Positions 1 to 64,000 of a stretch of DNA of 64,000 nucleotides are shown here, in pieces. A model generated the notes under the pieces. That model searched no databases, had not been told where the DNA came from, and was given only the letters and a program-made list of their open reading frames with translations. The DNA is from Candidatus Palauibacter poriticola (GTDB taxonomy: Bacteria; Gemmatimonadota; Gemmatimonadetes; Palauibacterales; Palauibacteraceae), in the NCBI GenBank assembly GCA_012270965.1, contig JAAXHJ010000023.1:17462-81461 (forward strand), read 5' to 3'. A program made the position numbers and the translations under genes. Positions within the stretch are counted from its first letter, which is position 1, and each line of letters starts with the position of its first letter.

Positions 1-18
1 GGGGGGGGGGGGGGGGGG
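1..18. other. Poly-G run at contig end (artefact)
   Basis: Eighteen consecutive G residues open the window, directly abutting an otherwise intact coding sequence on the minus strand. No comparable run occurs elsewhere. This looks like a base-calling or assembly artefact at a contig end rather than biology, so the truncated gene beside it should be treated as ending at base 19. Confidence 0.8.
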
Positions 19-3000
19 CACCGAATAGCGGATGTGTCAACATCTTGCGGAAGATGGACACGGACTGTGGGGTCGGGAACGACGGAAAGGACGCGTTGCC
101 GGACCACCGCTTGAACTCGTCCGCCGAGACCTTGATCGGCGGTTCCGACATCGCCCCCGCATAGTCCGCGGGATTGTGGCATGGCCCACGAAGCCGCAGC
201 GTACCCGCATCTTCCGTGCCGCTGCGGACGACCACCAAGGCGACGCCAAACTGAGGATGCACGTCCTCGAACAACCACTGTCCGGTGTTGACGATTGTCG
301 TCACGTTATCGAAGGCTCCTCCATCCAAGATCGCGAGCCGCCACTCGGGGAGTCCGGCTCCGCTGAGCGCGGACCTCGGGAGGACGATGCTCAGGTGTCC
401 CGACGAGCGAATCAGCTGCCAGAAGCGCCACGCGAACGCCTTGTAGAGGTCCGTGTCTCCGCTGCCCATCCCCGAGTACAGGGCCTTGAGGTGCGTCGCC
501 ATCGCTCTCGTGGATTCCATGTCCTCGGTGTACGCCAGCTCGAGATCGGGGCGATCTGAACTGAACTCCCGAATAGCGGCGTTCATCTTGCCGACCGACA
601 GGCTGCGGATGCCGGGCAGGTGTTTCCCCCACCACTGCTGCCTCTCGATCTTCACCTTTTCCCACGGGGGATTGCCGACCAGCACATCGAACCCGCCGTT
701 GTCCCGCAGAAAGACCTCCGGGAAGAGGAAGGGGAAGTGCGCGGGATCGAGCCCGTTGACCAGCGACCGTACCTCGCCGGCTTGGGCCAATGCCGTAATC
801 TCCTCGATGGAGAGCGTCTCCACCGTGACCTTGCCGAGACGCGCGGCGAGGGCGGCGTCGAACAGGAGGCGGGCGGTCTGGGCTCGTTCCCTCGCCTTCC
901 GGAACTGAGCAGCACTATGAAGGACCTCCGCCTTGCTCGCCTCCGCCGCCTTGGCCGCATCGCGCAGCACTTCGCGCGCCTCCGACAACGCGTCCTCGAT
1001 CGGTTGCCGGAAGATCGAAAGTTGGCCACCGCCGGAGGAGGGATCCAAGGCGTCGACCGCCGTGTCCACGCTGTCGATGCCGGTGAGCGAGTTGCCCCGC
1101 ACCAGGTTGTGGTCCAACGACGACATCGGAAGCCCGGGCACGAACGTGTGCAGCCACATCGCCACGCGGGCGAGGTCCACGGCGATCGGGTTCTGGTCCA
1201 CGCCGTAAACGCAGCGCCGCGCGATCTGGCGGCGGAGCAACTGGGTCGTCTCCACGCCCGCGATCTCCGCCGAACGATCCAGCGCCGCCGCGGAGGCGGC
1301 ATGCAGCCGGTCAAGCTCCCGCACGACGGCGGGTATCGGCGTCTCGGTGAGGAAGGCCGACATGCGCGCCTCGATGTGATCGACGGCCGCGATGAGGAAA
1401 TGACCCGATCCCATCGCGATATCGGCCACGCGGAAATCGAAGAACGCGTCCGCCGCCGAGGCATCATCCCCTTGGGCGAAAAACGCGGACACCCGCTCAA
1501 GGTGCGAATCCAGCGCCTTGTCGAGCGCGTGCTCCAGCAGGTGGCGCACCGCGAATTCGGGCGTGAAGTACGTTCCGGTGGCCTTCCGTTCGCCCGTCAC
1601 GTCGCGGAAAAAGGGTTCTCCCTCCGGCACCTCGACGCTCTCCCCATCCCGCGCGGGACGATAGCCGACCTCCGGATCCCGCGTCAGATCACACGGTGCG
1701 CGCGCCACCGTGCTCTCAATGAGGCCCTCGTACAGCGTTCCAAACTCGCGGATCGACAGCTCCCGGAAGTCGATGGGGCCGCGGTCGCCGTCCTCGTTGG
1801 TGTCAATGAGCAGCCGCTCGAGCGCCCGCCCCACGATCCGGTTGTCGAGCCGCAACGCCTCGATGATCGCGCCTTCCCCGTGCAAGGCCGGATCGCGTCC
1901 GAACAGTCCGCCGTTGTACGGCGGCACGTCCCACCCCCGGTCGCCCGTGTCGATGACGTTCCATACCGTGCGCAGTCCCGCCCACAGCGCATGGGATTCG
2001 TCAGCCAGGTCGGGCTCTTGGAGCAGATCGAGCGCACGTTGCTTGAGCGAGTGGCGGTCGTAGATGTCGTTGCGGCCGCACGGGAGGTGGCCCCGATCCT
2101 CGGCGTAGGCTTGGAAGAGCAACCTGAACAGGATCAGGAGCGTGATCCTGTACGCCTCCTCGAGATCCCGCCCCCCCGTCTCCCGCGCCACGGCCACAGC
2201 CAACGCCGGCATGACCTCCTCGTAGACCCGCGTCCGGAGCCGGTCGCCCAGACCTTGGGTGTAGCGCCGGGAACCCGACAGGATCCGCTGCACGCCCCCC
2301 TCCGGCTCCAATGCCTCGGCCGAGAAGACGAGGTCGAGATAGGCCGCCCACTCCGGCTCCAAGGTCGCGAGGTCAAGTTCGAAGTAGGTGCCGGTGAGTC
2401 CGCGGCTGCCCACGCCGACGCCCGGCCGCGCCGGATAGAGGCGGGTCTGGCTGCCGCGAAGCGCGATGAGCCACGGCAGTTCGCGTTGCTGGGCCACCCG
2501 CAGGCCGTGTGCGACCGGGGACACTCTGAAGCGCGAACTCTTGCCGTCGAAGTGCTCGTCCTCCTCCAGCAGAACGGCAACCGCCCGGTTCACCGCCGAG
2601 TGTCGCGCCTGCAGGAGCACCGCCGCCGACCCTTCCCTGCGGATCCGAAAGCCGAGTGCCTGGACGAGATGATGCGCCCGGAGGGGCAGACAGGCCTTGG
2701 AGCGTTGAGCGGCAGCCGTCCACCCGTCCTCGGTGGGCAGGATCTCGCGCAGGTAGTGCATCGCGAAGAGGCCGGAGTTGTTGACGCCATGCGCGGGACC
2801 GCTGGCCCCGGCGTTTGAGTCGGCGGTAGCCACGAGGAGACCCGCAATACGCGCGCGGGACGCGGCACCCGACGGCTCGCGGAGCGCCTCGTTGAGCATC
2901 CGCTCCACCTGCTCGGCGCCGAAGGGGCCTACGGGCGATGCCGCGGCCGACGGACCCTGCAGCCACCACTTGCCGTCCGGCGTGGTTACCGCGGCCACTA

Positions 3001-3253
3001 CGGGGATCGTCGTCTTTCCGACGCGCCAGCGGTGGAGACTCCGGTAGCGCGGCGCCGACGGCGGCACCCCCTGCTCGTCGCGGGCAACCACGATATTGAG
3101 ACCGAGGTTCATGGGATCCGCACCGCACACGACCCGGTCGACAACGAACCCCTCCGGCACCCCCCGTGCGTCGACAGCTTCGATCTCGCGCACCGCAGCC
3201 CCCAGGCTGGAATCGGCGCGGAGTCCCGGTAGAAGCGATGGTCCTGTATCCAT
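19..3253 (-). CDS. Type IIG-like restriction-modification DNA methyltransferase (Eco57I-type), 3' truncated
   Basis: This reading frame stays open for about 1078 codons until the contig end, so the C-terminus is missing. It shows the layout of an N6-adenine class I methyltransferase. YFTPEFAVRHLL lies near residue 570, the SAM-binding motif DIAMGSGHF near residue 610, CVYGVDQNPIAVDLAR about 80 residues later, and the catalytic NPPW motif in VGNPPWEKVK near residue 860. The long N-terminal part before the methylase core would hold a nuclease or specificity region in type IIG enzymes, but I cannot point to certain nuclease residues. The start ATG at 3253 is chosen because protein-like sequence begins there; an in-frame ATG at 3112 is the alternative. 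It diverges from the kinase module at 3484. BREX PglX and DISARM DrmMI are relatives that cannot be excluded without the missing end and neighbours. Confidence 0.8.
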
Positions 3254-3483
3254 ATGCACGACTCGAAACCGAGGGGTCCGTCCGTGTTCCCGTCCCGCCC
3301 ACCTGTCCCGCCCAAGATCAGGCGAACCGGAATCCTGAACCGGGACCTGCCCCTGCGGCAAGGGCTGTCGTCGCCGCCGTCTCCGGGGGCGAGTCGCGAG
3401 CCGGATGAGCCACCGTAGAGGCACGCCGCCCACGGTGCTATCGTTGGCCTCGTTCCGACCGACGGCAATTCAACCCGAATCCC

Positions 3484-4377
3484 ATGCGCGACGCGAGCTA
3501 TCGAATCATCACAGTTGAGACGGACTGGGTACTCGAACCCGAAGCCATGGGCACGAAGAAAAAATTCTGGTTCCGAGATCCCACCGCTGGTGGGCGCGAG
3601 TGGCTCTTCAAGTACCCTCAGTCCTCGACCGGCCAGCACTGGGCGGAGAAGATTGCGACCGAAGTTGCACGCGTGATGCGCGTCCCTCACGCGACCGTCG
3701 AACTCGCGGAATTCCGGAGAACACCGGGATCGGCGTCAGAGTCCTTTGCCGTCGACGGTCAGGAGCTCGTGCACGGGAACCAGATCTTGGAGCGGATCGT
3801 GACGGGCTACGATCCCACGGTACGTTTTGGTCAGTCCCACCACTCGTTCAAGAACATCTGGGAGTGCCTCGGACGTGTCTTCCAGGAGCGGGAGGCCGCC
3901 GAAACGACCAAACAACAATTCGCGGCGTATCTGGTGCTGGACGCAGTGATCGGCAACACGGATCGCCACCACGAGAATTGGGGGTTCCTCCGTAGGCGAG
4001 ACGAAGGGCGGTGGAAGGGATTCCTGGCTCCGTCCTTCGACCACGCTTCGTCGCTGGGGAGAGAACTCCGTGACGTTCGGCGTACCCTTCTCTTGGAGGA
4101 GGAGAGAGTGGGTGCCTACTCCGAGAAAGGCAGGGGAGGGATCTACTGGGTTGAGGCCACCCGCTACGGTCCGAGCCCGCTTGACCTCGTGCGCATGGCG
4201 GCGGCTCGGCACTCTCGGTACTTTCTCGACACGCTGGAGTCCGTGCGTAGGTTGGACGATGACGCCGTGTTGGGGATTGTTGACCGTGTACCCTCCGGTT
4301 GGATGTCTCAGCCAGCGAGGGAGTTCGCGATCAAGCTCATTTATTACAACCGTAACAAACTCTCGGAGCTGCTCTAA
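3484..4377 (+). CDS. HipA-like kinase (kinase half of a split HipA, HipT-like)
   Basis: This 297-residue protein looks like a HipA-type serine/threonine kinase without the HipA N-terminal subdomain. The catalytic loop reads GNTDRHHENWGF, giving the probable catalytic Asp160 and metal-binding Asn165. The second metal-binding Asp186 lies in SFDHASSLG. HipA-family kinases phosphorylate translation factors or tRNA synthetases and act as toxins; the target here is unknown. The next gene starts on the last base of this stop codon (TAATG, 4375-4379), so the two are translationally coupled. In classical HipBST operons the order is B-S-T, whereas here the kinase comes first and no HipB-type repressor gene follows on the same strand. 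There is no clear Shine-Dalgarno in front of the ATG. Confidence 0.8.
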   Translation: MRDASYRIITVETDWVLEPEAMGTKKKFWFRDPTAGGREWLFKYPQSSTGQHWAEKIATEVARVMRVPHATVELAEFRRTPGSASESFAVDGQELVHGNQILERIVTGYDPTVRFGQSHHSFKNIWECLGRVFQEREAAETTKQQFAAYLVLDAVIGNTDRHHENWGFLRRRDEGRWKGFLAPSFDHASSLGRELRDVRRTLLLEEERVGAYSEKGRGGIYWVEATRYGPSPLDLVRMAAARHSRYFLDTLESVRRLDDDAVLGIVDRVPSGWMSQPAREFAIKLIYYNRNKLSELL

Positions 4378-5126
4378 TGACCCAGAAGACGCTGTTCTTG
4401 GCGTGGCAGGACAAAATCGACAGTCGACAGTGGTTCCCGATTGGTCGGCTGGACGAACGCACGGAGGCACCCGCGTATCGGTTCCGCTACACGTACGGCG
4501 CGCGGAGGGCTCAGAAGGAGGCGGGGTTTCCGCTCCTGATGGACTTCCCGGACTTCGAGCGGGACTACCGAGCTTCTCGTCTGTTTCCGCTGTTCCAGAA
4601 CCGTGTAATGAACCAAAGGAGACCGGACCGTGAGCACCACCTTGAGCGTCTCGGTCTTCCCCTGGGGGCTGATCCCTTCGAAATTCTGTCAACCAGTGGA
4701 GGGTATCGAGCCACCGACGCATACGAGGTTTTCCCGAGGCTCGCGAAGGGTCGCGATGGATCCTTCTCGTGCCGGTTTTTTCTTCACGGGTGGCGGTACG
4801 CCAACGAGACGGCCCGCCGACGCCTCAACGATTTGGAAGACGGCGAGGAGCTCTACGTGACGCTCGAGCTCACCAATCCCCGCGCTCGGTTCGCCGTTCA
4901 GATTCAGACCACGGATTATTACATGATCGGCTGGGCCCCGCGGTATCTCGTGCGGGATTTGGCGATGGCGATGACCGAAAACCCACGCGACTATGCCGCC
5001 CGCGTCGTGCGCATCAATCCCCAGCCGGCACCATCGAAGCAGCGAGTGCTGATTGAAATGAAGGGCAGATGGGATGGATATGAACCAATGACGGGGAACG
5101 ACTATCAGCCAGTAGTAGACGATTGA
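4377..5126 (+). CDS. HipA N-subdomain (HipS-like) plus HIRAN-like domain protein, partner of the kinase
   Basis: The 249-residue product seems to hold the part missing from the upstream kinase. Residues 1-125 have the shape of the HipA N-terminal subdomain: a GRL strand near residue 22, FPLLMDFPDFERDYRASRLF, then a GLPLGADPFEILSTSGGYR segment. Residues about 160-205 resemble a HIRAN domain, with LELTNPRARFAVQI followed by YMIGWAPRYLVRDLAMAM. HIRAN domains in helicases bind DNA ends, so a substrate-sensing or antitoxin role is possible but inferred. It is coupled to the kinase by a one-base overlap and ends 58 bases from the start codon of a truncated PIN gene on the other strand. Sequence similarity to HipS-like antitoxins has not been tested. 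Confidence 0.6.
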   Translation: MTQKTLFLAWQDKIDSRQWFPIGRLDERTEAPAYRFRYTYGARRAQKEAGFPLLMDFPDFERDYRASRLFPLFQNRVMNQRRPDREHHLERLGLPLGADPFEILSTSGGYRATDAYEVFPRLAKGRDGSFSCRFFLHGWRYANETARRRLNDLEDGEELYVTLELTNPRARFAVQIQTTDYYMIGWAPRYLVRDLAMAMTENPRDYAARVVRINPQPAPSKQRVLIEMKGRWDGYEPMTGNDYQPVVDD

Positions 5127-5184
5127 CGCCGCGCGTAATGCGCTCGGCGTCGATCAAGACATTCGCGTCGAGCAGATAAAGCAT
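5127..5184 (-). pseudogene. Beheaded PIN-domain toxin (DUF4411-like), N-terminal remnant
   Basis: Reading from the ATG at 5184, the first residues are MLYLLDANVLIDAERI, the classic PIN-domain opening with the first metal-binding Asp. Homology then stops and the frame runs as unrelated sequence antisense to the HIRAN gene until a stop at 5014. The start lies 22 bases after the ImmA/IrrE stop, matching the widespread arrangement in which an XRE-ImmA/IrrE protein is followed by a DUF4411 PIN toxin. About 20 codons survive. The breakpoint falls next to the 3' end of the HipA-like module, suggesting that module's arrival or a deletion destroyed the toxin. Confidence 0.65.
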
Positions 5185-5206
5185 GGCCGGGGTAGCTGGA
5201 TTCGAC

Positions 5207-6392
5207 CTACAATCTGGCCGCCAAGGCCTGCACGTGCTCCGGCCTCACGCCGAGGACACGCCCCGCCTTCGTGGTGGTGAGGGCACCCGACGCGGCGAGT
5301 CGACCGGTCACCGTCACAAGCCTCGAGCCGAGCCGGTACTGCATTCCGGAGTAATATCCGGGGCCGCCGGGTTGGTCTCTCAGCCGTTCCCGACGTTGGT
5401 CCTGGGCCATCCGCCAGCGGTCTCGAAAGCGCCGGGAGAGATTTCGCCACAGCTCCGCATCAATGAAGCCCCGGCGATAAAGCCGGTAGGCTACCATGGA
5501 GGAACTGACGTTGCGCTCTCCCGCGTATGCGGTGATCGCCGTGGCCCAGCCGACGACGTCGCCGTCAGCCGCGACCCATGGCCCGGACAACTCGGCATCC
5601 GGCAGCAGGAGCTCCGAAGCCACGTCGTTGCAGAACCGTTCCACGTGGCCGCGGGGGAAGCCACCCGCTGATGCCCGTCTGCCCGAGCCGGAGGTGCGCC
5701 AGTTCGTGGAGCAGCGTAAAGCAACGGGCACCGGCGGAATCTCTTGGGTTGACGACGACGAACGGGGCGATCTCATCGGCCAGTGCCATTCCACGGAGCA
5801 CATCCACGTCGAGATCGGTGTGGTGGGTACCGAGGTTTCCCGCCAGCAGCACGAAGATGCCTGCGTCCTCCGCACGCCGACGGAGCAGGCGAAACGCTGC
5901 GTCCGTGCAAGCGGTCACCCGATAACGGTCCAGCGAGAGCTCGAGCGCCACCCTCATGGAGCTGGTGACCGCTTCAACACCATCCGCGCGTGCTGCCGAG
6001 CCGACGAACGGCAGGGGCTCAGCGTCCTCCTCATCGAGAAGGGCGGACTTCAGCAAGGCCTGGCTCGCCAGTAGATTCCGCACCAGGGCGTCGAGCAGGG
6101 CTTCATCTTCTCGCGACTGGTTCGCGGCCACGGTGCGGAAGTCGCTGCCCCGATCGCTCTTGGCTGGAGGCTGTTCCAAGTAGAACGTCACGAGGGGTCG
6201 CCGGTACTTCTCGGCCATCTTCGACAACATGGCCCGCGTCGGTGCGTTGCCTCCGACCTCGAGTGCCCGGAGACGCTCCACGGGCTCGATACCGCAGGCC
6301 CGCCTCAACCCAAGCCTGGTCACGGCCTCCGCCCGGCTGAGACCGGCGGATTCGCGCGCCCAGCGCAAGAGATCGGGATTGACCTGAGGCAA
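5207..6392 (-). pseudogene. XRE-HTH plus ImmA/IrrE metallopeptidase with one frameshift
   Basis: Two overlapping frames together encode a normal XRE-ImmA/IrrE protein. Residues 1-65 form a helix-turn-helix beginning MPQVNPDLLRWARESAGLSR. The zinc peptidase motif HELAHLRLG lies near residue 228. The frame is then lost, and the expected continuation VERFCNDVASELLLP plus the typical C-terminal helices appear in the next frame down to 5207. Dropping one base of the G5 run at 5653-5657 restores a single 394-residue protein. Such proteins cleave or control repressors and are common antitoxin partners of PIN toxins, and a truncated PIN gene follows at 5184. Because the indel lies in a homopolymer, a sequencing error is as likely as true inactivation. 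Confidence 0.8.
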
Positions 6393-6631
6393 GCGTGCTT
6401 CCCTTCCGTCGCGGTTGGTCGCCGAATCCCGCCCTGCGGAGAATCAAAAAACGATACCGCGCCGCCCCGACTCAGGCTACACGATCCATGCGACGGAGCC
6501 GGTGACTCGGTGGCGGGGCGAGGCTGTGCCTGATCTCGCTGGCCCACGGTTGGGTTGGTCCGGGCCCTCGAGAACGAAGTACCTCTCGGGGCTGCGGCGC
6601 TAGGGGGCCGGCCCGCGTATCATGTCACGCC

Positions 6632-7042
6632 ATGGAGGGGCATGAGAAGGGACAAGGACGAGGGAGCGCGCCGGTGCTGCCGGAGGAGCGAGAACCGGCG
6701 CGCCGCGGCGAGCCACGCAGCGTGGAGAAGCCATGGGGGCGCGAGGTGCGGTACGCGCACACGGACCGCTACGCGGGGAAGATCCTTGAAGTGGAGAGGG
6801 GGCACATCCTCTCGCTGCAGAAGCACCTCGTGAAGCACGAGACGATGCTGCTCCAGTCCGGGCGCATGCGCTTCACGCTCAACGATGCGGTGTTCGAGTG
6901 GCTCCCGGGCGAGGTCGTCTCGATCCCGCCGGGGAATGTGCACCGCATGGAGGCGCTCGAGGACAGCGTCATCCTCGAGGTGAGCACGCCGGAACTGGAC
7001 GACTTGGTGCGCCTTGAGGACCGCTACGGACGGATCCGTTGA
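6632..7042 (+). CDS. Cupin domain protein, mannose-6-phosphate isomerase-like
   Basis: The 136-residue product contains one cupin barrel of the type found at the C-terminus of mannose-6-phosphate isomerase/GDP-mannose pyrophosphorylase. A KPWGREVRY opening near residue 33 is followed by the first cupin motif around LQKHLVKHETMLLQSG and the second around PGNVHRMEALEDSVILEVST, giving the usual His/Glu metal ligands. Enzymatic sugar-phosphate isomerase activity is possible but cannot be assigned. The ATG at 6632 is the first start; a GTG at 6722 directly before the conserved KPWG is an alternative that would remove a low-complexity leader. A TATCAT box lies at 6618-6623 without a convincing -35. 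The gene stands alone between the defence island and the selenoprotein gene. Confidence 0.7.
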   Translation: MEGHEKGQGRGSAPVLPEEREPARRGEPRSVEKPWGREVRYAHTDRYAGKILEVERGHILSLQKHLVKHETMLLQSGRMRFTLNDAVFEWLPGEVVSIPPGNVHRMEALEDSVILEVSTPELDDLVRLEDRYGRIR

Positions 7043-7050
7043 AGGGTCGC

Positions 7051-7155
7051 GCCGGCTTCGCTCGTCCGTGCGGCGCCGGCTTGGCTGGTCCGTGCGGCAC
7101 CGGCTTCGCTCGTTCGTGCGGCACCGGCTTCGCTCGTTCGTGCGGCACCGGCTTT
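7051..7155. repeat. 24-bp tandem repeat, four copies plus a partial
   Basis: Units of 24 bases start at 7051, 7075, 7099 and 7123, with a partial fifth from 7147. The third and fourth are identical. The core is GCCGGCTTCGCTCGTCCGTG and variants. It sits between the stop of the cupin gene (7042) and the stop of the selenoprotein gene (7194), two converging genes. There are no spacers, so it is not a CRISPR array. Confidence 0.85.
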
Positions 7156-7193
7156 TCGCGTTCCCGCGGAAACGCCCGCCGCCCCACGGCCCG

Positions 7194-7412
7194 CTAACGC
7201 AGCGCGTCGAGGATCTCCTCATGGGACGGGTGCCGGCCCGTGGCGGCCTTCGAATAGATGAGCCGCCCATCCGCCACGACCTCGAAGCGGCCGCCGCCGG
7301 AGGGGATCATCTCGATTGTTGGATCCTCGAACCGTTCCCTGAGGGTCGCTGCCAGACTGGCGGCCTTCGGTTCATAGTTTCAAGCGGTGCAGTATTCGAT
7401 CGATATGTGCAT
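7194..7412 (-). CDS. SelW-like (Rdx family) selenoprotein with in-frame UGA as selenocysteine
   Basis: From the ATG at 7412 the frame reads MHISIEYCTA, then TGA, then NYEPKAASLAATLRERF and on to a TAG at 7194: 72 residues if the TGA is decoded. This is a complete Rdx/SelT-SelW-SelH thioredoxin-like protein. The TGA (7380-7382) falls exactly on the redox position of the family's CxxC/CxxU motif (Cys8, Sec11). The rest is well conserved, including IEMIPSGGGRFEVVADG and the final LIYSKAATGRHP segment. A strong Shine-Dalgarno (GGGGGAGGGA) sits 5 bases before the start. The proposed role is a small thiol/selenol redox protein. A hairpin with a GUC apical loop lies just downstream of the UGA. The alternative is a Cys-to-stop mutation or base error (TGC to TGA). 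Confidence 0.75.
7348..7364 (-). promoter_or_regulatory. SECIS-like hairpin downstream of the UGA
   Basis: On the transcript, 15 bases after the UGA, GCCGCCAGUCUGGCAGC can fold into a short stem with one C-A mismatch and an apical AGUCU. The distance from the UGA to the loop (about 22 bases) and the GUC in the loop resemble the Escherichia coli fdhF SECIS element, whose loop is GGUC. Bacterial SECIS elements are expected at just this place inside the coding sequence. Confidence 0.5.
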
Positions 7413-7505
7413 GCTGTCCCTCCCCCTCTCGGTTCTCACGCTGCTCCGCTACGGCCTTGGACGGCCGCGGTGTGGAGTTCGATTCGGCCCGCGGCACGTT
7501 CGCCG

Positions 7506-7535
7506 TTGACCCTGTGCGGCACAATGGGGTATCTA
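7506..7535 (+). promoter_or_regulatory. Promoter of the glutamate dehydrogenase gene, apparently leaderless
   Basis: TTGACC (7506-7511), an 18-base spacer and TATCTA (7530-7535) form a good sigma70-type promoter. The ATG of the downstream gene is at 7541, five bases after the -10 box, so transcription would begin at or beside the start codon. Confidence 0.5.
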
Positions 7536-7540
7536 CGGGC

Positions 7541-10500
7541 ATGAAACACAAGCCTGCGCAGCAGACGGACCTCGGGCCCCTGATCCGCGAGGTCGAATCG
7601 CGGCTCCCGGGCGCGCCCGTGGACGCGGTGCGCGGTCTCTCCCGCCGTCTATTCAGCCGCGGCTACGCCCACATCGCGGATGGCCGCCCCGTCGACGCCC
7701 TGGCCGACGATGTCGCCGCCCTCTACCGCCTCGTGGCCGGCGCCGCCGCCGGCGAGATCGCGATCCGACTCGCCTGGGACGAGGACGATCCGTCGCGCGG
7801 CGTGCTCCAGACGGTGATGGAGGACCGGCCCTTCATCGTCGACACGCTGCGCGAGTACCTCCACTCGGCGGGACTCGACATACCACTCCTCCTCCATCCG
7901 GTCCTCGTGGTGGATCGCGACGGTTCCGGCCGCGTGCTCGACATCCGCGACCACTCCGCCGACGGCACGCGGATGTCCGTCGTCCACATCGTGCTCGACG
8001 ACGCACACCACGCGGAGGTTCGGGAGACGCTGGAATCCGAGGTGCGGCGGCGCCTCGAACTCGTGAGGGCCGTCACCGAGGACTTCTCCCCGATGATCGA
8101 GCGGGTGGGGACGCTCGTCGGCGAACTCGAGGACAAGCGGAGCGAGACGCCGTGGCGCAGCACCGAGTTCGAGGAGATCCAGGATCTCCTGCGCTGGCTC
8201 GTGGACCCCGGTTTCGTCTTCCTCGGCTATCGCGCGTACCACATCGAGACGGATGACGCCGGCCGCGACTGGATCCGCGTCGAGGAGGGGAGCGGGCTCG
8301 GCATCCTCAGGGACGACGACAAGTCGAAGTACCACGAACCCCGGCCCCTGGACGAACTCCCCGCCTACCTCCGCGCCCGGGTGCTGGGCGGCCCGCTTCT
8401 CATCATCTCCAAGACCAACGCCCAGAGTCCGATTCGGCGCAACGTCCGCATGGACTATGTGGGAATCAAACGTCTCCGCCCGGACGGGACGGTGTGCGGC
8501 GAGCACCGCTTCCTCGGTCTGTTCACCGCGAAGGCGTTCTCGCAGGACGCCTCCTCCATCCCAATCCTGCGCCGCAAGCTGCGCGAGATCCTTCAGTTGG
8601 AAGCCGCTCCCCCCGGATCGCACGACTACAACGTCATCCTGGGGACGTTCAACTCGATGCCGAAGGAGGAATTGTTCCTCGCCTCGGTGGAGGAGATCCG
8701 CTCGGTCATCGACGCGGTCATGGCGACCGGAGGCGGGGACGACGTGCGGGTCACCGCGCGTCCCGACCAGCTCGGCCGCGGCGTCCAGCTCCTCGTCATC
8801 CTCCCCAAGACCCATTTCTCGGGGCAGGTGCGGAGGCGGCTGCAGGCGGCGCTGATCGAGGCTTACGGGGGGACGCTCCTCAACTACCACCTTGCGCTCG
8901 GCCAGGGCGACCAGGCGCGCCTCCACTTCTATCTGGCCCACGACCCGGACGAGGTGGGGTCGGTCGATCTCGACGCCGTCCAGGCCAAGGTCCGTTCGAT
9001 CGTCCGCACGTGGGAGGAACGCCTCGAGGACGCGCTCGATGCCGTCCACGGTCCCACGCGAGGCCACGAACTCGCGACGCACGTCGTGCGTTTCTCGACC
9101 GGCTACCAGGCGGCGATGGACATCGACACCGCGGTCGAGGACGTGGCCTGTCTCGCGCGGCTGGCCGAGACGGGCGAGAGCCAGGTCCTGCTCAAACGGT
9201 CGCCGGGAGAGGGGGACGGGCGACACTACCAGCTGCGGCTATACGCCCGGAAGGGTCACTACGTCCTGAGCGACGTGATCCCCACGCTCGAGAACCTGGG
9301 GCTCCGGGTGCTCGACTCGCTGCGCTTCACGATCCAGCTCAGGGACGAGACGTCCGACGACCCGGAGGAGACGTTCGCGGCGCGGGTCCAGTCCTTCGAG
9401 GCGGAGGCGCGGCGCGCCGGCGACCTCGACATCGCGGCGGCTCAGGACCGGATCGGCGACATGCTGCGGGCCATCCGGGCGGGGCTCGCGGAAGATGACC
9501 GGCTGAACGAACTCGTCGTGACCGCCGGTCTCACGTGGCGGGAGGTCTCGGTCCTCCGGGCCTACGCGGGCTACACGTTCCGCATCGGCGCCGTCGCCGC
9601 CCCCACGGGTGGCCAGTTTCCGCTCACGGCGTACCCGGACATCGCGCGCTGCGTCTTCCGGGCCTTCGAGGCGCGCTTCGATCCGGAGGCGCGGGAGGGG
9701 GCGGCCGACGCGATGCGGCGTCTGAAGCGCGAGTTCACGCGCGGGCTGGCTTCGGTACGCGGGATCGAGGACGACCGGACGCTGCGGCGGATGATGGACC
9801 TCGTCCACGCCAGCGTGCGCACGAACCACTACCGGGGCGAGTTGCGCCGGTCCCCTCTCCTCGCGCTCAAGATCTCGAGCCGCTCCGTCGACTTCATTCC
9901 GGAGCCGAAGCCGAAGCACGAGGTCTACCTGCGCGGCCCCCGCACGGAGGCTGCCCACCTGCGCATGGACGACGTGGCGCGCGGCGGGATCAGGTGGAGC
10001 GACCGCTACGGTGATTTCCGGGTGGAAGTGCTCGGGCTCGTGAAGACGCAGAGGGTGAAGAACGCGGTCATCGTGCCCGGCGGCGCGAAGGGTGCCTTCA
10101 TCGTGAAGGGGCTGCCGGATGATCGCGAGGCGCGGCTTGCGGCGGGGCTGGACAGCTACCGGGACTTCATTCGGGGGCTGCTGGAGGTGTCGGACGACGT
10201 CGTCGATGGCGAGGTGACGCGACCGCGGGCGATGGTGATCCACGACGGACCCGACCCCTACCTCGTCGTCGCGGCGGACAAGGGGACGGCGAAGAACTCG
10301 GATACGGCCAACGAACTCGCGGCGGAAGCGGGCTTCTGGCTCGATGACGCCTTCGCTTCCGGCGGATCCCAGGGGTACGACCACAAGAAGGAGGGGATCA
10401 CGGCCCGCGGCGCGTGGGAGTGCGTGAAGCGCCACTTCCGGGAAGCGGATGTCGACTACGAGAACGAACCCTTCACGGCAGTCGGCATCGGGGACATGAG

Positions 10501-12382
10501 CGGCGACGTGTTCGGCAACGGGATGCTGCTCAGCAAGCAGATCCAGCTCGTCGCCGCCTTCGATCACCGCGACATCTTCCTCGATCCGAATCCGGATCCG
10601 CAGGCATCGTGGGAGGAACGGAAACGGCTGTTCGACCTTCCCGCTTCGTCGTGGGCCGACTACGACGCCGAACTTCTGAGCGAGGGGGGCGGCGTCTACG
10701 ACCGTACGGAGAAGCAGATCCCCCTCTCGCCGCAGATCCGCGAGCGCCTCGCCATTGATCGCGAGGAGATGAACGGAAACGAGTTGATCCGCGCCATCCT
10801 GTCGGCGCCGGTCGACCTCCTCTGGAACGGCGGCATCGGCACGTACGTGAAGGCGAGTTCGGAACGCCACGCCGATGTCGGCGACCCGAGCGGCGATCCC
10901 ACGCGGGTCGATGCGACGGCCATTCAGGCGCGGGTCGTGGGGGAGGGCGGGAATCTCGGCTTCACGCAGCGCGCGCGGGTGGAGTACGCGCTCCGCGGGG
11001 GGAGCATCAACACCGATGCGGTGGACAACTCCGCCGGGGTCGACATGTCCGACCACGAGGTCAACCTCAAGATCCTCCTGGGCGCGCCCCTGTCGCGCGG
11101 CGCGATCGACTACGAGGCGCGCAACGACCTGCTCCGCGAGTGTACGGACGAGGTCGCGTGGAAGGTTCTCCGCAACACGTACAGCCAGAGTCTCGCCATC
11201 AGCCTCGACTACATCCGGGCGCGGCGCGCGCCCGCGCCGTTCCATGAGGTGATCCAGCGCTTCGAGCGGGAGGGCATCCTGGATCCGGCCCTCGAATACC
11301 TGCCGGCGGGGGAGGAACTCATCGAACGGGAGAACGTCGGGGCGCACCTCACGAGGCCGGAACTCGCCACGGTGATGGCCTACTCGAAGCTTCACCTCAA
11401 GCACGCGCTCACGGAGTCCAGCGTGTCCCGCGACCCGGCCATGATGGAACTCGTGGAGGACTACTTCCCCTTCGGGGCGCTGAAGGAGGTCGAGACGTCC
11501 GACCTCGAGGGGCACCGGCTGCGCCCAAACATCTCGAGCATGCTATTGACGAACCGCTACGTGGACCGCATGGGCGCCACGAGCCATATCCGGCTCATGG
11601 AGGAGACCGGCCGCGCCGCCGCGACCGTCGCCCGCACATGGTACGTCGCGTCACGGATCGCCGACGCCGAGGATCTGTACGAGCGGCTGCGCGTCGCGGA
11701 CGTCCGCATGCGGAGCGGGGCGCAGAACGAGTGCTACTTGGCCATGGCCGGTGCGCTGACGCGCGCGACCCGCTGGCTCTTGGAGCGAACCGACCCCGCG
11801 GAGCCGGTCAGCGCGGCGATCGAATGGTTGCACGATCCCGTGCGCGCGGTTCGCGAGGCCCTGCCGGAACTGCTCACCGCCGAGCGGCTGGAACGTTTCG
11901 AGTCCACCTGCTCGCTACACGAGATGGACGGACTCGATCCTGAGGGCGCCGCGCAACTCACGACCTTCCGCTACGTGGACGAACTGCTGCCCATCGCCAG
12001 CCTCATCCGGGAAACGGGCGCCGGTACGCTCGAGGTCGGCGCCGTGTACTTCGGGCTCGCCGAGGAGATCGACTTTCCGTGGCTGCGGGGACGCGTGTAC
12101 TCGGTGGCGGCGGAGGATCCGTGGGACCAGAGAGCGGCGCGGATCCTTGTCGCGCGGCTCGAGCTGGCGCGTTCGCGCATGGCGGCGCAGATCATCGCCC
12201 GCGCCGAGGCGTCGACGACGGAGGACGCGATGCGATCCTTCCGGCGCCGGAACGCAGTGGGATTGAGCCGGATTCGGAATGTGATCGCCGATGTCCGGAG
12301 CGCCGGGGCGGGGCTCTCCGGGCTCGTCGTGGCCATCGATGCCATCAGCGATCCGGGGATCCTGGAACCTCCGGATCGCTGA
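7541..12382 (+). CDS. gdhB: NAD-specific glutamate dehydrogenase, large (about 1600-residue) type
   Basis: This very long protein (1613 residues) matches the bacterial large NAD-glutamate dehydrogenases, which oxidatively deaminate glutamate to 2-oxoglutarate. A long N-terminal regulatory region with ACT-like segments occupies about the first 700 residues. The catalytic core follows, with RGGIRWSDRYGDFRVEVLGL, VKTQRVKNAVIVPGGAKGAF and the dinucleotide-binding part near GIGDMSGDVFGNGMLLS and EGGNLGFTQRARVEYALRGG. The ATG at 7541 is preferred because it lies just after a promoter; an in-frame ATG at 7457 would add 28 poorly conserved residues. The gene converges on glutamine synthetase only 13 bases downstream, so the two opposite glutamate reactions are neighbours. 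Confidence 0.93.
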   Translation: MKHKPAQQTDLGPLIREVESRLPGAPVDAVRGLSRRLFSRGYAHIADGRPVDALADDVAALYRLVAGAAAGEIAIRLAWDEDDPSRGVLQTVMEDRPFIVDTLREYLHSAGLDIPLLLHPVLVVDRDGSGRVLDIRDHSADGTRMSVVHIVLDDAHHAEVRETLESEVRRRLELVRAVTEDFSPMIERVGTLVGELEDKRSETPWRSTEFEEIQDLLRWLVDPGFVFLGYRAYHIETDDAGRDWIRVEEGSGLGILRDDDKSKYHEPRPLDELPAYLRARVLGGPLLIISKTNAQSPIRRNVRMDYVGIKRLRPDGTVCGEHRFLGLFTAKAFSQDASSIPILRRKLREILQLEAAPPGSHDYNVILGTFNSMPKEELFLASVEEIRSVIDAVMATGGGDDVRVTARPDQLGRGVQLLVILPKTHFSGQVRRRLQAALIEAYGGTLLNYHLALGQGDQARLHFYLAHDPDEVGSVDLDAVQAKVRSIVRTWEERLEDALDAVHGPTRGHELATHVVRFSTGYQAAMDIDTAVEDVACLARLAETGESQVLLKRSPGEGDGRHYQLRLYARKGHYVLSDVIPTLENLGLRVLDSLRFTIQLRDETSDDPEETFAARVQSFEAEARRAGDLDIAAAQDRIGDMLRAIRAGLAEDDRLNELVVTAGLTWREVSVLRAYAGYTFRIGAVAAPTGGQFPLTAYPDIARCVFRAFEARFDPEAREGAADAMRRLKREFTRGLASVRGIEDDRTLRRMMDLVHASVRTNHYRGELRRSPLLALKISSRSVDFIPEPKPKHEVYLRGPRTEAAHLRMDDVARGGIRWSDRYGDFRVEVLGLVKTQRVKNAVIVPGGAKGAFIVKGLPDDREARLAAGLDSYRDFIRGLLEVSDDVVDGEVTRPRAMVIHDGPDPYLVVAADKGTAKNSDTANELAAEAGFWLDDAFASGGSQGYDHKKEGITARGAWECVKRHFREADVDYENEPFTAVGIGDMSGDVFGNGMLLSKQIQLVAAFDHRDIFLDPNPDPQASWEERKRLFDLPASSWADYDAELLSEGGGVYDRTEKQIPLSPQIRERLAIDREEMNGNELIRAILSAPVDLLWNGGIGTYVKASSERHADVGDPSGDPTRVDATAIQARVVGEGGNLGFTQRARVEYALRGGSINTDAVDNSAGVDMSDHEVNLKILLGAPLSRGAIDYEARNDLLRECTDEVAWKVLRNTYSQSLAISLDYIRARRAPAPFHEVIQRFEREGILDPALEYLPAGEELIERENVGAHLTRPELATVMAYSKLHLKHALTESSVSRDPAMMELVEDYFPFGALKEVETSDLEGHRLRPNISSMLLTNRYVDRMGATSHIRLMEETGRAAATVARTWYVASRIADAEDLYERLRVADVRMRSGAQNECYLAMAGALTRATRWLLERTDPAEPVSAAIEWLHDPVRAVREALPELLTAERLERFESTCSLHEMDGLDPEGAAQLTTFRYVDELLPIASLIRETGAGTLEVGAVYFGLAEEIDFPWLRGRVYSVAAEDPWDQRAARILVARLELARSRMAAQIIARAEASTTEDAMRSFRRRNAVGLSRIRNVIADVRSAGAGLSGLVVAIDAISDPGILEPPDR

Positions 12383-12395
12383 TCGTCTCAGGCTG

Positions 12396-13796
12396 CTAGT
12401 AGTTGATGTACTGCTCGAGTTCCCACTCGGAGACCGACGCCACGTAGTCGCTCCACTCGGCCCTCTTGCGGCTCACGAACTGCTCGAAGATGTGGTCGCC
12501 GAGGGCGTCCTTCATGACTTCGTTCGCCTCGAGTTCGGCCACCGCCTCGCCGAGGTTCGCAGGCAGCACATCGAGCCCGATCCGCTCGCGCTCCTCGTCG
12601 GACAGCTGCCACACGTTCGTGTCGAGCGGCGGGCCCGGGTCGATCCGGTTCTCGATCCCGTCGAGACCGGCCGCGAGCTGGCAGGCGAGCGCCAGATACC
12701 CGTTGCACGAAGGATCCGGCATCCGGAACTCCGCCCTCGTCCCCATCCCGCGCTGGTCCGGAATGCGGATCATCGGCGACCGGTTGCGCTGCGACCACGC
12801 GATGGAGATCGGCGCCTCGTAGCCCGGCACGAGCCGCTTGTAGCTATTCACGATCGGGTTCGAGACCGCCGCGATGGCCCGCGCGTGCTTCTTGAGCCCG
12901 CCGATGTAGTGGAGCATCGTGTCCGACAACTCGTAGTCGGCATCCGCATCGTGGAAGATGTTCTCCCCGCCCGCGAACAGCGACTGGTGCGTGTGCATGC
13001 CGGAGCCGTTCGCGCCGAAGATCGGCTTCGGCATGAAGGTCGCGTGGAGCCCGTGCGCGAGCGCGATGTTCTTGACGACGAACTTGAAGGTGATGAGGTC
13101 GTCGGCCGTGCGCAGCGCCTCGCCGTACTTGTAGTCGATCTCGTGCTGGCCCTCGGCGACCTCGTGGTGTGCGGCCTCGATGTCGATGCCCATCGCCTCC
13201 ATGCCGGTGACCATCTCGCGCCGTGCCCGCTCCGCGAGGTCCGACGGCGTGAGGTCGAAGTACCCGCCATCGTCGTGAGTGGCGAAATTGCAGCTCCCGT
13301 CCTCGTTCGTCTTGAAGAGGAAGAACTCCGCCTCGACGCCGGCGTACATCGTGTAGCCCAGCGACTCCGCCCTCGCGACGACGCGCTTGAGCGCCGCTCG
13401 CGGGCAGCCGCCGAACGGCTTGTTGTACGGGCGCCGGACGTCGCAGTACATCTGGGCCACCCGGGCGTCCGCGTTCCCCCACGGGAAGATCCGGAACGTG
13501 TCCAGGTCCGGCCGCAGGAGCATGTCGCTCTCCTCGATGCGGACGTAGCCGGCGATCGACGACCCGTCGAACATGACCTTGGCGTCGAACGCATCTTCGA
13601 ACTTGCTCGCCGGGACCTCGACATTCTTCGGGAAGCCGTTGATGTCGATGAAGATGAGACGAAGGAAGCGGACGTTCATATCCTCGCAGAGCTGCAGGAT
13701 CGCGTCCCGGTCGCCCGAGGCGACGGTACTCCCGTAGTCGTCGTATCGAATGTGCGAGGCGTGTTCGCTGGGTGCCGCAAAAACGGCGTCGGACAT
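12396..13796 (-). CDS. glnA: Glutamine synthetase type I
   Basis: The 466-residue product is a GSI enzyme making glutamine from glutamate, ammonia and ATP, acting in the cytoplasm as a dodecamer. Visible family motifs are KVMFDGSSIAGYVRIEESDM near residue 75, the GVEAEFFLF metal-binding strand, the HHEVAEGQHEIDYKYG segment, FMPKPIFGANGSGMHTHQSL, and NRNRSPMIRIP in the ATP/substrate region. The ATG follows a clear GGAGGT Shine-Dalgarno six bases upstream. It converges with the NAD-glutamate dehydrogenase gene. The roughly 250 bases upstream (13797-14052) carry no gene; they hold its own leader and two short direct repeats of GGTCCCGACTCCGG. Confidence 0.95.
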   Translation of the reverse strand: MSDAVFAAPSEHASHIRYDDYGSTVASGDRDAILQLCEDMNVRFLRLIFIDINGFPKNVEVPASKFEDAFDAKVMFDGSSIAGYVRIEESDMLLRPDLDTFRIFPWGNADARVAQMYCDVRRPYNKPFGGCPRAALKRVVARAESLGYTMYAGVEAEFFLFKTNEDGSCNFATHDDGGYFDLTPSDLAERARREMVTGMEAMGIDIEAAHHEVAEGQHEIDYKYGEALRTADDLITFKFVVKNIALAHGLHATFMPKPIFGANGSGMHTHQSLFAGGENIFHDADADYELSDTMLHYIGGLKKHARAIAAVSNPIVNSYKRLVPGYEAPISIAWSQRNRSPMIRIPDQRGMGTRAEFRMPDPSCNGYLALACQLAAGLDGIENRIDPGPPLDTNVWQLSDEERERIGLDVLPANLGEAVAELEANEVMKDALGDHIFEQFVSRKRAEWSDYVASVSEWELEQYINY

Positions 13797-14052
13797 GGCG
13801 CGACCTCCGGGTCACTTGGGGGCGTACTAAGGAAGGGTTCGTACGTCCGGCTCCGTGCTGGCGGTCGGGCACGACCCGCAATGTCGCGAGGCACTATGGG
13901 GAGCGGATCGGTCATCGTCAACCTCGCCCGCCGCCGCACCAACAGCGGTCCCGACTCCGGGGCGACGACGGTCCCGACTCCGGAGTAACGGGTGGTCCGG
14001 CCTCCGGAGCCACGGTGGTCGCGCCGCCGGACCATCGGCACTCCCGTCGCGA

Positions 14053-14751
14053 TCACGGCCAGCTCCACTGCCGGACGGTCTCGGGCGCCCGGGAGCAGGC
14101 CACGGCGGCCGTGAAGCCCTCCCCGGGGAAGAGGTCCATCAACCACCAGGAGCGGCCGTCGAGTTCCCCCCGAATCGAGTCGACGCGGCCCAGCGGACGC
14201 GACAGGCCGAGTCCGGCGGCCTTCAAGATCGACTCCTTTCGGGCCCAGATCCGGAAGAACTCCGGCCTCGCCGCCGCGGTCTCCCAGTCGGACCGGAGGC
14301 GCCATTCCTCGGGGGAGAAGTGGTCGCGGGCGAGAGGCCCCGGGTAGCCGAGGGGCCGGATGCGTTCGATGTCGACGCCGACCTCGCCGAGCTGGCCCAC
14401 CGCGCAGAGCGCGATGTCGCCCGAGTGGCTGAGATTGAAGTGGAACGGGGGAGCGTCGCCGCCCCCGTCGCGGGGAGTGTCGCGGGCTCCGTCGCCGGCC
14501 TCGTTGCCGACCCCGCCGCCCCCTCTTGCCGACGCCAGCCGGGGCTTTCCGTGCTCTCCGTACTCCAGCGCCAACTCGCCGGGCGGGACGCCCAGGTACT
14601 CGGAGAGGAGACGTCGCAGCGCGATGCGGGCACCCCGGAACCGGGCGCGCGCCTTCGCGCCGACGAGTCGTTCGGCGCGGGCCCGCTCGTCCGGACTCAG
14701 GAGGGCGCGGCCGCCGGACCCGCCACGGGCGGAGAGGTCGATTCTCCACAC
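14053..14751 (-). CDS. 4'-phosphopantetheinyl transferase, Sfp type
   Basis: The 232-residue protein transfers phosphopantetheine from CoA to a carrier-protein serine. Family signatures are present in order: a GKPRL motif near residue 88, HFNLSHSGDIALCAVG near residue 122, the metal-binding VGVDIERI, and WARKESILKAAGLGL near residue 188. The start is a GTG at 14751 giving MWRIDLS, the family's usual opening. A Gly-rich and Asp-rich insert (residues about 92-118) is longer than usual. It lies 59 bases downstream of the epimerase gene on the same strand. A specific partner (fatty acid synthase, polyketide or peptide synthetase) is not in the window. Confidence 0.85.
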   Translation of the reverse strand: MWRIDLSARGGSGGRALLSPDERARAERLVGAKARARFRGARIALRRLLSEYLGVPPGELALEYGEHGKPRLASARGGGGVGNEAGDGARDTPRDGGGDAPPFHFNLSHSGDIALCAVGQLGEVGVDIERIRPLGYPGPLARDHFSPEEWRLRSDWETAAARPEFFRIWARKESILKAAGLGLSRPLGRVDSIRGELDGRSWWLMDLFPGEGFTAAVACSRAPETVRQWSWP

Positions 14752-14810
14752 GTGAAGGTCGGACCCCGGCAGCCCCGGCGGACGGCCGCGCGCAGGCCAG
14801 TCCCCGCCGT

Positions 14811-15839
14811 TCAGAGGGCGGCGTACCAGTCGAGCGTGGACCGAAGACCCTCGAGGAGCGTCCAGCGGGGTTCGTATCCCAGCCGTTCCCGAGCCTTCGA
14901 GATGTCCGCGTGGGAATGCCGCACGTCACCGGCCCGGAAGCCCTCGTACACCGGTTCCGCGCTTCCCACCTCCGGCCGCTTCTCCGCGAGCCCCGACCGG
15001 ATGAGGGCGAACAGCTCGTTCAGCGTCGTCGCATCTCCCGCGGCGACGTTGTAGACGCCGAGCGCCGACTCCGCCTCCGTCGTGGCGGCGAGCAGGTTCG
15101 CCTGCACCACGTTGTCGATGTAGCAGTAATCCCGGGTCGTCTTCCCGTCCCCATAGATCCGGCACGGCTTTCCCGCCAGCATGCGCAGGGTCCAGCGCGG
15201 TATGACGGCGGCGTACGGCCCGTCCGGATCCTGCCGCTTACCGAAGACGTTGAAGTAGCGGAGTCCGACGATTTCGAGGTCGTAGCTCAGGCGGTACATC
15301 TCCGCGTACAGCTCGTTGACGCGCTTCGTGGCCGCGTAGGGAGACGCCGGGTTCCCGATGTGGGCTTCCACCTTCGGGAGGTCGGGCGAATCCCCGTACA
15401 CCGAACTCGAGGAGGCGTAGACGAAGCGGGAGACGCCGGCGTGGCGGGCCGCGTCCAGCACGTTGAGGAACCCGTCGACATTGCGGGCATACGCTTCCCG
15501 CGGCTCCTTGATCGACCGCGGCACCGAACCCAGCGCGGCCTGGTGCACAACGATGTCGACATCGCGGCATGCCTCGACGGCGGCGTCCGGCTCGACGATG
15601 TCCCGCTCCACGAAACGGCAGCGGTCTGCGGGGGCGCCCGAGGCGCCCACGGCTTCGGCGATGTTGCCGCGGTGTCCGGTCGAGAGGTCGTCGAGCGCCA
15701 CGACCTCCTGTCCCAGCGTCAGGAGCCGCTCGACGAGGTGGGAGCCGATGAAGCCGGCGCCCCCCGTGACCAGCCATCGCCGAGGGGCCGCCGCGAGTTC
15801 TTCGCAGGCGAGATCATAGGCGGTTTTCACGCGCAACAT
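14811..15839 (-). CDS. UDP-N-acetylglucosamine 4-epimerase-like SDR (WbpP/TviC family)
   Basis: An extended short-chain dehydrogenase/reductase of 342 residues. The Rossmann glycine motif TGGAGFIGSHLVE starts near residue 25, after an extra N-terminal helix typical of WbpP. The catalytic region has SSSSVYGD followed by YAATKR (Tyr-x3-Lys), and a later PDGPYAAVIPRW segment fits UDP-HexNAc enzymes. The expected reaction interconverts UDP-GlcNAc and UDP-GalNAc (or the uronic acids). The nucleotide-sugar dehydrogenase at 20005-21516 is a natural pathway partner for surface polysaccharide precursors, although it is 4 kb away. Substrate choice is inferred from family resemblance. Confidence 0.82.
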   Translation of the reverse strand: MLRVKTAYDLACEELAAAPRRWLVTGGAGFIGSHLVERLLTLGQEVVALDDLSTGHRGNIAEAVGASGAPADRCRFVERDIVEPDAAVEACRDVDIVVHQAALGSVPRSIKEPREAYARNVDGFLNVLDAARHAGVSRFVYASSSSVYGDSPDLPKVEAHIGNPASPYAATKRVNELYAEMYRLSYDLEIVGLRYFNVFGKRQDPDGPYAAVIPRWTLRMLAGKPCRIYGDGKTTRDYCYIDNVVQANLLAATTEAESALGVYNVAAGDATTLNELFALIRSGLAEKRPEVGSAEPVYEGFRAGDVRHSHADISKARERLGYEPRWTLLEGLRSTLDWYAAL

Positions 15840-15882
15840 GTTATGCTTGAGGCGGCGGAGGGCGGAACCCCCAACAGTCCGT

Positions 15883-15952
15883 GGCGTTCAGGCGGGATGC
15901 GGCGCCGCTCGAACGCAGCGGGGCTTCACCACGGGCTGCGAGCGCCGCCGAG
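15883..15952 (+). repeat. Dispersed intergenic repeat family 1, copy A
   Basis: About 70 bases beginning GCGTTCAGGCGGGATGCGGC and continuing CGCTCGAACGCAGCGGGGCT. Nearly the same sequence recurs at 18062-18125 (same strand) and at 24521-24578 (opposite strand). The core GCGGCGCCGC is palindromic. It lies between the epimerase and the small hypothetical gene. Confidence 0.8.
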
Positions 15953-16055
15953 AGCGCCGCGCCCTTGAAACCTGCCCCGGCTCGGGCGGAGTATGAGGGG
16001 AACCGGCGAAGGAGCGCGGGGCGGGTTCGGACGACCACGGAGTCGGAAAGGCGCC

Positions 16056-16463
16056 ATGGCCGAGGAAGAAATGAACGAGATCCTGAGGAAGAAGATCTGG
16101 AGAAAACTCCAGGCTCTCCCCGAGGACAAGCAATACGAGGTCGTCGATTTCATCGACTATCTCGCATCGAAGTATGCGTCCCGGCCGGCGGCCGGAGCGG
16201 ATCCGTTCCAGCACTTCGCCGAATCCGTCCACCGGGGGTTGCGGAGGACGCGGGCCTCGACGACCGCGGTCAAGGGAACGATGAAGGTGCTCGGCGCGGC
16301 CGACCGGGTGATCGACTCGTTTCGCGAAGCCGGGCGCGGATTCCTCGCCGAACTCGAAGCGGGCAACCCGGAGCCGGAACCGAAGGAGGATCGTCCTCCT
16401 CCCGAGACGCGCGAGATCGTCGTCGACCCCGTAGAATCGGAATCGTCGTCGACCCCCGGTTGA
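16056..16463 (+). CDS. Small hypothetical protein with a DUF2281-like helix
   Basis: The 135-residue product starts MAEEEMNEILRKKIW. Its first 40 residues (KLQALPEDKQYEVVDFIDYL) resemble the short helical segment seen in DUF2281-type and similar antitoxin-like proteins. The middle is amphipathic, and the tail is rich in Glu, Pro and Ser. The ATG at 16056 is chosen because a GGAAAGG Shine-Dalgarno sits four bases before it; upstream in-frame codons read through repeat copy A. No toxin partner is adjacent, so a function is not assigned. Confidence 0.5.
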   Translation: MAEEEMNEILRKKIWRKLQALPEDKQYEVVDFIDYLASKYASRPAAGADPFQHFAESVHRGLRRTRASTTAVKGTMKVLGAADRVIDSFREAGRGFLAELEAGNPEPEPKEDRPPPETREIVVDPVESESSSTPG

Positions 16464-16515
16464 TCGTCGTCGATCCGCGCGGTCGTCGCGGCCGTCGAAG
16501 CACCGGTCGCCTCGT

Positions 16516-16544
16516 TTGACGTCACGCGGGCCGTCGCCTACGAT
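16516..16544 (+). promoter_or_regulatory. Promoter of guaB, apparently leaderless
   Basis: TTGACG (16516-16521), a 17-base spacer and TACGAT (16539-16544) precede the ATG at 16550 by only five bases. There is no Shine-Dalgarno between them, so the transcript probably starts at the initiation codon. Confidence 0.5.
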
Positions 16545-16549
16545 GGCGC

Positions 16550-18016
16550 ATGGAAGCTCCCGTGCCGCGCTCCAGCCGCGAAGCGCTCACCTTTGACGAC
16601 GTTCTCCTCGCACCGGGGCACGCGCTCGTCCATCCGGCGGATGTCGATGTCTCCACCCGCCTGACGCAACGCATCCGACTCCAGATTCCGCTGCTCTCCG
16701 CCGCCATGGACACGGTGACGGAGTACCGCATGGCCATCGCTCTCGCGCGCGAGGGCGGGATCGGCATCATCCACAAGAACATGTCGGTCGAAGCCCAGGC
16801 CCAGCAGGTCGACCGCGTGAAGCGATCCGAGAGCGGGATGATTCTGAACCCCGTCACGCTCGGACCCGACGCCACGCTCGGCGAGGCGCGCAGGCGAATG
16901 CGCGAGTTCTCGATCAGCGGGGTCCCGATCGTGGGCGATGGCGGCGCTCTCGTCGGGATCCTGACCAACCGCGACCTCGTGTTCGAGACGGACCTCTCGC
17001 GGCCGGTTCGGGATGTGATGACGAGCGAGAATCTCGTGACGGCGCCCGCCGGAACCTCGCTCGAGGAGGCCGAGGAGATTCTCCGCCGCCACAAGATCGA
17101 GAAACTCCCCGTGGTGGGAGAAGATGGGCGGCTCGCCGGGCTCATCACGGTCAAGGACATCTTCAAGCGGCGGCAGTTTCCCAACGCGACGAAGGATGGC
17201 CACGGACGGCTCCGGGTGGGGGCGGCCGTGGGCGCGAGCCGGAACGAACTCGAGCGGGCGCGGGAACTCGCGACGGCCGGGGTGGACGTCGTAGTCGTCG
17301 ACACCGCGCACGGACACTCCGAGGGCGTCCTCGAGGCCGTCGCGCGTGTGCGCGAGGCGCTGCCCGGCATCGACCTCGTTGCCGGCAATGTCGCGACCCG
17401 CGAGGGGGCGGCGGCGCTCGTCGAGCGGGGCGTGGATGCGGTGAAGGTCGGCGTGGGGCCGGGATCGATCTGCACGACTCGCGTCGTCACGGGCGTCGGC
17501 GTGCCTCAGATCACGGCGATCGAGGACAGCGTGGCGGGAACGGAGGGACGGGTGCCGGTGATCGGCGACGGCGGCATCAAGTATTCCGGCGACCTCGTGA
17601 AGGCGATCGCGGCGGGGGCGGAGACGTGTATGCTCGGGTCGATGTTCGCGGGCACCGACGAGAGCCCCGGGGAGACCTTCCTCCTCGAGGGCCGGCGGTT
17701 CAAGGTGATCCGCGGCATGGGCTCGCTTGCGGCCATGCAGGCGGGCTCGGCGGACCGGTACTTCCAGGAGGGATCGGCCGCCCAGAAACTCGTCCCCGAG
17801 GGGATCGAGGGCCGGGTGCCCTACAAGGGGCCGGTGGCGGACACCGTGTTCCAGCTCGTCGGCGGTCTTCGCAGCGGCATGGGGTACTGCGGCGCCGCCA
17901 CCATCGGCGGACTCCGCCGGGACTCCCGCTTCCTCCGCATCACTTCCGGCGGACTTCGCGAGTCCCATCCGCACGACGTCGTGATCACGCGCGAGGCCCC
18001 CAATTACCACGTCTAG
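16550..18016 (+). CDS. guaB: Inosine-5'-monophosphate dehydrogenase
   Basis: A full-length (488-residue) IMP dehydrogenase, which converts IMP to XMP with NAD in guanine nucleotide synthesis. The N-terminus has [14 protein letters not shown]. Two CBS domains sit at about residues 95-205 ([20 protein letters not shown] and [20 protein letters not shown]). The catalytic loop is [16 protein letters not shown] with Cys308, followed by the flap around [16 protein letters not shown]. It is monocistronic between a leaderless promoter and an intergenic repeat copy. Roughly 280 bases downstream hold repeat copy B and a promoter but no gene. Confidence 0.97.
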
Positions 18017-18061
18017 CGACCCGTGGTAGACCCCGCGGCCGCGCCGAGAGAAGTGGGACGC

Positions 18062-18125
18062 GGCGTTCAGGCCGGATGCGGCACCGCTCGGACGCGGCGG
18101 GGCTCGTGCCGCGGGGTCGCCAGCT
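18062..18125 (+). repeat. Dispersed intergenic repeat family 1, copy B
   Basis: A diverged copy of the 15883-15952 element in the same orientation, starting GGCGTTCAGGCCGGATGCGG and continuing CACCGCTCGGACGCGGCGGG. It lies just downstream of guaB. Confidence 0.7.
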
Positions 18126-18156
18126 CGGAGGGCGAGCGGGGGCCGCCGGGTCGATC

Positions 18157-18185
18157 TCGACACCGCGCATCCGGTTCGGTACCAT
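18157..18185 (+). promoter_or_regulatory. Candidate promoter for the LysM lytic transglycosylase gene
   Basis: TCGACA (18157-18162), a 17-base spacer and TACCAT (18180-18185) lie about 110 bases before the ATG at 18298. The match is weaker than for guaB. Confidence 0.3.
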
Positions 18186-18297
18186 AGTTCCGCGTGTCGC
18201 CCGGTCCTGCTTCCGGAGCGACGCCTTGGTGGGGCGGAGGGGCCTGGGGGGGTAGCAAGTGGCGAAATCGGAGTGTCGAGAGGGGAAACACGGCCCG

Positions 18298-20115
18298 ATG
18301 ACGCATCGATCATCAAGAATCCACTTCCGCTTCCGCGCCCGCCTTCACTGGGCCGCTTCGGTGCTCGCGGTTCTCGTGCTGCACGGCTGCGCGGTGACAC
18401 AGCGCACACCCGATACCGGCCCGGCCCCCGGCAGTGGCGCGGCCCCCGAGACCGCGCAAGCCGAGCCGGGAGCGCTCGAAACCGGCACGGCGGATCCGCC
18501 CGAAGCGACTGCGGTTGGCACGGCGGATCCGCCCGAAGCGACTGCGGCCGGCACGGCGGACCCGCCGGAAGCGATCGCGGAACCGGGAGCCGCGACCGCG
18601 CCGGCTCCGGCGCCGGATGACGAGTTGATGCCCGAGGACCCGGTCGTGCCGGATCCCGTGGACGAAACGGCCGCCGGGCCGACCGCGGCGGAGATCGATC
18701 GAGCCGTCCGCGAGATGCTCGGCCGCGACCCGATGGGGCTGGTTCACGAAGGAGAGGATCCGCGCGTTTTCAGGCTCGAGATGAACGAACGGGTCCGATC
18801 ATGGGTCAACTTCTTCCAGACCGTCATTGGCGAACGATTCGCGACCTACCTCGCGCGCAAGACCCGGTACGAGCCGATGATCCGGCAGAAGCTGCGCGAG
18901 GCGGGCCTCCCGCAGGACCTCATCTACCTTTCGCTCATCGAGAGCGGGATGAGCCCGAACGCCTACAGCCGGGCGCACGCGGTCGGGCTGTGGCAGTTCA
19001 TCTCGGGCACCGGGCGCCGTTATGGCCTCGAGATCTCCTACTGGCTCGACGAGCGGCGCGATCCCGAGAAGGCCACCGACGCGGCCATCGCCCACCTCGG
19101 AGATTTGTACGAGGAGTTCGGCTCCTGGTACCTCGCGGCGGCGGCCTACAACGGAGGGCCGAACCGGGTCCGACGGGGCCTTCGCACCGTGCCGGGCGCG
19201 ACTTTCTGGGATCTCGCCGACCGCCGTCTGCTGCGGCGCGAGACGCGGGACTACGTACCGAAGATCATCGCGGCGGCCATGATCGGACACGATCCCGCGC
19301 GCTACGGGTTCCCGGACCCGGAGAGGGAGACGATCCCGGAGTACGTGAAGGTGCGCGTACCCGACGCCACGAGTTTCGACGTTCTGGCCGAGGCCGCCGG
19401 GACCGACGAAGAGACGATCAACCTCCTCAACCCCGAGTTTCTCCGCGACGTGACCCCGCCGCACCGGGAGGTCGAGGTTCGGGTCCCCGTCGAGGGCGCC
19501 GCCCGGTTCGCGGCGCGGTATGCCGCCGTGCCGGCGGATGAGCGCGTGACGTGGACGTTCCACACCGTCCAGCGCGGTCACACTTTGGGGTGGATCGGAC
19601 AGCAGTACGGGGTGTCGGTGGCGGCGCTGCGCGCGGCGAACGGCAACCTGAACCCGCGTCGCCTGCAGATCGGCCAGGAACTCGTGATTCCCCGGTCCGC
19701 ACGGGCCTCCGGCGCATTGATCGCGCAGAGTTCGAGTGCCCGCCCGATCGCCGCGAGGACGAATGCGGAGGGGACGACCGTCGTCACCGTGCAGCGCGGA
19801 CAGACGCTGGACGTGATCGCGCAGCGATACGGCGTGTCGGTGGCGGCGTTGCGGGCCGCGAACGGCAACGTGAATCCGCGCCGCCTGCAGATCGGCCAGG
19901 AGTTGCTGATTCCGAGGGCCGGGCGGCCGGCCGGAACGGGGTCCGCCCGATCCGCGAGCGACGGAGCCGGGTCCGTGACGATCGTGGTCCGGACCGGCGA
20001 CTCGCTATGGCTGATCGCCCGCCGACATTCGGTATCGACGCGCGACATCATCGAATGGAATCGCCTCTCCTCGACTCGAATCCATCCCGGGGACCGGCTC
20101 GAGATCCGGCGCTAA
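18298..20115 (+). CDS. Membrane-bound lytic murein transglycosylase with three LysM domains (MltD-like)
   Basis: A 605-residue lipoprotein that should cleave glycan strands of peptidoglycan in the periplasm. The N-terminus has Arg-rich residues, a hydrophobic stretch and the lipobox LHGC near residue 30. A low-complexity linker with three 11-residue GTADPPEA repeats follows. The SLT domain (about residues 190-310) contains LIESGMSPNAYSRAHAVGLW with the catalytic Glu, then AAAAYNGGPNRV. Three LysM modules end the protein: FHTVQRGHTLGWIGQQYGVS, VTVQRGQTLDVIAQRYGVS and VVRTGDSLWLIARRHSVS. The ATG at 18298 is chosen because it puts the signal peptide at the start; an upstream start at 18259 would add 13 residues. 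Its last 111 bases overlap the convergent dehydrogenase frame. Confidence 0.9.
   Translation: MTHRSSRIHFRFRARLHWAASVLAVLVLHGCAVTQRTPDTGPAPGSGAAPETAQAEPGALETGTADPPEATAVGTADPPEATAAGTADPPEAIAEPGAATAPAPAPDDELMPEDPVVPDPVDETAAGPTAAEIDRAVREMLGRDPMGLVHEGEDPRVFRLEMNERVRSWVNFFQTVIGERFATYLARKTRYEPMIRQKLREAGLPQDLIYLSLIESGMSPNAYSRAHAVGLWQFISGTGRRYGLEISYWLDERRDPEKATDAAIAHLGDLYEEFGSWYLAAAAYNGGPNRVRRGLRTVPGATFWDLADRRLLRRETRDYVPKIIAAAMIGHDPARYGFPDPERETIPEYVKVRVPDATSFDVLAEAAGTDEETINLLNPEFLRDVTPPHREVEVRVPVEGAARFAARYAAVPADERVTWTFHTVQRGHTLGWIGQQYGVSVAALRAANGNLNPRRLQIGQELVIPRSARASGALIAQSSSARPIAARTNAEGTTVVTVQRGQTLDVIAQRYGVSVAALRAANGNVNPRRLQIGQELLIPRAGRPAGTGSARSASDGAGSVTIVVRTGDSLWLIARRHSVSTRDIIEWNRLSSTRIHPGDRLEIRR
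18484..18582 (+). repeat. 33-bp in-gene tandem repeat, three copies
   Basis: Units start at 18484, 18517 and 18550. Each encodes 11 residues of GTADPPEATA type in the linker between the lipoprotein anchor and the catalytic domain. The length is a multiple of three, so changes in copy number would only vary the spacer length. Confidence 0.9.
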
Positions 20116-21516
20116 CAGTCCGTGCCCAGACCCTGCGTCGCCGCCGAGAGCGGTGAGGCGCGGCGGACCCGAGAGGGGATAGAGGACCGCACCGCCGGGC
20201 TCCCCACGCTTGTCGGGCTCCCCACGCTCCCCCTGCCGCTGCGGCAGGCCGTTGCGCGTATCGACGATGATCCGTGCCTGCTCGAGCACGAGACCGTAGT
20301 CCACCCGCGGATGGTCCGTGATGACGACCGTCGCGTGGCTCGATGCGAGCAGCTCCGCCGTCAGCGGCTGCGATTCGAGATCTCCGCCCTCCTGCGCCAG
20401 CCGCGGGACGAACGGATCGTGGTATGAAACCTCGGAGCCCTGCCGGCGCAGAAGTTCGATGACGTCGAGCGCCGGACTCTCGCGGACATCGCCGACTCCC
20501 GGCTTGTAGGCGACGCCCAGCAGCAGCACGCGGCTGCCGTTCAACGGCAGTCGATGCCGGTTGAGCGCCTGCGCGACGCGGTCCACAACGTAGCGCGGCA
20601 TTTCCGCGTTGACCTCGGCGGCGAGTTCGATGAAGCGGGTCCGGTACTGGAGCGTCCGCATCTTCCACGCAAGGTATTGCGGGTCGATCGGGAGGCAGTG
20701 ACCGCCCAGGCCGGGTCCGGGCGTGAAGCGCATGAAGCCGTAGGGCTTCGTCGCCGCGGCCTGGACGACTTCGCCGATGTCGATCCCCAGACGGTCGGCG
20801 ATGACCGCCATCTCGTTCACGAGACCGATGTTCACCGCGCGAAAGGTGTTCTCCAGCAGTTTCGTAAGTTCCGCGACCTCGGGCGACGAAACGCTCACGA
20901 CCTCGTCGATGACCCTCTCATAGAGACCGGCGGCGAGTTCGCGGCAGGAGGCGGTCAGTCCGCCCACGACCTTCGCCGTGTTCGTGAACGTGTGGGTGGG
21001 ATTGCCGGGATCGACGCGCTCGGGGCTGAAAGCGAGGAAGAACTCCCTTCCCGCCGTGAGTCCGCCCTGTTCGAGTTCCGGCTGCAGGAGTTCCCGCGTC
21101 GTGCCCGGATAGGTGGTCGACTCGAGGACGATGAGTTGACCGGGTCGGAGACCGTCTCGGATGTGTCTGAGCGCGTCGAGAATGTGGGAAACGTCGGGAT
21201 CCCCGGTCTTCCCGAGTGGCGTGGGAACGCAGATGATGACGGCGTCCATCTCCCCGAGCCGGCCGAAGTCCGTTGTCGCATCGAGGAGGCCGCGCTCGAC
21301 GACGGCGGCGACGGCCCGCGCCGGGACGTCGCCGATGTGGGAGTCGCCGCGCCTCACCCGCCGCACGACGCGCTCGTCGATGTCGAACCCCAGGGTCCGG
21401 AAGCCGGCGCCGGAGAACGCCGTGACGACGGGAAGACCGACATAGCCGAGCCCGAGCACCCCCACCCGGGCCGCCCCCGACTCGATCTTCTTCCGGAGCG
21501 CCTCTCCGTGGTTCAC
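20005..21516 (-). CDS. Nucleotide-sugar dehydrogenase, UDP-N-acetylhexosamine 6-dehydrogenase type (WbpA/TviB-like)
   Basis: This 503-residue protein belongs to the UDP-sugar dehydrogenase family, oxidising the C6 alcohol of a UDP-HexNAc to a uronic acid with NAD. VGVLGLGYVGLPVVTAF forms the NAD-binding site near residue 16, ESTTYPGTTREL and AFSPERVDPGN follow, and the catalytic Cys lies in GPGLGGHCLPIDPQYLAWK. The start is a GTG at 21516, after a GGGGGA Shine-Dalgarno. The last 55-60 residues beyond VDTRNG look non-conserved. They read through a dispersed repeat and antisense to the LysM gene end (20005-20115), which suggests loss of the original stop. Pairing with the epimerase at 14811 is likely. 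Confidence 0.85.
   Translation of the reverse strand: MNHGEALRKKIESGAARVGVLGLGYVGLPVVTAFSGAGFRTLGFDIDERVVRRVRRGDSHIGDVPARAVAAVVERGLLDATTDFGRLGEMDAVIICVPTPLGKTGDPDVSHILDALRHIRDGLRPGQLIVLESTTYPGTTRELLQPELEQGGLTAGREFFLAFSPERVDPGNPTHTFTNTAKVVGGLTASCRELAAGLYERVIDEVVSVSSPEVAELTKLLENTFRAVNIGLVNEMAVIADRLGIDIGEVVQAAATKPYGFMRFTPGPGLGGHCLPIDPQYLAWKMRTLQYRTRFIELAAEVNAEMPRYVVDRVAQALNRHRLPLNGSRVLLLGVAYKPGVGDVRESPALDVIELLRRQGSEVSYHDPFVPRLAQEGGDLESQPLTAELLASSHATVVITDHPRVDYGLVLEQARIIVDTRNGLPQRQGERGEPDKRGEPGGAVLYPLSGPPRLTALGGDAGSGHGLLAPDLEPVPGMDSSRGEAIPFDDVARRYRMSAGDQP
20113..20165. repeat. Dispersed repeat family 2, copy 1
   Basis: Sequence beginning CAGTCCGTGCCCAGACCCTG and ending near CCGCCGAGAGCGGTGAGGCG. 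A related copy is at 60563-60612 (CAGTCCGTGGACCACGCGTC then CGCCGAGAGCGATGAAGCGC). The shared AACAGTCCGTG opening also precedes repeat family 1 copy A at 15873. It abuts the stop of the LysM gene. Confidence 0.5.
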
Positions 21517-21535
21517 CGCGTCCCCCGTCCGCGCG

Positions 21536-22036
21536 TCACTTCGCGTCCCCCGTCCAGGCGCCCGACCGTCCGCCGCGCTTCTCGAGGAGCCGAATCGGCC
21601 CCAGCGCCATGCCCCGGTCGATCGCCTTGCACATGTCGTACAGGGCGAGCAGGCCGGCCGCGACGCCGGCCATCGCCTCCATCTCGACGCCCGTGCGCCA
21701 CTCCGCCGAGGCCCGCACGCTGAGCCGGTAGGCTGGCGGCGTCTCCTCGGCCTCGAGGTCGACGTCGACCGCGTCGAGCGGGATCGGATGGCAGAGCGGA
21801 ACGAGCGTGGCCGCCGCCTTGGCCCCCTGGATCGCCGCGAGACGGGCCACGGCGAGCGCCTCTCCCTTCTCGATCTCGCCCGCCCGGATGGCATCGAGCG
21901 TCGCACGGCGCATTCGGATCCGGCCCTCGGCCACGGCCACGCGCCTCGTGAGCGGTTTCTCGCCCACGTCGACCATGCGCACCCGCCCGTCCGGGTCCAT
22001 GTGTGTGAGTCCGTCCACGAAGCTGCCTCCCGTCAC
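21536..22036 (-). CDS. moaC: Cyclic pyranopterin monophosphate synthase
   Basis: The 166-residue product is MoaC, which with MoaA converts GTP to cyclic pyranopterin monophosphate in molybdenum cofactor synthesis. The conserved opening LTHMDPDGRVRMVDVGEKP, the AAIQGAKAAATLVPLCHPIPL segment, and TGVEMEAMAGVAAGLLALYDMCK with its active-site residues are all visible. The start is a GTG at 22036 that overlaps the holB stop (GTGA), so translation is coupled. No other Moa genes are adjacent. A MoaD/ThiS-like protein is encoded at 44853-45158, but in an unrelated context. Confidence 0.93.
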   Translation of the reverse strand: MTGGSFVDGLTHMDPDGRVRMVDVGEKPLTRRVAVAEGRIRMRRATLDAIRAGEIEKGEALAVARLAAIQGAKAAATLVPLCHPIPLDAVDVDLEAEETPPAYRLSVRASAEWRTGVEMEAMAGVAAGLLALYDMCKAIDRGMALGPIRLLEKRGGRSGAWTGDAK

Positions 22037-23268
22037 AGGCTTCTCAGTACCCCCGCAAGCTGCGGTGTTCCCGCGGCCCGGCCAGTGGAGCGACCGGCGA
22101 AGGCCGCGCTCATCTCCTCGAGCAGGAGGGCCGTCGTCGCCTGCGGGTTCAGGTTGCGGCCCACCCCCTCCACCGCCGCGTCGACGGCCCCGAGAGCTTT
22201 GAGAACCGCCCCTTCCGGAGGGCCTCCGCGCGCTCCGGGGGCATCCCGGCTCCCCGCTCCGGGGGCACTCCGGCTTCCCGTGCCGCCGGGCCTCCTCGCC
22301 CGATCCGGATCGAGGGCAGCGTCGGCGGCTCCCGCGGCGATGCAGAGCATGTCCCGAAGGCGGATGCGCAGCGCCTCGAGCACCGGCTCCAACTCCCCTC
22401 GCGCGCCACGGGCGGAGTAGCGGGACGCGGCGCGGTAGCGCGCGTGCGGGGTGCCGTCGAGAGCGGCGGCGAGCAGTCCGTCGGCGGCGGCCTCGGATTC
22501 GTCGGCCTCGGCGTTGACGAGCATGCGGGCCCGGTAGACGGCGCCGCCGGCCCGCCGCGCCACCCCCCGCGCCCGGTTGTCGTCGGGCACGCCGAGGTGT
22601 TCCGCCACGTAGGCCGCCACGCGTTCGGTCGGCAGCGGGGCCATGCGGAGCGGCACCATGCGCGACCGGATCGTCGGCAGAAGGGCGGCCGGACGGCTGC
22701 TCGTGAGCACGATGTACGCGAAGGGCGGCGGTTCCTCCAGAAGCTTGAGAAAGGCGTTCGCCGCCTCGGGGTTGGCGCTCTGCGGCACCATCCGCTCCGC
22801 GTCCTCGATCACGAACACCGACCTGCGCGCCATCGAGGGACGACGGGACGCCTGCTCCCGGATGTTCTCCACGGCGGCCACATAGAGTCCCGTGACCGCA
22901 TCCGCGTCGAGACGCGCATGGAGATCCTCCCGCAGGAGGGCGAGACGCTCGTGCCGCTGCGCCTCGATGGCCTCTCGCAGCTTGGCCCGCGATGCGGCCC
23001 GTTTCGGGCGCGGCATCGGGAAGTGAAAATGGATGTCCGGGTGCTCCAGCCGCGCCGCCATGCGGCAGCTCCGGCACGCTTCGCAGGGACCATCCCGGGC
23101 CTCCGGGGCCTCGCACTCGAGCGTGCGCGCGAGCCACAGGGCCAGCGGACGCTTGCCTACGCCCTCCGGGCCGTACACTAGAAGCGACTGCGGCAGTCTC
23201 AGGCCCGCCACGGCACCGGCCAAACGTCGCAGGAGGTCGTCCTGACCCCACGGACGCTCGCCGCTCAC
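22033..23268 (-). CDS. holB: DNA polymerase III subunit delta prime
   Basis: A 411-residue AAA+ clamp-loader subunit of the delta-prime/DnaX-like family. It has a modified P-loop GPEGVGKR, lacking the usual Ser/Thr as expected for the non-hydrolysing delta-prime subunit. A zinc-binding Cys cluster appears in CEACRSC, followed by VFVIEDAERM and AFLKLLEEPPPFAYIVLTSS, which are hallmarks of HolB. The start is a GTG at 23268. The C-terminal third contains a Gly/Pro/Arg-rich insert near residues 325-355. Downstream moaC overlaps by four bases; the envC-like gene ends 17 bases upstream. Confidence 0.88.
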   Translation of the reverse strand: MSGERPWGQDDLLRRLAGAVAGLRLPQSLLVYGPEGVGKRPLALWLARTLECEAPEARDGPCEACRSCRMAARLEHPDIHFHFPMPRPKRAASRAKLREAIEAQRHERLALLREDLHARLDADAVTGLYVAAVENIREQASRRPSMARRSVFVIEDAERMVPQSANPEAANAFLKLLEEPPPFAYIVLTSSRPAALLPTIRSRMVPLRMAPLPTERVAAYVAEHLGVPDDNRARGVARRAGGAVYRARMLVNAEADESEAAADGLLAAALDGTPHARYRAASRYSARGARGELEPVLEALRIRLRDMLCIAAGAADAALDPDRARRPGGTGSRSAPGAGSRDAPGARGGPPEGAVLKALGAVDAAVEGVGRNLNPQATTALLLEEMSAAFAGRSTGRAAGTPQLAGVLRSL

Positions 23269-23284
23269 GGGCGCCCCTCGCCGC

Positions 23285-24625
23285 TCACGGGCGGCCCCTC
23301 AGCCACCGGACCGGATCCACCGCGCGGGGCCCCACCGCCCCCGGCTCGTAGATCTGGAACTCGATGTGCGGCCGGGTGGCGTCCCCGCCCACGTGCCCGA
23401 TCGCCTGTCCCCCGCCGACCGGCTGTCCCTCGCGCACCGTGACGTCGAGAAGCTTCTGATAGGACGAGTAGAAGCCCCCTCCGTGATCGAGGATCACCGT
23501 CTGTCCCGAGGCGCGAGCCGCCACGGAAGCGACGGTGCCGCGGTCCACCGCGTTCACGGGCGTGCCGCGCGGCGCCGCGATCCCGATCCCCTCGCGCGGG
23601 ATCGTCGTCCGTCCCTCCCGCTCGGGCCCGAAGCGCCACAGAATCTCTCCCTCGACCGGCCAGTCGAGACGCCCGAGATCTCCGGTCGTCAGCGATGAGA
23701 CCGACGCCGCGCCCGCCGCCCGTTCCGCCGAGCGGCGTCTCTCCTCCAGCCCCGCCATGAGTGCGCGCAGCTCGGCCTCTTCCGTTGCGAGCCGGGCCAG
23801 CGTCGATTGCGCCTCGTCGCGGCGGTCGGCGAATCGGCGCAATCGTTCCCGCCGCTCCCCCTCCAACCTCTCCAGCTCGTCGCTTTCCCGGAGGTTCTCC
23901 GCCCGTACGCGTGCGATGCGGTCGCTTTCCCGACTCAATCCGCCGCGCTGCTCCGCGAGCCTGCCCTCCAACTCCCGCACGTCCTCCAGGAGCATGCGGT
24001 CGAAGACGGCGACATCGCGGAGATACCGGTAGCGATTGAGCAGGTCCGAGAACGACCGGGAGGAGAGGAGCGCCTCGATGGCGCGAAGGGGGCCGCGCTT
24101 GTAGATGTCGCGGAGCCGCTCCTGGAGCACGACTTGGCGCGCCGTGAGTTCGTCGCGCGTGAGCAGCATCTCGCGCGTCAGGGCCGTAACCCGATCGGAG
24201 AGTGCGAGCAGTTGAACGTCGAACTCGGCCAGGAGGCTCGCCGAGGCGTCGATCTGTCGCTCGATGTTCGCGAGTTCGGCCGAGTCGCCGCTCACCTGGC
24301 CCGCGATCCCCGCGAGCTCCCGGCGCAGCCGCTGCCGTTCCTCGCGGATGAGCTCAAGTCGCCGCTGGCTCTCGTCGAGGCGCCGCCGCACATCCGGCGA
24401 CTCCTGCGCGATGGCGAGAGCGGGCGCGGTCCATGCCGGGCTCGTCGCGACGGCCACGCCCACGGCCGCCACAAAACGCGCCGTCCACGCCCGGAGTCGC
24501 GCGCCCCCGGCCGGACAGCCAGCAGCCCGCGGCGAAACCGCACTGCGTTCGAGCGGCGCCGCATCCCGCTTGAACGCCGGGTTCGCGCGGCGAATGCACC
24601 TCGCCTGACGGCTAGGAGGGGCCAT
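23285..24625 (-). CDS. EnvC-like murein hydrolase activator, M23 peptidase domain
   Basis: The protein has a signal-peptide-like stretch (VAAVGVAVATSPAWTAPALA). Two long coiled-coil segments follow (about 250 residues of Arg/Glu/Leu-rich helix such as RRLDESQRRLELIREERQRL), then a C-terminal LytM/M23 domain with VILDHGGGFYSSY and HIEFQIYE. This matches EnvC, which is recruited by FtsEX to activate amidases at the septum, and the gene indeed follows ftsE-ftsX. The start is uncertain. The ATG at 24625 and GTG at 24643 overlap or abut ftsX, but the first 45 codons are simply a read-through of dispersed repeat copy C. A GTG at 24472 would place the hydrophobic segment right at the start. Confidence 0.82.
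   Translation of the reverse strand: MAPPSRQARCIRRANPAFKRDAAPLERSAVSPRAAGCPAGGARLRAWTARFVAAVGVAVATSPAWTAPALAIAQESPDVRRRLDESQRRLELIREERQRLRRELAGIAGQVSGDSAELANIERQIDASASLLAEFDVQLLALSDRVTALTREMLLTRDELTARQVVLQERLRDIYKRGPLRAIEALLSSRSFSDLLNRYRYLRDVAVFDRMLLEDVRELEGRLAEQRGGLSRESDRIARVRAENLRESDELERLEGERRERLRRFADRRDEAQSTLARLATEEAELRALMAGLEERRRSAERAAGAASVSSLTTGDLGRLDWPVEGEILWRFGPEREGRTTIPREGIGIAAPRGTPVNAVDRGTVASVAARASGQTVILDHGGGFYSSYQKLLDVTVREGQPVGGGQAIGHVGGDATRPHIEFQIYEPGAVGPRAVDPVRWLRGRP
24521..24578 (-). repeat. Dispersed repeat family 1, copy C, inside the envC-like frame
   Basis: On the minus strand this reads GGCGTTCAAGCGGGATGCGG, then CGCCGCTCGAACGCAGTGCG, closely matching copies A and B. In the envC-like frame it encodes FKRDAAPLERSAVSPRAAG. 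It lies between the end of ftsX and the signal-like segment of the envC-like protein. Confidence 0.8.
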
Positions 24626-25487
24626 ATGCCCGTCCCACTTCACGGTGTACGGAGAAGGCGGCGGCGAGCAGGCCGAGGGCGGCGGCGGCGGCGACGCCGG
24701 CCGCGGTCCAGAGGTGCGGGAGCCACGCGAGAGATTCGATGGCCGGAAAACGGGCGGGGAAGACGACGTACGCGAGTCGCGTGGCGCCGAGCGCGAGCAG
24801 CCCGCCCGCGAGCCCGGTGACCGCGCCCTCGAGGAGGAAGGGCCGCTGGATGTAGCCCTCCCGCGCGCCCACGATCTGCATGATCTCGATCTCTTCGCCG
24901 CGCGCGAGGATGGCCATGCGCACCGTCGTGACGATGAGCAGCACCGCGACCAGCGCGAACCCGCCGCCCAGCGCGAGGGCGGTCGCCGCCGCCGCGCTCC
25001 GCAGGGCGAAGAGCCGCTCCACCCACTCCTCCCCGAAGCGCGCCTCCTCGATGAACGGATACGCCGCGAGCAGGCCCGCCGTCTCCGACACCGTCTCCGG
25101 AGCGCGGAAGCCCTCCCGGAGCCTGAGGTGCAGCGAGGCCGGGAGCGGGTTCACCCGCAGCTCCCCGTAGACGTTCGAGAACTCGACGAGATCGCGCCGC
25201 GCCCGCTCCAGCGCCTCGTCCTTCGAGACGTAGCGGACCGACTCCACCTCCGGGAGCGCCTCCAACTCCCGCCAGGCGGCCCGCACCTCTTCCGGTCCGG
25301 CGTCATCGAGCAGGTAGCCGACGACCTCCACACGGCGTTCCACGTCGCCGATCGCGCCGCCGATATTGTGCGCCACGAGCCCGAAGAGACCGAGGATCAC
25401 GAGGCTGAGCCCGATCGCTCCGATGGAGAGGACACACAGCAGCGGTGTGCGCCGGAAGCTGGCCAGCGCCTCGCGCACGGCTCTCAC
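24612..25487 (-). CDS. ftsX: Cell-division permease FtsX
   Basis: The 291-residue membrane protein has the FtsX plan. One transmembrane helix lies near residues 15-40 (LLCVLSIGAIGLSLVILGLF), followed by a periplasmic domain of about 120 residues with ALPEVESVRYVSKDEALER. Three further helices form the C-terminal permease domain, with RGEEIEIMQIVGAREGYIQR in the cytoplasmic loop. FtsX transmits FtsE ATPase action to periplasmic murein hydrolase activators. The start is a GTG at 25487 that shares GTGA with the ftsE stop. The envC-like gene follows directly. Confidence 0.9.
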   Translation of the reverse strand: MRAVREALASFRRTPLLCVLSIGAIGLSLVILGLFGLVAHNIGGAIGDVERRVEVVGYLLDDAGPEEVRAAWRELEALPEVESVRYVSKDEALERARRDLVEFSNVYGELRVNPLPASLHLRLREGFRAPETVSETAGLLAAYPFIEEARFGEEWVERLFALRSAAAATALALGGGFALVAVLLIVTTVRMAILARGEEIEIMQIVGAREGYIQRPFLLEGAVTGLAGGLLALGATRLAYVVFPARFPAIESLAWLPHLWTAAGVAAAAALGLLAAAFSVHREVGRAYGPS

Positions 25488-26152
25488 GCGGCGGAGTCCC
25501 CGACGAGTCTCCCGCCCTCCAGCTCCAATCGGCGGATGTCGCGCTGCCGGCGCACGAAATCCGCGTCGTGCGTGGCCATGAGCACGGCCGTGCCGAGGCG
25601 GTTCAGCATACGGAACAACTCGAACACCCCCGCGGCGGCGTCGGGATCGAGGTTGCCCGTGGGCTCGTCCGCGAGGAGGATCCGCGGCTCCGTGGCGAGG
25701 GCGCGCGCCACCGCGACGCGCTGCCGTTCGCCGCCGGAGAGTTCCGATGGTCTCGATCGGGCGCGGGCGGCGAGACCGACCTGACTCAGCAGCCGCTGGA
25801 CGCGCCCCGCGATCTCGCGTCGCGGCGTTCCGATGACCTCGAGCGCGAAGGCCACGTTTTCCGCCGCGGTCAGCCGTTCGAGCAGCTTGAAGTCCTGAAA
25901 CACGAACCCCACGCGCCGCCGCAGCGCGGGGATATCCCGGCGGCGGATCCGCCCCGAGCTGTAGCGCGAAACTTGAACCTCGCCCTCCGTCGGCCGGGTC
26001 TGGAAGTGGATCAGCTCGAGCACCGTCGACTTGCCCGCCCCCGACGGCCCCGTGAGGAAGGCGAACTCCCCCTTCCGGAGACGGAACGAAACCCCCCGCA
26101 GCGCGTCTCCGGAGCGCGGGTAGGTTTTCGAGACCTTTCTGAGCGAGATCAT
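25484..26152 (-). CDS. ftsE: Cell-division ATP-binding protein FtsE
   Basis: A 222-residue ABC ATPase starting MISLRKVSKTYPRSGDALRG. Walker A GPSGAGKST is near residue 36. The Q-loop lies in FVFQDFKLLERLTAAENVAF, which is typical of FtsE, followed by the signature LSGGERQRVAVARAL and Walker B ILLADEPTGNLD. It drives FtsX at the division site. The ATG at 26152 overlaps the pdxA stop (ATGA), and the 3' end overlaps ftsX (GTGA). Confidence 0.95.
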   Translation of the reverse strand: MISLRKVSKTYPRSGDALRGVSFRLRKGEFAFLTGPSGAGKSTVLELIHFQTRPTEGEVQVSRYSSGRIRRRDIPALRRRVGFVFQDFKLLERLTAAENVAFALEVIGTPRREIAGRVQRLLSQVGLAARARSRPSELSGGERQRVAVARALATEPRILLADEPTGNLDPDAAAGVFELFRMLNRLGTAVLMATHDADFVRRQRDIRRLELEGGRLVGDSAA

Positions 26153-27096
26153 CTCGCGACGGCCCGCGCCGCGCAGAAGCGGGCACAGAGGCCGATCGCG
26201 GCCCGCATCGCTCCCGGGTCGGCGATCCCACGGCCCGCAATTTCCATGGCCGTGCCGTGATCCGGAGAGGTGCGCGGGAAGGGAAGCCCGGCCGTCACAT
26301 TCACGCCATCGTTCATCGCGATCGTCTTCAGCACCGCGAGGCCCACGTCGTGGTAGGGCGTCACGACGAGATCCGCCTCTCCCGAGAGCGCCTTCAGAAA
26401 GACGGTGTCCCCCGGGAAGACGCCGAGGATGTCCAGACCGGGGTCGGAAGCGAGCCGGTCGAGCGCGGGCGCGAACACCTCGATCTCCTCGTCGCCGAAG
26501 AGTCCGCCCTCCCCGGCATGCGGATTGAGCCCCGCGAAGGCGACGCGGGGCCGTTCGATCCCCCACCAGACGCGCAGGGCTTCGATCGCGATCCCGGATC
26601 TGCGCGCGAAGAGGTCCGCATCGAGTACGGAGGGTACATTGCGCAAGGGGATATGCGCGGTGAGGAGCGCCAGGCGCAGGGACCCGCCGAGGGGCGTGCG
26701 CTCGGCGGCCATCATCATCGTGACCTCGCGCGCTCCGGCCAACTCCTGGAGGAACTCCGTATGCCCCGGGTGCGCGTACCCCGCGGCGCGCAGGGCGGAC
26801 TTGCTGATCGGCGCCGTGACGATCCCGTCGATCTCCCCCGTCCGCGCCATCGCGACGGCCCGCTCGATGGCCCGCGCCGAAAGTAGGCCCGCGAGCCTCT
26901 CGCCGCCCACGGGGTCCCAGGCTCCGACCGTCTCCCGAGGCACCCCCTCCAAGCGGTCCTCCACCTCGCCGAGCGAGCGCGGCCCCACAAGGACCGCTTC
27001 GATCCCGTCCACGCCCGCGAACGAGGAGAGCGCCGCCGCCGTCACCTCCGGCCCGATCCCGCGCGGATCCCCCAGCGTGATCCCGAGGCGCGGCAT
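26149..27096 (-). CDS. pdxA: 4-hydroxythreonine-4-phosphate dehydrogenase
   Basis: The 315-residue product is PdxA, which oxidises 4-phosphohydroxy-L-threonine in pyridoxal 5'-phosphate synthesis. Motifs include LGITLGDPRGIGPEV at the start, APISKSALRAAGYAHPGHTEFL with metal-binding His, and ARVAFAGLNPHAGEGGLFG-like sequence and TPYHDVGLAVLKT near the end. The ATG at 27096 is preferred: GGAGG in the tail of surA lies nine bases upstream. A GTG at 27105 overlapping the surA stop is the alternative. Position in an operon of envelope genes parallels the known surA-pdxA linkage in proteobacteria. Confidence 0.94.
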   Translation of the reverse strand: MPRLGITLGDPRGIGPEVTAAALSSFAGVDGIEAVLVGPRSLGEVEDRLEGVPRETVGAWDPVGGERLAGLLSARAIERAVAMARTGEIDGIVTAPISKSALRAAGYAHPGHTEFLQELAGAREVTMMMAAERTPLGGSLRLALLTAHIPLRNVPSVLDADLFARRSGIAIEALRVWWGIERPRVAFAGLNPHAGEGGLFGDEEIEVFAPALDRLASDPGLDILGVFPGDTVFLKALSGEADLVVTPYHDVGLAVLKTIAMNDGVNVTAGLPFPRTSPDHGTAMEIAGRGIADPGAMRAAIGLCARFCAARAVAR

Positions 27097-27101
27097 GTGG
27101 T

Positions 27102-28547
27102 TCACCCTCCTCGGAATCTCACATCGATGTACGTGTTGGAACGCACCTCTTGGAGAATGATGTCGATCTGCTTGCGGATACGGAGGCTCTGCCGGATCTG
27201 GTCGCGCACGTCGCCGATCTGGATCGGGCCCTCGGGACGAAACGTCAGGACGTGGACGAGCCCGAACTCGGTGGGACCCCCGCGCTGCATCGGCAGCGGC
27301 CCGTAAACGGTGCCGGGCGTCGGGGCGGTGAGTCCGGATTCGGCGCCCGCGCCCGTGAACTGGCTGACCAGGCTCCCGAGCGGGACGTCGTCGAAGCGGA
27401 TCGCCTCATCGGCCACCTGTCCGCGAAACAGGGCCACGAGCCGTTCGGGGTCGGCGCCCGCCCGCAGGCTGTCCGCGACCTGGACCGCGAGCGTCCGGGC
27501 CTCCTCGATGTCTTCTTCGTTGATCTCGGGGCGCAGGAGGATGTGGCGCAGAAAACGCTCCGCTCCCCGCTGGCGCTCGATCTTGATGAAGTGGAGCCCG
27601 AACTGCGTCTGCACCGGACCCACCGTCTGGCCGGGGCGCGCCTGCCAGGCGGCGTCGCCGAACGGTTTCACGAGCAGGTCGCGGCTCATCCAGCCCAACT
27701 CGCCGCCCTGCTCTCTGGTGCCATCGTCGTCGGAATGGCGGCGGGCGAGGACCGAGAACTCCTCCTCGTTCGCGAAATCGTTCTGAACGCGAAGCGTGCG
27801 GGCCAGGACGCTGTCCCGGGCCGCTCCGCTCGGAGACGGCGTGACGACGACCCGGTTGAACGAGACGAGCGCGGGGCGGGGGGGCTGGTTCCGCGCGAAC
27901 TCCGCGAAGGCGGCTTCGACCTCCTCCTCGCTCACGATGACCGGCGGCAGGTCGGAGCGCTGCTCGAGTTGGAACCGGTAGGCTTGGCGCATTCCCTCGG
28001 CATGAGCCTGCGAGCGGATCATCTGGCGGAACTGGAGCATGTTCATGCCCGTCTCCTCCACCGCCAGCATCATCTCCTCGTCGGAGGAGAACCCGGCCCG
28101 CCTCTCCGCGAAGATGTTGTCCGCGATTTGCGTTACGCGATCCTCGGGCACCGTGACCCCCGCGTTCCTCGCCTCTTGGAGGAAGATGAGGTCGTCGATC
28201 ATCGCCTCGAGCACGTCGTCGGCGAACGACTTCCATAGCTCCGAGTCCTCGGGCGGGACCCGGGCGCCGGCACCCTGAAGCTGGTAAAGCGTGATCTGCA
28301 GATCGGACAGGAGTATCGCCGTGTCGCCGACGACGGCCACGAGACCGTCCAGCGTCTCGACGCCGGGGGGAAACTCCGTCCCCACGACGGTGTCGGGCGC
28401 CGCGGGCTCGTTCTCCTGAAGCCCGGAGAGCGGCGCGACGAGGACGAATGCGGCGACCAGCGCGAGCGGCGCGATGAGGGTGAGCGGCGCCGCGGTCAGA
28501 CAGGCCCCGGCCCGGAGAGTCTTCCTTCCACGATCAATATCGGTCAC
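27102..28547 (-). CDS. surA: Periplasmic peptidyl-prolyl isomerase/chaperone, SurA-like
   Basis: A 481-residue secreted protein with an N-terminal hydrophobic signal segment (LIAPLALVAAFVLVAPLSG). The N-terminal chaperone domain of about 150 residues contains DGLVAVVGDTAILLSDLQIT and MIDDLIFLQEA. The first parvulin-type rotamase domain has FSVLARRHSDDDGTREQGGELGW and GPVQTQFGLHFIKI. A second, more diverged parvulin-like segment begins at FLRHILLRPEINEEDIEEA. SurA helps outer-membrane proteins fold. The start is a GTG at 28547 with AGGAG six bases before it. It sits 22 bases after mfd and overlaps pdxA. Confidence 0.88.
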   Translation of the reverse strand: MTDIDRGRKTLRAGACLTAAPLTLIAPLALVAAFVLVAPLSGLQENEPAAPDTVVGTEFPPGVETLDGLVAVVGDTAILLSDLQITLYQLQGAGARVPPEDSELWKSFADDVLEAMIDDLIFLQEARNAGVTVPEDRVTQIADNIFAERRAGFSSDEEMMLAVEETGMNMLQFRQMIRSQAHAEGMRQAYRFQLEQRSDLPPVIVSEEEVEAAFAEFARNQPPRPALVSFNRVVVTPSPSGAARDSVLARTLRVQNDFANEEEFSVLARRHSDDDGTREQGGELGWMSRDLLVKPFGDAAWQARPGQTVGPVQTQFGLHFIKIERQRGAERFLRHILLRPEINEEDIEEARTLAVQVADSLRAGADPERLVALFRGQVADEAIRFDDVPLGSLVSQFTGAGAESGLTAPTPGTVYGPLPMQRGGPTEFGLVHVLTFRPEGPIQIGDVRDQIRQSLRIRKQIDIILQEVRSNTYIDVRFRGG

Positions 28548-28569
28548 GCTGGACTCCTAAAATGCTCGG

Positions 28570-31500
28570 TCATTCCGGATGCCTCCCCGCGGTCGCCGGA
28601 ACCCTCATCTCCCTCGCCTCCGCGCCTCCCGCCGCCGCCAGGATCCCCAGGGCTTCCACCAGCATCGGCAGGAGGGGCTCGGTTCCCGCCCGTCGCAGGA
28701 CCAACGATAACGGCTCCAGCCGCCGTACTTCAACGTGCAACTGGCGGTTCGCGAGCGCGTTCGTGAGGAGGCTGAGCCGCGGCGATGCCGTCGCCTCGAA
28801 CGAGATGCGGGCGTCGTCGTCGGAGGCCCGGATCCAGTCCGCGCCGACCGCCGCCCCGAGAATCCGGAGTTCCGCCGCCGCGAGGAGACGCGCCGCGGGG
28901 GGCGGAAGGCGGCCGAAGCGATCCTCGAGTTCCGCGCGGAACGCCTTCACCTCCTCCCACTTCGTGTGACGCGAGAGACGGCGATAGAGATGCATCTTCA
29001 CCGGAGATCCGGCCACGTAGGCGTCGGGGAGGAACGACTCTCCGTCCACGGAGACCCGGGCGCGTGGCGCGGGGTCCGGCGATTCTCCCTTCAGTCGCCG
29101 GAGGGTGCTCTCGACGAGCCGCTGCCACGTCTCGATCCCGACCGCGGTGGCGAAGCCGCTCTGCTCTCCGCCCAGAAGGTTTCCCGCCCCCCGTAGCTCG
29201 AGATCCTTGAGCGCGATCTCGTATCCCGAGCCCAGTTCCGTGTGGTGTTCGAGCACGCGCAGCCGCTCCGCCGCGTCCGGGGCGACGTCGGAGGGGACGA
29301 CGAGGTAGCAGTAGGCCCGGCGGTGAGACCGGCCGACCCGTCCCCGCAGCTGGTAGAGCTGGGCGAGGCCGAAGTTGTGGGCCCGGTGGACGATCATCGT
29401 GTTCGCGGACGGTACGTCGAGCCCGTTCTCGATGATGGATGTGCAGATGAGGAGGTCGATCTCGCCGCCGACGAAGCGGTGCATGACGTCCTCGAGGTCG
29501 CGCTCCGGCATCTGGCCGTGCGCGATGGCGGCCCGCGCCTCGGGCATCAGTCCCTCCACCCGGCTCGCGGCGGCGTGGATCGTCTCCACGCGGTCGTGGA
29601 CGAAGAACACCTGGCCGCCGCGGTCGAACTCGCGCCGCAGGGCCTCCTCCAGGATCCCGTCGTCCCAAGACAGCACGTGCGTGATGATCGGCATGCGGTT
29701 CCGCGGCGGCGTGCGGATCGTGGAGAGGTCGCGCAGCCCGCCGAGCGCCAGGTGAAGGGTCCGGGGGATGGGCGTCGCCGTGAGGGTGAGGACGTCGACG
29801 GTCTCGCGGTACTCCTTGAGCCGCTCCTTCTGGCGGACGCCGAAGCGCTGCTCCTCGTCCACGATGAGGAGGCCCAGGTCGCGGAATCCGACGTCGCCAG
29901 AGAGGAGGCGGTGGGTGCCGATGACGATGTCGATGGTTCCGGCTTCGAGCCCCGCGACGACATCGCGCTGCTCACGGGGGGTGCGGAAGCGCGACAACCC
30001 CTCCACATGCACGGGGAAGCCCGCGAGCCGCTCGCGGAAGGTGGTGAGGTGCTGGTCCGCGAGGATCGTGGTCGGGGCGAGCACGGCGACCTGCGCACCG
30101 TCCTGCACCGCCTTGAACGCCGCGCGGATCGCAACTTCCGTCTTCCCGAAGCCGACGTCTCCGCACACGAGGCGGTCCATTGGGACCGGCGCCTCGAGAT
30201 CCCGCCGGACGGCCTCCCAGGCGCTGAGCTGGTCCGGCGTCTCATCGTAGAGGAAGGCGGATTCCATCTCGCGCTGCCAGTTGGTCTCGGCCGGGAAGGC
30301 GCGGCCGGGCGACAACTTGCGCCGCGCGTATAGTTGGAGGAGTTCGACCGCCGTGGCCTCGATCGCCGCGACGGTCCGGTTCCGGAGCTGCTTCCACTTC
30401 CGCCGGCCGAGCTTGTGGACCGCGGGCGGCCGGGCGTCGGAGCCGGTGGCGCTCCACCGTTCGATGAGGTCGATCCGATAGTGCGGCAGTCTGAGGATTT
30501 CGCCGTCGGCGTAGCGGATCTCCATCGTCTCGATCGTCTCGCCGCGCACCTCGACGCGCTCCAGGCCCATGTAGCGGCCGATCCCGTGCTCCATGTGAAC
30601 CACGTAGTCTCCGGGTTCGATGGCCGCGATGGATTCGATCGTGGCGGCGCCGCGCAGCCGGACGCGGTGGCGGCGATACCGGCGCCGGAACACCTCATGG
30701 TCCGTGAGGACGAGCAGGGTGCCGGGGATCCCGACTCTGAACCCGCCGCTGAGCGATCCGATGGCGAGGGCGACGTCGCGGGCGAGCGCCGCGCCCCCGC
30801 GTTCGGTGAGAATCTCCTCCAGGCGCTCGACCTGACCGTCGTTGTCGCAGAAGACGATGAGTCGTTCGCCGCGGGCCCGCGTCGTGCCGATCTCGGCCAC
30901 GAGCCGCTTCATGTCGCGGTCTATGGAGGGCGGGGGCTCGACCGGAAGCCGAATCGCGGCCGGCGTTTCCCGCTCCGGGGCCGCGAATTCGAGACGGCGG
31001 AGGGCGGCGAGCCGCCGCTCCGCCTCGGATGGCGCGAGGACGAGCGACTCGGCCGGCTCCGCGCCGGCTCCGACTCGCTTCCTCGCGTCCCGCACCTCAT
31101 CCCACAGGCGTTCGCGGGCCCGGACGCCCCCTTGCGGGTCGAGGATCAGAGCGAGCGCCGTCGGAGGCAGCGTCTCGAGGAGGGCGCGTCGCTCCACGCC
31201 GCCCGCCGTTTCCGAACCCCGTAGCGCGATCGGGAGAATGTCCACGCTCTCCAGGGGTTCTGTCGAACGTTGGGTGAGCGCGTCGAAGCGGCGCAGCGAC
31301 TCCACCTCGTCGCCCCAGAGTTCGATCCGAAGCGGCGCCGGGTGACCGAAGGGGAACAGATCCACGATCCCGCCGCGGATCGCGTGGTGCCCGACTTCGC
31401 GCACCGTGTGCGTGCGGTCGAATCCCATCTCCTCGAGGCGCCGGTTGAGGTCGGCCAGAGGGTGCGTGGCCCCGCGCCGAATCGTGAGAGCCAGGCTCGT

Positions 31501-31875
31501 GCCGGGGCCGACGGGGATCGGCGCCCGTTCGGCGAGCGCCCGGGCCGTCGTCGCGAGGATGCGGCAGCGCCCGCCGAGCAGCGCCCCCAGCGCGTCCACG
31601 CGCTGGGCCTCGATCTCGACGTGAGGGTCCGCATCCTCGTACGGGAGGGCCTCGCGCTGCGGGTAGCAGCGGGCGCCGCCGGCCCCGAGCGTGCGAAGAT
31701 CCTCGTGGAGGGCATCGGCCCGCTCGGGAGTGTCGGCGACGAGGACGATGGGTGCGCCGGCGGCGAGGTCGTCGAGCGCGAGCGCCAGCGCGGCGGATCC
31801 CGCCCCGGGGAGCGGGTGGACGAACGCACGCCCCCCACGCCGCGAGAGCGCCTCCGGGATTCCGGCGGCCCGCAC
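28570..31875 (-). CDS. mfd: Transcription-repair coupling factor
   Basis: At 1101 residues this is a full-length Mfd, which removes stalled RNA polymerase and recruits UvrA. It has an N-terminal UvrB-homology region and the RNA-polymerase-interacting domain around DYVVHMEHGIGRYMGLE. The superfamily 2 translocase has GDVGFGKTEVAIRAAFKAVQ (Walker A), LLIVDEEQRFGVRQKERLK (DEEQ box), LTATPIPRTLHLAL, ENGLDVPSANTMIVHRA and QLYQLRGRVGRSHRRAYCYL. The C-terminal TRCF domain follows. The start is a GTG at 31875. It is part of a long minus-strand run with surA downstream. Confidence 0.97.
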   Translation of the reverse strand: MRAAGIPEALSRRGGRAFVHPLPGAGSAALALALDDLAAGAPIVLVADTPERADALHEDLRTLGAGGARCYPQREALPYEDADPHVEIEAQRVDALGALLGGRCRILATTARALAERAPIPVGPGTSLALTIRRGATHPLADLNRRLEEMGFDRTHTVREVGHHAIRGGIVDLFPFGHPAPLRIELWGDEVESLRRFDALTQRSTEPLESVDILPIALRGSETAGGVERRALLETLPPTALALILDPQGGVRARERLWDEVRDARKRVGAGAEPAESLVLAPSEAERRLAALRRLEFAAPERETPAAIRLPVEPPPSIDRDMKRLVAEIGTTRARGERLIVFCDNDGQVERLEEILTERGGAALARDVALAIGSLSGGFRVGIPGTLLVLTDHEVFRRRYRRHRVRLRGAATIESIAAIEPGDYVVHMEHGIGRYMGLERVEVRGETIETMEIRYADGEILRLPHYRIDLIERWSATGSDARPPAVHKLGRRKWKQLRNRTVAAIEATAVELLQLYARRKLSPGRAFPAETNWQREMESAFLYDETPDQLSAWEAVRRDLEAPVPMDRLVCGDVGFGKTEVAIRAAFKAVQDGAQVAVLAPTTILADQHLTTFRERLAGFPVHVEGLSRFRTPREQRDVVAGLEAGTIDIVIGTHRLLSGDVGFRDLGLLIVDEEQRFGVRQKERLKEYRETVDVLTLTATPIPRTLHLALGGLRDLSTIRTPPRNRMPIITHVLSWDDGILEEALRREFDRGGQVFFVHDRVETIHAAASRVEGLMPEARAAIAHGQMPERDLEDVMHRFVGGEIDLLICTSIIENGLDVPSANTMIVHRAHNFGLAQLYQLRGRVGRSHRRAYCYLVVPSDVAPDAAERLRVLEHHTELGSGYEIALKDLELRGAGNLLGGEQSGFATAVGIETWQRLVESTLRRLKGESPDPAPRARVSVDGESFLPDAYVAGSPVKMHLYRRLSRHTKWEEVKAFRAELEDRFGRLPPPAARLLAAAELRILGAAVGADWIRASDDDARISFEATASPRLSLLTNALANRQLHVEVRRLEPLSLVLRRAGTEPLLPMLVEALGILAAAGGAEAREMRVPATAGRHPE

Positions 31876-31898
31876 GGTTCGGCGGAACGACGTTCGAA

Positions 31899-33896
31899 TC
31901 AGTTCGACGCGCCCGATGTCACCTCGCTCCCTTCACCGTCCGCACTCGGGCGGCGCGACCGGCCCGGCGTCGCCAGGTACAGCTCGATCCCGATCAGCGC
32001 GAGCGCGAGCGCGATCAACCAGGGGGCCATGTCCCGGCCCCGCCGCGCGCGAAAGATACCGTCTTCCCAGGCACTCGCGTCGGGGCCCGCCGCGAATACC
32101 GGCCGGCCGGCGAACAGTTCCTCCAGGTCGCTCCGGCCCATCGGCGTCGGGTCGGCCTCCTCCTCAGGCACGTTCGCCGCGAAGTGCGCTTCCGCTCCCG
32201 CCCCGTCGCTCCCCGTACCGCGGACCGCATACACTCCCGCCTTGAGCGGCGTGAACCGCGCTCCGCCCTCCACGGCCCGTACCGTGCCGTCGGGGGATTC
32301 GACCTCGCTCGCCCACTCCGGCAGGGTCAGCGGCCGCCCCGCCCCGAAGTCGGCGAAGGGCCAGGTGGCCACGTGCGACCAATGCACGAGGATGGCCTCG
32401 AGGAAGGGGACCATGGCGGGATGCGCGGGGAGGTCGCTCGCCGTGGCGGTGAGCGGCGAGGCGAGGACCAGCGCCATCCGGTCGTCCGAATCCGTGCGGA
32501 TGAGCCACGGCTCTCCGTCTTCCGTGCGCAGCAACGCCGTGTCGGCGGCCGATCCGCCGCCCGTCGCGCGCAGGAGGTAGCGCTGCCGGACCCGAACTCC
32601 CGAGAGCGAGAACGCGGCCTCCGGCTCCACGAGTCCGAGGTCGCCCGACCCCGCATCGACGCCCGCCTGCCAAGCGATCCCGGCGGAGGCCAGTCCCTGA
32701 TTGAAGGCCGCCAGATCCACGGGATCCGCGGGGGGAACGAAGATGACGGTCTCGGCGCCCTCCCACGGCGCGCCGACGCTTGCGTCGCCGTCCACGACCG
32801 CGACGCCCCCGTTTCCTCCCGTTCCCAGCCGCCCTCCGTCGCGCAGCGTTTCGATCCCAAGCCCGACGAAGCCGGTCGCGTCGCCGTGAAAGCGAACCGT
32901 GGGGGGAGGTACGACCCGGATCGAGAAGTAGCGCAGGTCATCGGCCCGCGCGCCGGCGGGGTCCACCTCCAGCCGCCCCTCGTGCAGCCCCGGCGCTAGT
33001 TCGGGGAGGCCGAGGATGGCGCTCGTTCCCCAAGGGGCTCGGGCCGCGCCGGCGAGCCGTCCGTCGAGTTCCAGGCGGATGTCGGCTTCCGCCGCGGCGC
33101 CGTCCGGCGGGTCCGGGCGGGCGGGCGGCCCGGTGCGCGCGCTCCGCACGATGACGCCGTGTCCCGTCCCCGACGGCGCGGTCGTGCCGCCGGTGAGTTC
33201 GACATCGACGAGGGCGCCGTTCGGCTCGGCCGGCGGCCGCGGCGCGTAGGCCACGAGAGGGGCGGCGTCGCTGGCCGCCCCGGCTGCCGTCGGGGCGGTT
33301 TGCAGCGCGGACGCCTGGAGGTCCGACAGCAACTGGATCTCGCGCCGCCGCTCGCCGTCGGCGGGGAGCGCCGCGGCCGCCCGACCCACGATGGCGGCCA
33401 AGTCGGCCGCGCCGTCCGTCGGCCGGAGCCGTCCGAGAGCCGGCGCGGCCCGCCCCGCCGAGACGCCCGCCGCGAGCGGTTCGCCCACGGTGGGGAAGAG
33501 CCACACGCGGTCCTCGGGGCGGGCCGCGGCGAGCGCCGACCGGGCCAACTCCACGAGCGACTCGAACAGGATGCGGTTCCCGTCCAGCCGTCCGACGCTC
33601 GCAGAGTTGTCCACGATGAGCGCGAGGTCCGTGGGCTCGTGGTCGCGGGCGCCGCCCCGTCCGATGAGCGGACCCGCCGCCGCGAGCGCGAGTGCGATCA
33701 GCAGGCCGATCCGCACGGCGAGCAGCAGCAGATCCGAGGCCGCCAGCGACCTTGAGCGGGCGTCTTCCGCGCGGCTCAGATAGCGAAGCGCCGGGAAGGA
33801 CACGCGCCGGTCGGTCTGGCGCCGCCGCAGGTGGAGGATGAGCGGCACGACAACGCTCACCCCGAGCGCCAGCGCCGACAGGTAGAGGAAGCTCAA
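31899..33896 (-). CDS. Membrane protein with BatA-type N-terminus and VWA-like domain
   Basis: This 665-residue protein begins with the BatA/aerotolerance signature: a helix, then PLILHLRRRQTDRRVSFPAL, then a second helix near residues 55-80 (LLLLAVRIGLLIALALAAAG). A von Willebrand-like domain follows with LALIVDNSASVGRL, resembling the DxSxS metal site. The rest is a large periplasmic region, and a C-terminal helix (LIALALALIGIELYLA) ends it. The start codon is TTG at 33896. With the DUF58 gene immediately upstream it forms part of the usual MoxR-DUF58-BatA cluster, but no MoxR ATPase is adjacent. Function is unknown. Confidence 0.75.
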   Translation of the reverse strand: MSFLYLSALALGVSVVVPLILHLRRRQTDRRVSFPALRYLSRAEDARSRSLAASDLLLLAVRIGLLIALALAAAGPLIGRGGARDHEPTDLALIVDNSASVGRLDGNRILFESLVELARSALAAARPEDRVWLFPTVGEPLAAGVSAGRAAPALGRLRPTDGAADLAAIVGRAAAALPADGERRREIQLLSDLQASALQTAPTAAGAASDAAPLVAYAPRPPAEPNGALVDVELTGGTTAPSGTGHGVIVRSARTGPPARPDPPDGAAAEADIRLELDGRLAGAARAPWGTSAILGLPELAPGLHEGRLEVDPAGARADDLRYFSIRVVPPPTVRFHGDATGFVGLGIETLRDGGRLGTGGNGGVAVVDGDASVGAPWEGAETVIFVPPADPVDLAAFNQGLASAGIAWQAGVDAGSGDLGLVEPEAAFSLSGVRVRQRYLLRATGGGSAADTALLRTEDGEPWLIRTDSDDRMALVLASPLTATASDLPAHPAMVPFLEAILVHWSHVATWPFADFGAGRPLTLPEWASEVESPDGTVRAVEGGARFTPLKAGVYAVRGTGSDGAGAEAHFAANVPEEEADPTPMGRSDLEELFAGRPVFAAGPDASAWEDGIFRARRGRDMAPWLIALALALIGIELYLATPGRSRRPSADGEGSEVTSGASN

Positions 33897-33912
33897 GCCA
33901 CCCCGGGTCCCG

Positions 33913-34854
33913 TCACCCGCCGGCCCGCCTGCGCATGAACTGCCTCAGCGCGAGCCCGAGGGGAGTGTCCGTCGTGAGGAGCGCGTAGTCGGCACCCCAG
34001 CGCAGCGCCTCCTTGCGCCACCCGTCGATCGCCGCCTCGACCGCCTCGCGGTACTGACGGCGGAGCGCCGCGGAGTTGGCGCCCAGCTCCTCGCCCGTCT
34101 CGGGGTCGAAGAAGATCGCCTCGCCCTCGGCGGGCAGTTCCCGCTCGCCGGGGTCCATGATGTGGAACAGGATCACCTCGTGGCCGCGGTGCCGGAGATA
34201 GCGCAGGGACAGCCGCGTCGTATCCGGGTCCACGAGCAGGTCCGAGATGAGTACGACGAGACCCCGCCGCTGAAGCCGGCCGGCGATCTCCTTGAGCGCG
34301 GAACCCGCATCTGTCCGGCCATCGGCGGAGAGGCGCGTGAGTTCGCCCAGCAGCCGGCGCCAGTGGCGGCGCGTGGTGCGCGGCGCGATGTGTGCCCGCA
34401 GCGCCTCATCGAAAGCGATGAGTCCCGTCGCGTCTCCCTGCTGCACGAGGAGCAGCGAAAGCGAGGCCGCGAGCAGCCGCGCGTAGGCGAGCTTGGCCGG
34501 AAACCGCTCCTCGTCCGACACCCAGCCCATCGACCGGCTCACGTCGATGAGAAGGTAGGCCCGCAGGTTCGTCTCCTCCTCGTACTGTTTGATGAAGAGG
34601 CGGTCCGTCCTCGCGTAGGCCTTCCAGTCCAGATACCGGAGGTCGTCGCCGTGATTGTAGGGGCGATCCTCGGCAAACTCGGCGGAAAAGCCGCGCTTCG
34701 GGGAGTCGTGGAGCCCGATGAGAAAGCCTTCGACGATGTGGCGCGCCACGAGTTCGAGGTGCGAAAGGCCCACGATCTCGCGCGGACTCGCGAGGTCGAG
34801 GCGCTGCCGGGAAGCTTCGAGAGCGGAAGTGAGAGTTGCGGTGCCTTCGGTCAT
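33913..34854 (-). CDS. DUF58 domain protein
   Basis: The 313-residue protein carries the DUF58 signature KRGFSAEFAEDRPYNHGDDLRYLDWKAYARTD (in part), followed by a VWA-like fold with LLIDVSRSMGWVS (DxSxS metal site) and VVLISDLLVDPDTT. DUF58 proteins accompany MoxR AAA+ ATPases and BatA-like membrane proteins, and are thought to act in assembling enzyme or envelope complexes. Seventeen bases separate it from the BatA-like gene downstream. It diverges from the M28 peptidase gene. Confidence 0.88.
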   Translation of the reverse strand: MTEGTATLTSALEASRQRLDLASPREIVGLSHLELVARHIVEGFLIGLHDSPKRGFSAEFAEDRPYNHGDDLRYLDWKAYARTDRLFIKQYEEETNLRAYLLIDVSRSMGWVSDEERFPAKLAYARLLAASLSLLLVQQGDATGLIAFDEALRAHIAPRTTRRHWRRLLGELTRLSADGRTDAGSALKEIAGRLQRRGLVVLISDLLVDPDTTRLSLRYLRHRGHEVILFHIMDPGERELPAEGEAIFFDPETGEELGANSAALRRQYREAVEAAIDGWRKEALRWGADYALLTTDTPLGLALRQFMRRRAGG

Positions 34855-34938
34855 CAGAAGAGACTAGCCCTACGTGGCGGAGCCCCGCCACACGTCGCGG
34901 ACTCGCCTTCGGGTGATCGTTCTTCGGGAGGGAAGCGA

Positions 34939-36432
34939 ATGAAAGGGAAGCTGCCGGGCATCACGCCGATCCCGCCGGGCGCGAGGCCCGCCGCGCTGTG
35001 GGCCGCGCTGCTGGCTCTCGCGGCCTCCCCCTGGGGAATTTACGCGCAGGCCGAGACCGCGGCCGGGGCGGCGACCATCACCGCGGAAGACCTCCGGCTC
35101 CGCATCGGCGCCCTGGCGCACGACTCGATGCGCGGCCGGGCGACGCCGAGCCCCGAACTGGACAAGGCGGCGCACCACATCGCCCGCCGCTTCGAGGAGT
35201 TCGGCCTGCGGCCTGCGGCCGGCGGCTACCTGCAGGAGTATCCGCTGACCGCTTCCCGAGCCGGCGCGCCCGGCCGGCAGCTGCTCGCGATCGATGGTCC
35301 GGGCGGCGGGACGATCGACCCGTCCGACGTCCTCTCCGTTCCCGGCGCCCGCGGGCAGGCCGTGGGTCCGCTCGCGGTCGTGACGCCCGGCGGCGCGGAT
35401 CCGCCCGCCGGCGCCGTTGCGGTCATGCGGGTCACGCCCGAGGCCACGCGGCGGGGCCTCGAAGCCGTCCGCGGCATCCTCGATGGCGGCGCCGTCGCCG
35501 TTCTGCTCGCGGTCGACGCGCCGGACGACTATTTCGACGGCATGCGGCGCTTCTACGAGCGCGAGCGGCTGTCCGTCGGCATGCCGGAGGAACTCGGCGC
35601 TCCGGTCGCGCTCGTGCGGGCGGGGGCACTCCCCGAAACGCTCCGCACGGCCCTCGCTTCCGGCGCGAGCACGAACGCCTACGAGGCGACGGTGCGCACG
35701 CACTCCGAGTTCCGCGAGGAGAGGGCGTACAACACGATCGGCTGGATCGAGGGTTCGGATCCCGACCTGCGCGGCGAGTTCGTCGTCTTCACGGCCCACA
35801 TGGACCACGTGGGCGTTGGGCGGCCCGTCGACGGCGACTCCATCTACAACGGCGCCGATGACGACGCCTCGGGCACCGCGGCGGTCATCGAACTCGCGCA
35901 GGCGTTCGCGTCGCTGGAAACGTCGCCCCGCCGTTCCCTTGTATTCCTGGCCGTAAGCGGGGAGGAGCGCGGACTTCTCGGCTCGGCGTGGTATGCGGAG
36001 AACCCGCTGTTTCCCCTCGGGGCGACGGTCGCCAACCTGAACATCGACATGATCGGCCGGAACTGGCGCGATACCGTCGTGGCGATCGGGGCCGACGAAT
36101 CGACGCTCGGCGCGACGCTTCGGCGGACGCTGCGGGAGCACCCGGAACTCGGGCTCGCGATGATCGACGACCCGTGGCCGGAGGAGAACTTTTATTTCCG
36201 CTCGGACCACTACAATTTTGCGAGGAAGGGCGTACCCGTTCTCTTCTTCTTCACGGGTACGCACGAGGACTATCACGGTCCCAACGACGAACCGGACCGG
36301 ATTCTGTACGACAAGACGGCGCGCATCACGCGCCTCATCTTTCATCTCGGACGGCGGATCGCCGACGCCGACGAACGCCCCGAGTGGGATCCGGCCGCAT
36401 ACCGGCGGGTTGTAGGAGGCGTCGGCCGCTAG
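34939..36432 (+). CDS. Secreted M28-family zinc peptidase
   Basis: The 497-residue exoenzyme starts with a signal peptide (ALWAALLALAASPWGIYAQ). A PA-like region comes next, then the M28 aminopeptidase core. Metal-binding residues are visible in order: TAHMDHVGVG (His287, with Asp289 beside it), NGADDDASGTAAV (bridging Asp), SGEERGLLGS (catalytic and metal Glu), NLNIDMIGRN (Asp) and FRSDHYNFARKG (His). It should cleave N-terminal residues from peptides outside the cytoplasm. The ATG at 34939 has a GGGAGGGA Shine-Dalgarno. A YtxH gene follows after 16 bases. Confidence 0.9.
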   Translation: MKGKLPGITPIPPGARPAALWAALLALAASPWGIYAQAETAAGAATITAEDLRLRIGALAHDSMRGRATPSPELDKAAHHIARRFEEFGLRPAAGGYLQEYPLTASRAGAPGRQLLAIDGPGGGTIDPSDVLSVPGARGQAVGPLAVVTPGGADPPAGAVAVMRVTPEATRRGLEAVRGILDGGAVAVLLAVDAPDDYFDGMRRFYERERLSVGMPEELGAPVALVRAGALPETLRTALASGASTNAYEATVRTHSEFREERAYNTIGWIEGSDPDLRGEFVVFTAHMDHVGVGRPVDGDSIYNGADDDASGTAAVIELAQAFASLETSPRRSLVFLAVSGEERGLLGSAWYAENPLFPLGATVANLNIDMIGRNWRDTVVAIGADESTLGATLRRTLREHPELGLAMIDDPWPEENFYFRSDHYNFARKGVPVLFFFTGTHEDYHGPNDEPDRILYDKTARITRLIFHLGRRIADADERPEWDPAAYRRVVGGVGR

Positions 36433-36448
36433 CAGGAGAGTGAGTGAT

Positions 36449-36985
36449 ATGTCGGAGCAGGATCAACCGCCGTACGTGATCGTGGAACGCCGGGCGTCCG
36501 GGGTGGTCGCATTCCTCTGCGGTGCCCTCGTGGGTGCGGGCGTCGCGCTGCTTCTCGCGCCGAAGTCCGGACGCGAAACGCAGGCCGACCTGCGGGAGGG
36601 AGCCCGCCGGTTGAAAGAGGGGACGGGGGAGCGGCTCACGGACCTCCGGGACACGCTCGGGGAACGCTACGACCGCACGCGCGACCAGGTGGGAACGCGC
36701 GTCGGGGCCTTCCGCAGGAACGTCGCGGACCGTCAGAAGCAGGCGGGGGAGGCGATCAAGGCGGGAAAGGACGCGGCCCGGCAGGCCCGCTCCGACCTCG
36801 AGGCGCGCGTCACCGAGTCCAAGGCGGCCTACCGCGCGGCGTTGGCGGAAGGCGAGGCTGCGGAGGAACGGACGGAGGAGGGGCCCGGCGATGGATCGGG
36901 AGACGGAACCGGCGACGGGGCCGGGGGTGCGCCGGAGGCCGCTGAGAGCGCCGGAGACGCGGACGGCGGGACGTCCCGGGAGTGA
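36449..36985 (+). CDS. YtxH-like small membrane protein
   Basis: The 178-residue product starts MSEQDQPPYVIVERR and has one transmembrane helix (VVAFLCGALVGAGVALLLAP). PKSGRETQADLREGARRLKE follows, the characteristic YtxH sequence, then a charged helical region and a Gly/Glu/Asp-rich tail. YtxH proteins are of unknown function and often stress-linked. The ATG at 36449 is better placed relative to AGGAG than the GTG at 36440. It lies in a run with smpB four bases downstream. Confidence 0.8.
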   Translation: MSEQDQPPYVIVERRASGVVAFLCGALVGAGVALLLAPKSGRETQADLREGARRLKEGTGERLTDLRDTLGERYDRTRDQVGTRVGAFRRNVADRQKQAGEAIKAGKDAARQARSDLEARVTESKAAYRAALAEGEAAEERTEEGPGDGSGDGTGDGAGGAPEAAESAGDADGGTSRE

Positions 36986-36988
36986 GCC

Positions 36989-37462
36989 GTGGGCGATCGC
37001 GATGGGGTCCGGGTCATCGCCCGCAACAGGAAGGCTCGCCACGACTTCGAGGTGCTTGAGCAGTTTGAGGCGGGGATCGTGCTGCGGGGCGCGGAGGTGA
37101 AGTCGCTCCGGGACGGAAAGGCGAGCTTCGCGGACTCGTTCGGGCGGATCGACGACGGCGAGGCGTGGCTCCATAATCTCCACATTCCTCCGTACGACAA
37201 GGCGACGATCGATGCCCCCGACCCGGTGCGTCGGCGAAAACTCCTGCTCAGGAGACGGGAGATTGATCGCCTGCGCTCGAAGACGCGGGAGAGCGGGCTG
37301 ACGCTCGTGCCGCTGGACATTCATTTTCGGCGGGGCTTCGCCAAGGTCACGCTGGGGTTGGCGCGGGGGAGGAGGCACCGGGACCGGCGGGAGGATCTGA
37401 AGAGGAAGACGATGCAGCGCGAGGTCGAGCGGGCGAGAAGAGAGGCGGCGCGTGGCGGTTGA
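36989..37462 (+). CDS. smpB: SsrA-binding protein
   Basis: The 157-residue product is SmpB, the tmRNA partner in ribosome rescue. It shows RNRKARHDFEVLEQFEAGIV, VLRGAEVKSLRDGKASFADSF, the HNLHIPPYDKA region, RRKLLLRRREIDRL and a basic C-terminal tail (HRDRREDLKRKT). It starts with GTG at 36989 after GGGAG. The amidase gene begins 11 bases before its stop. The ssrA gene itself is not in the window. Confidence 0.96.
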   Translation: MGDRDGVRVIARNRKARHDFEVLEQFEAGIVLRGAEVKSLRDGKASFADSFGRIDDGEAWLHNLHIPPYDKATIDAPDPVRRRKLLLRRREIDRLRSKTRESGLTLVPLDIHFRRGFAKVTLGLARGRRHRDRREDLKRKTMQREVERARREAARGG

Positions 37463-38738
37463 GCGGGGATCCGGCGGCGAACACGACCGGGTCGGCGCCG
37501 GAGGCGAACGCGACCGGGTCGGCGCGAGCGGGCGGATCGTGGTTGCCGCCGTCGTCGTCGCGCAGGCCACGCTCTCCGGGACCATGACGGGCATCGACGC
37601 GCAGGCACCCCCCGAGACGGTACGGGCGGAGGTCTCGGGCCGTATCGTGAGTCTCGCCGTCGAGCGGCACCGAGCCTACCCCGCCGTGGCGGCGGCGGAT
37701 CTCGCGCTGGCGTTGGAGGGCGTCCTCGAGGACGTCGCGCGGAACGGCGTCTTCCTTCGGGCCCGCCTCCGCGGCGCAGAGGTCGCGTTCGAAGCGGAGT
37801 CTCCCTTCTTCCGGCACGGGGGAGGCGCGGCGCAGCTTGCGAATCCGCCCTACGAGGAGGGCGGCGCCTTCTGGCTTCCGGCCGAATTCGTCACGCGGTG
37901 GGTGTCGGAGGGATCGCCCCCGGTCGCCGCGGTGTCCGAAGAGTCGCGGGCGTCCCCCTCATCCCCCGCGTCCCCGTCCTCCCCGCCGGACGCGGACCCG
38001 TTGCCGGTCCGCGTCGACCCGACGGCGCCGTGGCGCGTGATCATCGACCCCGGGCACGGAGGCCGGGATCCGGGAACGCTGGGCGGCGCGAGCTTGGAGA
38101 AGGACATCGTGCTCGCGATCGCGAGACGACTGCACGAGGAACTTCAAGGGCGCGAGATGGTCGAGCCCTACCTGACGCGGGACGCGGATGTCTACGTGGG
38201 ACTCGACTCGCGGTCCCAGTTCGCGGTGGACCGGGCCGGGGATCTCTTCGTCTCGATCCACGCCAACGCTGCGGCGGATGAGCGGGCGCGCGGGTTCGAG
38301 ACGATCTTCCTCGGGCAGGCGCGCTCGGAGGAGGCGCGCGAGGTCGCGCTGCGGGAGAACCGGGGTCCCGAAGTGGATGACCCGGCGGGTTCGCCGTCCG
38401 ACGTACAATTCATCCTCGCGGGGCTGGACCGTACCGAGAATCTCGCGGAATCGCGGCTCTTCGCCGGGTTCGTGCAGAACTCGATCCGCAGGGTCCGGCG
38501 CGGCCGGTCCCCCGATCGCGGCGTCATACAGGGTCCGTGGTGGGTCCTCCTCGGGGCGCTCGTGCGCATGCCGTCGGTGATCGTCGAAGTCGGTTTTCTG
38601 TCGAACGCCGAAGAGGAGCGCTACCTGAGCGGCGCGGAAGGACAGGAAGCGATCGCGCGGGCGATTGCGGATGCGATCGTGGCGTACCGTGAGGACGTGC
38701 TGCGCCGGTACGCTCCCGCGCCGGGGTCGGGGCGCTGA
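37452..38738 (+). CDS. N-acetylmuramoyl-L-alanine amidase (Amidase_3, AmiC-like)
   Basis: A 428-residue exported amidase that cuts the bond between N-acetylmuramate and the stem peptide. A hydrophobic segment near residues 28-48 acts as the export signal. An AMIN-like or copper-amine-oxidase-like N-domain and a Ser/Pro linker follow. The catalytic Amidase_3 domain begins near residue 195, with IIDPGHGGRDPGTLGG (zinc His), LFVSIHANAA (second His) and VIVEVGFLSNAEEE (catalytic Glu). The EnvC-like activator encoded at 23285 would be its functional counterpart. The GTG start overlaps smpB by 11 bases. Confidence 0.9.
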   Translation: MAVERGSGGEHDRVGAGGERDRVGASGRIVVAAVVVAQATLSGTMTGIDAQAPPETVRAEVSGRIVSLAVERHRAYPAVAAADLALALEGVLEDVARNGVFLRARLRGAEVAFEAESPFFRHGGGAAQLANPPYEEGGAFWLPAEFVTRWVSEGSPPVAAVSEESRASPSSPASPSSPPDADPLPVRVDPTAPWRVIIDPGHGGRDPGTLGGASLEKDIVLAIARRLHEELQGREMVEPYLTRDADVYVGLDSRSQFAVDRAGDLFVSIHANAAADERARGFETIFLGQARSEEAREVALRENRGPEVDDPAGSPSDVQFILAGLDRTENLAESRLFAGFVQNSIRRVRRGRSPDRGVIQGPWWVLLGALVRMPSVIVEVGFLSNAEEERYLSGAEGQEAIARAIADAIVAYREDVLRRYAPAPGSGR

Positions 38739-38752
38739 GCGCCCGCCGCGGT

Positions 38753-39739
38753 GTGGCCGTGGAGCGCTCGGGATCGGCCCCAACCGGCACGCCGGAGGCA
38801 CCCGTGAGCCGGCAGGCGGCGTCCGTGAACCGGCAGGCGGCACCCGCGAGCCGGCAGGCGGCGCCCGCGAGCCGGCAGGCGGCGCCCGCGAGCCGGCAGG
38901 CGGCGCCCGCGAGCCGGCAGGCGGCACCCGCGAGTCGGCCGGCGGTGCCCGTGAGGCGGCGGGCGGCACCCGCGAGCCGGCGGGCGGCGCTGCTCTCCAC
39001 GCGCCTCGTGGCCCGCGATACCTGGTGGCAGGAGTTCGACTGCCCGGACATCGCGGCTACGGCGCTCCCCGGGCAGTTCGTCATGCTCGGCGTGGGGCTC
39101 GACGCGCCGGGGTCCTGGCTCCTCCCGCGCCCGTTCAGCGTCGGCTGGACGGGCCCCGGCGGCGAGGTCGGCATCCTGCTGCGCGCCTACGGACAGGGCA
39201 CGCGGGCGCTCGCGAAGCTGGAAACCGGGCAGACCGCCCTCCTCCTCGGTCCGCTGGGCCGCCCCTTCGACACGGAGGGTGCGGCTGTCGTGAGCGTCGC
39301 GGGCGGCGTCGGGCTCGCCCCGTTCATCTTCCTCGCGGCGCGCGAGGCGGCCGCGGGGCGGCGGGTGCGGCTCATCTACGGAGAGCGCGATGCCGGAGCC
39401 GTCTTCGACCCCGCGCTCATCGCCCGCCTCACGGATCACGAGCCGGAGCTGTTCACGGAAGACGGGAGCGCCGGCCGCAAGGGCCTCGTGACCGCGGGCC
39501 TCGACCCGGCGTCGAACGCCCTCCTCCTCGGCTGCGGTCCGACCCCGCTCCTGCGGGCGCTCGCGGCCTTCGCGCGCGAACACGGCCGCCGGCTCCAGGT
39601 CTCGGTCGAGGAGCACATGGGCTGCGGGATCGGCACCTGCCAGGGGTGCGTCGTGCGTGCGGCGGACGGACGCTGGGTGAAGTCGTGCATCGAGGGTTCG
39701 GTCTTCCCCGCGGAGGAACTCGACTGGGGGGCGATCTGA
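38753..39739 (+). CDS. pyrK: Dihydroorotate dehydrogenase electron transfer subunit
   Basis: From about residue 78 onward this is a complete PyrK: FAD-binding RPFSVGWTGPGG, the NAD-binding VSVAGGVGLAPFIFLA, and the 2Fe-2S motif EEHMGCGIGTCQGCVVRAA with a fourth Cys in VKSCIEGSVF. It passes electrons from PyrD to NAD in pyrimidine synthesis. The N-terminal 70 residues are nine 7-residue repeats (PASRQAA type) with no family counterpart, encoded by a 21-bp minisatellite. The GTG at 38753 is the available start; a shorter product starting at an internal GTG within the repeat is possible. pyrD follows with a CTGA overlap. Confidence 0.9.
   Translation: MAVERSGSAPTGTPEAPVSRQAASVNRQAAPASRQAAPASRQAAPASRQAAPASRQAAPASRPAVPVRRRAAPASRRAALLSTRLVARDTWWQEFDCPDIAATALPGQFVMLGVGLDAPGSWLLPRPFSVGWTGPGGEVGILLRAYGQGTRALAKLETGQTALLLGPLGRPFDTEGAAVVSVAGGVGLAPFIFLAAREAAAGRRVRLIYGERDAGAVFDPALIARLTDHEPELFTEDGSAGRKGLVTAGLDPASNALLLGCGPTPLLRALAAFAREHGRRLQVSVEEHMGCGIGTCQGCVVRAADGRWVKSCIEGSVFPAEELDWGAI
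38801..38989 (+). repeat. 21-bp minisatellite at the 5' end of pyrK, nine units
   Basis: Nine 21-base units related to CCCGCGAGCCGGCAGGCGGC run in frame. The third to sixth are almost identical, and the first two and last three are diverged. The unit length keeps the frame intact whatever the copy number. Confidence 0.92.
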
Positions 39740-40704
39740 CCTCGGCCGCCGCGTCCCCGGGCCTCGTCCAGCGCGTGTTCGGGGCCGAGTTCCCGAGTCC
39801 CGTGCTCCTCGCCTCCGGCACGTGCGGCTACGGACGGGAATACGCGGATCTCATCCCCCTCGACGAGATCGGAGGGCTGGTCACGAAGGCGGTGAGCCTC
39901 GAGCCCCGCCCCGGGAACCCGCCGCACCGCGTCGCGGAGACGCCCGGCGGGATGATCAACGCGATCGGGCTCGAGAACCCCGGCCTGCACGGCTTCATCG
40001 CCGACAAGCTCCCCTGGCTGCGCGAGCACCTCCGCCGCGCGCAGGTGTTCGTGAACGTCGTCGGGCACTCGGCGGAGGACTTCGCCGCCGTCGTGAGCGG
40101 ACTCGACGGAGAGGACGGCTTCCTCGGCTACGAGATCAACGTCTCCTGTCCGAACGTGAAGGGCGGCACGATGTTCGGCACGGACGAAAGGGCGCTGGCC
40201 GACCTCGTGGCGCGGCTGCGCGGCTGCACCGAGCGGCCGCTCGTGATCAAACTCACGCCCAACGTCCCCGATGTGGGCGACTTCGCCCGCATCTGCGAGG
40301 AAGCGGGGGCCGACGGTCTGAGCGCGATCAACACCTTCCCCGGGATGGTCGTCGACATTGCGCGACGCGAACCGCTGATCGGCAACCGGTCGGGCGGCGT
40401 GAGCGGCCCCGCGATCCTCCCCATGGGTGTCTACGCGACGTGGCGGGCGCGGCAAACGTGCGGGCTTCCGATCATGGGAATCGGGGGGATCCGCAACGCG
40501 GACGACGCCTTGCAGTACATCCTCGCCGGCGCCTGTCTCGTCCAAGTCGGCACGGCTTCGTTCGTCGATCCGGGCGCGGCGGTGGCGGTCCACGAGGGGC
40601 TCTCGGAATACCTGGAGGCGAACGGCGGCGCGCGCCTCGGCGATCTCGTGGGCGCGCTCCGGTCGTGGCGCGGCACGGGACCCGCGATTCCGGCCGGCCG
40701 ATGA
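39736..40704 (+). CDS. pyrD: Dihydroorotate dehydrogenase, class 1B
   Basis: The catalytic subunit that oxidises dihydroorotate to orotate with FMN and works with PyrK. It shows VLLASGTCGYGREYADL, VTKAVSLEPRPGNPPHR, YEINVSCPNVKGG with the class 1B active-site Cys, VIKLTPNVPDV, SAINTFPGMVVD and the phosphate-binding IMGIGGIRNADDAL. The frame has no ATG near its conserved start. A CTG at 39736 overlaps the pyrK stop as CTGA, after GGGGGG, mirroring the ATGA/GTGA couplings elsewhere. A GTG at 39685 inside pyrK is the alternative. The stop overlaps the next gene (ATGA). Confidence 0.92.
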   Translation: MTSAAASPGLVQRVFGAEFPSPVLLASGTCGYGREYADLIPLDEIGGLVTKAVSLEPRPGNPPHRVAETPGGMINAIGLENPGLHGFIADKLPWLREHLRRAQVFVNVVGHSAEDFAAVVSGLDGEDGFLGYEINVSCPNVKGGTMFGTDERALADLVARLRGCTERPLVIKLTPNVPDVGDFARICEEAGADGLSAINTFPGMVVDIARREPLIGNRSGGVSGPAILPMGVYATWRARQTCGLPIMGIGGIRNADDALQYILAGACLVQVGTASFVDPGAAVAVHEGLSEYLEANGGARLGDLVGALRSWRGTGPAIPAGR

Positions 40705-42182
40705 TTCCCGGCAAGGCTCTGGTCGACCTCGCGTCGGCGCTCTTCGTAGAGTGGCACGGCGAACCGCCACGCGACATCCGCCCCGTCGCCGCGGACGGCT
40801 CCACCCGCAGCTACTGGCGTCTCACCGCTCGGGACGGGGCATCCGCCGTGGGCGCCCACGGGCCCGACCCGCTGGAGAACCGGGCCTTTCTCTCCTACTC
40901 CCGTGCGTTGGGCGAACTCGGACTGCCCGTGCCGGAAGTGTACGAGGCGGACGAGAAGTCCGGCGTGTGGCTCCTTGAGGATCTCGGCGACACGACCCTC
41001 TTCGAGGCGATCAAGGAGGCGCGCGAGCCGGGGTCGGACGCCTTCCCCGACGCCGTCCTCCCCCTCTACCGCCAAGTGCTCTCGATCCTGCCGCGCTTCC
41101 AGGTCGAGGGAGGGAGGCGGATCGACTTCCGCCAGGCCTATCCCCGGGCGGCGTTCGACCGGCAGTCGATCCTCTGGGACCTCAACTATTTCAAGTACCA
41201 CTTCCTGAAGCTGGCGCACATCCCGTTCAACGAAGCGGACTTGGAGCGCGACTTCTCGCGGCTCGCGCGTCACCTGCTCGTCGGCGACCGGTCCTGGTTC
41301 CTGTACCGCGACCTCCAGTCCCGCAATGTGATGGTGCGGCGGGGGCCGGAGGGTCCGGAGCCTTGGTTCATTGACTATCAGGGCGGACGGCGGGGGGCGC
41401 TGCAGTACGACGTGGCGTCGCTTCTCTACGACTCGAAGGCGAATCTCGCGCGCCGGCACCGGGAGGCGCTGCTCGATCACTACATCGGCGTCATCGAGTC
41501 GCACGGAGTCGCGCGACGCGAGGAGTTCCTCGAACTGTGGCCCGGGTATGTGCTCGTGCGTCTGCTGCAGGCGCTCGGGGCCTACGGTTACCGGGGATTC
41601 TTCGAGCGAAAGCCGCGTTTCCTGCAGAGCGTGCCCTACGCGGCGGAGAACCTGCGGGGATTGCTCGAGGGGGGTCTGCCCGTACACGTCCCCGAACTTG
41701 AGGGGGCGCTGCGCGCGATCGTCGAGCGCTGGGGCCGTAAGGCGGGGCCGTCGGCGGCCGAGGGGGGGTTGGAGGTGACGGTCTCGAGCTTCCGGTACCC
41801 GGGCGGATATCCGGCGGACACCTCGGGTCACGGCGGAGGATATGTGTTCGACTGCCGCGGGCTCCCGAATCCGGGCCGGGAGGAGGCGTACAGCAACCTC
41901 ACGGGTCTCGATGAGGAGACGGTCGCCTTCATCGCGGCGCGGCCGGAGGCGCAGGATTTCTGGGAACGGGTGCGGGGGATCGTGGACGCGCACATCGCGA
42001 ACTACCTCGAGCGCGGATTCCACAGCCTGAGCGTGCATTTCGGGTGTACCGGGGGACAGCACCGCTCGGTGTACATGGCGGAGCGGCTGCGCCGGCACCT
42101 GAGCGTGCGCTTCCCCGACGTGCTCGTGGAGGTCACGCACCGGGAATCGGCGGACTGGCCCCGTCGTCTCGTGCGGGCTTGA
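40701..42182 (+). CDS. Fusion of a sugar-kinase (AmgK-like aminoglycoside phosphotransferase fold) and a RapZ C-terminal domain
   Basis: The 493-residue protein has two parts. Residues 1-345 form an APH-type kinase like AmgK (MurNAc/GlcNAc anomeric kinase): DGSTRSYWRL, GVWLLEDLGDTTLFE, the catalytic FLYRDLQSRNVMVRR and the metal-binding FIDYQGGRRGALQYDVASLL. From about residue 358 follows a complete RapZ C-terminal domain: SSFRYPGGYPADTSG, YVFDCRGLPNPGR and SVHFGCTGGQHRSVYMAERL. In enterobacteria that domain senses glucosamine-6-phosphate. The RapZ N-terminal P-loop domain is absent. The next gene is murU-like, so the kinase should feed peptidoglycan recycling, with the RapZ part perhaps sensing amino-sugar phosphate. 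Translation is coupled to pyrD (ATGA). Confidence 0.87.
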   Translation: MIPGKALVDLASALFVEWHGEPPRDIRPVAADGSTRSYWRLTARDGASAVGAHGPDPLENRAFLSYSRALGELGLPVPEVYEADEKSGVWLLEDLGDTTLFEAIKEAREPGSDAFPDAVLPLYRQVLSILPRFQVEGGRRIDFRQAYPRAAFDRQSILWDLNYFKYHFLKLAHIPFNEADLERDFSRLARHLLVGDRSWFLYRDLQSRNVMVRRGPEGPEPWFIDYQGGRRGALQYDVASLLYDSKANLARRHREALLDHYIGVIESHGVARREEFLELWPGYVLVRLLQALGAYGYRGFFERKPRFLQSVPYAAENLRGLLEGGLPVHVPELEGALRAIVERWGRKAGPSAAEGGLEVTVSSFRYPGGYPADTSGHGGGYVFDCRGLPNPGREEAYSNLTGLDEETVAFIAARPEAQDFWERVRGIVDAHIANYLERGFHSLSVHFGCTGGQHRSVYMAERLRRHLSVRFPDVLVEVTHRESADWPRRLVRA

Positions 42183-42219
42183 GCCGTGGCCGCGTGAGCC
42201 GGACGGCGGGGGGGGACGC

Positions 42220-43065
42220 GTGGAGGCGATGATCTTCGCGGCGGGCCGGGGACGCCGCCTGCGGCCGCTTACCGACACGACGCCCAAGGCGCTGGTCGAC
42301 TTCGGCGGCGTCCCCCTGCTGGAGCACGTCGCCGGGAGGCTCGTCGCAGCGGGCGCGCACCGTCTGATCGTGAACGCGCACTATCTGGCGGAGCAGGTGG
42401 CGGTGTGGGCCGAAGCGTCGTCGCTGGGCGTCCCGGTGTGGGTGTCGCGGGAAGACGAGGAGTCGCCGGCTCCGCTCGACACGAGCGGCGGGCTCTTCCA
42501 CGCGCGGCCGCTGTTCGAGGCACGGGAACCCTTCCTGCTCCACAACTGCGACGTCGTGACGGACGTGAATCTCGCCGCGCTGTATCGCGCGCACCGGGAG
42601 GGGGAGGCGCGCGATGGGCGGCTGGCCACGCTCGCGATCGCGGAGCGGGAGACATCGCGTCCTCTCCTGGTGGACGGCCGGGGCGTGTTCGGGCGCGCGA
42701 ACCGGACGGAGGGGTGGGAGGTCGTCGCGCGCGAGCCGTCGAGCGGGGACGAAGCCCGGGAGTACGGCTTCTGCGGCATCCACGTATTGTCGCCGCGCGT
42801 ATTCGAACGCTACGCGGAAGGCGGCGTCTTCTCGATCATGGATTCGTACATGGATTGGATCGGGGACGGGGAGCACGTCGGCGTGTTCGACGCGACGGGC
42901 GCCGCGTGGTACGACATCGGGACGCCGAAGCGGCTGGACGCCGCGCGGCGTGCCTTCGGGGTGGCCCCCCCGGCCGGGGCGGCCCCCCGGGCGAAGGTGG
43001 TCTCCTCGGCGGAGGCGGCCCCTGCGGCGGAGGCGACTCCCCCGGCAGGGCGGCGCGGCGCATGA
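42220..43065 (+). CDS. murU: N-acetylmuramate-1-phosphate uridylyltransferase-like nucleotidyltransferase
   Basis: The 281-residue protein is a sugar-phosphate nucleotidyltransferase: IFAAGRGRRLRPLTDTTPKALVDFGG at the start (signature motif), LHNCDVVTDVNL as the metal-binding region and AWYDIGTPKRLDAARR at the end. Its place next to the AmgK-like kinase argues for MurU, which makes UDP-MurNAc from recycled MurNAc-1-phosphate and bypasses MurA. The GTG start follows GGGGGG. The last 35 residues are an Ala/Pro-rich tail without counterpart in the family. The stop overlaps the quinone reductase gene (ATGA). Confidence 0.85.
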   Translation: MEAMIFAAGRGRRLRPLTDTTPKALVDFGGVPLLEHVAGRLVAAGAHRLIVNAHYLAEQVAVWAEASSLGVPVWVSREDEESPAPLDTSGGLFHARPLFEAREPFLLHNCDVVTDVNLAALYRAHREGEARDGRLATLAIAERETSRPLLVDGRGVFGRANRTEGWEVVAREPSSGDEAREYGFCGIHVLSPRVFERYAEGGVFSIMDSYMDWIGDGEHVGVFDATGAAWYDIGTPKRLDAARRAFGVAPPAGAAPRAKVVSSAEAAPAAEATPPAGRRGA

Positions 43066-44066
43066 AGGCGATCCGCATCCGGGAGCCCGGCGGGCCGGCC
43101 GTCCTCGAACTCGTCGAGCGGGACGATCCGGTCGCCGGGGCCGGCGAGGTGGGGGTGCGCGTGCGCTGCGCGGGGATCAACCGGGCCGACCTCCTGCAGC
43201 GGATGGGCCGCTATCCGGCCCCCGCGGACGCTCCGCCGGACATCCCGGGACTCGAGTTCGCCGGAGAGATCGAGGCGGTCGGGACCGGCGTCACCGTCTG
43301 GTCCGCGGGCGACCGCGTGATGGGCATCTTGGGGGGCGGCGGATACGCCGGGCGGGTGACGGTGCCGGCCGGGCAGCTCCTGCCCGTCCCGCCGACGCTG
43401 AGCTGGACCGAGGCGGGAGCGATCCCGGAGGTCTTCCTCACCGCGGCGGATGCCCTCGTCGAGCGCGGCCGTCTGCGCCCCGGCGAGAGCGTGCTCGTGC
43501 ACACGGCCGGCGGCGGCGTGGGAACGGCCGCCCTGCAGCTGGCGCGAGCGATCGGGGCGGGCTCGATCATCGCCACGGCGTCGGCGGCCAAGCTCGACCG
43601 CATCCGCGAAGCCGGACTGCCGCACGACCTCGCCGTCGACCGCCGGGCCGGCTCCTTCGCCGACGAGGTCGCGCGACACACCGCCCGGGCCGGCGCCGAC
43701 GTCATCCTCGACACCGTCGGCGCCCCGTACTGGGAGGCGAACATGGCCAGCCTCGCCACCCTAGGCCGCCTCGTCATCGTCGGCGTCATGGGCGGCACGA
43801 AGGTGCAGGCCGACCTCCGCCACCTCATGGGAAAACGCGCGACCGTCGTCGGCACCGTCCTCCGCGCGCGCTCGAAGGCGGAGAAGGCGCACCTCACGCA
43901 GATGTTTGCGACCCGCTTCCTCCCGGGCTTCACGGTGCCCGACGAAGACCCCTCCCACCTGCGCCCCGTCATCGACCGCGTCTTCCCCCTCGCCGAAGCC
44001 GCCGAAGCCCACCGCTACGTCGAATCGAACCAATCGTTCGGCAAGGTTCTCCTCAACCTGTCGTGA
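43062..44066 (+). CDS. NADPH:quinone oxidoreductase-like, zinc-less medium-chain dehydrogenase
   Basis: A 334-residue quinone reductase of the MDR superfamily: MKAIRIREPGGPAVLEL at the start, RVRCAGINRADLLQRMGRYP, a GLEFAGEIEAVG segment and the NADPH-binding VHTAGGGVGTAALQLARAIG. The zinc ligands of alcohol dehydrogenases are absent. It probably reduces quinones or enoyl compounds with NADPH. It is the last gene of the pyrK-pyrD-kinase-murU run, coupled by ATGA. A weak terminator-like hairpin follows. Confidence 0.88.
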   Translation: MKAIRIREPGGPAVLELVERDDPVAGAGEVGVRVRCAGINRADLLQRMGRYPAPADAPPDIPGLEFAGEIEAVGTGVTVWSAGDRVMGILGGGGYAGRVTVPAGQLLPVPPTLSWTEAGAIPEVFLTAADALVERGRLRPGESVLVHTAGGGVGTAALQLARAIGAGSIIATASAAKLDRIREAGLPHDLAVDRRAGSFADEVARHTARAGADVILDTVGAPYWEANMASLATLGRLVIVGVMGGTKVQADLRHLMGKRATVVGTVLRARSKAEKAHLTQMFATRFLPGFTVPDEDPSHLRPVIDRVFPLAEAAEAHRYVESNQSFGKVLLNLS

Positions 44067-44071
44067 TGGCG

Positions 44072-44088
44072 CGACCAGGGTTTGGTCG
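44072..44088 (+). terminator. Possible terminator after the quinone reductase gene
   Basis: CGACCA, a five-base GGGTT loop and TGGTCG form a perfect six-base-pair stem six bases after the stop codon. There is no clean U-tract, so it may be a weak or factor-dependent terminator. Confidence 0.35.
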
Positions 44089-44203
44089 TCGCACGGAGAC
44101 ACCACTCCAAATGCAGGTGCCGCCCCGCTCCGTGCCCGACGGTCGCTCTTGCCCAACGGGGGCACGTGAACTTGGTATTGTGACCTAAGTTCAAGGAGGA
44201 CCG

Positions 44204-44449
44204 ATGCGTACCGTCAACATGCAGGAAGCCAAGACACACCTCTCCCGTCTCGTCCAAGCGGCTGCGGACGGTGAGCCGTTCGTGATCGCGAGAGCCGGTA
44301 AACCGATGGTCAAGGTGGTGCCGATCGAGACGCCGGAGCCGACCGAAGCCCGCCGAGTCGGGTTCATGGCCGGCGAAGTCTCCGTCCCCCCGGACTTCGA
44401 CCGAATGGGATCGGAGGAGATCGAGACGATGTTCGAGAGTGGCGGATGA
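44204..44449 (+). CDS. Phd/YefM-family antitoxin
   Basis: The 81-residue protein starts MRTVNMQEAKTHLSRLVQAA, the typical DNA-binding N-terminus of Phd/YefM antitoxins, with FVIARAGKPMVKVVP completing the fold. The C-terminal part would wrap the cognate toxin. A strong AAGGAGGA Shine-Dalgarno precedes the ATG. The following PIN toxin gene starts four bases before its stop (ATGA), but that toxin is broken, so the antitoxin is an orphan or the pair is decaying. Confidence 0.9.
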   Translation: MRTVNMQEAKTHLSRLVQAAADGEPFVIARAGKPMVKVVPIETPEPTEARRVGFMAGEVSVPPDFDRMGSEEIETMFESGG

Positions 44450-44831
44450 CGATCCTACTCGACACGCATGTCCTGCTTTGGGCCGCGGGTCTTCGGAACG
44501 GCTGCCGCCCGCAGCGCTCAAGGTGATCGAAGGTCCGGGAGCGGAGTTGTTCTACAGCGCCGCCTCGCTGTGGGGAATCAAGATCAAGAGCGGATTGGGG
44601 CGGGCCGATTTCAGCGTGGACCCCCGCGTCCTGCGCCACGGACTCCGGATCAACGGCTACACCGAAGTGCCGGTGGCCGGTGCCCACGCGGTCGCCGTGG
44701 ATCTTCTGCCTCCGATCCACAGGGATCCGTTCGACCGGCTGCTCGTGGCACAGGCGTAGATCGAGGGCTTGATGCCGTGGACGGCCGACCCGACCGTCGG
44801 GCGCTACCCCGGCCCGATTCGCATCATCTAG
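44446..44831 (+). pseudogene. Broken VapC-type PIN toxin (frameshift and premature stop)
   Basis: The gene begins MTILLDTHVLLWAAG, the PIN opening with the first catalytic Asp. The frame is then lost within about ten codons. The family sequence continues in another frame with SERLPPAALKVIEG, SAASLWGIKIKSGLGRADF and PPIHRDPFDRLLVAQA. A TAG at 44758 then interrupts it where homologues continue into a VEGL segment. Beyond the TAG the typical end (RYPGPIRII) is still readable up to 44831. One missing base near 44490 plus one nonsense change would account for this. Unlike the homopolymer cases elsewhere, two independent lesions make real decay likely. Confidence 0.8.
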
Positions 44832-44852
44832 CGGTAGATCTGACGGCCCGCG

Positions 44853-45158
44853 TCAGCCGCCGCTTACGGCGGGGAGGACGACGACTTCGGCACCGTCCGT
44901 CACGGGCGTGTCCAAGTCGCGCAGGAAGCGGATGTTCTCGCCCTCGACGAAGACGTTGACGTGCGGGCGCAGGTCGCCCCGCTCCGTAAGCAGACGATCG
45001 CGGACACCGGGGTGGGCGGCTCCGAGTTCGGCCAGAATGTCCCCGACCGGGGCGGGCGCGCCGGGGACGTCGACTGCGGAGCGCCCGCCCGTGAACTCCG
45101 TCAGCGCGGCCGGCAGCGTCACGCGCGCGAAGCCGTCGGTCGGCGTCCCGGCGGGCAT
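44853..45158 (-). CDS. MoaD/ThiS-family ubiquitin-like sulfur carrier
   Basis: The 101-residue protein has a beta-grasp fold, with VTLPAALTEFTGG, a LRPHVNVFVEGENIRFL strand pair and VVVLPAVSGG at the end. The terminal Gly-Gly is the signature that is adenylated and thiocarboxylated in sulfur carriers. Its start overlaps the stop of the BNR-repeat gene (TGATG), so the two are co-translated. It is not near moaC or thiC genes. This pairing suggests a dedicated sulfur or modifier role with the neighbour rather than general molybdopterin synthesis, which is inference. Confidence 0.85.
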   Translation of the reverse strand: MPAGTPTDGFARVTLPAALTEFTGGRSAVDVPGAPAPVGDILAELGAAHPGVRDRLLTERGDLRPHVNVFVEGENIRFLRDLDTPVTDGAEVVVLPAVSGG

Positions 45159-46333
45159 CAGGCGGCCCTGGGGGCACACGCCTTCACGCACACGACCGGC
45201 GGGAGACCCTCGCACACCAGCCGCCAAGTCGTCCCATCGTCGCGGGAGGCGTACACCTTGCCGCTGCGGGTGCCGAAGAACACCTGTCCGGGGGCGAGCG
45301 TGGCCAGCGCGTCGCGCAGCACGGTTTCGTACGCGTTCCGTTGCGGAAGTCCCTCCGTGAGCGCCTCCCAGCCCGCGCCGCCGTCGCTGGTGCGGTAGAC
45401 GCGCAGCTTCGCCTCGGGCGTACACCGGAAGCCGTCCGATTCGAGCGGGACGATGTAGACCGTGTCGGCATCGCCCGGGTGCATCGCCATCGCGAAGCCG
45501 AAGTCGGACGGGACGCCGTTGGCGATGTCCGTCCACGAATCGCCCCAGTCGTCGCTTCGGTACAGTCCCCAGTGGTTCTGCAGGAAGAGCCGGGCCGGGT
45601 TCGACGGATGGTGCGCGATCTTGTGTACGCACTGGCCGAACTCCGGGTGCTTGTCGGGGAGAAACTCCGCACGCACCCCCTCGTTGCGGGCGGCCCAGGT
45701 CGCGCCGCCGTCGTCGCTGCGGTACGCTCCCGCCGCCGAGATCGCGATCACCACGCGCCCGTCCGGCTCGCCGTCGGTGATGATGGTGTGCAGGCAGAGC
45801 CCCCCGGCCCCCGGCTGCCACCGCTCCCGGTGCGGATGGTTCAGCAGCCCTTCCACCGCCTCCCACCTCGCGCCGGCATCGTGCGAGATAAACAGGCAGG
45901 CGGGCTCCACGCCGAGCCGGATCACATCCGGTTCGCGGGCCGAGCCCGGCTGGATCTGCCAGATGCGTTTAAGGGAAAGCCCGGAGTCCTCGGGAAACCT
46001 GACCGAACGCTCGGCCTTCCCCGACCAGGTCGCGCCGAAGTCGTCGGAGAAACGCAGCGTCGTGCCCCAGAAGGGACTGTGCGGCGCCGCCCACAGGCGC
46101 GACCTGCCGACCCGGCCGTCGTACGCCATCGCGTAGACTTCCTCTCCGGGGAAATGGGGGCCGTCCAGCTCCCAGCCACCGCCGTCCAGCTCCCAGCCCC
46201 CAACGTCCTCTCCCCCGCCGCCCCTTCGCCCGCCTCCCCCTCCTCCTCCGTCGCGCGCCCGCGCCAGGAAGGCACCCTTCGTCGTGCCCAGCAGGAGCGT
46301 GCCGCCCCCGTTCGTCCCGTCTCCACTCGCCAC
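45158..46333 (-). CDS. BNR/sialidase-like beta-propeller protein
   Basis: A 391-residue protein built of BNR (Asp-box) repeats: TLRFSDDFGATWSGK, CLFISHDAGARWEAVEGL, AYRSDDGGATWAARNEG, LYRSDDWGDSWTDIANG, VYRTSDGGAGWEALTEG and VYASRDDGTTWRLVCEG. This is a seven-bladed propeller of the exo-alpha-sialidase/VPS10-like type; no sialidase active site can be confirmed and there is no signal peptide. The GTG at 46333 has GAGGGA seven bases before it and gives the natural start ahead of TLLLGTTKGAFL. A Gly-rich loop with duplicated GGWELDG units lies near residue 45. It overlaps the MoaD-like gene. Confidence 0.78.
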   Translation of the reverse strand: MASGDGTNGGGTLLLGTTKGAFLARARDGGGGGGGRRGGGGEDVGGWELDGGGWELDGPHFPGEEVYAMAYDGRVGRSRLWAAPHSPFWGTTLRFSDDFGATWSGKAERSVRFPEDSGLSLKRIWQIQPGSAREPDVIRLGVEPACLFISHDAGARWEAVEGLLNHPHRERWQPGAGGLCLHTIITDGEPDGRVVIAISAAGAYRSDDGGATWAARNEGVRAEFLPDKHPEFGQCVHKIAHHPSNPARLFLQNHWGLYRSDDWGDSWTDIANGVPSDFGFAMAMHPGDADTVYIVPLESDGFRCTPEAKLRVYRTSDGGAGWEALTEGLPQRNAYETVLRDALATLAPGQVFFGTRSGKVYASRDDGTTWRLVCEGLPPVVCVKACAPRAA

Positions 46334-46477
46334 GATCCGTTCCCTCGTCCTTGTTGGGGTCGCCTTCGCACCGAAGTGTATCGTCTCGCACGCGGCGCGT
46401 GTGGTTCGCACCCGACGCGTGCGGGTTGGCAACCGCACGGCCCGCGGCCAATGTACGGTGGGCGCTGCCGGCGTGCG

Positions 46478-46506
46478 TTGGCCCGCCGGCGGCGGGACGG
46501 TATCAT
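46478..46506 (+). promoter_or_regulatory. Promoter of the DUF72 gene, apparently leaderless
   Basis: TTGGCC (46478-46483), a 17-base spacer and TATCAT (46501-46506) end six bases before the ATG at 46513, leaving no room for a Shine-Dalgarno. Confidence 0.45.
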
Positions 46507-46512
46507 CCTGCG

Positions 46513-47235
46513 ATGCAGGTCTGGATCGGCACGAGCGGCTACGGTTATCCCGCGTGGAAGGGCAGCTTCTACCCGGAGGATCTCCCCAGTAGCGAGATGT
46601 TGTCCTTCTACGGCCGTCGGCTTCGGGCCGTCGAGATCAACAACACCTTCTACCGCATGCCGCGCGAGAGCGTGCTCGAGAACTGGGCCGGGGCAGTGCC
46701 CGACGGATTCCGCTTCGCGCTCAAGGCTTCGCGCCGCATCACGCACTTCAAGCGGTTGCGGGACGCGGAGGAGGAGACCGAGTATCTCGTGCAGACGGCG
46801 GCGGTGATGGCGGATCGCGCGGGCGTCATCCTGTACCAGCTTCCGCCCACCTTCAAGCGGGACGATGAACGGCTGGCGCGTTTCGTGGACCAGCTTCCCA
46901 ACCCCGGCACCTCCGCCTTCGAGTTCCGGCACGCGTCGTGGTTCGACGAGGCGGTGTTCGACGTCCTTCGGGCCCGGAACTCCGCCCTCTGCCTTGCCGA
47001 AACGGATGACGGAGAGGACGCGCCTCTTGTCGAGACGGCGGACTGGACGTACCTCCGCCTGCGCCGCAGCGGCTACTCCACGGAGGAGCTGGAAGCCTGG
47101 GCCGCGCGGCTGCGCGCCTCGGGCTGGGACCGGGTCTACGCCTTCTTCAAGCATGAGGATGCCGGGGTCGGCCCCGCGCTCGCCGGGCAGTTCACGGAGA
47201 TGATGGCGGAAACCACGGAGGGGACGCGCGCATGA
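46513..47235 (+). CDS. DUF72 family protein
   Basis: The 240-residue product is a DUF72 (YecE-like) TIM-barrel-type protein: IGTSGYGYPAWKGSFYPEDL, AVEINNTFYRMPRESVLENW, FRFALKASRRITHFKRL, ILYQLPPTFKRDDERLARF, FEFRHASWF, and YLRLRRSGYSTEEL near the end. These proteins are widespread and of unknown biochemical role; a nuclease-like activity has been suggested for relatives. A leaderless promoter precedes it, and the rhomboid gene overlaps its stop (ATGA). Confidence 0.9.
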   Translation: MQVWIGTSGYGYPAWKGSFYPEDLPSSEMLSFYGRRLRAVEINNTFYRMPRESVLENWAGAVPDGFRFALKASRRITHFKRLRDAEEETEYLVQTAAVMADRAGVILYQLPPTFKRDDERLARFVDQLPNPGTSAFEFRHASWFDEAVFDVLRARNSALCLAETDDGEDAPLVETADWTYLRLRRSGYSTEELEAWAARLRASGWDRVYAFFKHEDAGVGPALAGQFTEMMAETTEGTRA

Positions 47236-48026
47236 CCCGGGTCGTCGGCCAACTGCTCCTGATCAACGTCGTCGCCTACGTGCTCACGCGCGGAAACCCC
47301 GGCTTGATGCCGGAGCTGTGGCTCGTCCCGGCCCAGGTCCTAACCCGGCCGTGGACGCTCATCACCTACCAGTTCCTGCACGATCCGGGCGGCGTGTCCC
47401 ACATCTTCTTCAACATGCTCGCGCTCTTCTTCTTCGGGCCGAAGCTCGAGGCGCTGCTGGGATCGAGGAGCTTTCTGAAGCTGTATCTCCTGGCCGGACT
47501 CGTCGGGGCGCTCGTCCACATCCTGTGGACCCTGCTCGCGATGTCGCAGGGAGGCCTCTACGCGCCGATGGTCGGGGCCTCGGCGGCGGTGTACGGCGTG
47601 CTCTTCGGCTACGCGCGCTACTGGCCCCGCGACCGGGTGATGATCTGGTTCGTTATCCCGGTGCAGGTCCGCTTCCTCGTCATCGCGTTCACCGTGCTTT
47701 CGCTGTGGCTGGGCTTGGGCGGCGTCGGCGGGGGCGTGGCGCACTTCGCGCACCTGGGCGGGTTCCTCGGCGGCTGGCTTTATCTGAGGCTGCGGGCCAC
47801 GCGCTCCGCCGCGGCGAAGTTCCGCAGGAAGGCCGCGAGTCCCGGCGTCCGCATGGGAGAGCGGGAGCTGAACGCGAAGTGGGGGCGCATCGAGCCGAGC
47901 GCTCTTCATCCCGTGAACCGGGCCGAGTACGAGCGCATCGCCGACAAGCTCAAGGCCGCGGGGTGGTCCGCCCTGACCGACCGCGAACGCACGTTCGTGG
48001 AGAGATTCGGCGGCGGACTCGGCTAA
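47232..48026 (+). CDS. Rhomboid-family intramembrane serine protease
   Basis: The 264-residue membrane protein has six predicted helices and the rhomboid catalytic pair: Ser117 in MVGASAAVYG and His174 in HFAHLGGFLGG. HDPGGVSHIFFNMLALFFFG, with the conserved His/Asn helix, is also present. About 70 hydrophilic residues follow the last helix. Substrates are unknown. The ATG overlaps the DUF72 stop (ATGA). No terminator is evident before the ilv promoter about 30 bases downstream. Confidence 0.9.
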   Translation: MTRVVGQLLLINVVAYVLTRGNPGLMPELWLVPAQVLTRPWTLITYQFLHDPGGVSHIFFNMLALFFFGPKLEALLGSRSFLKLYLLAGLVGALVHILWTLLAMSQGGLYAPMVGASAAVYGVLFGYARYWPRDRVMIWFVIPVQVRFLVIAFTVLSLWLGLGGVGGGVAHFAHLGGFLGGWLYLRLRATRSAAAKFRRKAASPGVRMGERELNAKWGRIEPSALHPVNRAEYERIADKLKAAGWSALTDRERTFVERFGGGLG

Positions 48027-48058
48027 CAGGCACTCCCGACAGGCCCTTCCGCCATAGT

Positions 48059-48086
48059 TTGCCAAATGCGCCAAGTCGCCTATCTT
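48059..48086 (+). promoter_or_regulatory. Promoter of the leuB-ilv operon
   Basis: TTGCCA (48059-48064), a 16-base spacer and TATCTT (48081-48086) lie about 45 bases ahead of a small upstream ORF and about 100 bases ahead of leuB. Confidence 0.4.
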
Positions 48087-48129
48087 CCGCCGCCTCCGCG
48101 CCGTCCCACCCTCCCGGAGGAGTTCCGCC

Positions 48130-48183
48130 ATGCACCACGTCGCGATCTTCGATGCGACCCTTGCCACCGACTCCGCGCGGTAA
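48130..48183 (+). pseudogene. 17-codon upstream ORF resembling the N-terminus of 2-isopropylmalate synthase
   Basis: A GGAGGAG Shine-Dalgarno precedes an ATG encoding MHHVAIFDATLATDSAR, then TAA. Four bases later leuB begins. The peptide matches the conserved opening of LeuA/CimA enzymes (xxVxIFDTTLRDGE) for about ten residues and then ends. It looks like the remnant of a leuA that once headed the operon. Because it still has a ribosome site it may be translated and couple ribosomes into leuB. It has only one Leu and no run of Leu/Ile/Val codons, so a classical attenuation leader is unlikely. Confidence 0.5.
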
Positions 48184-48187
48184 CTCC

Positions 48188-49315
48188 ATGGAAGGGAGCA
48201 TCCTGTTCCTGCCCGGCGACGGCATCGGGCCCGAGGTTCTCTTCGAGGCGCGGCGGGTGCTGGAGGCGCTCGGCGGAATCTTCGGCCACCGCTTCGAGGT
48301 CATCGAGGCTCCGATAGGCGATGGCGCGATCAAGAGCTGCGGGGATTCCCTGCCGCCCGAGACGCGAGCGCTGGCCGTCGACGTCGACGCCGTACTCCTC
48401 GGGGCCGTGGGCCTCGACGTGCGCTCCGCGGACGGGGGAGACGTCGATGCCGCCGGGGGGCTGCTGGATCTGCGGCAGCTCCTAGGGAATCACGCCAACA
48501 TCCGCCCGGTCGCGGTGCCCGAGGCCCTCGTGGCGCGGTCTCCTCTGCGCCCGGACCGCGTCCGCGGCGTGGACCTCGTCGTCGTCCGCGAGTTGCTGGG
48601 CGGCATCTACTTCGGACAGCCACGGGGGATCGAGGACGGCGTCGCCTTCGACACCGAAATCTATACCGAGGAGGAGATCCGGCGGATTTCCGTGTCGGCG
48701 TTCGAGCTCGCGCGCACGCGGCGGAGGAAAGTCACGTCGATAGACAAGGCGAACGTCCTGGAGTCGTCGATCTTCTGGCGCCGCATCGCCGAGGAAGTAT
48801 CCCGTGACTATCCGGATATCGCGTTTTCCAGCATGCTCGTGGACAATTGCGCGATGCAGTTGATCCATAACCCCCGCCAGTTCGATGTCCTGCTGACCAG
48901 CAACATGTTCGGCGACATTCTGAGCGATGAGGCGGCGGTGCTCGTCGGGAGCCTGGGGATGCTGCCGTCGGCGAGCGTGGGCGGCGACATAGGTCTCTAC
49001 GAGCCCGTGCATGGCGCGGCGCCGGATATTGCGGGGCGGGGGATCGCCAACCCTATCGGCGCGATCCTCTCCGTCGCGATGATGCTCGAACTCGCGTTCG
49101 CGCTGCCGGAAGAGGCGGACGCCGTGCGGGCGGCCGTGAACCGAGTGCTCGGGGACGGATACCGGACGGCCGATCTCCGCGACGACGGTGGCCGGACGCC
49201 GGTGTCGACGGCGAGGATGGGCGAGTTGATCGTCGCTGCCCTGGACAAGGTGGGCGCATCGGGCTGGGCGGGCACCGCGGGTGCGGCCGGTGGCCCGCGG
49301 AGACGGGCATGCTGA
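48188..49315 (+). CDS. leuB: 3-isopropylmalate dehydrogenase
   Basis: The 375-residue product is a beta-decarboxylating dehydrogenase: [119 protein letters not shown] and [21 protein letters not shown]. The [10 protein letters not shown] segment marks isopropylmalate rather than isocitrate dehydrogenase. It carries the penultimate step of leucine synthesis. It heads an ilv operon in which leuA, leuC and leuD are absent. The last six bases overlap ilvD. Confidence 0.95.
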
Positions 49316-50991
49316 ACCGGATCAGCCGCGAATTGACGCAGCACCGGGATCGTCCGGCGGCGCGCGCGATGCTGTTTGCGGCGGGCCTGACCGAGGACGA
49401 CCTGGATCGTCCGCAGGTCGGGATCGTCAGTTCCGGCTACGAGGGCAATCCGTGCAACATGCACCTGAACGGGCTCGCCGCCGCGGCCAGGGAAGGCGTC
49501 CGGTCGTCCGGCATGATCGGCTTCGTCTCGAACACGATCGGGGTGAGCGACGGCATGTCGATGGGCACGTTCGGAATGCGTTATTCGCTTCCCTCGCGCG
49601 ACCTGATCGCGGATTCGATCGAGACGATCGCGTCGGCGCAGCATTACGACGGCGTCATCACGATCATGGGTTGTGACAAGAACATGCCCGGCGCGATGAT
49701 GGCCATGAGCCGCCTCGACCGTCCGTCGCTGATGATCTACGGAGGCACCATCGCGCCCGGGCGAAGGAACGGGGAGCGGCTGGACGTCGTTTCCTCCTTC
49801 GAGGCGCTCGGCCAGCGGCTGGCCGGAACCATCAGTTCCGAGGAGTACCGGGAGATCGTGCGTCTGAGCTGTCCGGGCGCGGGTGCCTGTGGCGGCATGT
49901 TCACGGCCAACACGATGGCCTCGGCCATTGAAGTCATGGGGATGAGCCTCCCGGGCAGTTCCTCGAATCCCGCGACGAGCGATGACAAGAAGGCAGAGTG
50001 CCGCAGGGCGGGCGAGGCGGTCCGGAACCTGCTCGAACGCAATCTCCGCCCCCGCCACATCCTAACGCGCGAGGCGTTCGAGAACGCGATCACGCTGGCC
50101 GTCGTGATCGGCGGGTCCACGAACGTCGTGCTCCACCTCCTGGCCATCGCGCGCACGACCGGGGTCGACTTGGCGATCGACGACTTCCAGCGCATCAGCG
50201 ACCGTACACCGCTGCTGGCGGACTTCAGGCCGAGCGGCCCGTACGTCATGGAGGACCTGCACCGCATCGGCGGGATGCCGGCGCTGATCCGGGTGCTCCT
50301 CTCGGAAGGCTTCCTTCACGGCGGCTGCATGACGGTCACCGGAAAGACCCTGGCCGAGAACGCCGCGGACGCGCCCCCGCTGGCCGACGAACCAAGGGTC
50401 GTGCGCGGTCCGGATGACCCCATCAAGGCCTCCGGGCACCTCCGCATCCTCTACGGCAACGTGGCCGAAGGCGGATCCGTCGCCAAGATCACCGGCAGGG
50501 AAGGCGAGGTTTTCGAGGGCCCAGCCCGGGTGTTCGACAGCGAGGCCGACGCGAACGAGGCGATCAGCCAGGGGCGCATCCGGAGGGGCGACGTCATCGT
50601 CATTCGCTACGAGGGCCCGCGCGGCGGGCCCGGCATGCCGGAGATGCTGACGCCGACCTCGATGATCATGGGGAGAGGGCTGGGAAGCGACGTTGCCCTC
50701 ATCACGGACGGCCGGTTCTCCGGCGGCACCCACGGGTTAGTCGTCGGACACATCACGCCGGAGGCGCAGGAGGGCGGCGTCATCGCGCTCCTCGCCGACG
50801 GAGACCGCATCCGGATCGACGCAATCGAGAATACGATCAACGTCCACCTTTCGCCCGCGGAGATTCGGACCCGCCGCGATGGCTGGACGCCGCCGCCTTT
50901 GCGCGCGAATTCCGGGGCTCTCTACAGGTACGCGCGCACCGTGTCGTCCGCTTCGGAAGGTTGTACCACGGACAGGGACGTGCAGCGATGA
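49309..50991 (+). CDS. ilvD: Dihydroxy-acid dehydratase
   Basis: The 560-residue protein is IlvD, an iron-sulfur dehydratase making 2-oxoisovalerate and 2-oxo-3-methylvalerate. Cluster and active-site regions are visible: [58 protein letters not shown], the [18 protein letters not shown] segment and [19 protein letters not shown] with the catalytic Ser. Length and motif order are normal. It overlaps leuB at its start and ilvB at its end (ATGA). Confidence 0.97.
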
Positions 50992-52757
50992 CGTACGAGA
51001 CCGCAGTGATCGGTGAGGAACGGACGACCGGACGCTCCGGTCGCGGGGGGAACCGGGTTCCGCCGGCGCGGACCCTGTCGGGAGCCGAGGCCCTCGCTCT
51101 TTCCCTCGTACGATGCGGCGTGCGTGACGTGTTCGGCTATCCGGGTGGTGCGATCATGCCCGTCTATGATGCGCTGCTCGACTACGAAGACCGACTTCGC
51201 CACGTGCTGGTTCGCCACGAGCAGGGGGCGATTCACGCGGCCCAGGGATACGCGCGCGTGTCGGGGGAGCCGGGCGTGTGCCTCACGACGTCCGGGCCCG
51301 GGGCCACCAACCTGATCACCGGGATCGCCGATGCGAAGATGGACAGCACGCCGGTGCTGTGCATCACGGGGCAAGTGCCGTCCAGCCTGCTTGGCTCCGA
51401 CGCGTTTCAGGAGACCGACGTGATCTCCATGAGCGCGCCGGTCACCAAGTGGAGCTGCAAGATCACTCGTCCCGAGGAGATTCCGGCCGCCGTTTCCAAG
51501 GCGCTCTACGTCGCCCGCACCGGACGCCCCGGGCCCGTCCTGATCGACATCACGAAAGACGCCCAGTTCGCGACCTTCGAATACCGGTCGGTCGCGTACG
51601 AGCACCGGATCCGCGGCTATGAGCCGCGGCCGCGGCTCGACGCGGACGCCGTGGCGTCCGCGTGTCGTCTCATCCGCGAGGCGCGCAAGCCCCTCGTCCT
51701 CGTCGGCCAAGGCGTTCTCCTGTCCGGTGCGCAGGACGAGTTGAAGCGCCTGGTCGAGAAAGCGGGACTGCCCTTTGCATGCACGCTTCTGGGCTTGGGT
51801 GCCCTTCCGGCGCGGCACCCGCTGTATGTGGGTCTGCTCGGCATGCACGGCAACTACGGGCCGAACATCAAGACCGATGAGTCCGACCTGCTGCTCGCGG
51901 TCGGAATGCGGTTCGACGATCGCGTGACCGGCAGTCTCGCGAAGTACGCGCGGAGGGCCAGAGTCGTTCACGTGGACATCGATGAGTCCGAAATCGACAA
52001 GAATGTGCCGGCGGACGTGGGCATCGTGGCGGATGCCGGGGAAGCGCTGGCCGCTCTGGCGAAGGGCGTCGCGAGCGGGTCGCACGAGGCTTGGCTGGCG
52101 GAGTTCCGCGCCTGCGACGCGATCGAGCGCGAACGGGTGATCGACGGCGATCTGTCCCCGGGCACTCCCGGAATCAGGATGGCCGAAGTGATCCACCGAC
52201 TCTCCGAGCGCACGAGGGGCCGGGCGACCGTCGTCGCGGACGTGGGACAGCATCAGATGGCGGCGGCCAGGTACTACCGGTTCGACGATGGCAATACGCT
52301 CGTCACCTCCGGCGGCGCCGGCACGATGGGATACGCGCTGCCGGCGGCGATGGGAGCCTTGGTCGCCCGACCGGACCACTCGATCATCGCCGTGATCGGT
52401 GACGGCGGTTTCATGATGACGCTTCAGGAACTCGCCGCCATCGTCCAGGAAGGGATCCCCGTGAAGGTGGTGATCCTGAACAACGGTTACCTTGGCATGG
52501 TCCGGCAGTGGCAGGAGATGTTCTTCGCCCGCCGCTACTCCGCGATCGAACTCGACAACCCGAACTTCGCCGAAGTCGCGGCGGCGTTCGGCATGGCGGG
52601 CAGGCAGGTGACCGAGAGGGGAGAACTCGATGCCGCCATCGACGAGATGTCGGCGTCCGAAACCGCCTTTCTGCTCGAAATCGTCGTGGAGCGGGAGGAG
52701 AACGTCTTCCCGATGGTGCCGGCCGGCGCGGGCTGCTCCGAGATCCGCCTCGAATAA
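50988..52757 (+). CDS. ilvB: Acetolactate synthase large subunit
   Basis: The 589-residue thiamine-diphosphate enzyme condenses pyruvate into acetolactate or acetohydroxybutyrate. It shows [33 protein letters not shown] with the cofactor-activating Glu, [34 protein letters not shown], and the ThDP motif from [19 protein letters not shown] to [17 protein letters not shown]. The ATG at 50988 overlaps ilvD (ATGA); an earlier in-frame ATG at 50961 is less likely. The small subunit gene follows with a TAATG overlap. Confidence 0.96.
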
Positions 52758-53041
52758 TGACTCGAAACGGCGGTGGAGAGACGGGTCGCTATCGGGTTTC
52801 CGCACTAACGGACCGTGACGGCGCGCTCCTCCTGCGGGTCATCGCCTGCCTTGGGCGTCACTGCATCGAGATCGAGAGTTTCCGCTGTGAGACCCCGTCG
52901 GGCACCGCCGCCTTCGAACACGAGTTCATCGTCCGGGCGGGCGCGGACCGGATACGGCGGGCGGCGAAACAGATCGGCGCCTCCGTGGGCGTCGAACGAG
53001 TAGACTATTGCAGCATCGAGAATGGCGTCACGGGCCGCTGA
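52757..53041 (+). CDS. ilvN: Acetolactate synthase small (regulatory) subunit, short ACT protein
   Basis: The 94-residue product has a single ACT-like domain: YRVSALTDRDGALLLRVIACLG, HCIEIESFRCETPSGTAAFE and VERVDYCSIE. It fits the short IlvM/IlvN regulatory subunits, which stabilise the large subunit and convey branched-chain amino acid feedback. It lacks the longer C-terminal domain of typical IlvN/IlvH, so valine sensitivity cannot be predicted. It sits between ilvB (one-base overlap) and ilvC. Confidence 0.8.
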   Translation: MTRNGGGETGRYRVSALTDRDGALLLRVIACLGRHCIEIESFRCETPSGTAAFEHEFIVRAGADRIRRAAKQIGASVGVERVDYCSIENGVTGR

Positions 53042-53070
53042 CGCCGAAAGAGCCGAAAGAGGAGAACGTC

Positions 53071-54108
53071 GTGCCGAGAATACAGGTCGGCGACCAGGAA
53101 GAGACCGTAGTCACCCGGGACGAGTGGCCGCTGGAGAAGGCGCTGGAGGCGCTGAAGGACGAAACGATCGCGGTGCTGGGTTACGGCGTCCAGGGTCCGG
53201 GCCAGGCCCTTAATCTGAGGGATGGCGGATTCCGGGTTATCGTCGGGCAGCGCAGGGGTTCCACGTCGTGGGACCGCGCCGTCGCGGATGGATGGGTGGA
53301 AGACGAGACGCTGTTCGGGATCGGGGAGGCGGCCCGCCGCGGCACCGTCCTCCAGTACCTCCTCTCCGACGCGGGCCAGATCGCATGCTGGGACGAAGTC
53401 AAGGCGCGGCTCAGCCCCGGGAAGTGTCTCTATTTCTCCCACGGCTTCGGCGTTACGTACCGGGAGCAGACGGGAATCATCCCACCCGAGGACGTTGACG
53501 TTGTTCTCGTGGCGCCCAAGGGATCCGGCCTCTCGCTGCGGCGCCTGTTTGTTCAGGGGAAGGGCGTGAACTCGGCCTACGGCATCTTCCGGGACGCGAC
53601 GGGCCGGGCGCGGGAGCGGGCTATCTCGCTCGGCATAGGCGTCGGCTCCGCCTTCCTCTTCGAGACGGACTTCCAGCGGGAAGTGTGGTCGGATCTCACC
53701 GGCGAACGCGGAATCCTCATGGGCGCGATCGCGGGCGTCTTCGAGGCGCAGTTCGCCGTGCTGCGGAAGAACGGCCATTCCCCGTCAGAGGCCTTCAACG
53801 AGACGGTCGAGGAACTCACGCAGAGCCTGATGCCGCTCGTGGCCGAGAACGGCATGGACTGGATGTATCGGAACTGCTCGACGACCGCGCAGCGGGGGGC
53901 GCTGGACTGGCGCCACCGATTCCGCGAGGCCGTCACGCCGCTCTTCGACGAACTGTACGAGAGCGTGAGGACGGGGGAAGAGGCCCGGATCGTCATCGAG
54001 ACCTGCAGCCGCGACGACTATCGCGAGCGGCTTGGGGAGGAACTCGACGAGATGGCGAACTCGGAACTCTGGCGCGCCGGCCGGACGCTGCGCGAACTGA
54101 GACCCTGA
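53071..54108 (+). CDS. ilvC: Ketol-acid reductoisomerase, Bacteroidota/fungal-type
   Basis: The 345-residue enzyme catalyses the isomerisation and reduction of acetolactate. It has VLGYGVQGPGQALNLRDGGF in the NADPH domain, LLSDAGQIACWDEVK, YFSHGFGVTYREQTGIIPP, VLVAPKGSGLSLRRLF, ETDFQREVWSDLTGERGILM and NETVEELTQSLMPLVAENGM, then MYRNCSTTAQRGALDW. The sequence blocks are those of the yeast Ilv5/Bacteroidota branch rather than the usual bacterial class I enzyme. The start is a GTG at 53071 with GAGGAG upstream. It closes the leuB-ilv operon. Confidence 0.95.
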   Translation: MPRIQVGDQEETVVTRDEWPLEKALEALKDETIAVLGYGVQGPGQALNLRDGGFRVIVGQRRGSTSWDRAVADGWVEDETLFGIGEAARRGTVLQYLLSDAGQIACWDEVKARLSPGKCLYFSHGFGVTYREQTGIIPPEDVDVVLVAPKGSGLSLRRLFVQGKGVNSAYGIFRDATGRARERAISLGIGVGSAFLFETDFQREVWSDLTGERGILMGAIAGVFEAQFAVLRKNGHSPSEAFNETVEELTQSLMPLVAENGMDWMYRNCSTTAQRGALDWRHRFREAVTPLFDELYESVRTGEEARIVIETCSRDDYRERLGEELDEMANSELWRAGRTLRELRP

Positions 54109-54110
54109 AC

Positions 54111-54136
54111 CCGGCCGCGCACGGACCGGCGGCCGG
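54111..54136 (+). terminator. Possible terminator after ilvC
   Basis: CCGGCCG and CGGCCGG form a seven-base-pair stem around a 12-base loop, starting two bases after the stop codon. There is no U-tract. Confidence 0.3.
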
Positions 54137-54195
54137 AACGTCCATCCGAAGGCGGTCTGCGGTACGGCCGTCCGTCCCCTATCTTACCGACGGTC

Positions 54196-57173
<2,978 letters not shown>

Positions 57174-57238
57174 TTGAACCATCCTGTTGATCGCGTGTGA
57201 ACGTACCGGCGCTCCAGGGTCCGCAGCGGTCACGGGGA

Positions 57239-57760
57239 TCAGTACCTGTAGACCAGGGAGTAGGTTTCCGTGAGCCCGCTCCGTGCGCAGCCCTCGTAAT
57301 CGCAGAGAATCCTGAAGCCCCCCGGAATGTAATCGACCCAGCTCCCCGAGAGCCTGCAGGCTTCAACGCAAAGGTCCCCGCCGCCGGTGCTGCAGTCGCC
57401 ATAAATGTATGGTGCGCAGCCGAAGGGCCGCAGCGCGGACGCGGTGGGCGCGATCTCCCCGACCAGGGCGGCGACGCAGCTGAGGAGTGCCGCCGGTGCG
57501 GGCGGATGCGGGGCTCCGGCGGAATCAAGCTCCCCCGCCGGTGCGACCGCAGTCGAGGCGACCGTCCCGGACCCGGTCTCTGCGGAGCCGGTCCAAGCGT
57601 TCGTGCCCCAGTAGGGGATCGAGCCCGCCACGCGATCGAGGCCGCCCGGGTGGAGGGGCGCCCGTCCCTGGGCGTTCGCTGCGGCGGGTGCCGTGAGGAG
57701 CGGGGTGGCAACGGCGAGGGCCAACGCCGGGCCGCAGCGGAACAGATTGAGTCTGGACAT
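57239..57760 (-). CDS. Small secreted cysteine-containing protein, unknown
   Basis: From the ATG at 57760, which has an excellent AAGGAGG Shine-Dalgarno, the 173-residue product begins MSRLNLFRCGPALALAVATP with a cleavage site likely after AANA. The mature part is rich in Gly, Ala, Pro and Ser. The C-terminal half carries seven cysteines (SCVAALVG, FGCAPYIYGDC, DLCVEACRLSG, LCDYEGCARSG), suggesting disulfides in the periplasm or outside. I do not recognise the family. It lies 65 bases upstream of the propeller gene on the same strand and might be expressed with it. Confidence 0.55.
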   Translation of the reverse strand: MSRLNLFRCGPALALAVATPLLTAPAAANAQGRAPLHPGGLDRVAGSIPYWGTNAWTGSAETGSGTVASTAVAPAGELDSAGAPHPPAPAALLSCVAALVGEIAPTASALRPFGCAPYIYGDCSTGGGDLCVEACRLSGSWVDYIPGGFRILCDYEGCARSGLTETYSLVYRY

Positions 57761-57868
57761 CGTTTGCCTCCTTGAGAGGGGGTGTCGGTGAGCTGTCACG
57801 TAGTAGGATGCGGGCTCCCATCAACGGCCTATCAACCGTCGCCAACCTCCGCCTCCGGCTTCGCCCGA

Positions 57869-57958
57869 CACGACCTCTCCGCCCGGCACGACCTCTCCGC
57901 CCGGCACGACCTCTCCGCCCAGCACGACCTCTCCAGCCGACAAGACCTCTCGACTCGA
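57869..57958. repeat. 18-bp tandem repeat, five copies
   Basis: Units start at 57869, 57887, 57905, 57923 and 57941, with the core CACGACCTCTCCGCCCGG. The first three are nearly identical and the last is diverged. It lies between the secreted Cys protein and the thiC fragment. Confidence 0.9.
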
Positions 57959-58006
57959 CCCACAGGACCTCGGCGATGCCTAAGGCGGGGCCCTCCCCGA
58001 CTCCTC

Positions 58007-58350
58007 AAAAAGTGCTCGTGGACGGTCCCGGTGGGGTTTCGCGCCCCACGCGAAGAGGTCGCCCTCGCGGGTGGCGGCCCCCCGCGGCGGGTGTTCGATG
58101 CGAGCGGGCCCCGCGGGAGAGATCCGCGCTAAAGCCTGCCGCTCCCTCGCGAGGCGTGGATCGCTGTCCGGGGACGTGCGCGAACGCGGGACGTTTGGCG
58201 ACGTCGGCACCCGGGCCATCGCTACGATCCCGCGGCGCTTCCTCCCGGCCTCGTCCACACGACGCGCTGTGGCAACGGGCCCGTCACCCAGCTGTACTAC
58301 GCTTGACGGGGGAATCACCCCCGACGGGGAGGGGACGGCGCGCGAGTTCC
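58007..58350 (+). pseudogene. Decayed 5' fragment of a second thiC
   Basis: This stretch aligns base by base with thiC codons about 20-130, in the same order. Readable pieces include VPVGFRAPREEVALAGGGPP and FDASGPRG (thi[18 protein letters not shown] and YDTSGPSG). The DNA of the PLLRDAW region follows, then TGGCAACGGGCCCGTCACCC against thiC GGGGAACGGCCCCATCACGC. Stops (TAA at 58130) and frameshifts interrupt it. Only the N-terminal fifth is present. It points the same way as the intact thiC 2 kb upstream and lies directly before the acyl-CoA dehydrogenase stop. Confidence 0.75.
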
Positions 58351-58375
58351 ATGTCCCGCGAAGCCCCGGGGCCCG

Positions 58376-60430
58376 CTAGCCGTGCGCAAGCGAGTTCGCG
58401 ACCGAAGGGCCGCGTTCGATCCTACGGCCGTGAGCCGCGGATAGAGGGCGTCTCCTCGGACTGTTGGCAGCAGCGGCGGTCTCAGCTGCGGCCTCAGGAG
58501 CGCGGGCCTCGGCGTCGGGGGCGCGACGTTCGTCGGCCCGGCCCTTCCAAGCCTCGAGCGCGGCCTTCTGGAGGCCTACGATGTCGCGCTCCAGCCATGT
58601 GAAGTTGCCCGCCATGATGTCTTGGGCGATGCGGTAGTCAGCGACGTCGTGGTTCGAGCGGATGCGGCGGAAGAGTTCGCCCACGCGGCGGCGCGACTCG
58701 ACCGCGAACGAGTCGGCGAGACGCTCGGCTTGGCGGGCCTCGGCCCGCGCCGCCTCCCCCTCCCGGCGCGCCAACATACCGGCCCGAGCGACCGCCGCCG
58801 AGATGGCGAAGAGTTCGGCGCCGATGTCGATGAGGCGGAAGAGGAGACCCTGGCGCCGCTCAAGCCGCGGCCCGTGGCGGAGCATGAGGTGGAAGATCGT
58901 GCGCGCGAGCTTGCGGCTGTTGCGCTCCACGAAGCGCAGGTGCTTCGCCAGGCGCCCGTGGCTCGCGAACCGCGGCGGCAGGCTCCAGCCGATCCACGTG
59001 GTCGGATACCAGGTGGCGTAGAACCACGCCGCCCGCGGCAGGGCCTTGAGCTTGGCGCCGAGACCGAGCCGAGGGTCGACGAGGCCGCCCGCAATCTGGA
59101 GATGCCGGTCCACCGCCTCGCGGGCCATGAACAGCCTCAGGATCTCGCTCGATCCCTCGAAGATCCGGTTGATGCGGAAGTCGCGCAGCCAGCGCTCGAT
59201 GGCCACGGGTTCCTCGCCGCGCGCCGCGAGCGAGTCGGCGGTCTCATAGCCGCGTCCGCCCCTCACCTGCAGCGCGTCGTCGATCAGTTGCCAGCCCGTC
59301 TCCGTGTTCCAGAGCTTCGCCATCGCGGCTTCCAGCCGGATGTCGTAGCCGCCCCGATCCGCCATCGACTGCGTGAGGTCGGCGATCGAGGACATGGCGT
59401 AGGTGCGGGATGCGATCGAGGTCAGGTAGTGCGCGATCGTCTCGTGCTTCCCGACCGGGACGCCCCACTGGATCCGATCGTTGCACCAGCGGCGGCACGC
59501 CTCGAGCGCGGCCTGCCCTCCACCCACCGAGGATGCGGGGATCGTGAGCCGCCCCGTATTGAGCGTGATGAGCGCGAGTTTGAGTCCGTTCCCCTCCCTC
59601 CAGAGGAGGTTCTCGGCGGGGATTCGCACGTTCGTGAAGCGGATGATCCCGTTCTCGAGCGCCTTGAGCCCCATGAAATGGCAACGCCGCACGACCTCGA
59701 CGCCCGGCCAGTCGCGCTCGACGATGAAGGCCGAGATGCGCCCGGTGTCGGGATGGCGCGCCATCACGACGTAGAGTTCGGCCAGGGTGCCGTTCGTGCA
59801 CCACAGCTTCTCGCCGTTCAGGATGAAGGCGGAGCCGTCCTCCGCGCGCTCGGCGGAGGTCGTGAGCCGGGCGGGATCCGACCCCACGTCGTTCTCCGTG
59901 AGGGCGAACGCGCTCACGGCCCCCTTCGCGAGCCGCGGGAAGTACTCCCGCTTCTGGGCTTCGGTGCCGAACATCGCGAGCGGCTGCCCCACCCCGATCG
60001 ACTGGTGGGCGGAGAGGAGGGCGACGATGTTCGAGTCCACCGACCCCACGACGCGCATCGCGTTCGCGTATTCCGTCTGGTTGAAGCCCAGGCCGCCGTA
60101 CGTCTCCGGCACCTTGATGCCGAAGGCGCCGCGCTCGGCGAGGTGCCGGACCACGGCGGGCGGGATCTTGCCGTCGCGGTCGATGCCGTCCGAGTCGACT
60201 TCGTCGCGGAGGAAGACGCGGAGATCCTCCGTCCACGCGCGGGCGCGGTCGGAGATGAAGTCGTTGGGGTCGGGATAGGGGTGGATCGCGTCGAGCCGGA
60301 ACTTCCCCAGGAAGAGGTTCCGGACGAAGGTTCGTCCGCTCCAGTCGGTCTCGCGCGCGGCCTCGGCGACCTTCCGGGCCTCGGCCTCGCTGACGTGGGA
60401 TTTTGCGCTCGCGTTTGTATCTGCGGACAT
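58376..60430 (-). CDS. Acyl-CoA dehydrogenase family protein (FadE/ACAD9-like, extended)
   Basis: The 684-residue flavoprotein should oxidise acyl-CoA to enoyl-CoA in fatty acid breakdown. The dehydrogenase core shows [57 protein letters not shown] and [20 protein letters not shown], then [18 protein letters not shown], and [16 protein letters not shown] with [20 protein letters not shown] carrying the probable catalytic Glu. A further 200-residue helical C-terminus, as in very-long-chain enzymes, ends in an Ala/Arg-rich tail. The ATG at 60430 follows GGAAGA. It diverges from the UMF1 transporter gene. Confidence 0.9.
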
Positions 60431-60562
60431 GTGAATCTTCCGCCTCTCGTGCGTCGGTAACGCCACCCCGGCGGGCGGCACTCCGGCAAACCTACCCCGC
60501 GCCACGCGTTCGCGACAAACCGCCGTGTCAAGTTCGCGACCCCGTGCTGGGCGGGCGCGCCG

Positions 60563-60612
60563 AGCAGTCCGTGGACCACGCGTCAGCGCCGAGAGCGATG
60601 AAGCGCTCGCCG
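60563..60612. repeat. Dispersed repeat family 2, copy 2
   Basis: Begins GCAGTCCGTGGACCACGCGT and ends near CGCCGAGAGCGATGAAGCGC, related to 20113-20165. It lies in the divergent spacer between the acyl-CoA dehydrogenase and transporter genes. Confidence 0.5.
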
Positions 60613-60692
60613 CCGGGTCGCGTTGTGTGGACCCCTCATCGTACCCTTGAGCGTTCGAAACGGACCTCCGTCTTCTCGAAAGGCCGCTCCGC

Positions 60693-61985
60693 GTGAACTC
60701 GAATCCCCAGACTCCGCCCGTCGCGCGGCGGGAGATCGTCTCGTGGGCGATGTACGACTTCGCCCATTCAGCGTTCGGGACGATCATCGTAACGTTCATC
60801 TTCTCGGCCTACTTCGCGCGGTCCATCGCTCCCGACCCCGTCTTGGGAGGTGTCTGGTGGACGCGCGCGGTCACCGTCTCCGCAGTCACGACCGCGCTCA
60901 TCATGCCGGTGGTGGGCGCGATGGGGGACTTCGGCGGCCTCAAGAAACGGTTTTTACTCATCGCTACGGTGGTCTGCGTCGCCCTGACCGCGGGTCTCTT
61001 CCGCATGGAGCCGGGCGATGCGTGGATCGCCGCGCTGGTTTTCGTCGGCGCCAGCGTCGCCTACGAGTCGATGCAGTCGCTCGCCAACGCGTTCCTTCCC
61101 GAGATCTCGACGCGAGAGAACATGGGACGGATATCCGGGCTGGGCTGGGGTCTCGGATACTTCGGCGGCCTGCTTTGCCTCGTTCCGGCGCTGGGAATGG
61201 TCAGCGGCTGGCTGCCGGAGGACGGAGGGTTGAACGTGCGGTCCACGAACCTCCTCGCCGCGGGCTGGCTCCTCGTGTTCTCGATTCCGACCTTTCTCTT
61301 TCTTCGGGAGCGGCAGCCCCGCCGCCGCGCGGCGCTCGGTACCTACGTGCGGATGGGCTTCGGCCGTATCGCGGACACGGCCCGGGACCTGAAGCGCTAT
61401 CGGCAGGCCGTTCGCCTCCTTGTTGCGCGTCTCGTCTACAACGATGGGCTTGCGACCGCCTTCGCCATGGCGGCGATCTTCGCCGGGGCCGAGTTCGGGA
61501 TGGAGACGGCCGACCTCCTCGTCCTCGGCATCGTCGTGAACTTGACGGCCGGCGCGAGCGCAATCGGCTTCGGGTTCGTCCAGGACCGGATCGGCGGCAA
61601 ACGAACGATCGCGGTCACGCTCGTGCTCCTAATGGTGGCGATCGCCTTGGCATGGTCCGCGCGCACTCTCCCGATGTTCTGGGCCGCGGCCATACTCCTG
61701 GGGCTGATGGTCGGGCCGAACCAAGCGGGGAGCCGCGCCCTGCTCGGTTCGTTCGTCCCCGAGAGCAAGCAGGGCGAACTGTTCGGCTTCTACGCCTTCT
61801 CGGGACGCCTTTCCTCCGCGCTGGGACCGCTCTCCTACGGCCTCATCCTGGGCGCAACCGGCAGCCACCGCTGGGCCATCGCCTCCATCCTCGTGTTCCT
61901 CGCCGGCGGGCTGCTGCTACTGATGCGGGTGGACGAGAAGGAGGGTATGACCCTGGCGGCCTCGGAGGCTGCGGCGGCGAGCTGA
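60693..61985 (+). CDS. UMF1/Atg22-type MFS transporter
   Basis: The 430-residue membrane protein has about twelve hydrophobic helices and the family-specific opening [37 protein letters not shown] forms the first cytoplasmic loop, [20 protein letters not shown] follows, and [20 protein letters not shown] lies in the second half. These match the UMF1 family of major facilitators related to yeast Atg22, whose bacterial substrates are unknown. The start is a GTG at 60693 with GAAAGG upstream. It stands alone. Confidence 0.88.
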
Positions 61986-62004
61986 GCACTGATGGCCCGC
62001 GCTC

Positions 62005-62272
62005 TCAGTCGCTTCCCAGCCGGTTCCGATCCGCAGCCAACTCTTGCCTCCCCCGAACGGCCCCCGGGAGCGCGCCCGAGCGCTTCATCGGCGGCATTGA
62101 GCCAGGAACGCAGCCACGCTTTCGGGTCCTCCAGGGCGTCCGCACCCTCGTCCTCGCTCGGCCAGCCCCGATAGAGTTGCGTCGTCACCTCGCGAATCGT
62201 AAGCCCTCGCAGGGCCGCCTCCGACTTGACCTGCCGGTGGAGATCATCCGGAATATCGATGGTCGCTCTCAT
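62005..62272 (-). pseudogene. Ribbon-helix-helix antitoxin, frameshifted near the 3' end
   Basis: The gene starts MRATIDIPDDLHRQVKSEAA, followed by LRGLTIREVTTQLYRGW and DPKAWLRSWLNAADEAL, typical of VapB-like antitoxins. At the five-base run at 62061-62065 the frame is lost. Removing one base restores the expected ending QELAADRNRLGSD and a TGA at 62005, for 88 residues. Without the correction the frame reads on for about 55 more codons, antisense to the UMF1 gene. No PIN toxin partner is adjacent. The homopolymer location makes a sequencing error plausible. Confidence 0.7.
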
Positions 62273-62613
62273 GGCGCCACGATAGCCGTATCGCCGTATC
62301 CCCTCAACGTGACTCGCTGTTGCCACCGTCGGCTGATCGCGTTGCGTAGGCACCGGTCTCCCCCGCCTGCGGAGGTAGCCCGGGCAGAGCAAGTTCCGCC
62401 TCTACGGACAGTCCCCGGACGAATACGTGCGTAAGAGGCACCGCCGCGTCCACAAGGAATACGAGAAGGGGAACTGGGGCCCGAAACAACCTGTGCAAAT
62501 CTTGCACAGGTTCGATCCGAAGGCGGGGGCCCGGTCGCGCGAGACGTCAAGTCAAGCAAGCGATTTCAACCTTGACCTTCATTCCGAAACCGACCGCGCG
62601 CATGTGCCGGTTG
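62273..62613. other. Gene-free spacer with a 25-bp palindrome
   Basis: About 340 bases between the antitoxin start and the TPR gene stop hold no convincing gene. A short open stretch from about 62398 to 62540 (RKRHRRVHKEYEKGNWG and so on) has an amino acid composition like real protein, but it lacks a start, a ribosome site and a recognised family, and is interrupted upstream by a TAG. The main feature is the palindrome at 62488-62512. Confidence 0.5.
62488..62512. promoter_or_regulatory. 25-bp perfect palindrome (possible operator or hairpin)
   Basis: AACCTGTGCAA, ATC, TTGCACAGGTT: 11-base perfect inverted arms around a three-base centre. It could be a dimeric repressor operator or, as RNA, a hairpin terminator for the TPR gene on the minus strand, whose stop is about 100 bases away. 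There is no U-tract. Confidence 0.6.
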
Positions 62614-64000
62614 CTAATGGGTGCCAGCCGCGGCGAGCGTGCGGCGTAGGAGGGTTCGCTCGATGGCTGCGGTCGGGGAGGTCGCGTTGGCGAGGGAATC
62701 GGCGCGGGCCCGCAGCGAGGCGTCGCCTGCGGCCCCCGGCGCGGCCCCGGCCCCGGAGTCTCCCGACAGCGTGCCGAGAAGAAACCGGACCAGGCGCTCG
62801 TCGGGGTTGAAGGGACGGCCTTGGCCGAGTGATTCCGGCCACAGGAGCGCGGCCTCCAAGTGACTGCGGGCGGCCGCGCGGTTCCCGGCTTCGAGTTCGT
62901 CCAGCGCGGCTCCGACGTGCGCGAACTCGTATAGCCGGTGAGCCTCGCCGGCGTTCTCCGACGGTAGGACGCGGGTGTTGTCGAGGATCTGGATCGCGTC
63001 GCGATGATCGCCCGCTTGGATGAGCGCCCGAACGTGAAGGAGGTCGAGGTTGAAGTCGTCCGGGAAGCGTTCCCGTCCCTGGCCGGACGCCTCGAGCGCC
63101 TCCGCCCAGCGTCCCGCTTCCTGCAGGTGCCGGACGAGGGAGACGTGGAGGAGACGGCTATCGGGATCCACCTCGACCGCGCGCCGGAAATCGGACCCCG
63201 GGTCGCCGCCCATGGCCCCCGCGAGGTGCGCGCGCGCCGCGTAGGCGGGTCCGTAGTCGGGTTCGTCACCGAGGGACGCCAAAACTCCCGCGGCCTCGGC
63301 GTCGCGGTCGAGCGCCCACAGGTTGAGGCCGAGCAGATAGCGCCAAGCCCAGTGCGGGTGTTCGGCGGCGGCCCATTGCAGGACCGGCAGGGTTTCGGGG
63401 CGGTAGGGGAAGGCGAAGTCGGGGTCGGCCCCGGTCCTCGGCATGCGGCCGTCCTCCGTGAGAAAGGCGAGCCACGCCGTCGCTACGGGGCCGGCCCCCA
63501 CTTCGTCTGCCAACTCGAGCAGGCGGACGGCATCGTTCGTAAGCCCCCGGTTCGCGTAGCCTACCGCAAGTTCGAGCAACGTCTGGTCCGGATACTCGCT
63601 CCGCATCGACGCGGCGAGGTGCCCAGCGTCGGCCCCGCCCGCGGCTGCTTCAGTCGCGGCTGCTTCGCTCGCGGTGCCTCGGCCCGCGGCTGCTTCAGTC
63701 GCGGAGCCCTCGGTGCGCGCCTCGAGATAGCGCTCGGCCAGCACGAAGTGGTTGAGGGGGTCAAGTTCGAGCAGCTCCGCCCGCACCCGCTCGGCGCCGG
63801 TCTCGTCCCCCTCCAGACGCGCCGCGATGGCCAGCACCTCGCGCGCCGGAACGCTGACTCGATCATGGTCGAGCGCGAGTCCGGCGTGGCGGCGCGCCTC
63901 GGCCAAGTCCCCTGCGTCGAGCGCCAACTCGGCCAGCCGGACGCGCGCCGCGGCCCGGAAGGCCACGGAACGGGCGGCCCAGCCGAATGCGTCGTACGCG
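62614..64000 (-). CDS. TPR-repeat protein, C-terminal part (N-terminus beyond window)
   Basis: The frame is open to the right edge, so only the last 462 codons are present. The sequence is a chain of helical repeats of TPR type, with Ala-rich helix pairs such as LAELALDAGDLAEARRHAGL, LLELAVGYANRGLTNDAVRL and LVRHLQEAGRWAEALEASGQ. A HPHWAWRYLLGLNLWALDRD segment resembles the C-terminal region of DUF5107-type proteins. A low-complexity Thr/Ala/Glu insert sits near 63640-63710. An in-frame ATG-like start at 63966 is unlikely to be real, since protein-like sequence (YDAFGWAARS) continues upstream. Function is probably protein interaction or polysaccharide-related, not certain. Confidence 0.7.
   Translation of the reverse strand, partial: AYDAFGWAARSVAFRAAARVRLAELALDAGDLAEARRHAGLALDHDRVSVPAREVLAIAARLEGDETGAERVRAELLELDPLNHFVLAERYLEARTEGSATEAAAGRGTASEAAATEAAAGGADAGHLAASMRSEYPDQTLLELAVGYANRGLTNDAVRLLELADEVGAGPVATAWLAFLTEDGRMPRTGADPDFAFPYRPETLPVLQWAAAEHPHWAWRYLLGLNLWALDRDAEAAGVLASLGDEPDYGPAYAARAHLAGAMGGDPGSDFRRAVEVDPDSRLLHVSLVRHLQEAGRWAEALEASGQGRERFPDDFNLDLLHVRALIQAGDHRDAIQILDNTRVLPSENAGEAHRLYEFAHVGAALDELEAGNRAAARSHLEAALLWPESLGQGRPFNPDERLVRFLLGTLSGDSGAGAAPGAAGDASLRARADSLANATSPTAAIERTLLRRTLAAAGTH

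Follow-up and report, generated by a model that had tools for sequence, protein, structure and literature searches.

A Probable SelW-like Selenoprotein Gene Interrupted by an In-Frame UGA in a Palauibacter-Lineage Genome of the Gemmatimonadota

Introduction

SelW-like selenoproteins were on record in bacteria by 2005 at the latest (PMC1088965; also a 2008 survey), and the gene described here thus adds to a known kind. In the excerpts of these sources, SelW-like was the family with the most genes both in the Sargasso Sea survey (48 genes, function unclear; PMC1088965) and in the GOS survey (427 genes; PMC2398784). The available part of a third study places it among the families for which Sec-using organisms have very few Cys homologues, if any (PMC1794560). 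Further excerpts report that epsilonproteobacterial SelW genes were overlooked in annotation (PMC4607533) and that sel genes are transcribed in hadal sediments (PMC8938466). Neither SelW nor Gemmatimonad is mentioned in PMC13188914, PMC9312934 or PMC12013277, and the Palauibacterales paper PMC10469786 contains no selenium term. Within a partial coverage of the literature, titles and abstract openings held no description of a Gemmatimonadota selW-like gene or of a selW-phosphofructokinase pair.

The marine survey sequences are among the closest known counterparts of the locus examined here. As far as the excerpts of both surveys go (PMC1088965, PMC2398784), their SelW-like proteins and ours are alike in being small, SelW-related CxxU proteins whose SECIS has a small apical loop containing a G, whereas the present gene is placed in a Gemmatimonadota genome with its own Sec machinery. 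A second close system is the NCBIfam family NF041051 (SelTWH_Campy), whose model the window protein matches (see below), together with the epsilonproteobacterial SelW described in the available part of PMC4607533; it belongs to a different phylum.

Results and Discussion

The gene and its predicted product

The window, by which we mean the whole stretch of 64,000 nucleotides analyzed, contains a small gene with these elements:

7194..7412, minus strand: putative selW-like (Rdx family) selenoprotein gene, 72 codons plus TAG, from translation, Pfam, NCBIfam and predicted fold
7380..7382, minus strand: in-frame TGA, putative selenocysteine codon, residue 11 of a CTAU (CxxU) motif
7418..7426, minus strand: Shine-Dalgarno-like purine-rich stretch GGGGGAGGG, read directly from the sequence, 5 nt upstream of the ATG

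The frame opens with ATG at 7412-7410 and closes with TAG at 7196-7194, and translation reveals a single in-frame TGA, at 7382-7380. The coordinates and residue numbers (Cys8 and Sec11) given by the first-pass annotation proved exact, and the ribosome-binding signal that it had placed before the ATG corresponds to the purine-rich stretch at 7426-7418. The 72-residue product (7412-7194, MHISIEYCTAUNYEPKAASLAATLRERFEDPTIEMIPSGGGRFEVVADGRLIYSKAATGRHPSHEEILDALR) carries the CTAU motif at residues 8-11. Its proposed membership in the Rdx family is confirmed by three profiles, all above cut-off: Pfam PF10262 (Rdx; E 9.4e-21, 74.3 bits against a cut-off of 22.6), NCBIfam NF041051 (E 7.4e-29, 99.8 bits against a curated cut-off of 88) and TIGR02174 (62 bits against 34.2). 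NF041051 also matches all 49 aligned members, that is, the window protein and 48 relatives, at E 0.001 or better.

The AlphaFold model (pLDDT 96.9, pTM 0.85) has the element order E-H-E-E-E-H-H and a thioredoxin-like fold in which the CxxU motif follows strand 1 (residues 2-8 of the model). The best PDB matches of this predicted fold by Foldseek are SelW-related crystal structures, with TM up to 0.92, and a sequence search returns the same proteins. The bacterial structures 2fa8, 2obk, 2oka, 2ojl, 2p0g and 3dex share the fold at a TM (query) of 0.77 to 0.92 and 24 to 34% identity; we take them to be CxxC proteins of the subfamily with a WLLRAAWMAQELL-like helix, a sequence type also encountered among the Gemmatimonadota matches (L075-L077). 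Mammalian selenoprotein W, a CxxU protein with a eukaryotic 3'UTR SECIS, likewise has a thioredoxin-like fold and is more distant (2npb; sequence E 1.2e-7, TM 0.66).

Conservation of the UGA codon

A pattern-based scan of a species genome collection retrieved the 48 relatives, at 41 to 94% identity, the nearest of which include Candidatus Palauibacter (Gemmatimonadota). The Sec codon is TGA in the window and in every one of them (49/49); the relative with 94% identity, L018, which comes from another record, has the same TGA. To extend this to the phylum, 298 Gemmatimonadota genomes were sampled, 151 of which gave a match to the family alignment. Among the 150 match rows listed (G013, G148 and second matches of G070 and G145 are left out), 146 contain one TGA. 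The window and the fetched regions of one-TGA rows make up a set of 146 loci, in all of which the Sec codon was re-checked as TGA. Of the four rows without a stop, only that of G128 is a Cys version of the selW-like gene. The other three (G195, G051 and the second G212 match) had been considered as such versions too and were rejected, since they fall in a different, CxxC subfamily of Rdx.

Conserved sequence had been said to continue past the UGA to a normal stop, and so it does, up to the TAG: dN/dS after the UGA ranges from 0.06 to 0.42 between the window and nine relatives, indicating that this stretch is under purifying selection. In the ten codons before the UGA the ratio is 0.13 to 1.45, above 1 in two of the nine pairs, with very few sites. 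Since the window is known from a single MAG, one might suspect that a Cys codon was misread as TGA by sequencing error, or that the gene is a decayed pseudogene. The recurrence of TGA at the equivalent codon in 49/49 and 146/146 loci, independent records included, together with the low dN/dS beyond it, makes such an explanation vanishingly improbable.

Selenocysteine machinery of the host genome

The window's assembly (3.56 Mb, 94.3% complete, 99 contigs) contains, alongside the selW-like gene, all four components for which a search had been proposed: SelA (406.3 bits), SelB (365.7 bits), SelD (364.8 bits) and tRNA-Sec (79.7 bits; anticodon TCA (UCA) by ARAGORN). An Rdx search of the same genome finds one gene, that of the window. 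The selD gene at L066 (G000:C34:123614-124537) has one in-frame TGA of its own, in HGAGUACK, so that its product is itself probably a selenoprotein. A genome-wide code in which UGA means Trp was ruled out, as neighboring ORFs stop at TGA and several relatives end their selW-like gene with TGA.

Across the phylum sample, SelA was found in 139 of the 146 UGA-form genomes and in 84 of the 152 others (Fisher p 1e-16, a value that ignores relatedness). The seven UGA-form genomes in which none was found are all drafts of 82 to 96% completeness. Conversely, 81 genomes of the sample have SelA and no SelW-like match; five of these belong to the window's genus, where the gene therefore seems dispensable.

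A SECIS-type hairpin maintained in relatives

A hairpin with a GUC loop had been placed about 22 bases after the UGA:

7348..7364, minus strand: SECIS-type hairpin, GUC loop at 7357-7355, 6/7 pairs in the window, synonymous covariation in relatives

The element, GCCGCCA-GUC-UGGCAGC at 7364-7348, has a stem of 4 bp, a C-A mismatch and 2 bp, and its loop begins exactly 22 nt past the UGA. A bacterial SECIS model, quoted in the available part of PMC13188914, specifies a loop of 3-9 nt with G in the first two positions, a stem of 4-16 bp, a UGA-to-loop distance of 16-37 nt and a minimum free energy of at most -7.5 kcal/mol. The loop, stem and distance of the window hairpin agree with this geometry. 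Against the energy limit the hairpin, with its one mismatch, is borderline: it reaches -5.8 kcal/mol alone and, with two to four flanking bases, -7.4, which falls slightly short of it; a 29-nt segment that adds a second small hairpin reaches -9.8 kcal/mol. Folding the 53 nt that start at the UGA gives no more stable a structure than shuffles do (z 0.00), and an Rfam scan of the stretch matched no SECIS family, returning only U7, on the other strand and below its gathering score. Folded alone, the window hairpin is thus uninformative to weak as support for a SECIS, and since it is unexceptional by itself, its reality rests on the relatives.

Over the window and 48 relatives, 315 of 343 stem cells are paired, and the hairpin is perfect in 28 of the 49 sequences. 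When synonymous codons were drawn at random according to the usage of each locus (2000 draws), the means were 232 paired cells and 1.7 perfect hairpins (maxima 254 and 8), and permuting same-residue codons within columns gave 288 and 12.9 (maxima 297 and 21); related sequences are not independent, so these comparisons are not probabilities. Three divergent sequences (L058, L064 and L065, with 2, 5 and 4 of 7 pairs) were dropped from the covariation alignment, leaving 46 of 49 sequences, 43 of them distinct. In this alignment 94.0% of cells pair, 20 cells show changes on both sides (3.5 on average when shuffled), and the covariation score reaches 0.276, against 0.121 when shuffled and 0.03 to 0.11 for slid partners. 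Counted by pairs, two have changes on both sides in the 46 sequences, which is not above shuffled (1.7; 352/500). In the 146 Gemmatimonadota loci, 107 hairpins have 7/7 pairs, 38 have 6/7 and one has 5/7, and the loop begins with GU or GG in 145. Of the 18 loci formed by the window and L018-L034, in which AGT makes up 4.5% of serine codons, 17 use it as codon 19. Over the 146 loci it is AGT in 67, GGT in 62, AGG in 14 and another codon in 3; codon 19 is therefore not always serine, and the AGT bias is confined to the narrower set. Taken together, the alignments indicate that the hairpin is maintained across relatives by synonymous covariation beyond two codon nulls, as would suit the SECIS-type element proposed earlier.

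These data also bear on whether translation simply ends at the UGA, or whether an ordinary near-cognate tRNA reads it through. Elsewhere in this genome UGA serves as a normal stop, for example in the neighboring glutamate dehydrogenase and cupin ORFs, and the window's hairpin is weak on its own. Yet the genome encodes the full Sec machinery, the hairpin is conserved among relatives, the sequence is conserved up to the later stop, and a relative without selA has TGC instead of TGA (see below), so that we regard termination or readthrough as exceedingly improbable.

A natural cysteine version

The selW-like gene of G128 (locus L074, G128:C1) carries TGC where its relatives have the Sec codon; the genome is a single contig with a stated completeness of 100%. 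SelA was not found in this genome; no SelB scores above cut-off (best 165 bits, a level also seen for a second gene in SelB-bearing congeners), nor does any tRNA-Sec (best 43.9 bits). The congeners G004, G028 and G125 have SelB above cut-off and TGA forms. Codon 19 of the G128 gene reads GCG, the GU loop of the SECIS is lost, and the gene lies in surroundings that match those around the UGA form of a congener (L084). G128 thus represents, judging by these comparisons, a natural Sec-to-Cys replacement, a single case.

The Cys form in G128 means that Cys is tolerated at the Sec position. A protein of mixed Cys/Sec content might then be envisaged, in which the Sec pathway would sometimes insert cysteine at the UGA, with thiophosphate in place of selenophosphate; thiophosphate-dependent Cys insertion is known from work on other organisms. 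The near-exclusive retention of UGA argues that Sec itself is selected, and we hold partial Cys insertion here to be very improbable.

The Rdx match, the Sec machinery, the conserved TGA and the covarying SECIS-type hairpin all support the selenoprotein reading of the first-pass annotation. The window gene, from a Palauibacter-lineage bacterium of the Gemmatimonadota, almost certainly encodes a functional selenoprotein of the SelW-like (Rdx family) type, its UGA being decoded as selenocysteine; we infer Sec insertion from the gene, its codon, the machinery of the genome, the conservation of the SECIS in the family and the predicted fold. The coding-region hairpin just past the UGA would recruit SelB-GTP-Sec-tRNA(Sec), which would decode the codon as selenocysteine. 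Cys8 and Sec11 of the 72-residue thioredoxin-like product would form a reversible selenenylsulfide, and the product would pass electrons to or from a thiol partner. A thiol/selenol redox activity by such a Cys8-Sec11 cycle is suggested by the motif and the modeled fold.

Genomic neighbors and the phosphofructokinase pairing

In the window the gene lies between two ORFs of the opposite strand:

6632..7042, plus strand: cupin-type mannose-6-phosphate isomerase C-terminal domain, convergent (Pfam PF01050)
7457..12382, plus strand: NAD-glutamate dehydrogenase ORF, divergent, TGA stop (Pfam PF05088)

Within the window's family, 7 loci have a divergent glutamate dehydrogenase upstream, and 8 have downstream a minus-strand ORF of one family, possibly an antisense frame. 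As a functional clue for this family the neighbors were set aside, there being no obvious functional link. Between the selW-like and cupin genes there is a 24-bp tandem array of 4.3 copies (window 7052-7154), whose unit occurs nowhere else in the window's genome at up to 2 mismatches. Elsewhere in the window, a TPP riboswitch is found at 54189-54287 (61.5 bits).

Outside the window, Gemmatimonadota SelW-like genes have a recurrent phosphofructokinase neighbor, which is new. Neighbor clusters include antisense ORFs of GC-rich genes; they were used as a lead only, and the counts for phosphofructokinase were then taken from a motif search and from tblastn. Both put a phosphofructokinase gene immediately downstream of the SelW-like gene, in the same orientation, at 102 of the 146 loci, for example:

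L083, 3200-4321, plus strand: phosphofructokinase next to the SelW-like gene
L078, 1855-2964, minus strand: phosphofructokinase next to the SelW-like gene

Of the 104 loci with a phosphofructokinase by tblastn, 102 have it no more than 200 bp downstream, one has it upstream and one has it on the other strand. Two of the neighboring proteins were checked, and both are Pfam PFK. The two genes often touch or overlap: a 4-base overlap between the nearest pfk start codon and the selW stop is seen in 27 of the 102 pairs, the start guess being rough. The pairing occurs in families f3 (44/55), f4 (51/60), f5 (4/4) and f8 (3/3), 102 of 122 together, and is absent from f1, the window's own family (0/10), f2 (0/2), f6 (0/10) and f9 (0/2). 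Among the first 48 relatives the pfk motif appears only at L033, L044 and L046, all titled Gemmatimonadaceae, and the one phosphofructokinase found in the window's genome is on a different contig. The commonest upstream neighbor family (within 1200 bp) is found in 36 loci only, all f4. The Cys version in G128 keeps the pfk pair.

Shared ancestry of the region could be part of the reason for the pairing. From the adjacency in 102 of 146 loci, the less widely shared upstream neighbors and the pair kept in the Cys version, we tentatively put forward that the Gemmatimonadota SelW-like selenoprotein might be dedicated to 6-phosphofructokinase, as its redox partner or its regulator, and that the window's lineage would have kept this protein while the gene pair was split; we consider this rather unlikely as it stands. 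For the window itself, the outcome is that a small UGA-interrupted gene has been identified. For the family, the spread of SelW-like genes across Gemmatimonadota, the Sec-to-Cys case and the phosphofructokinase neighbor together provide a testable lead on the target of the protein.
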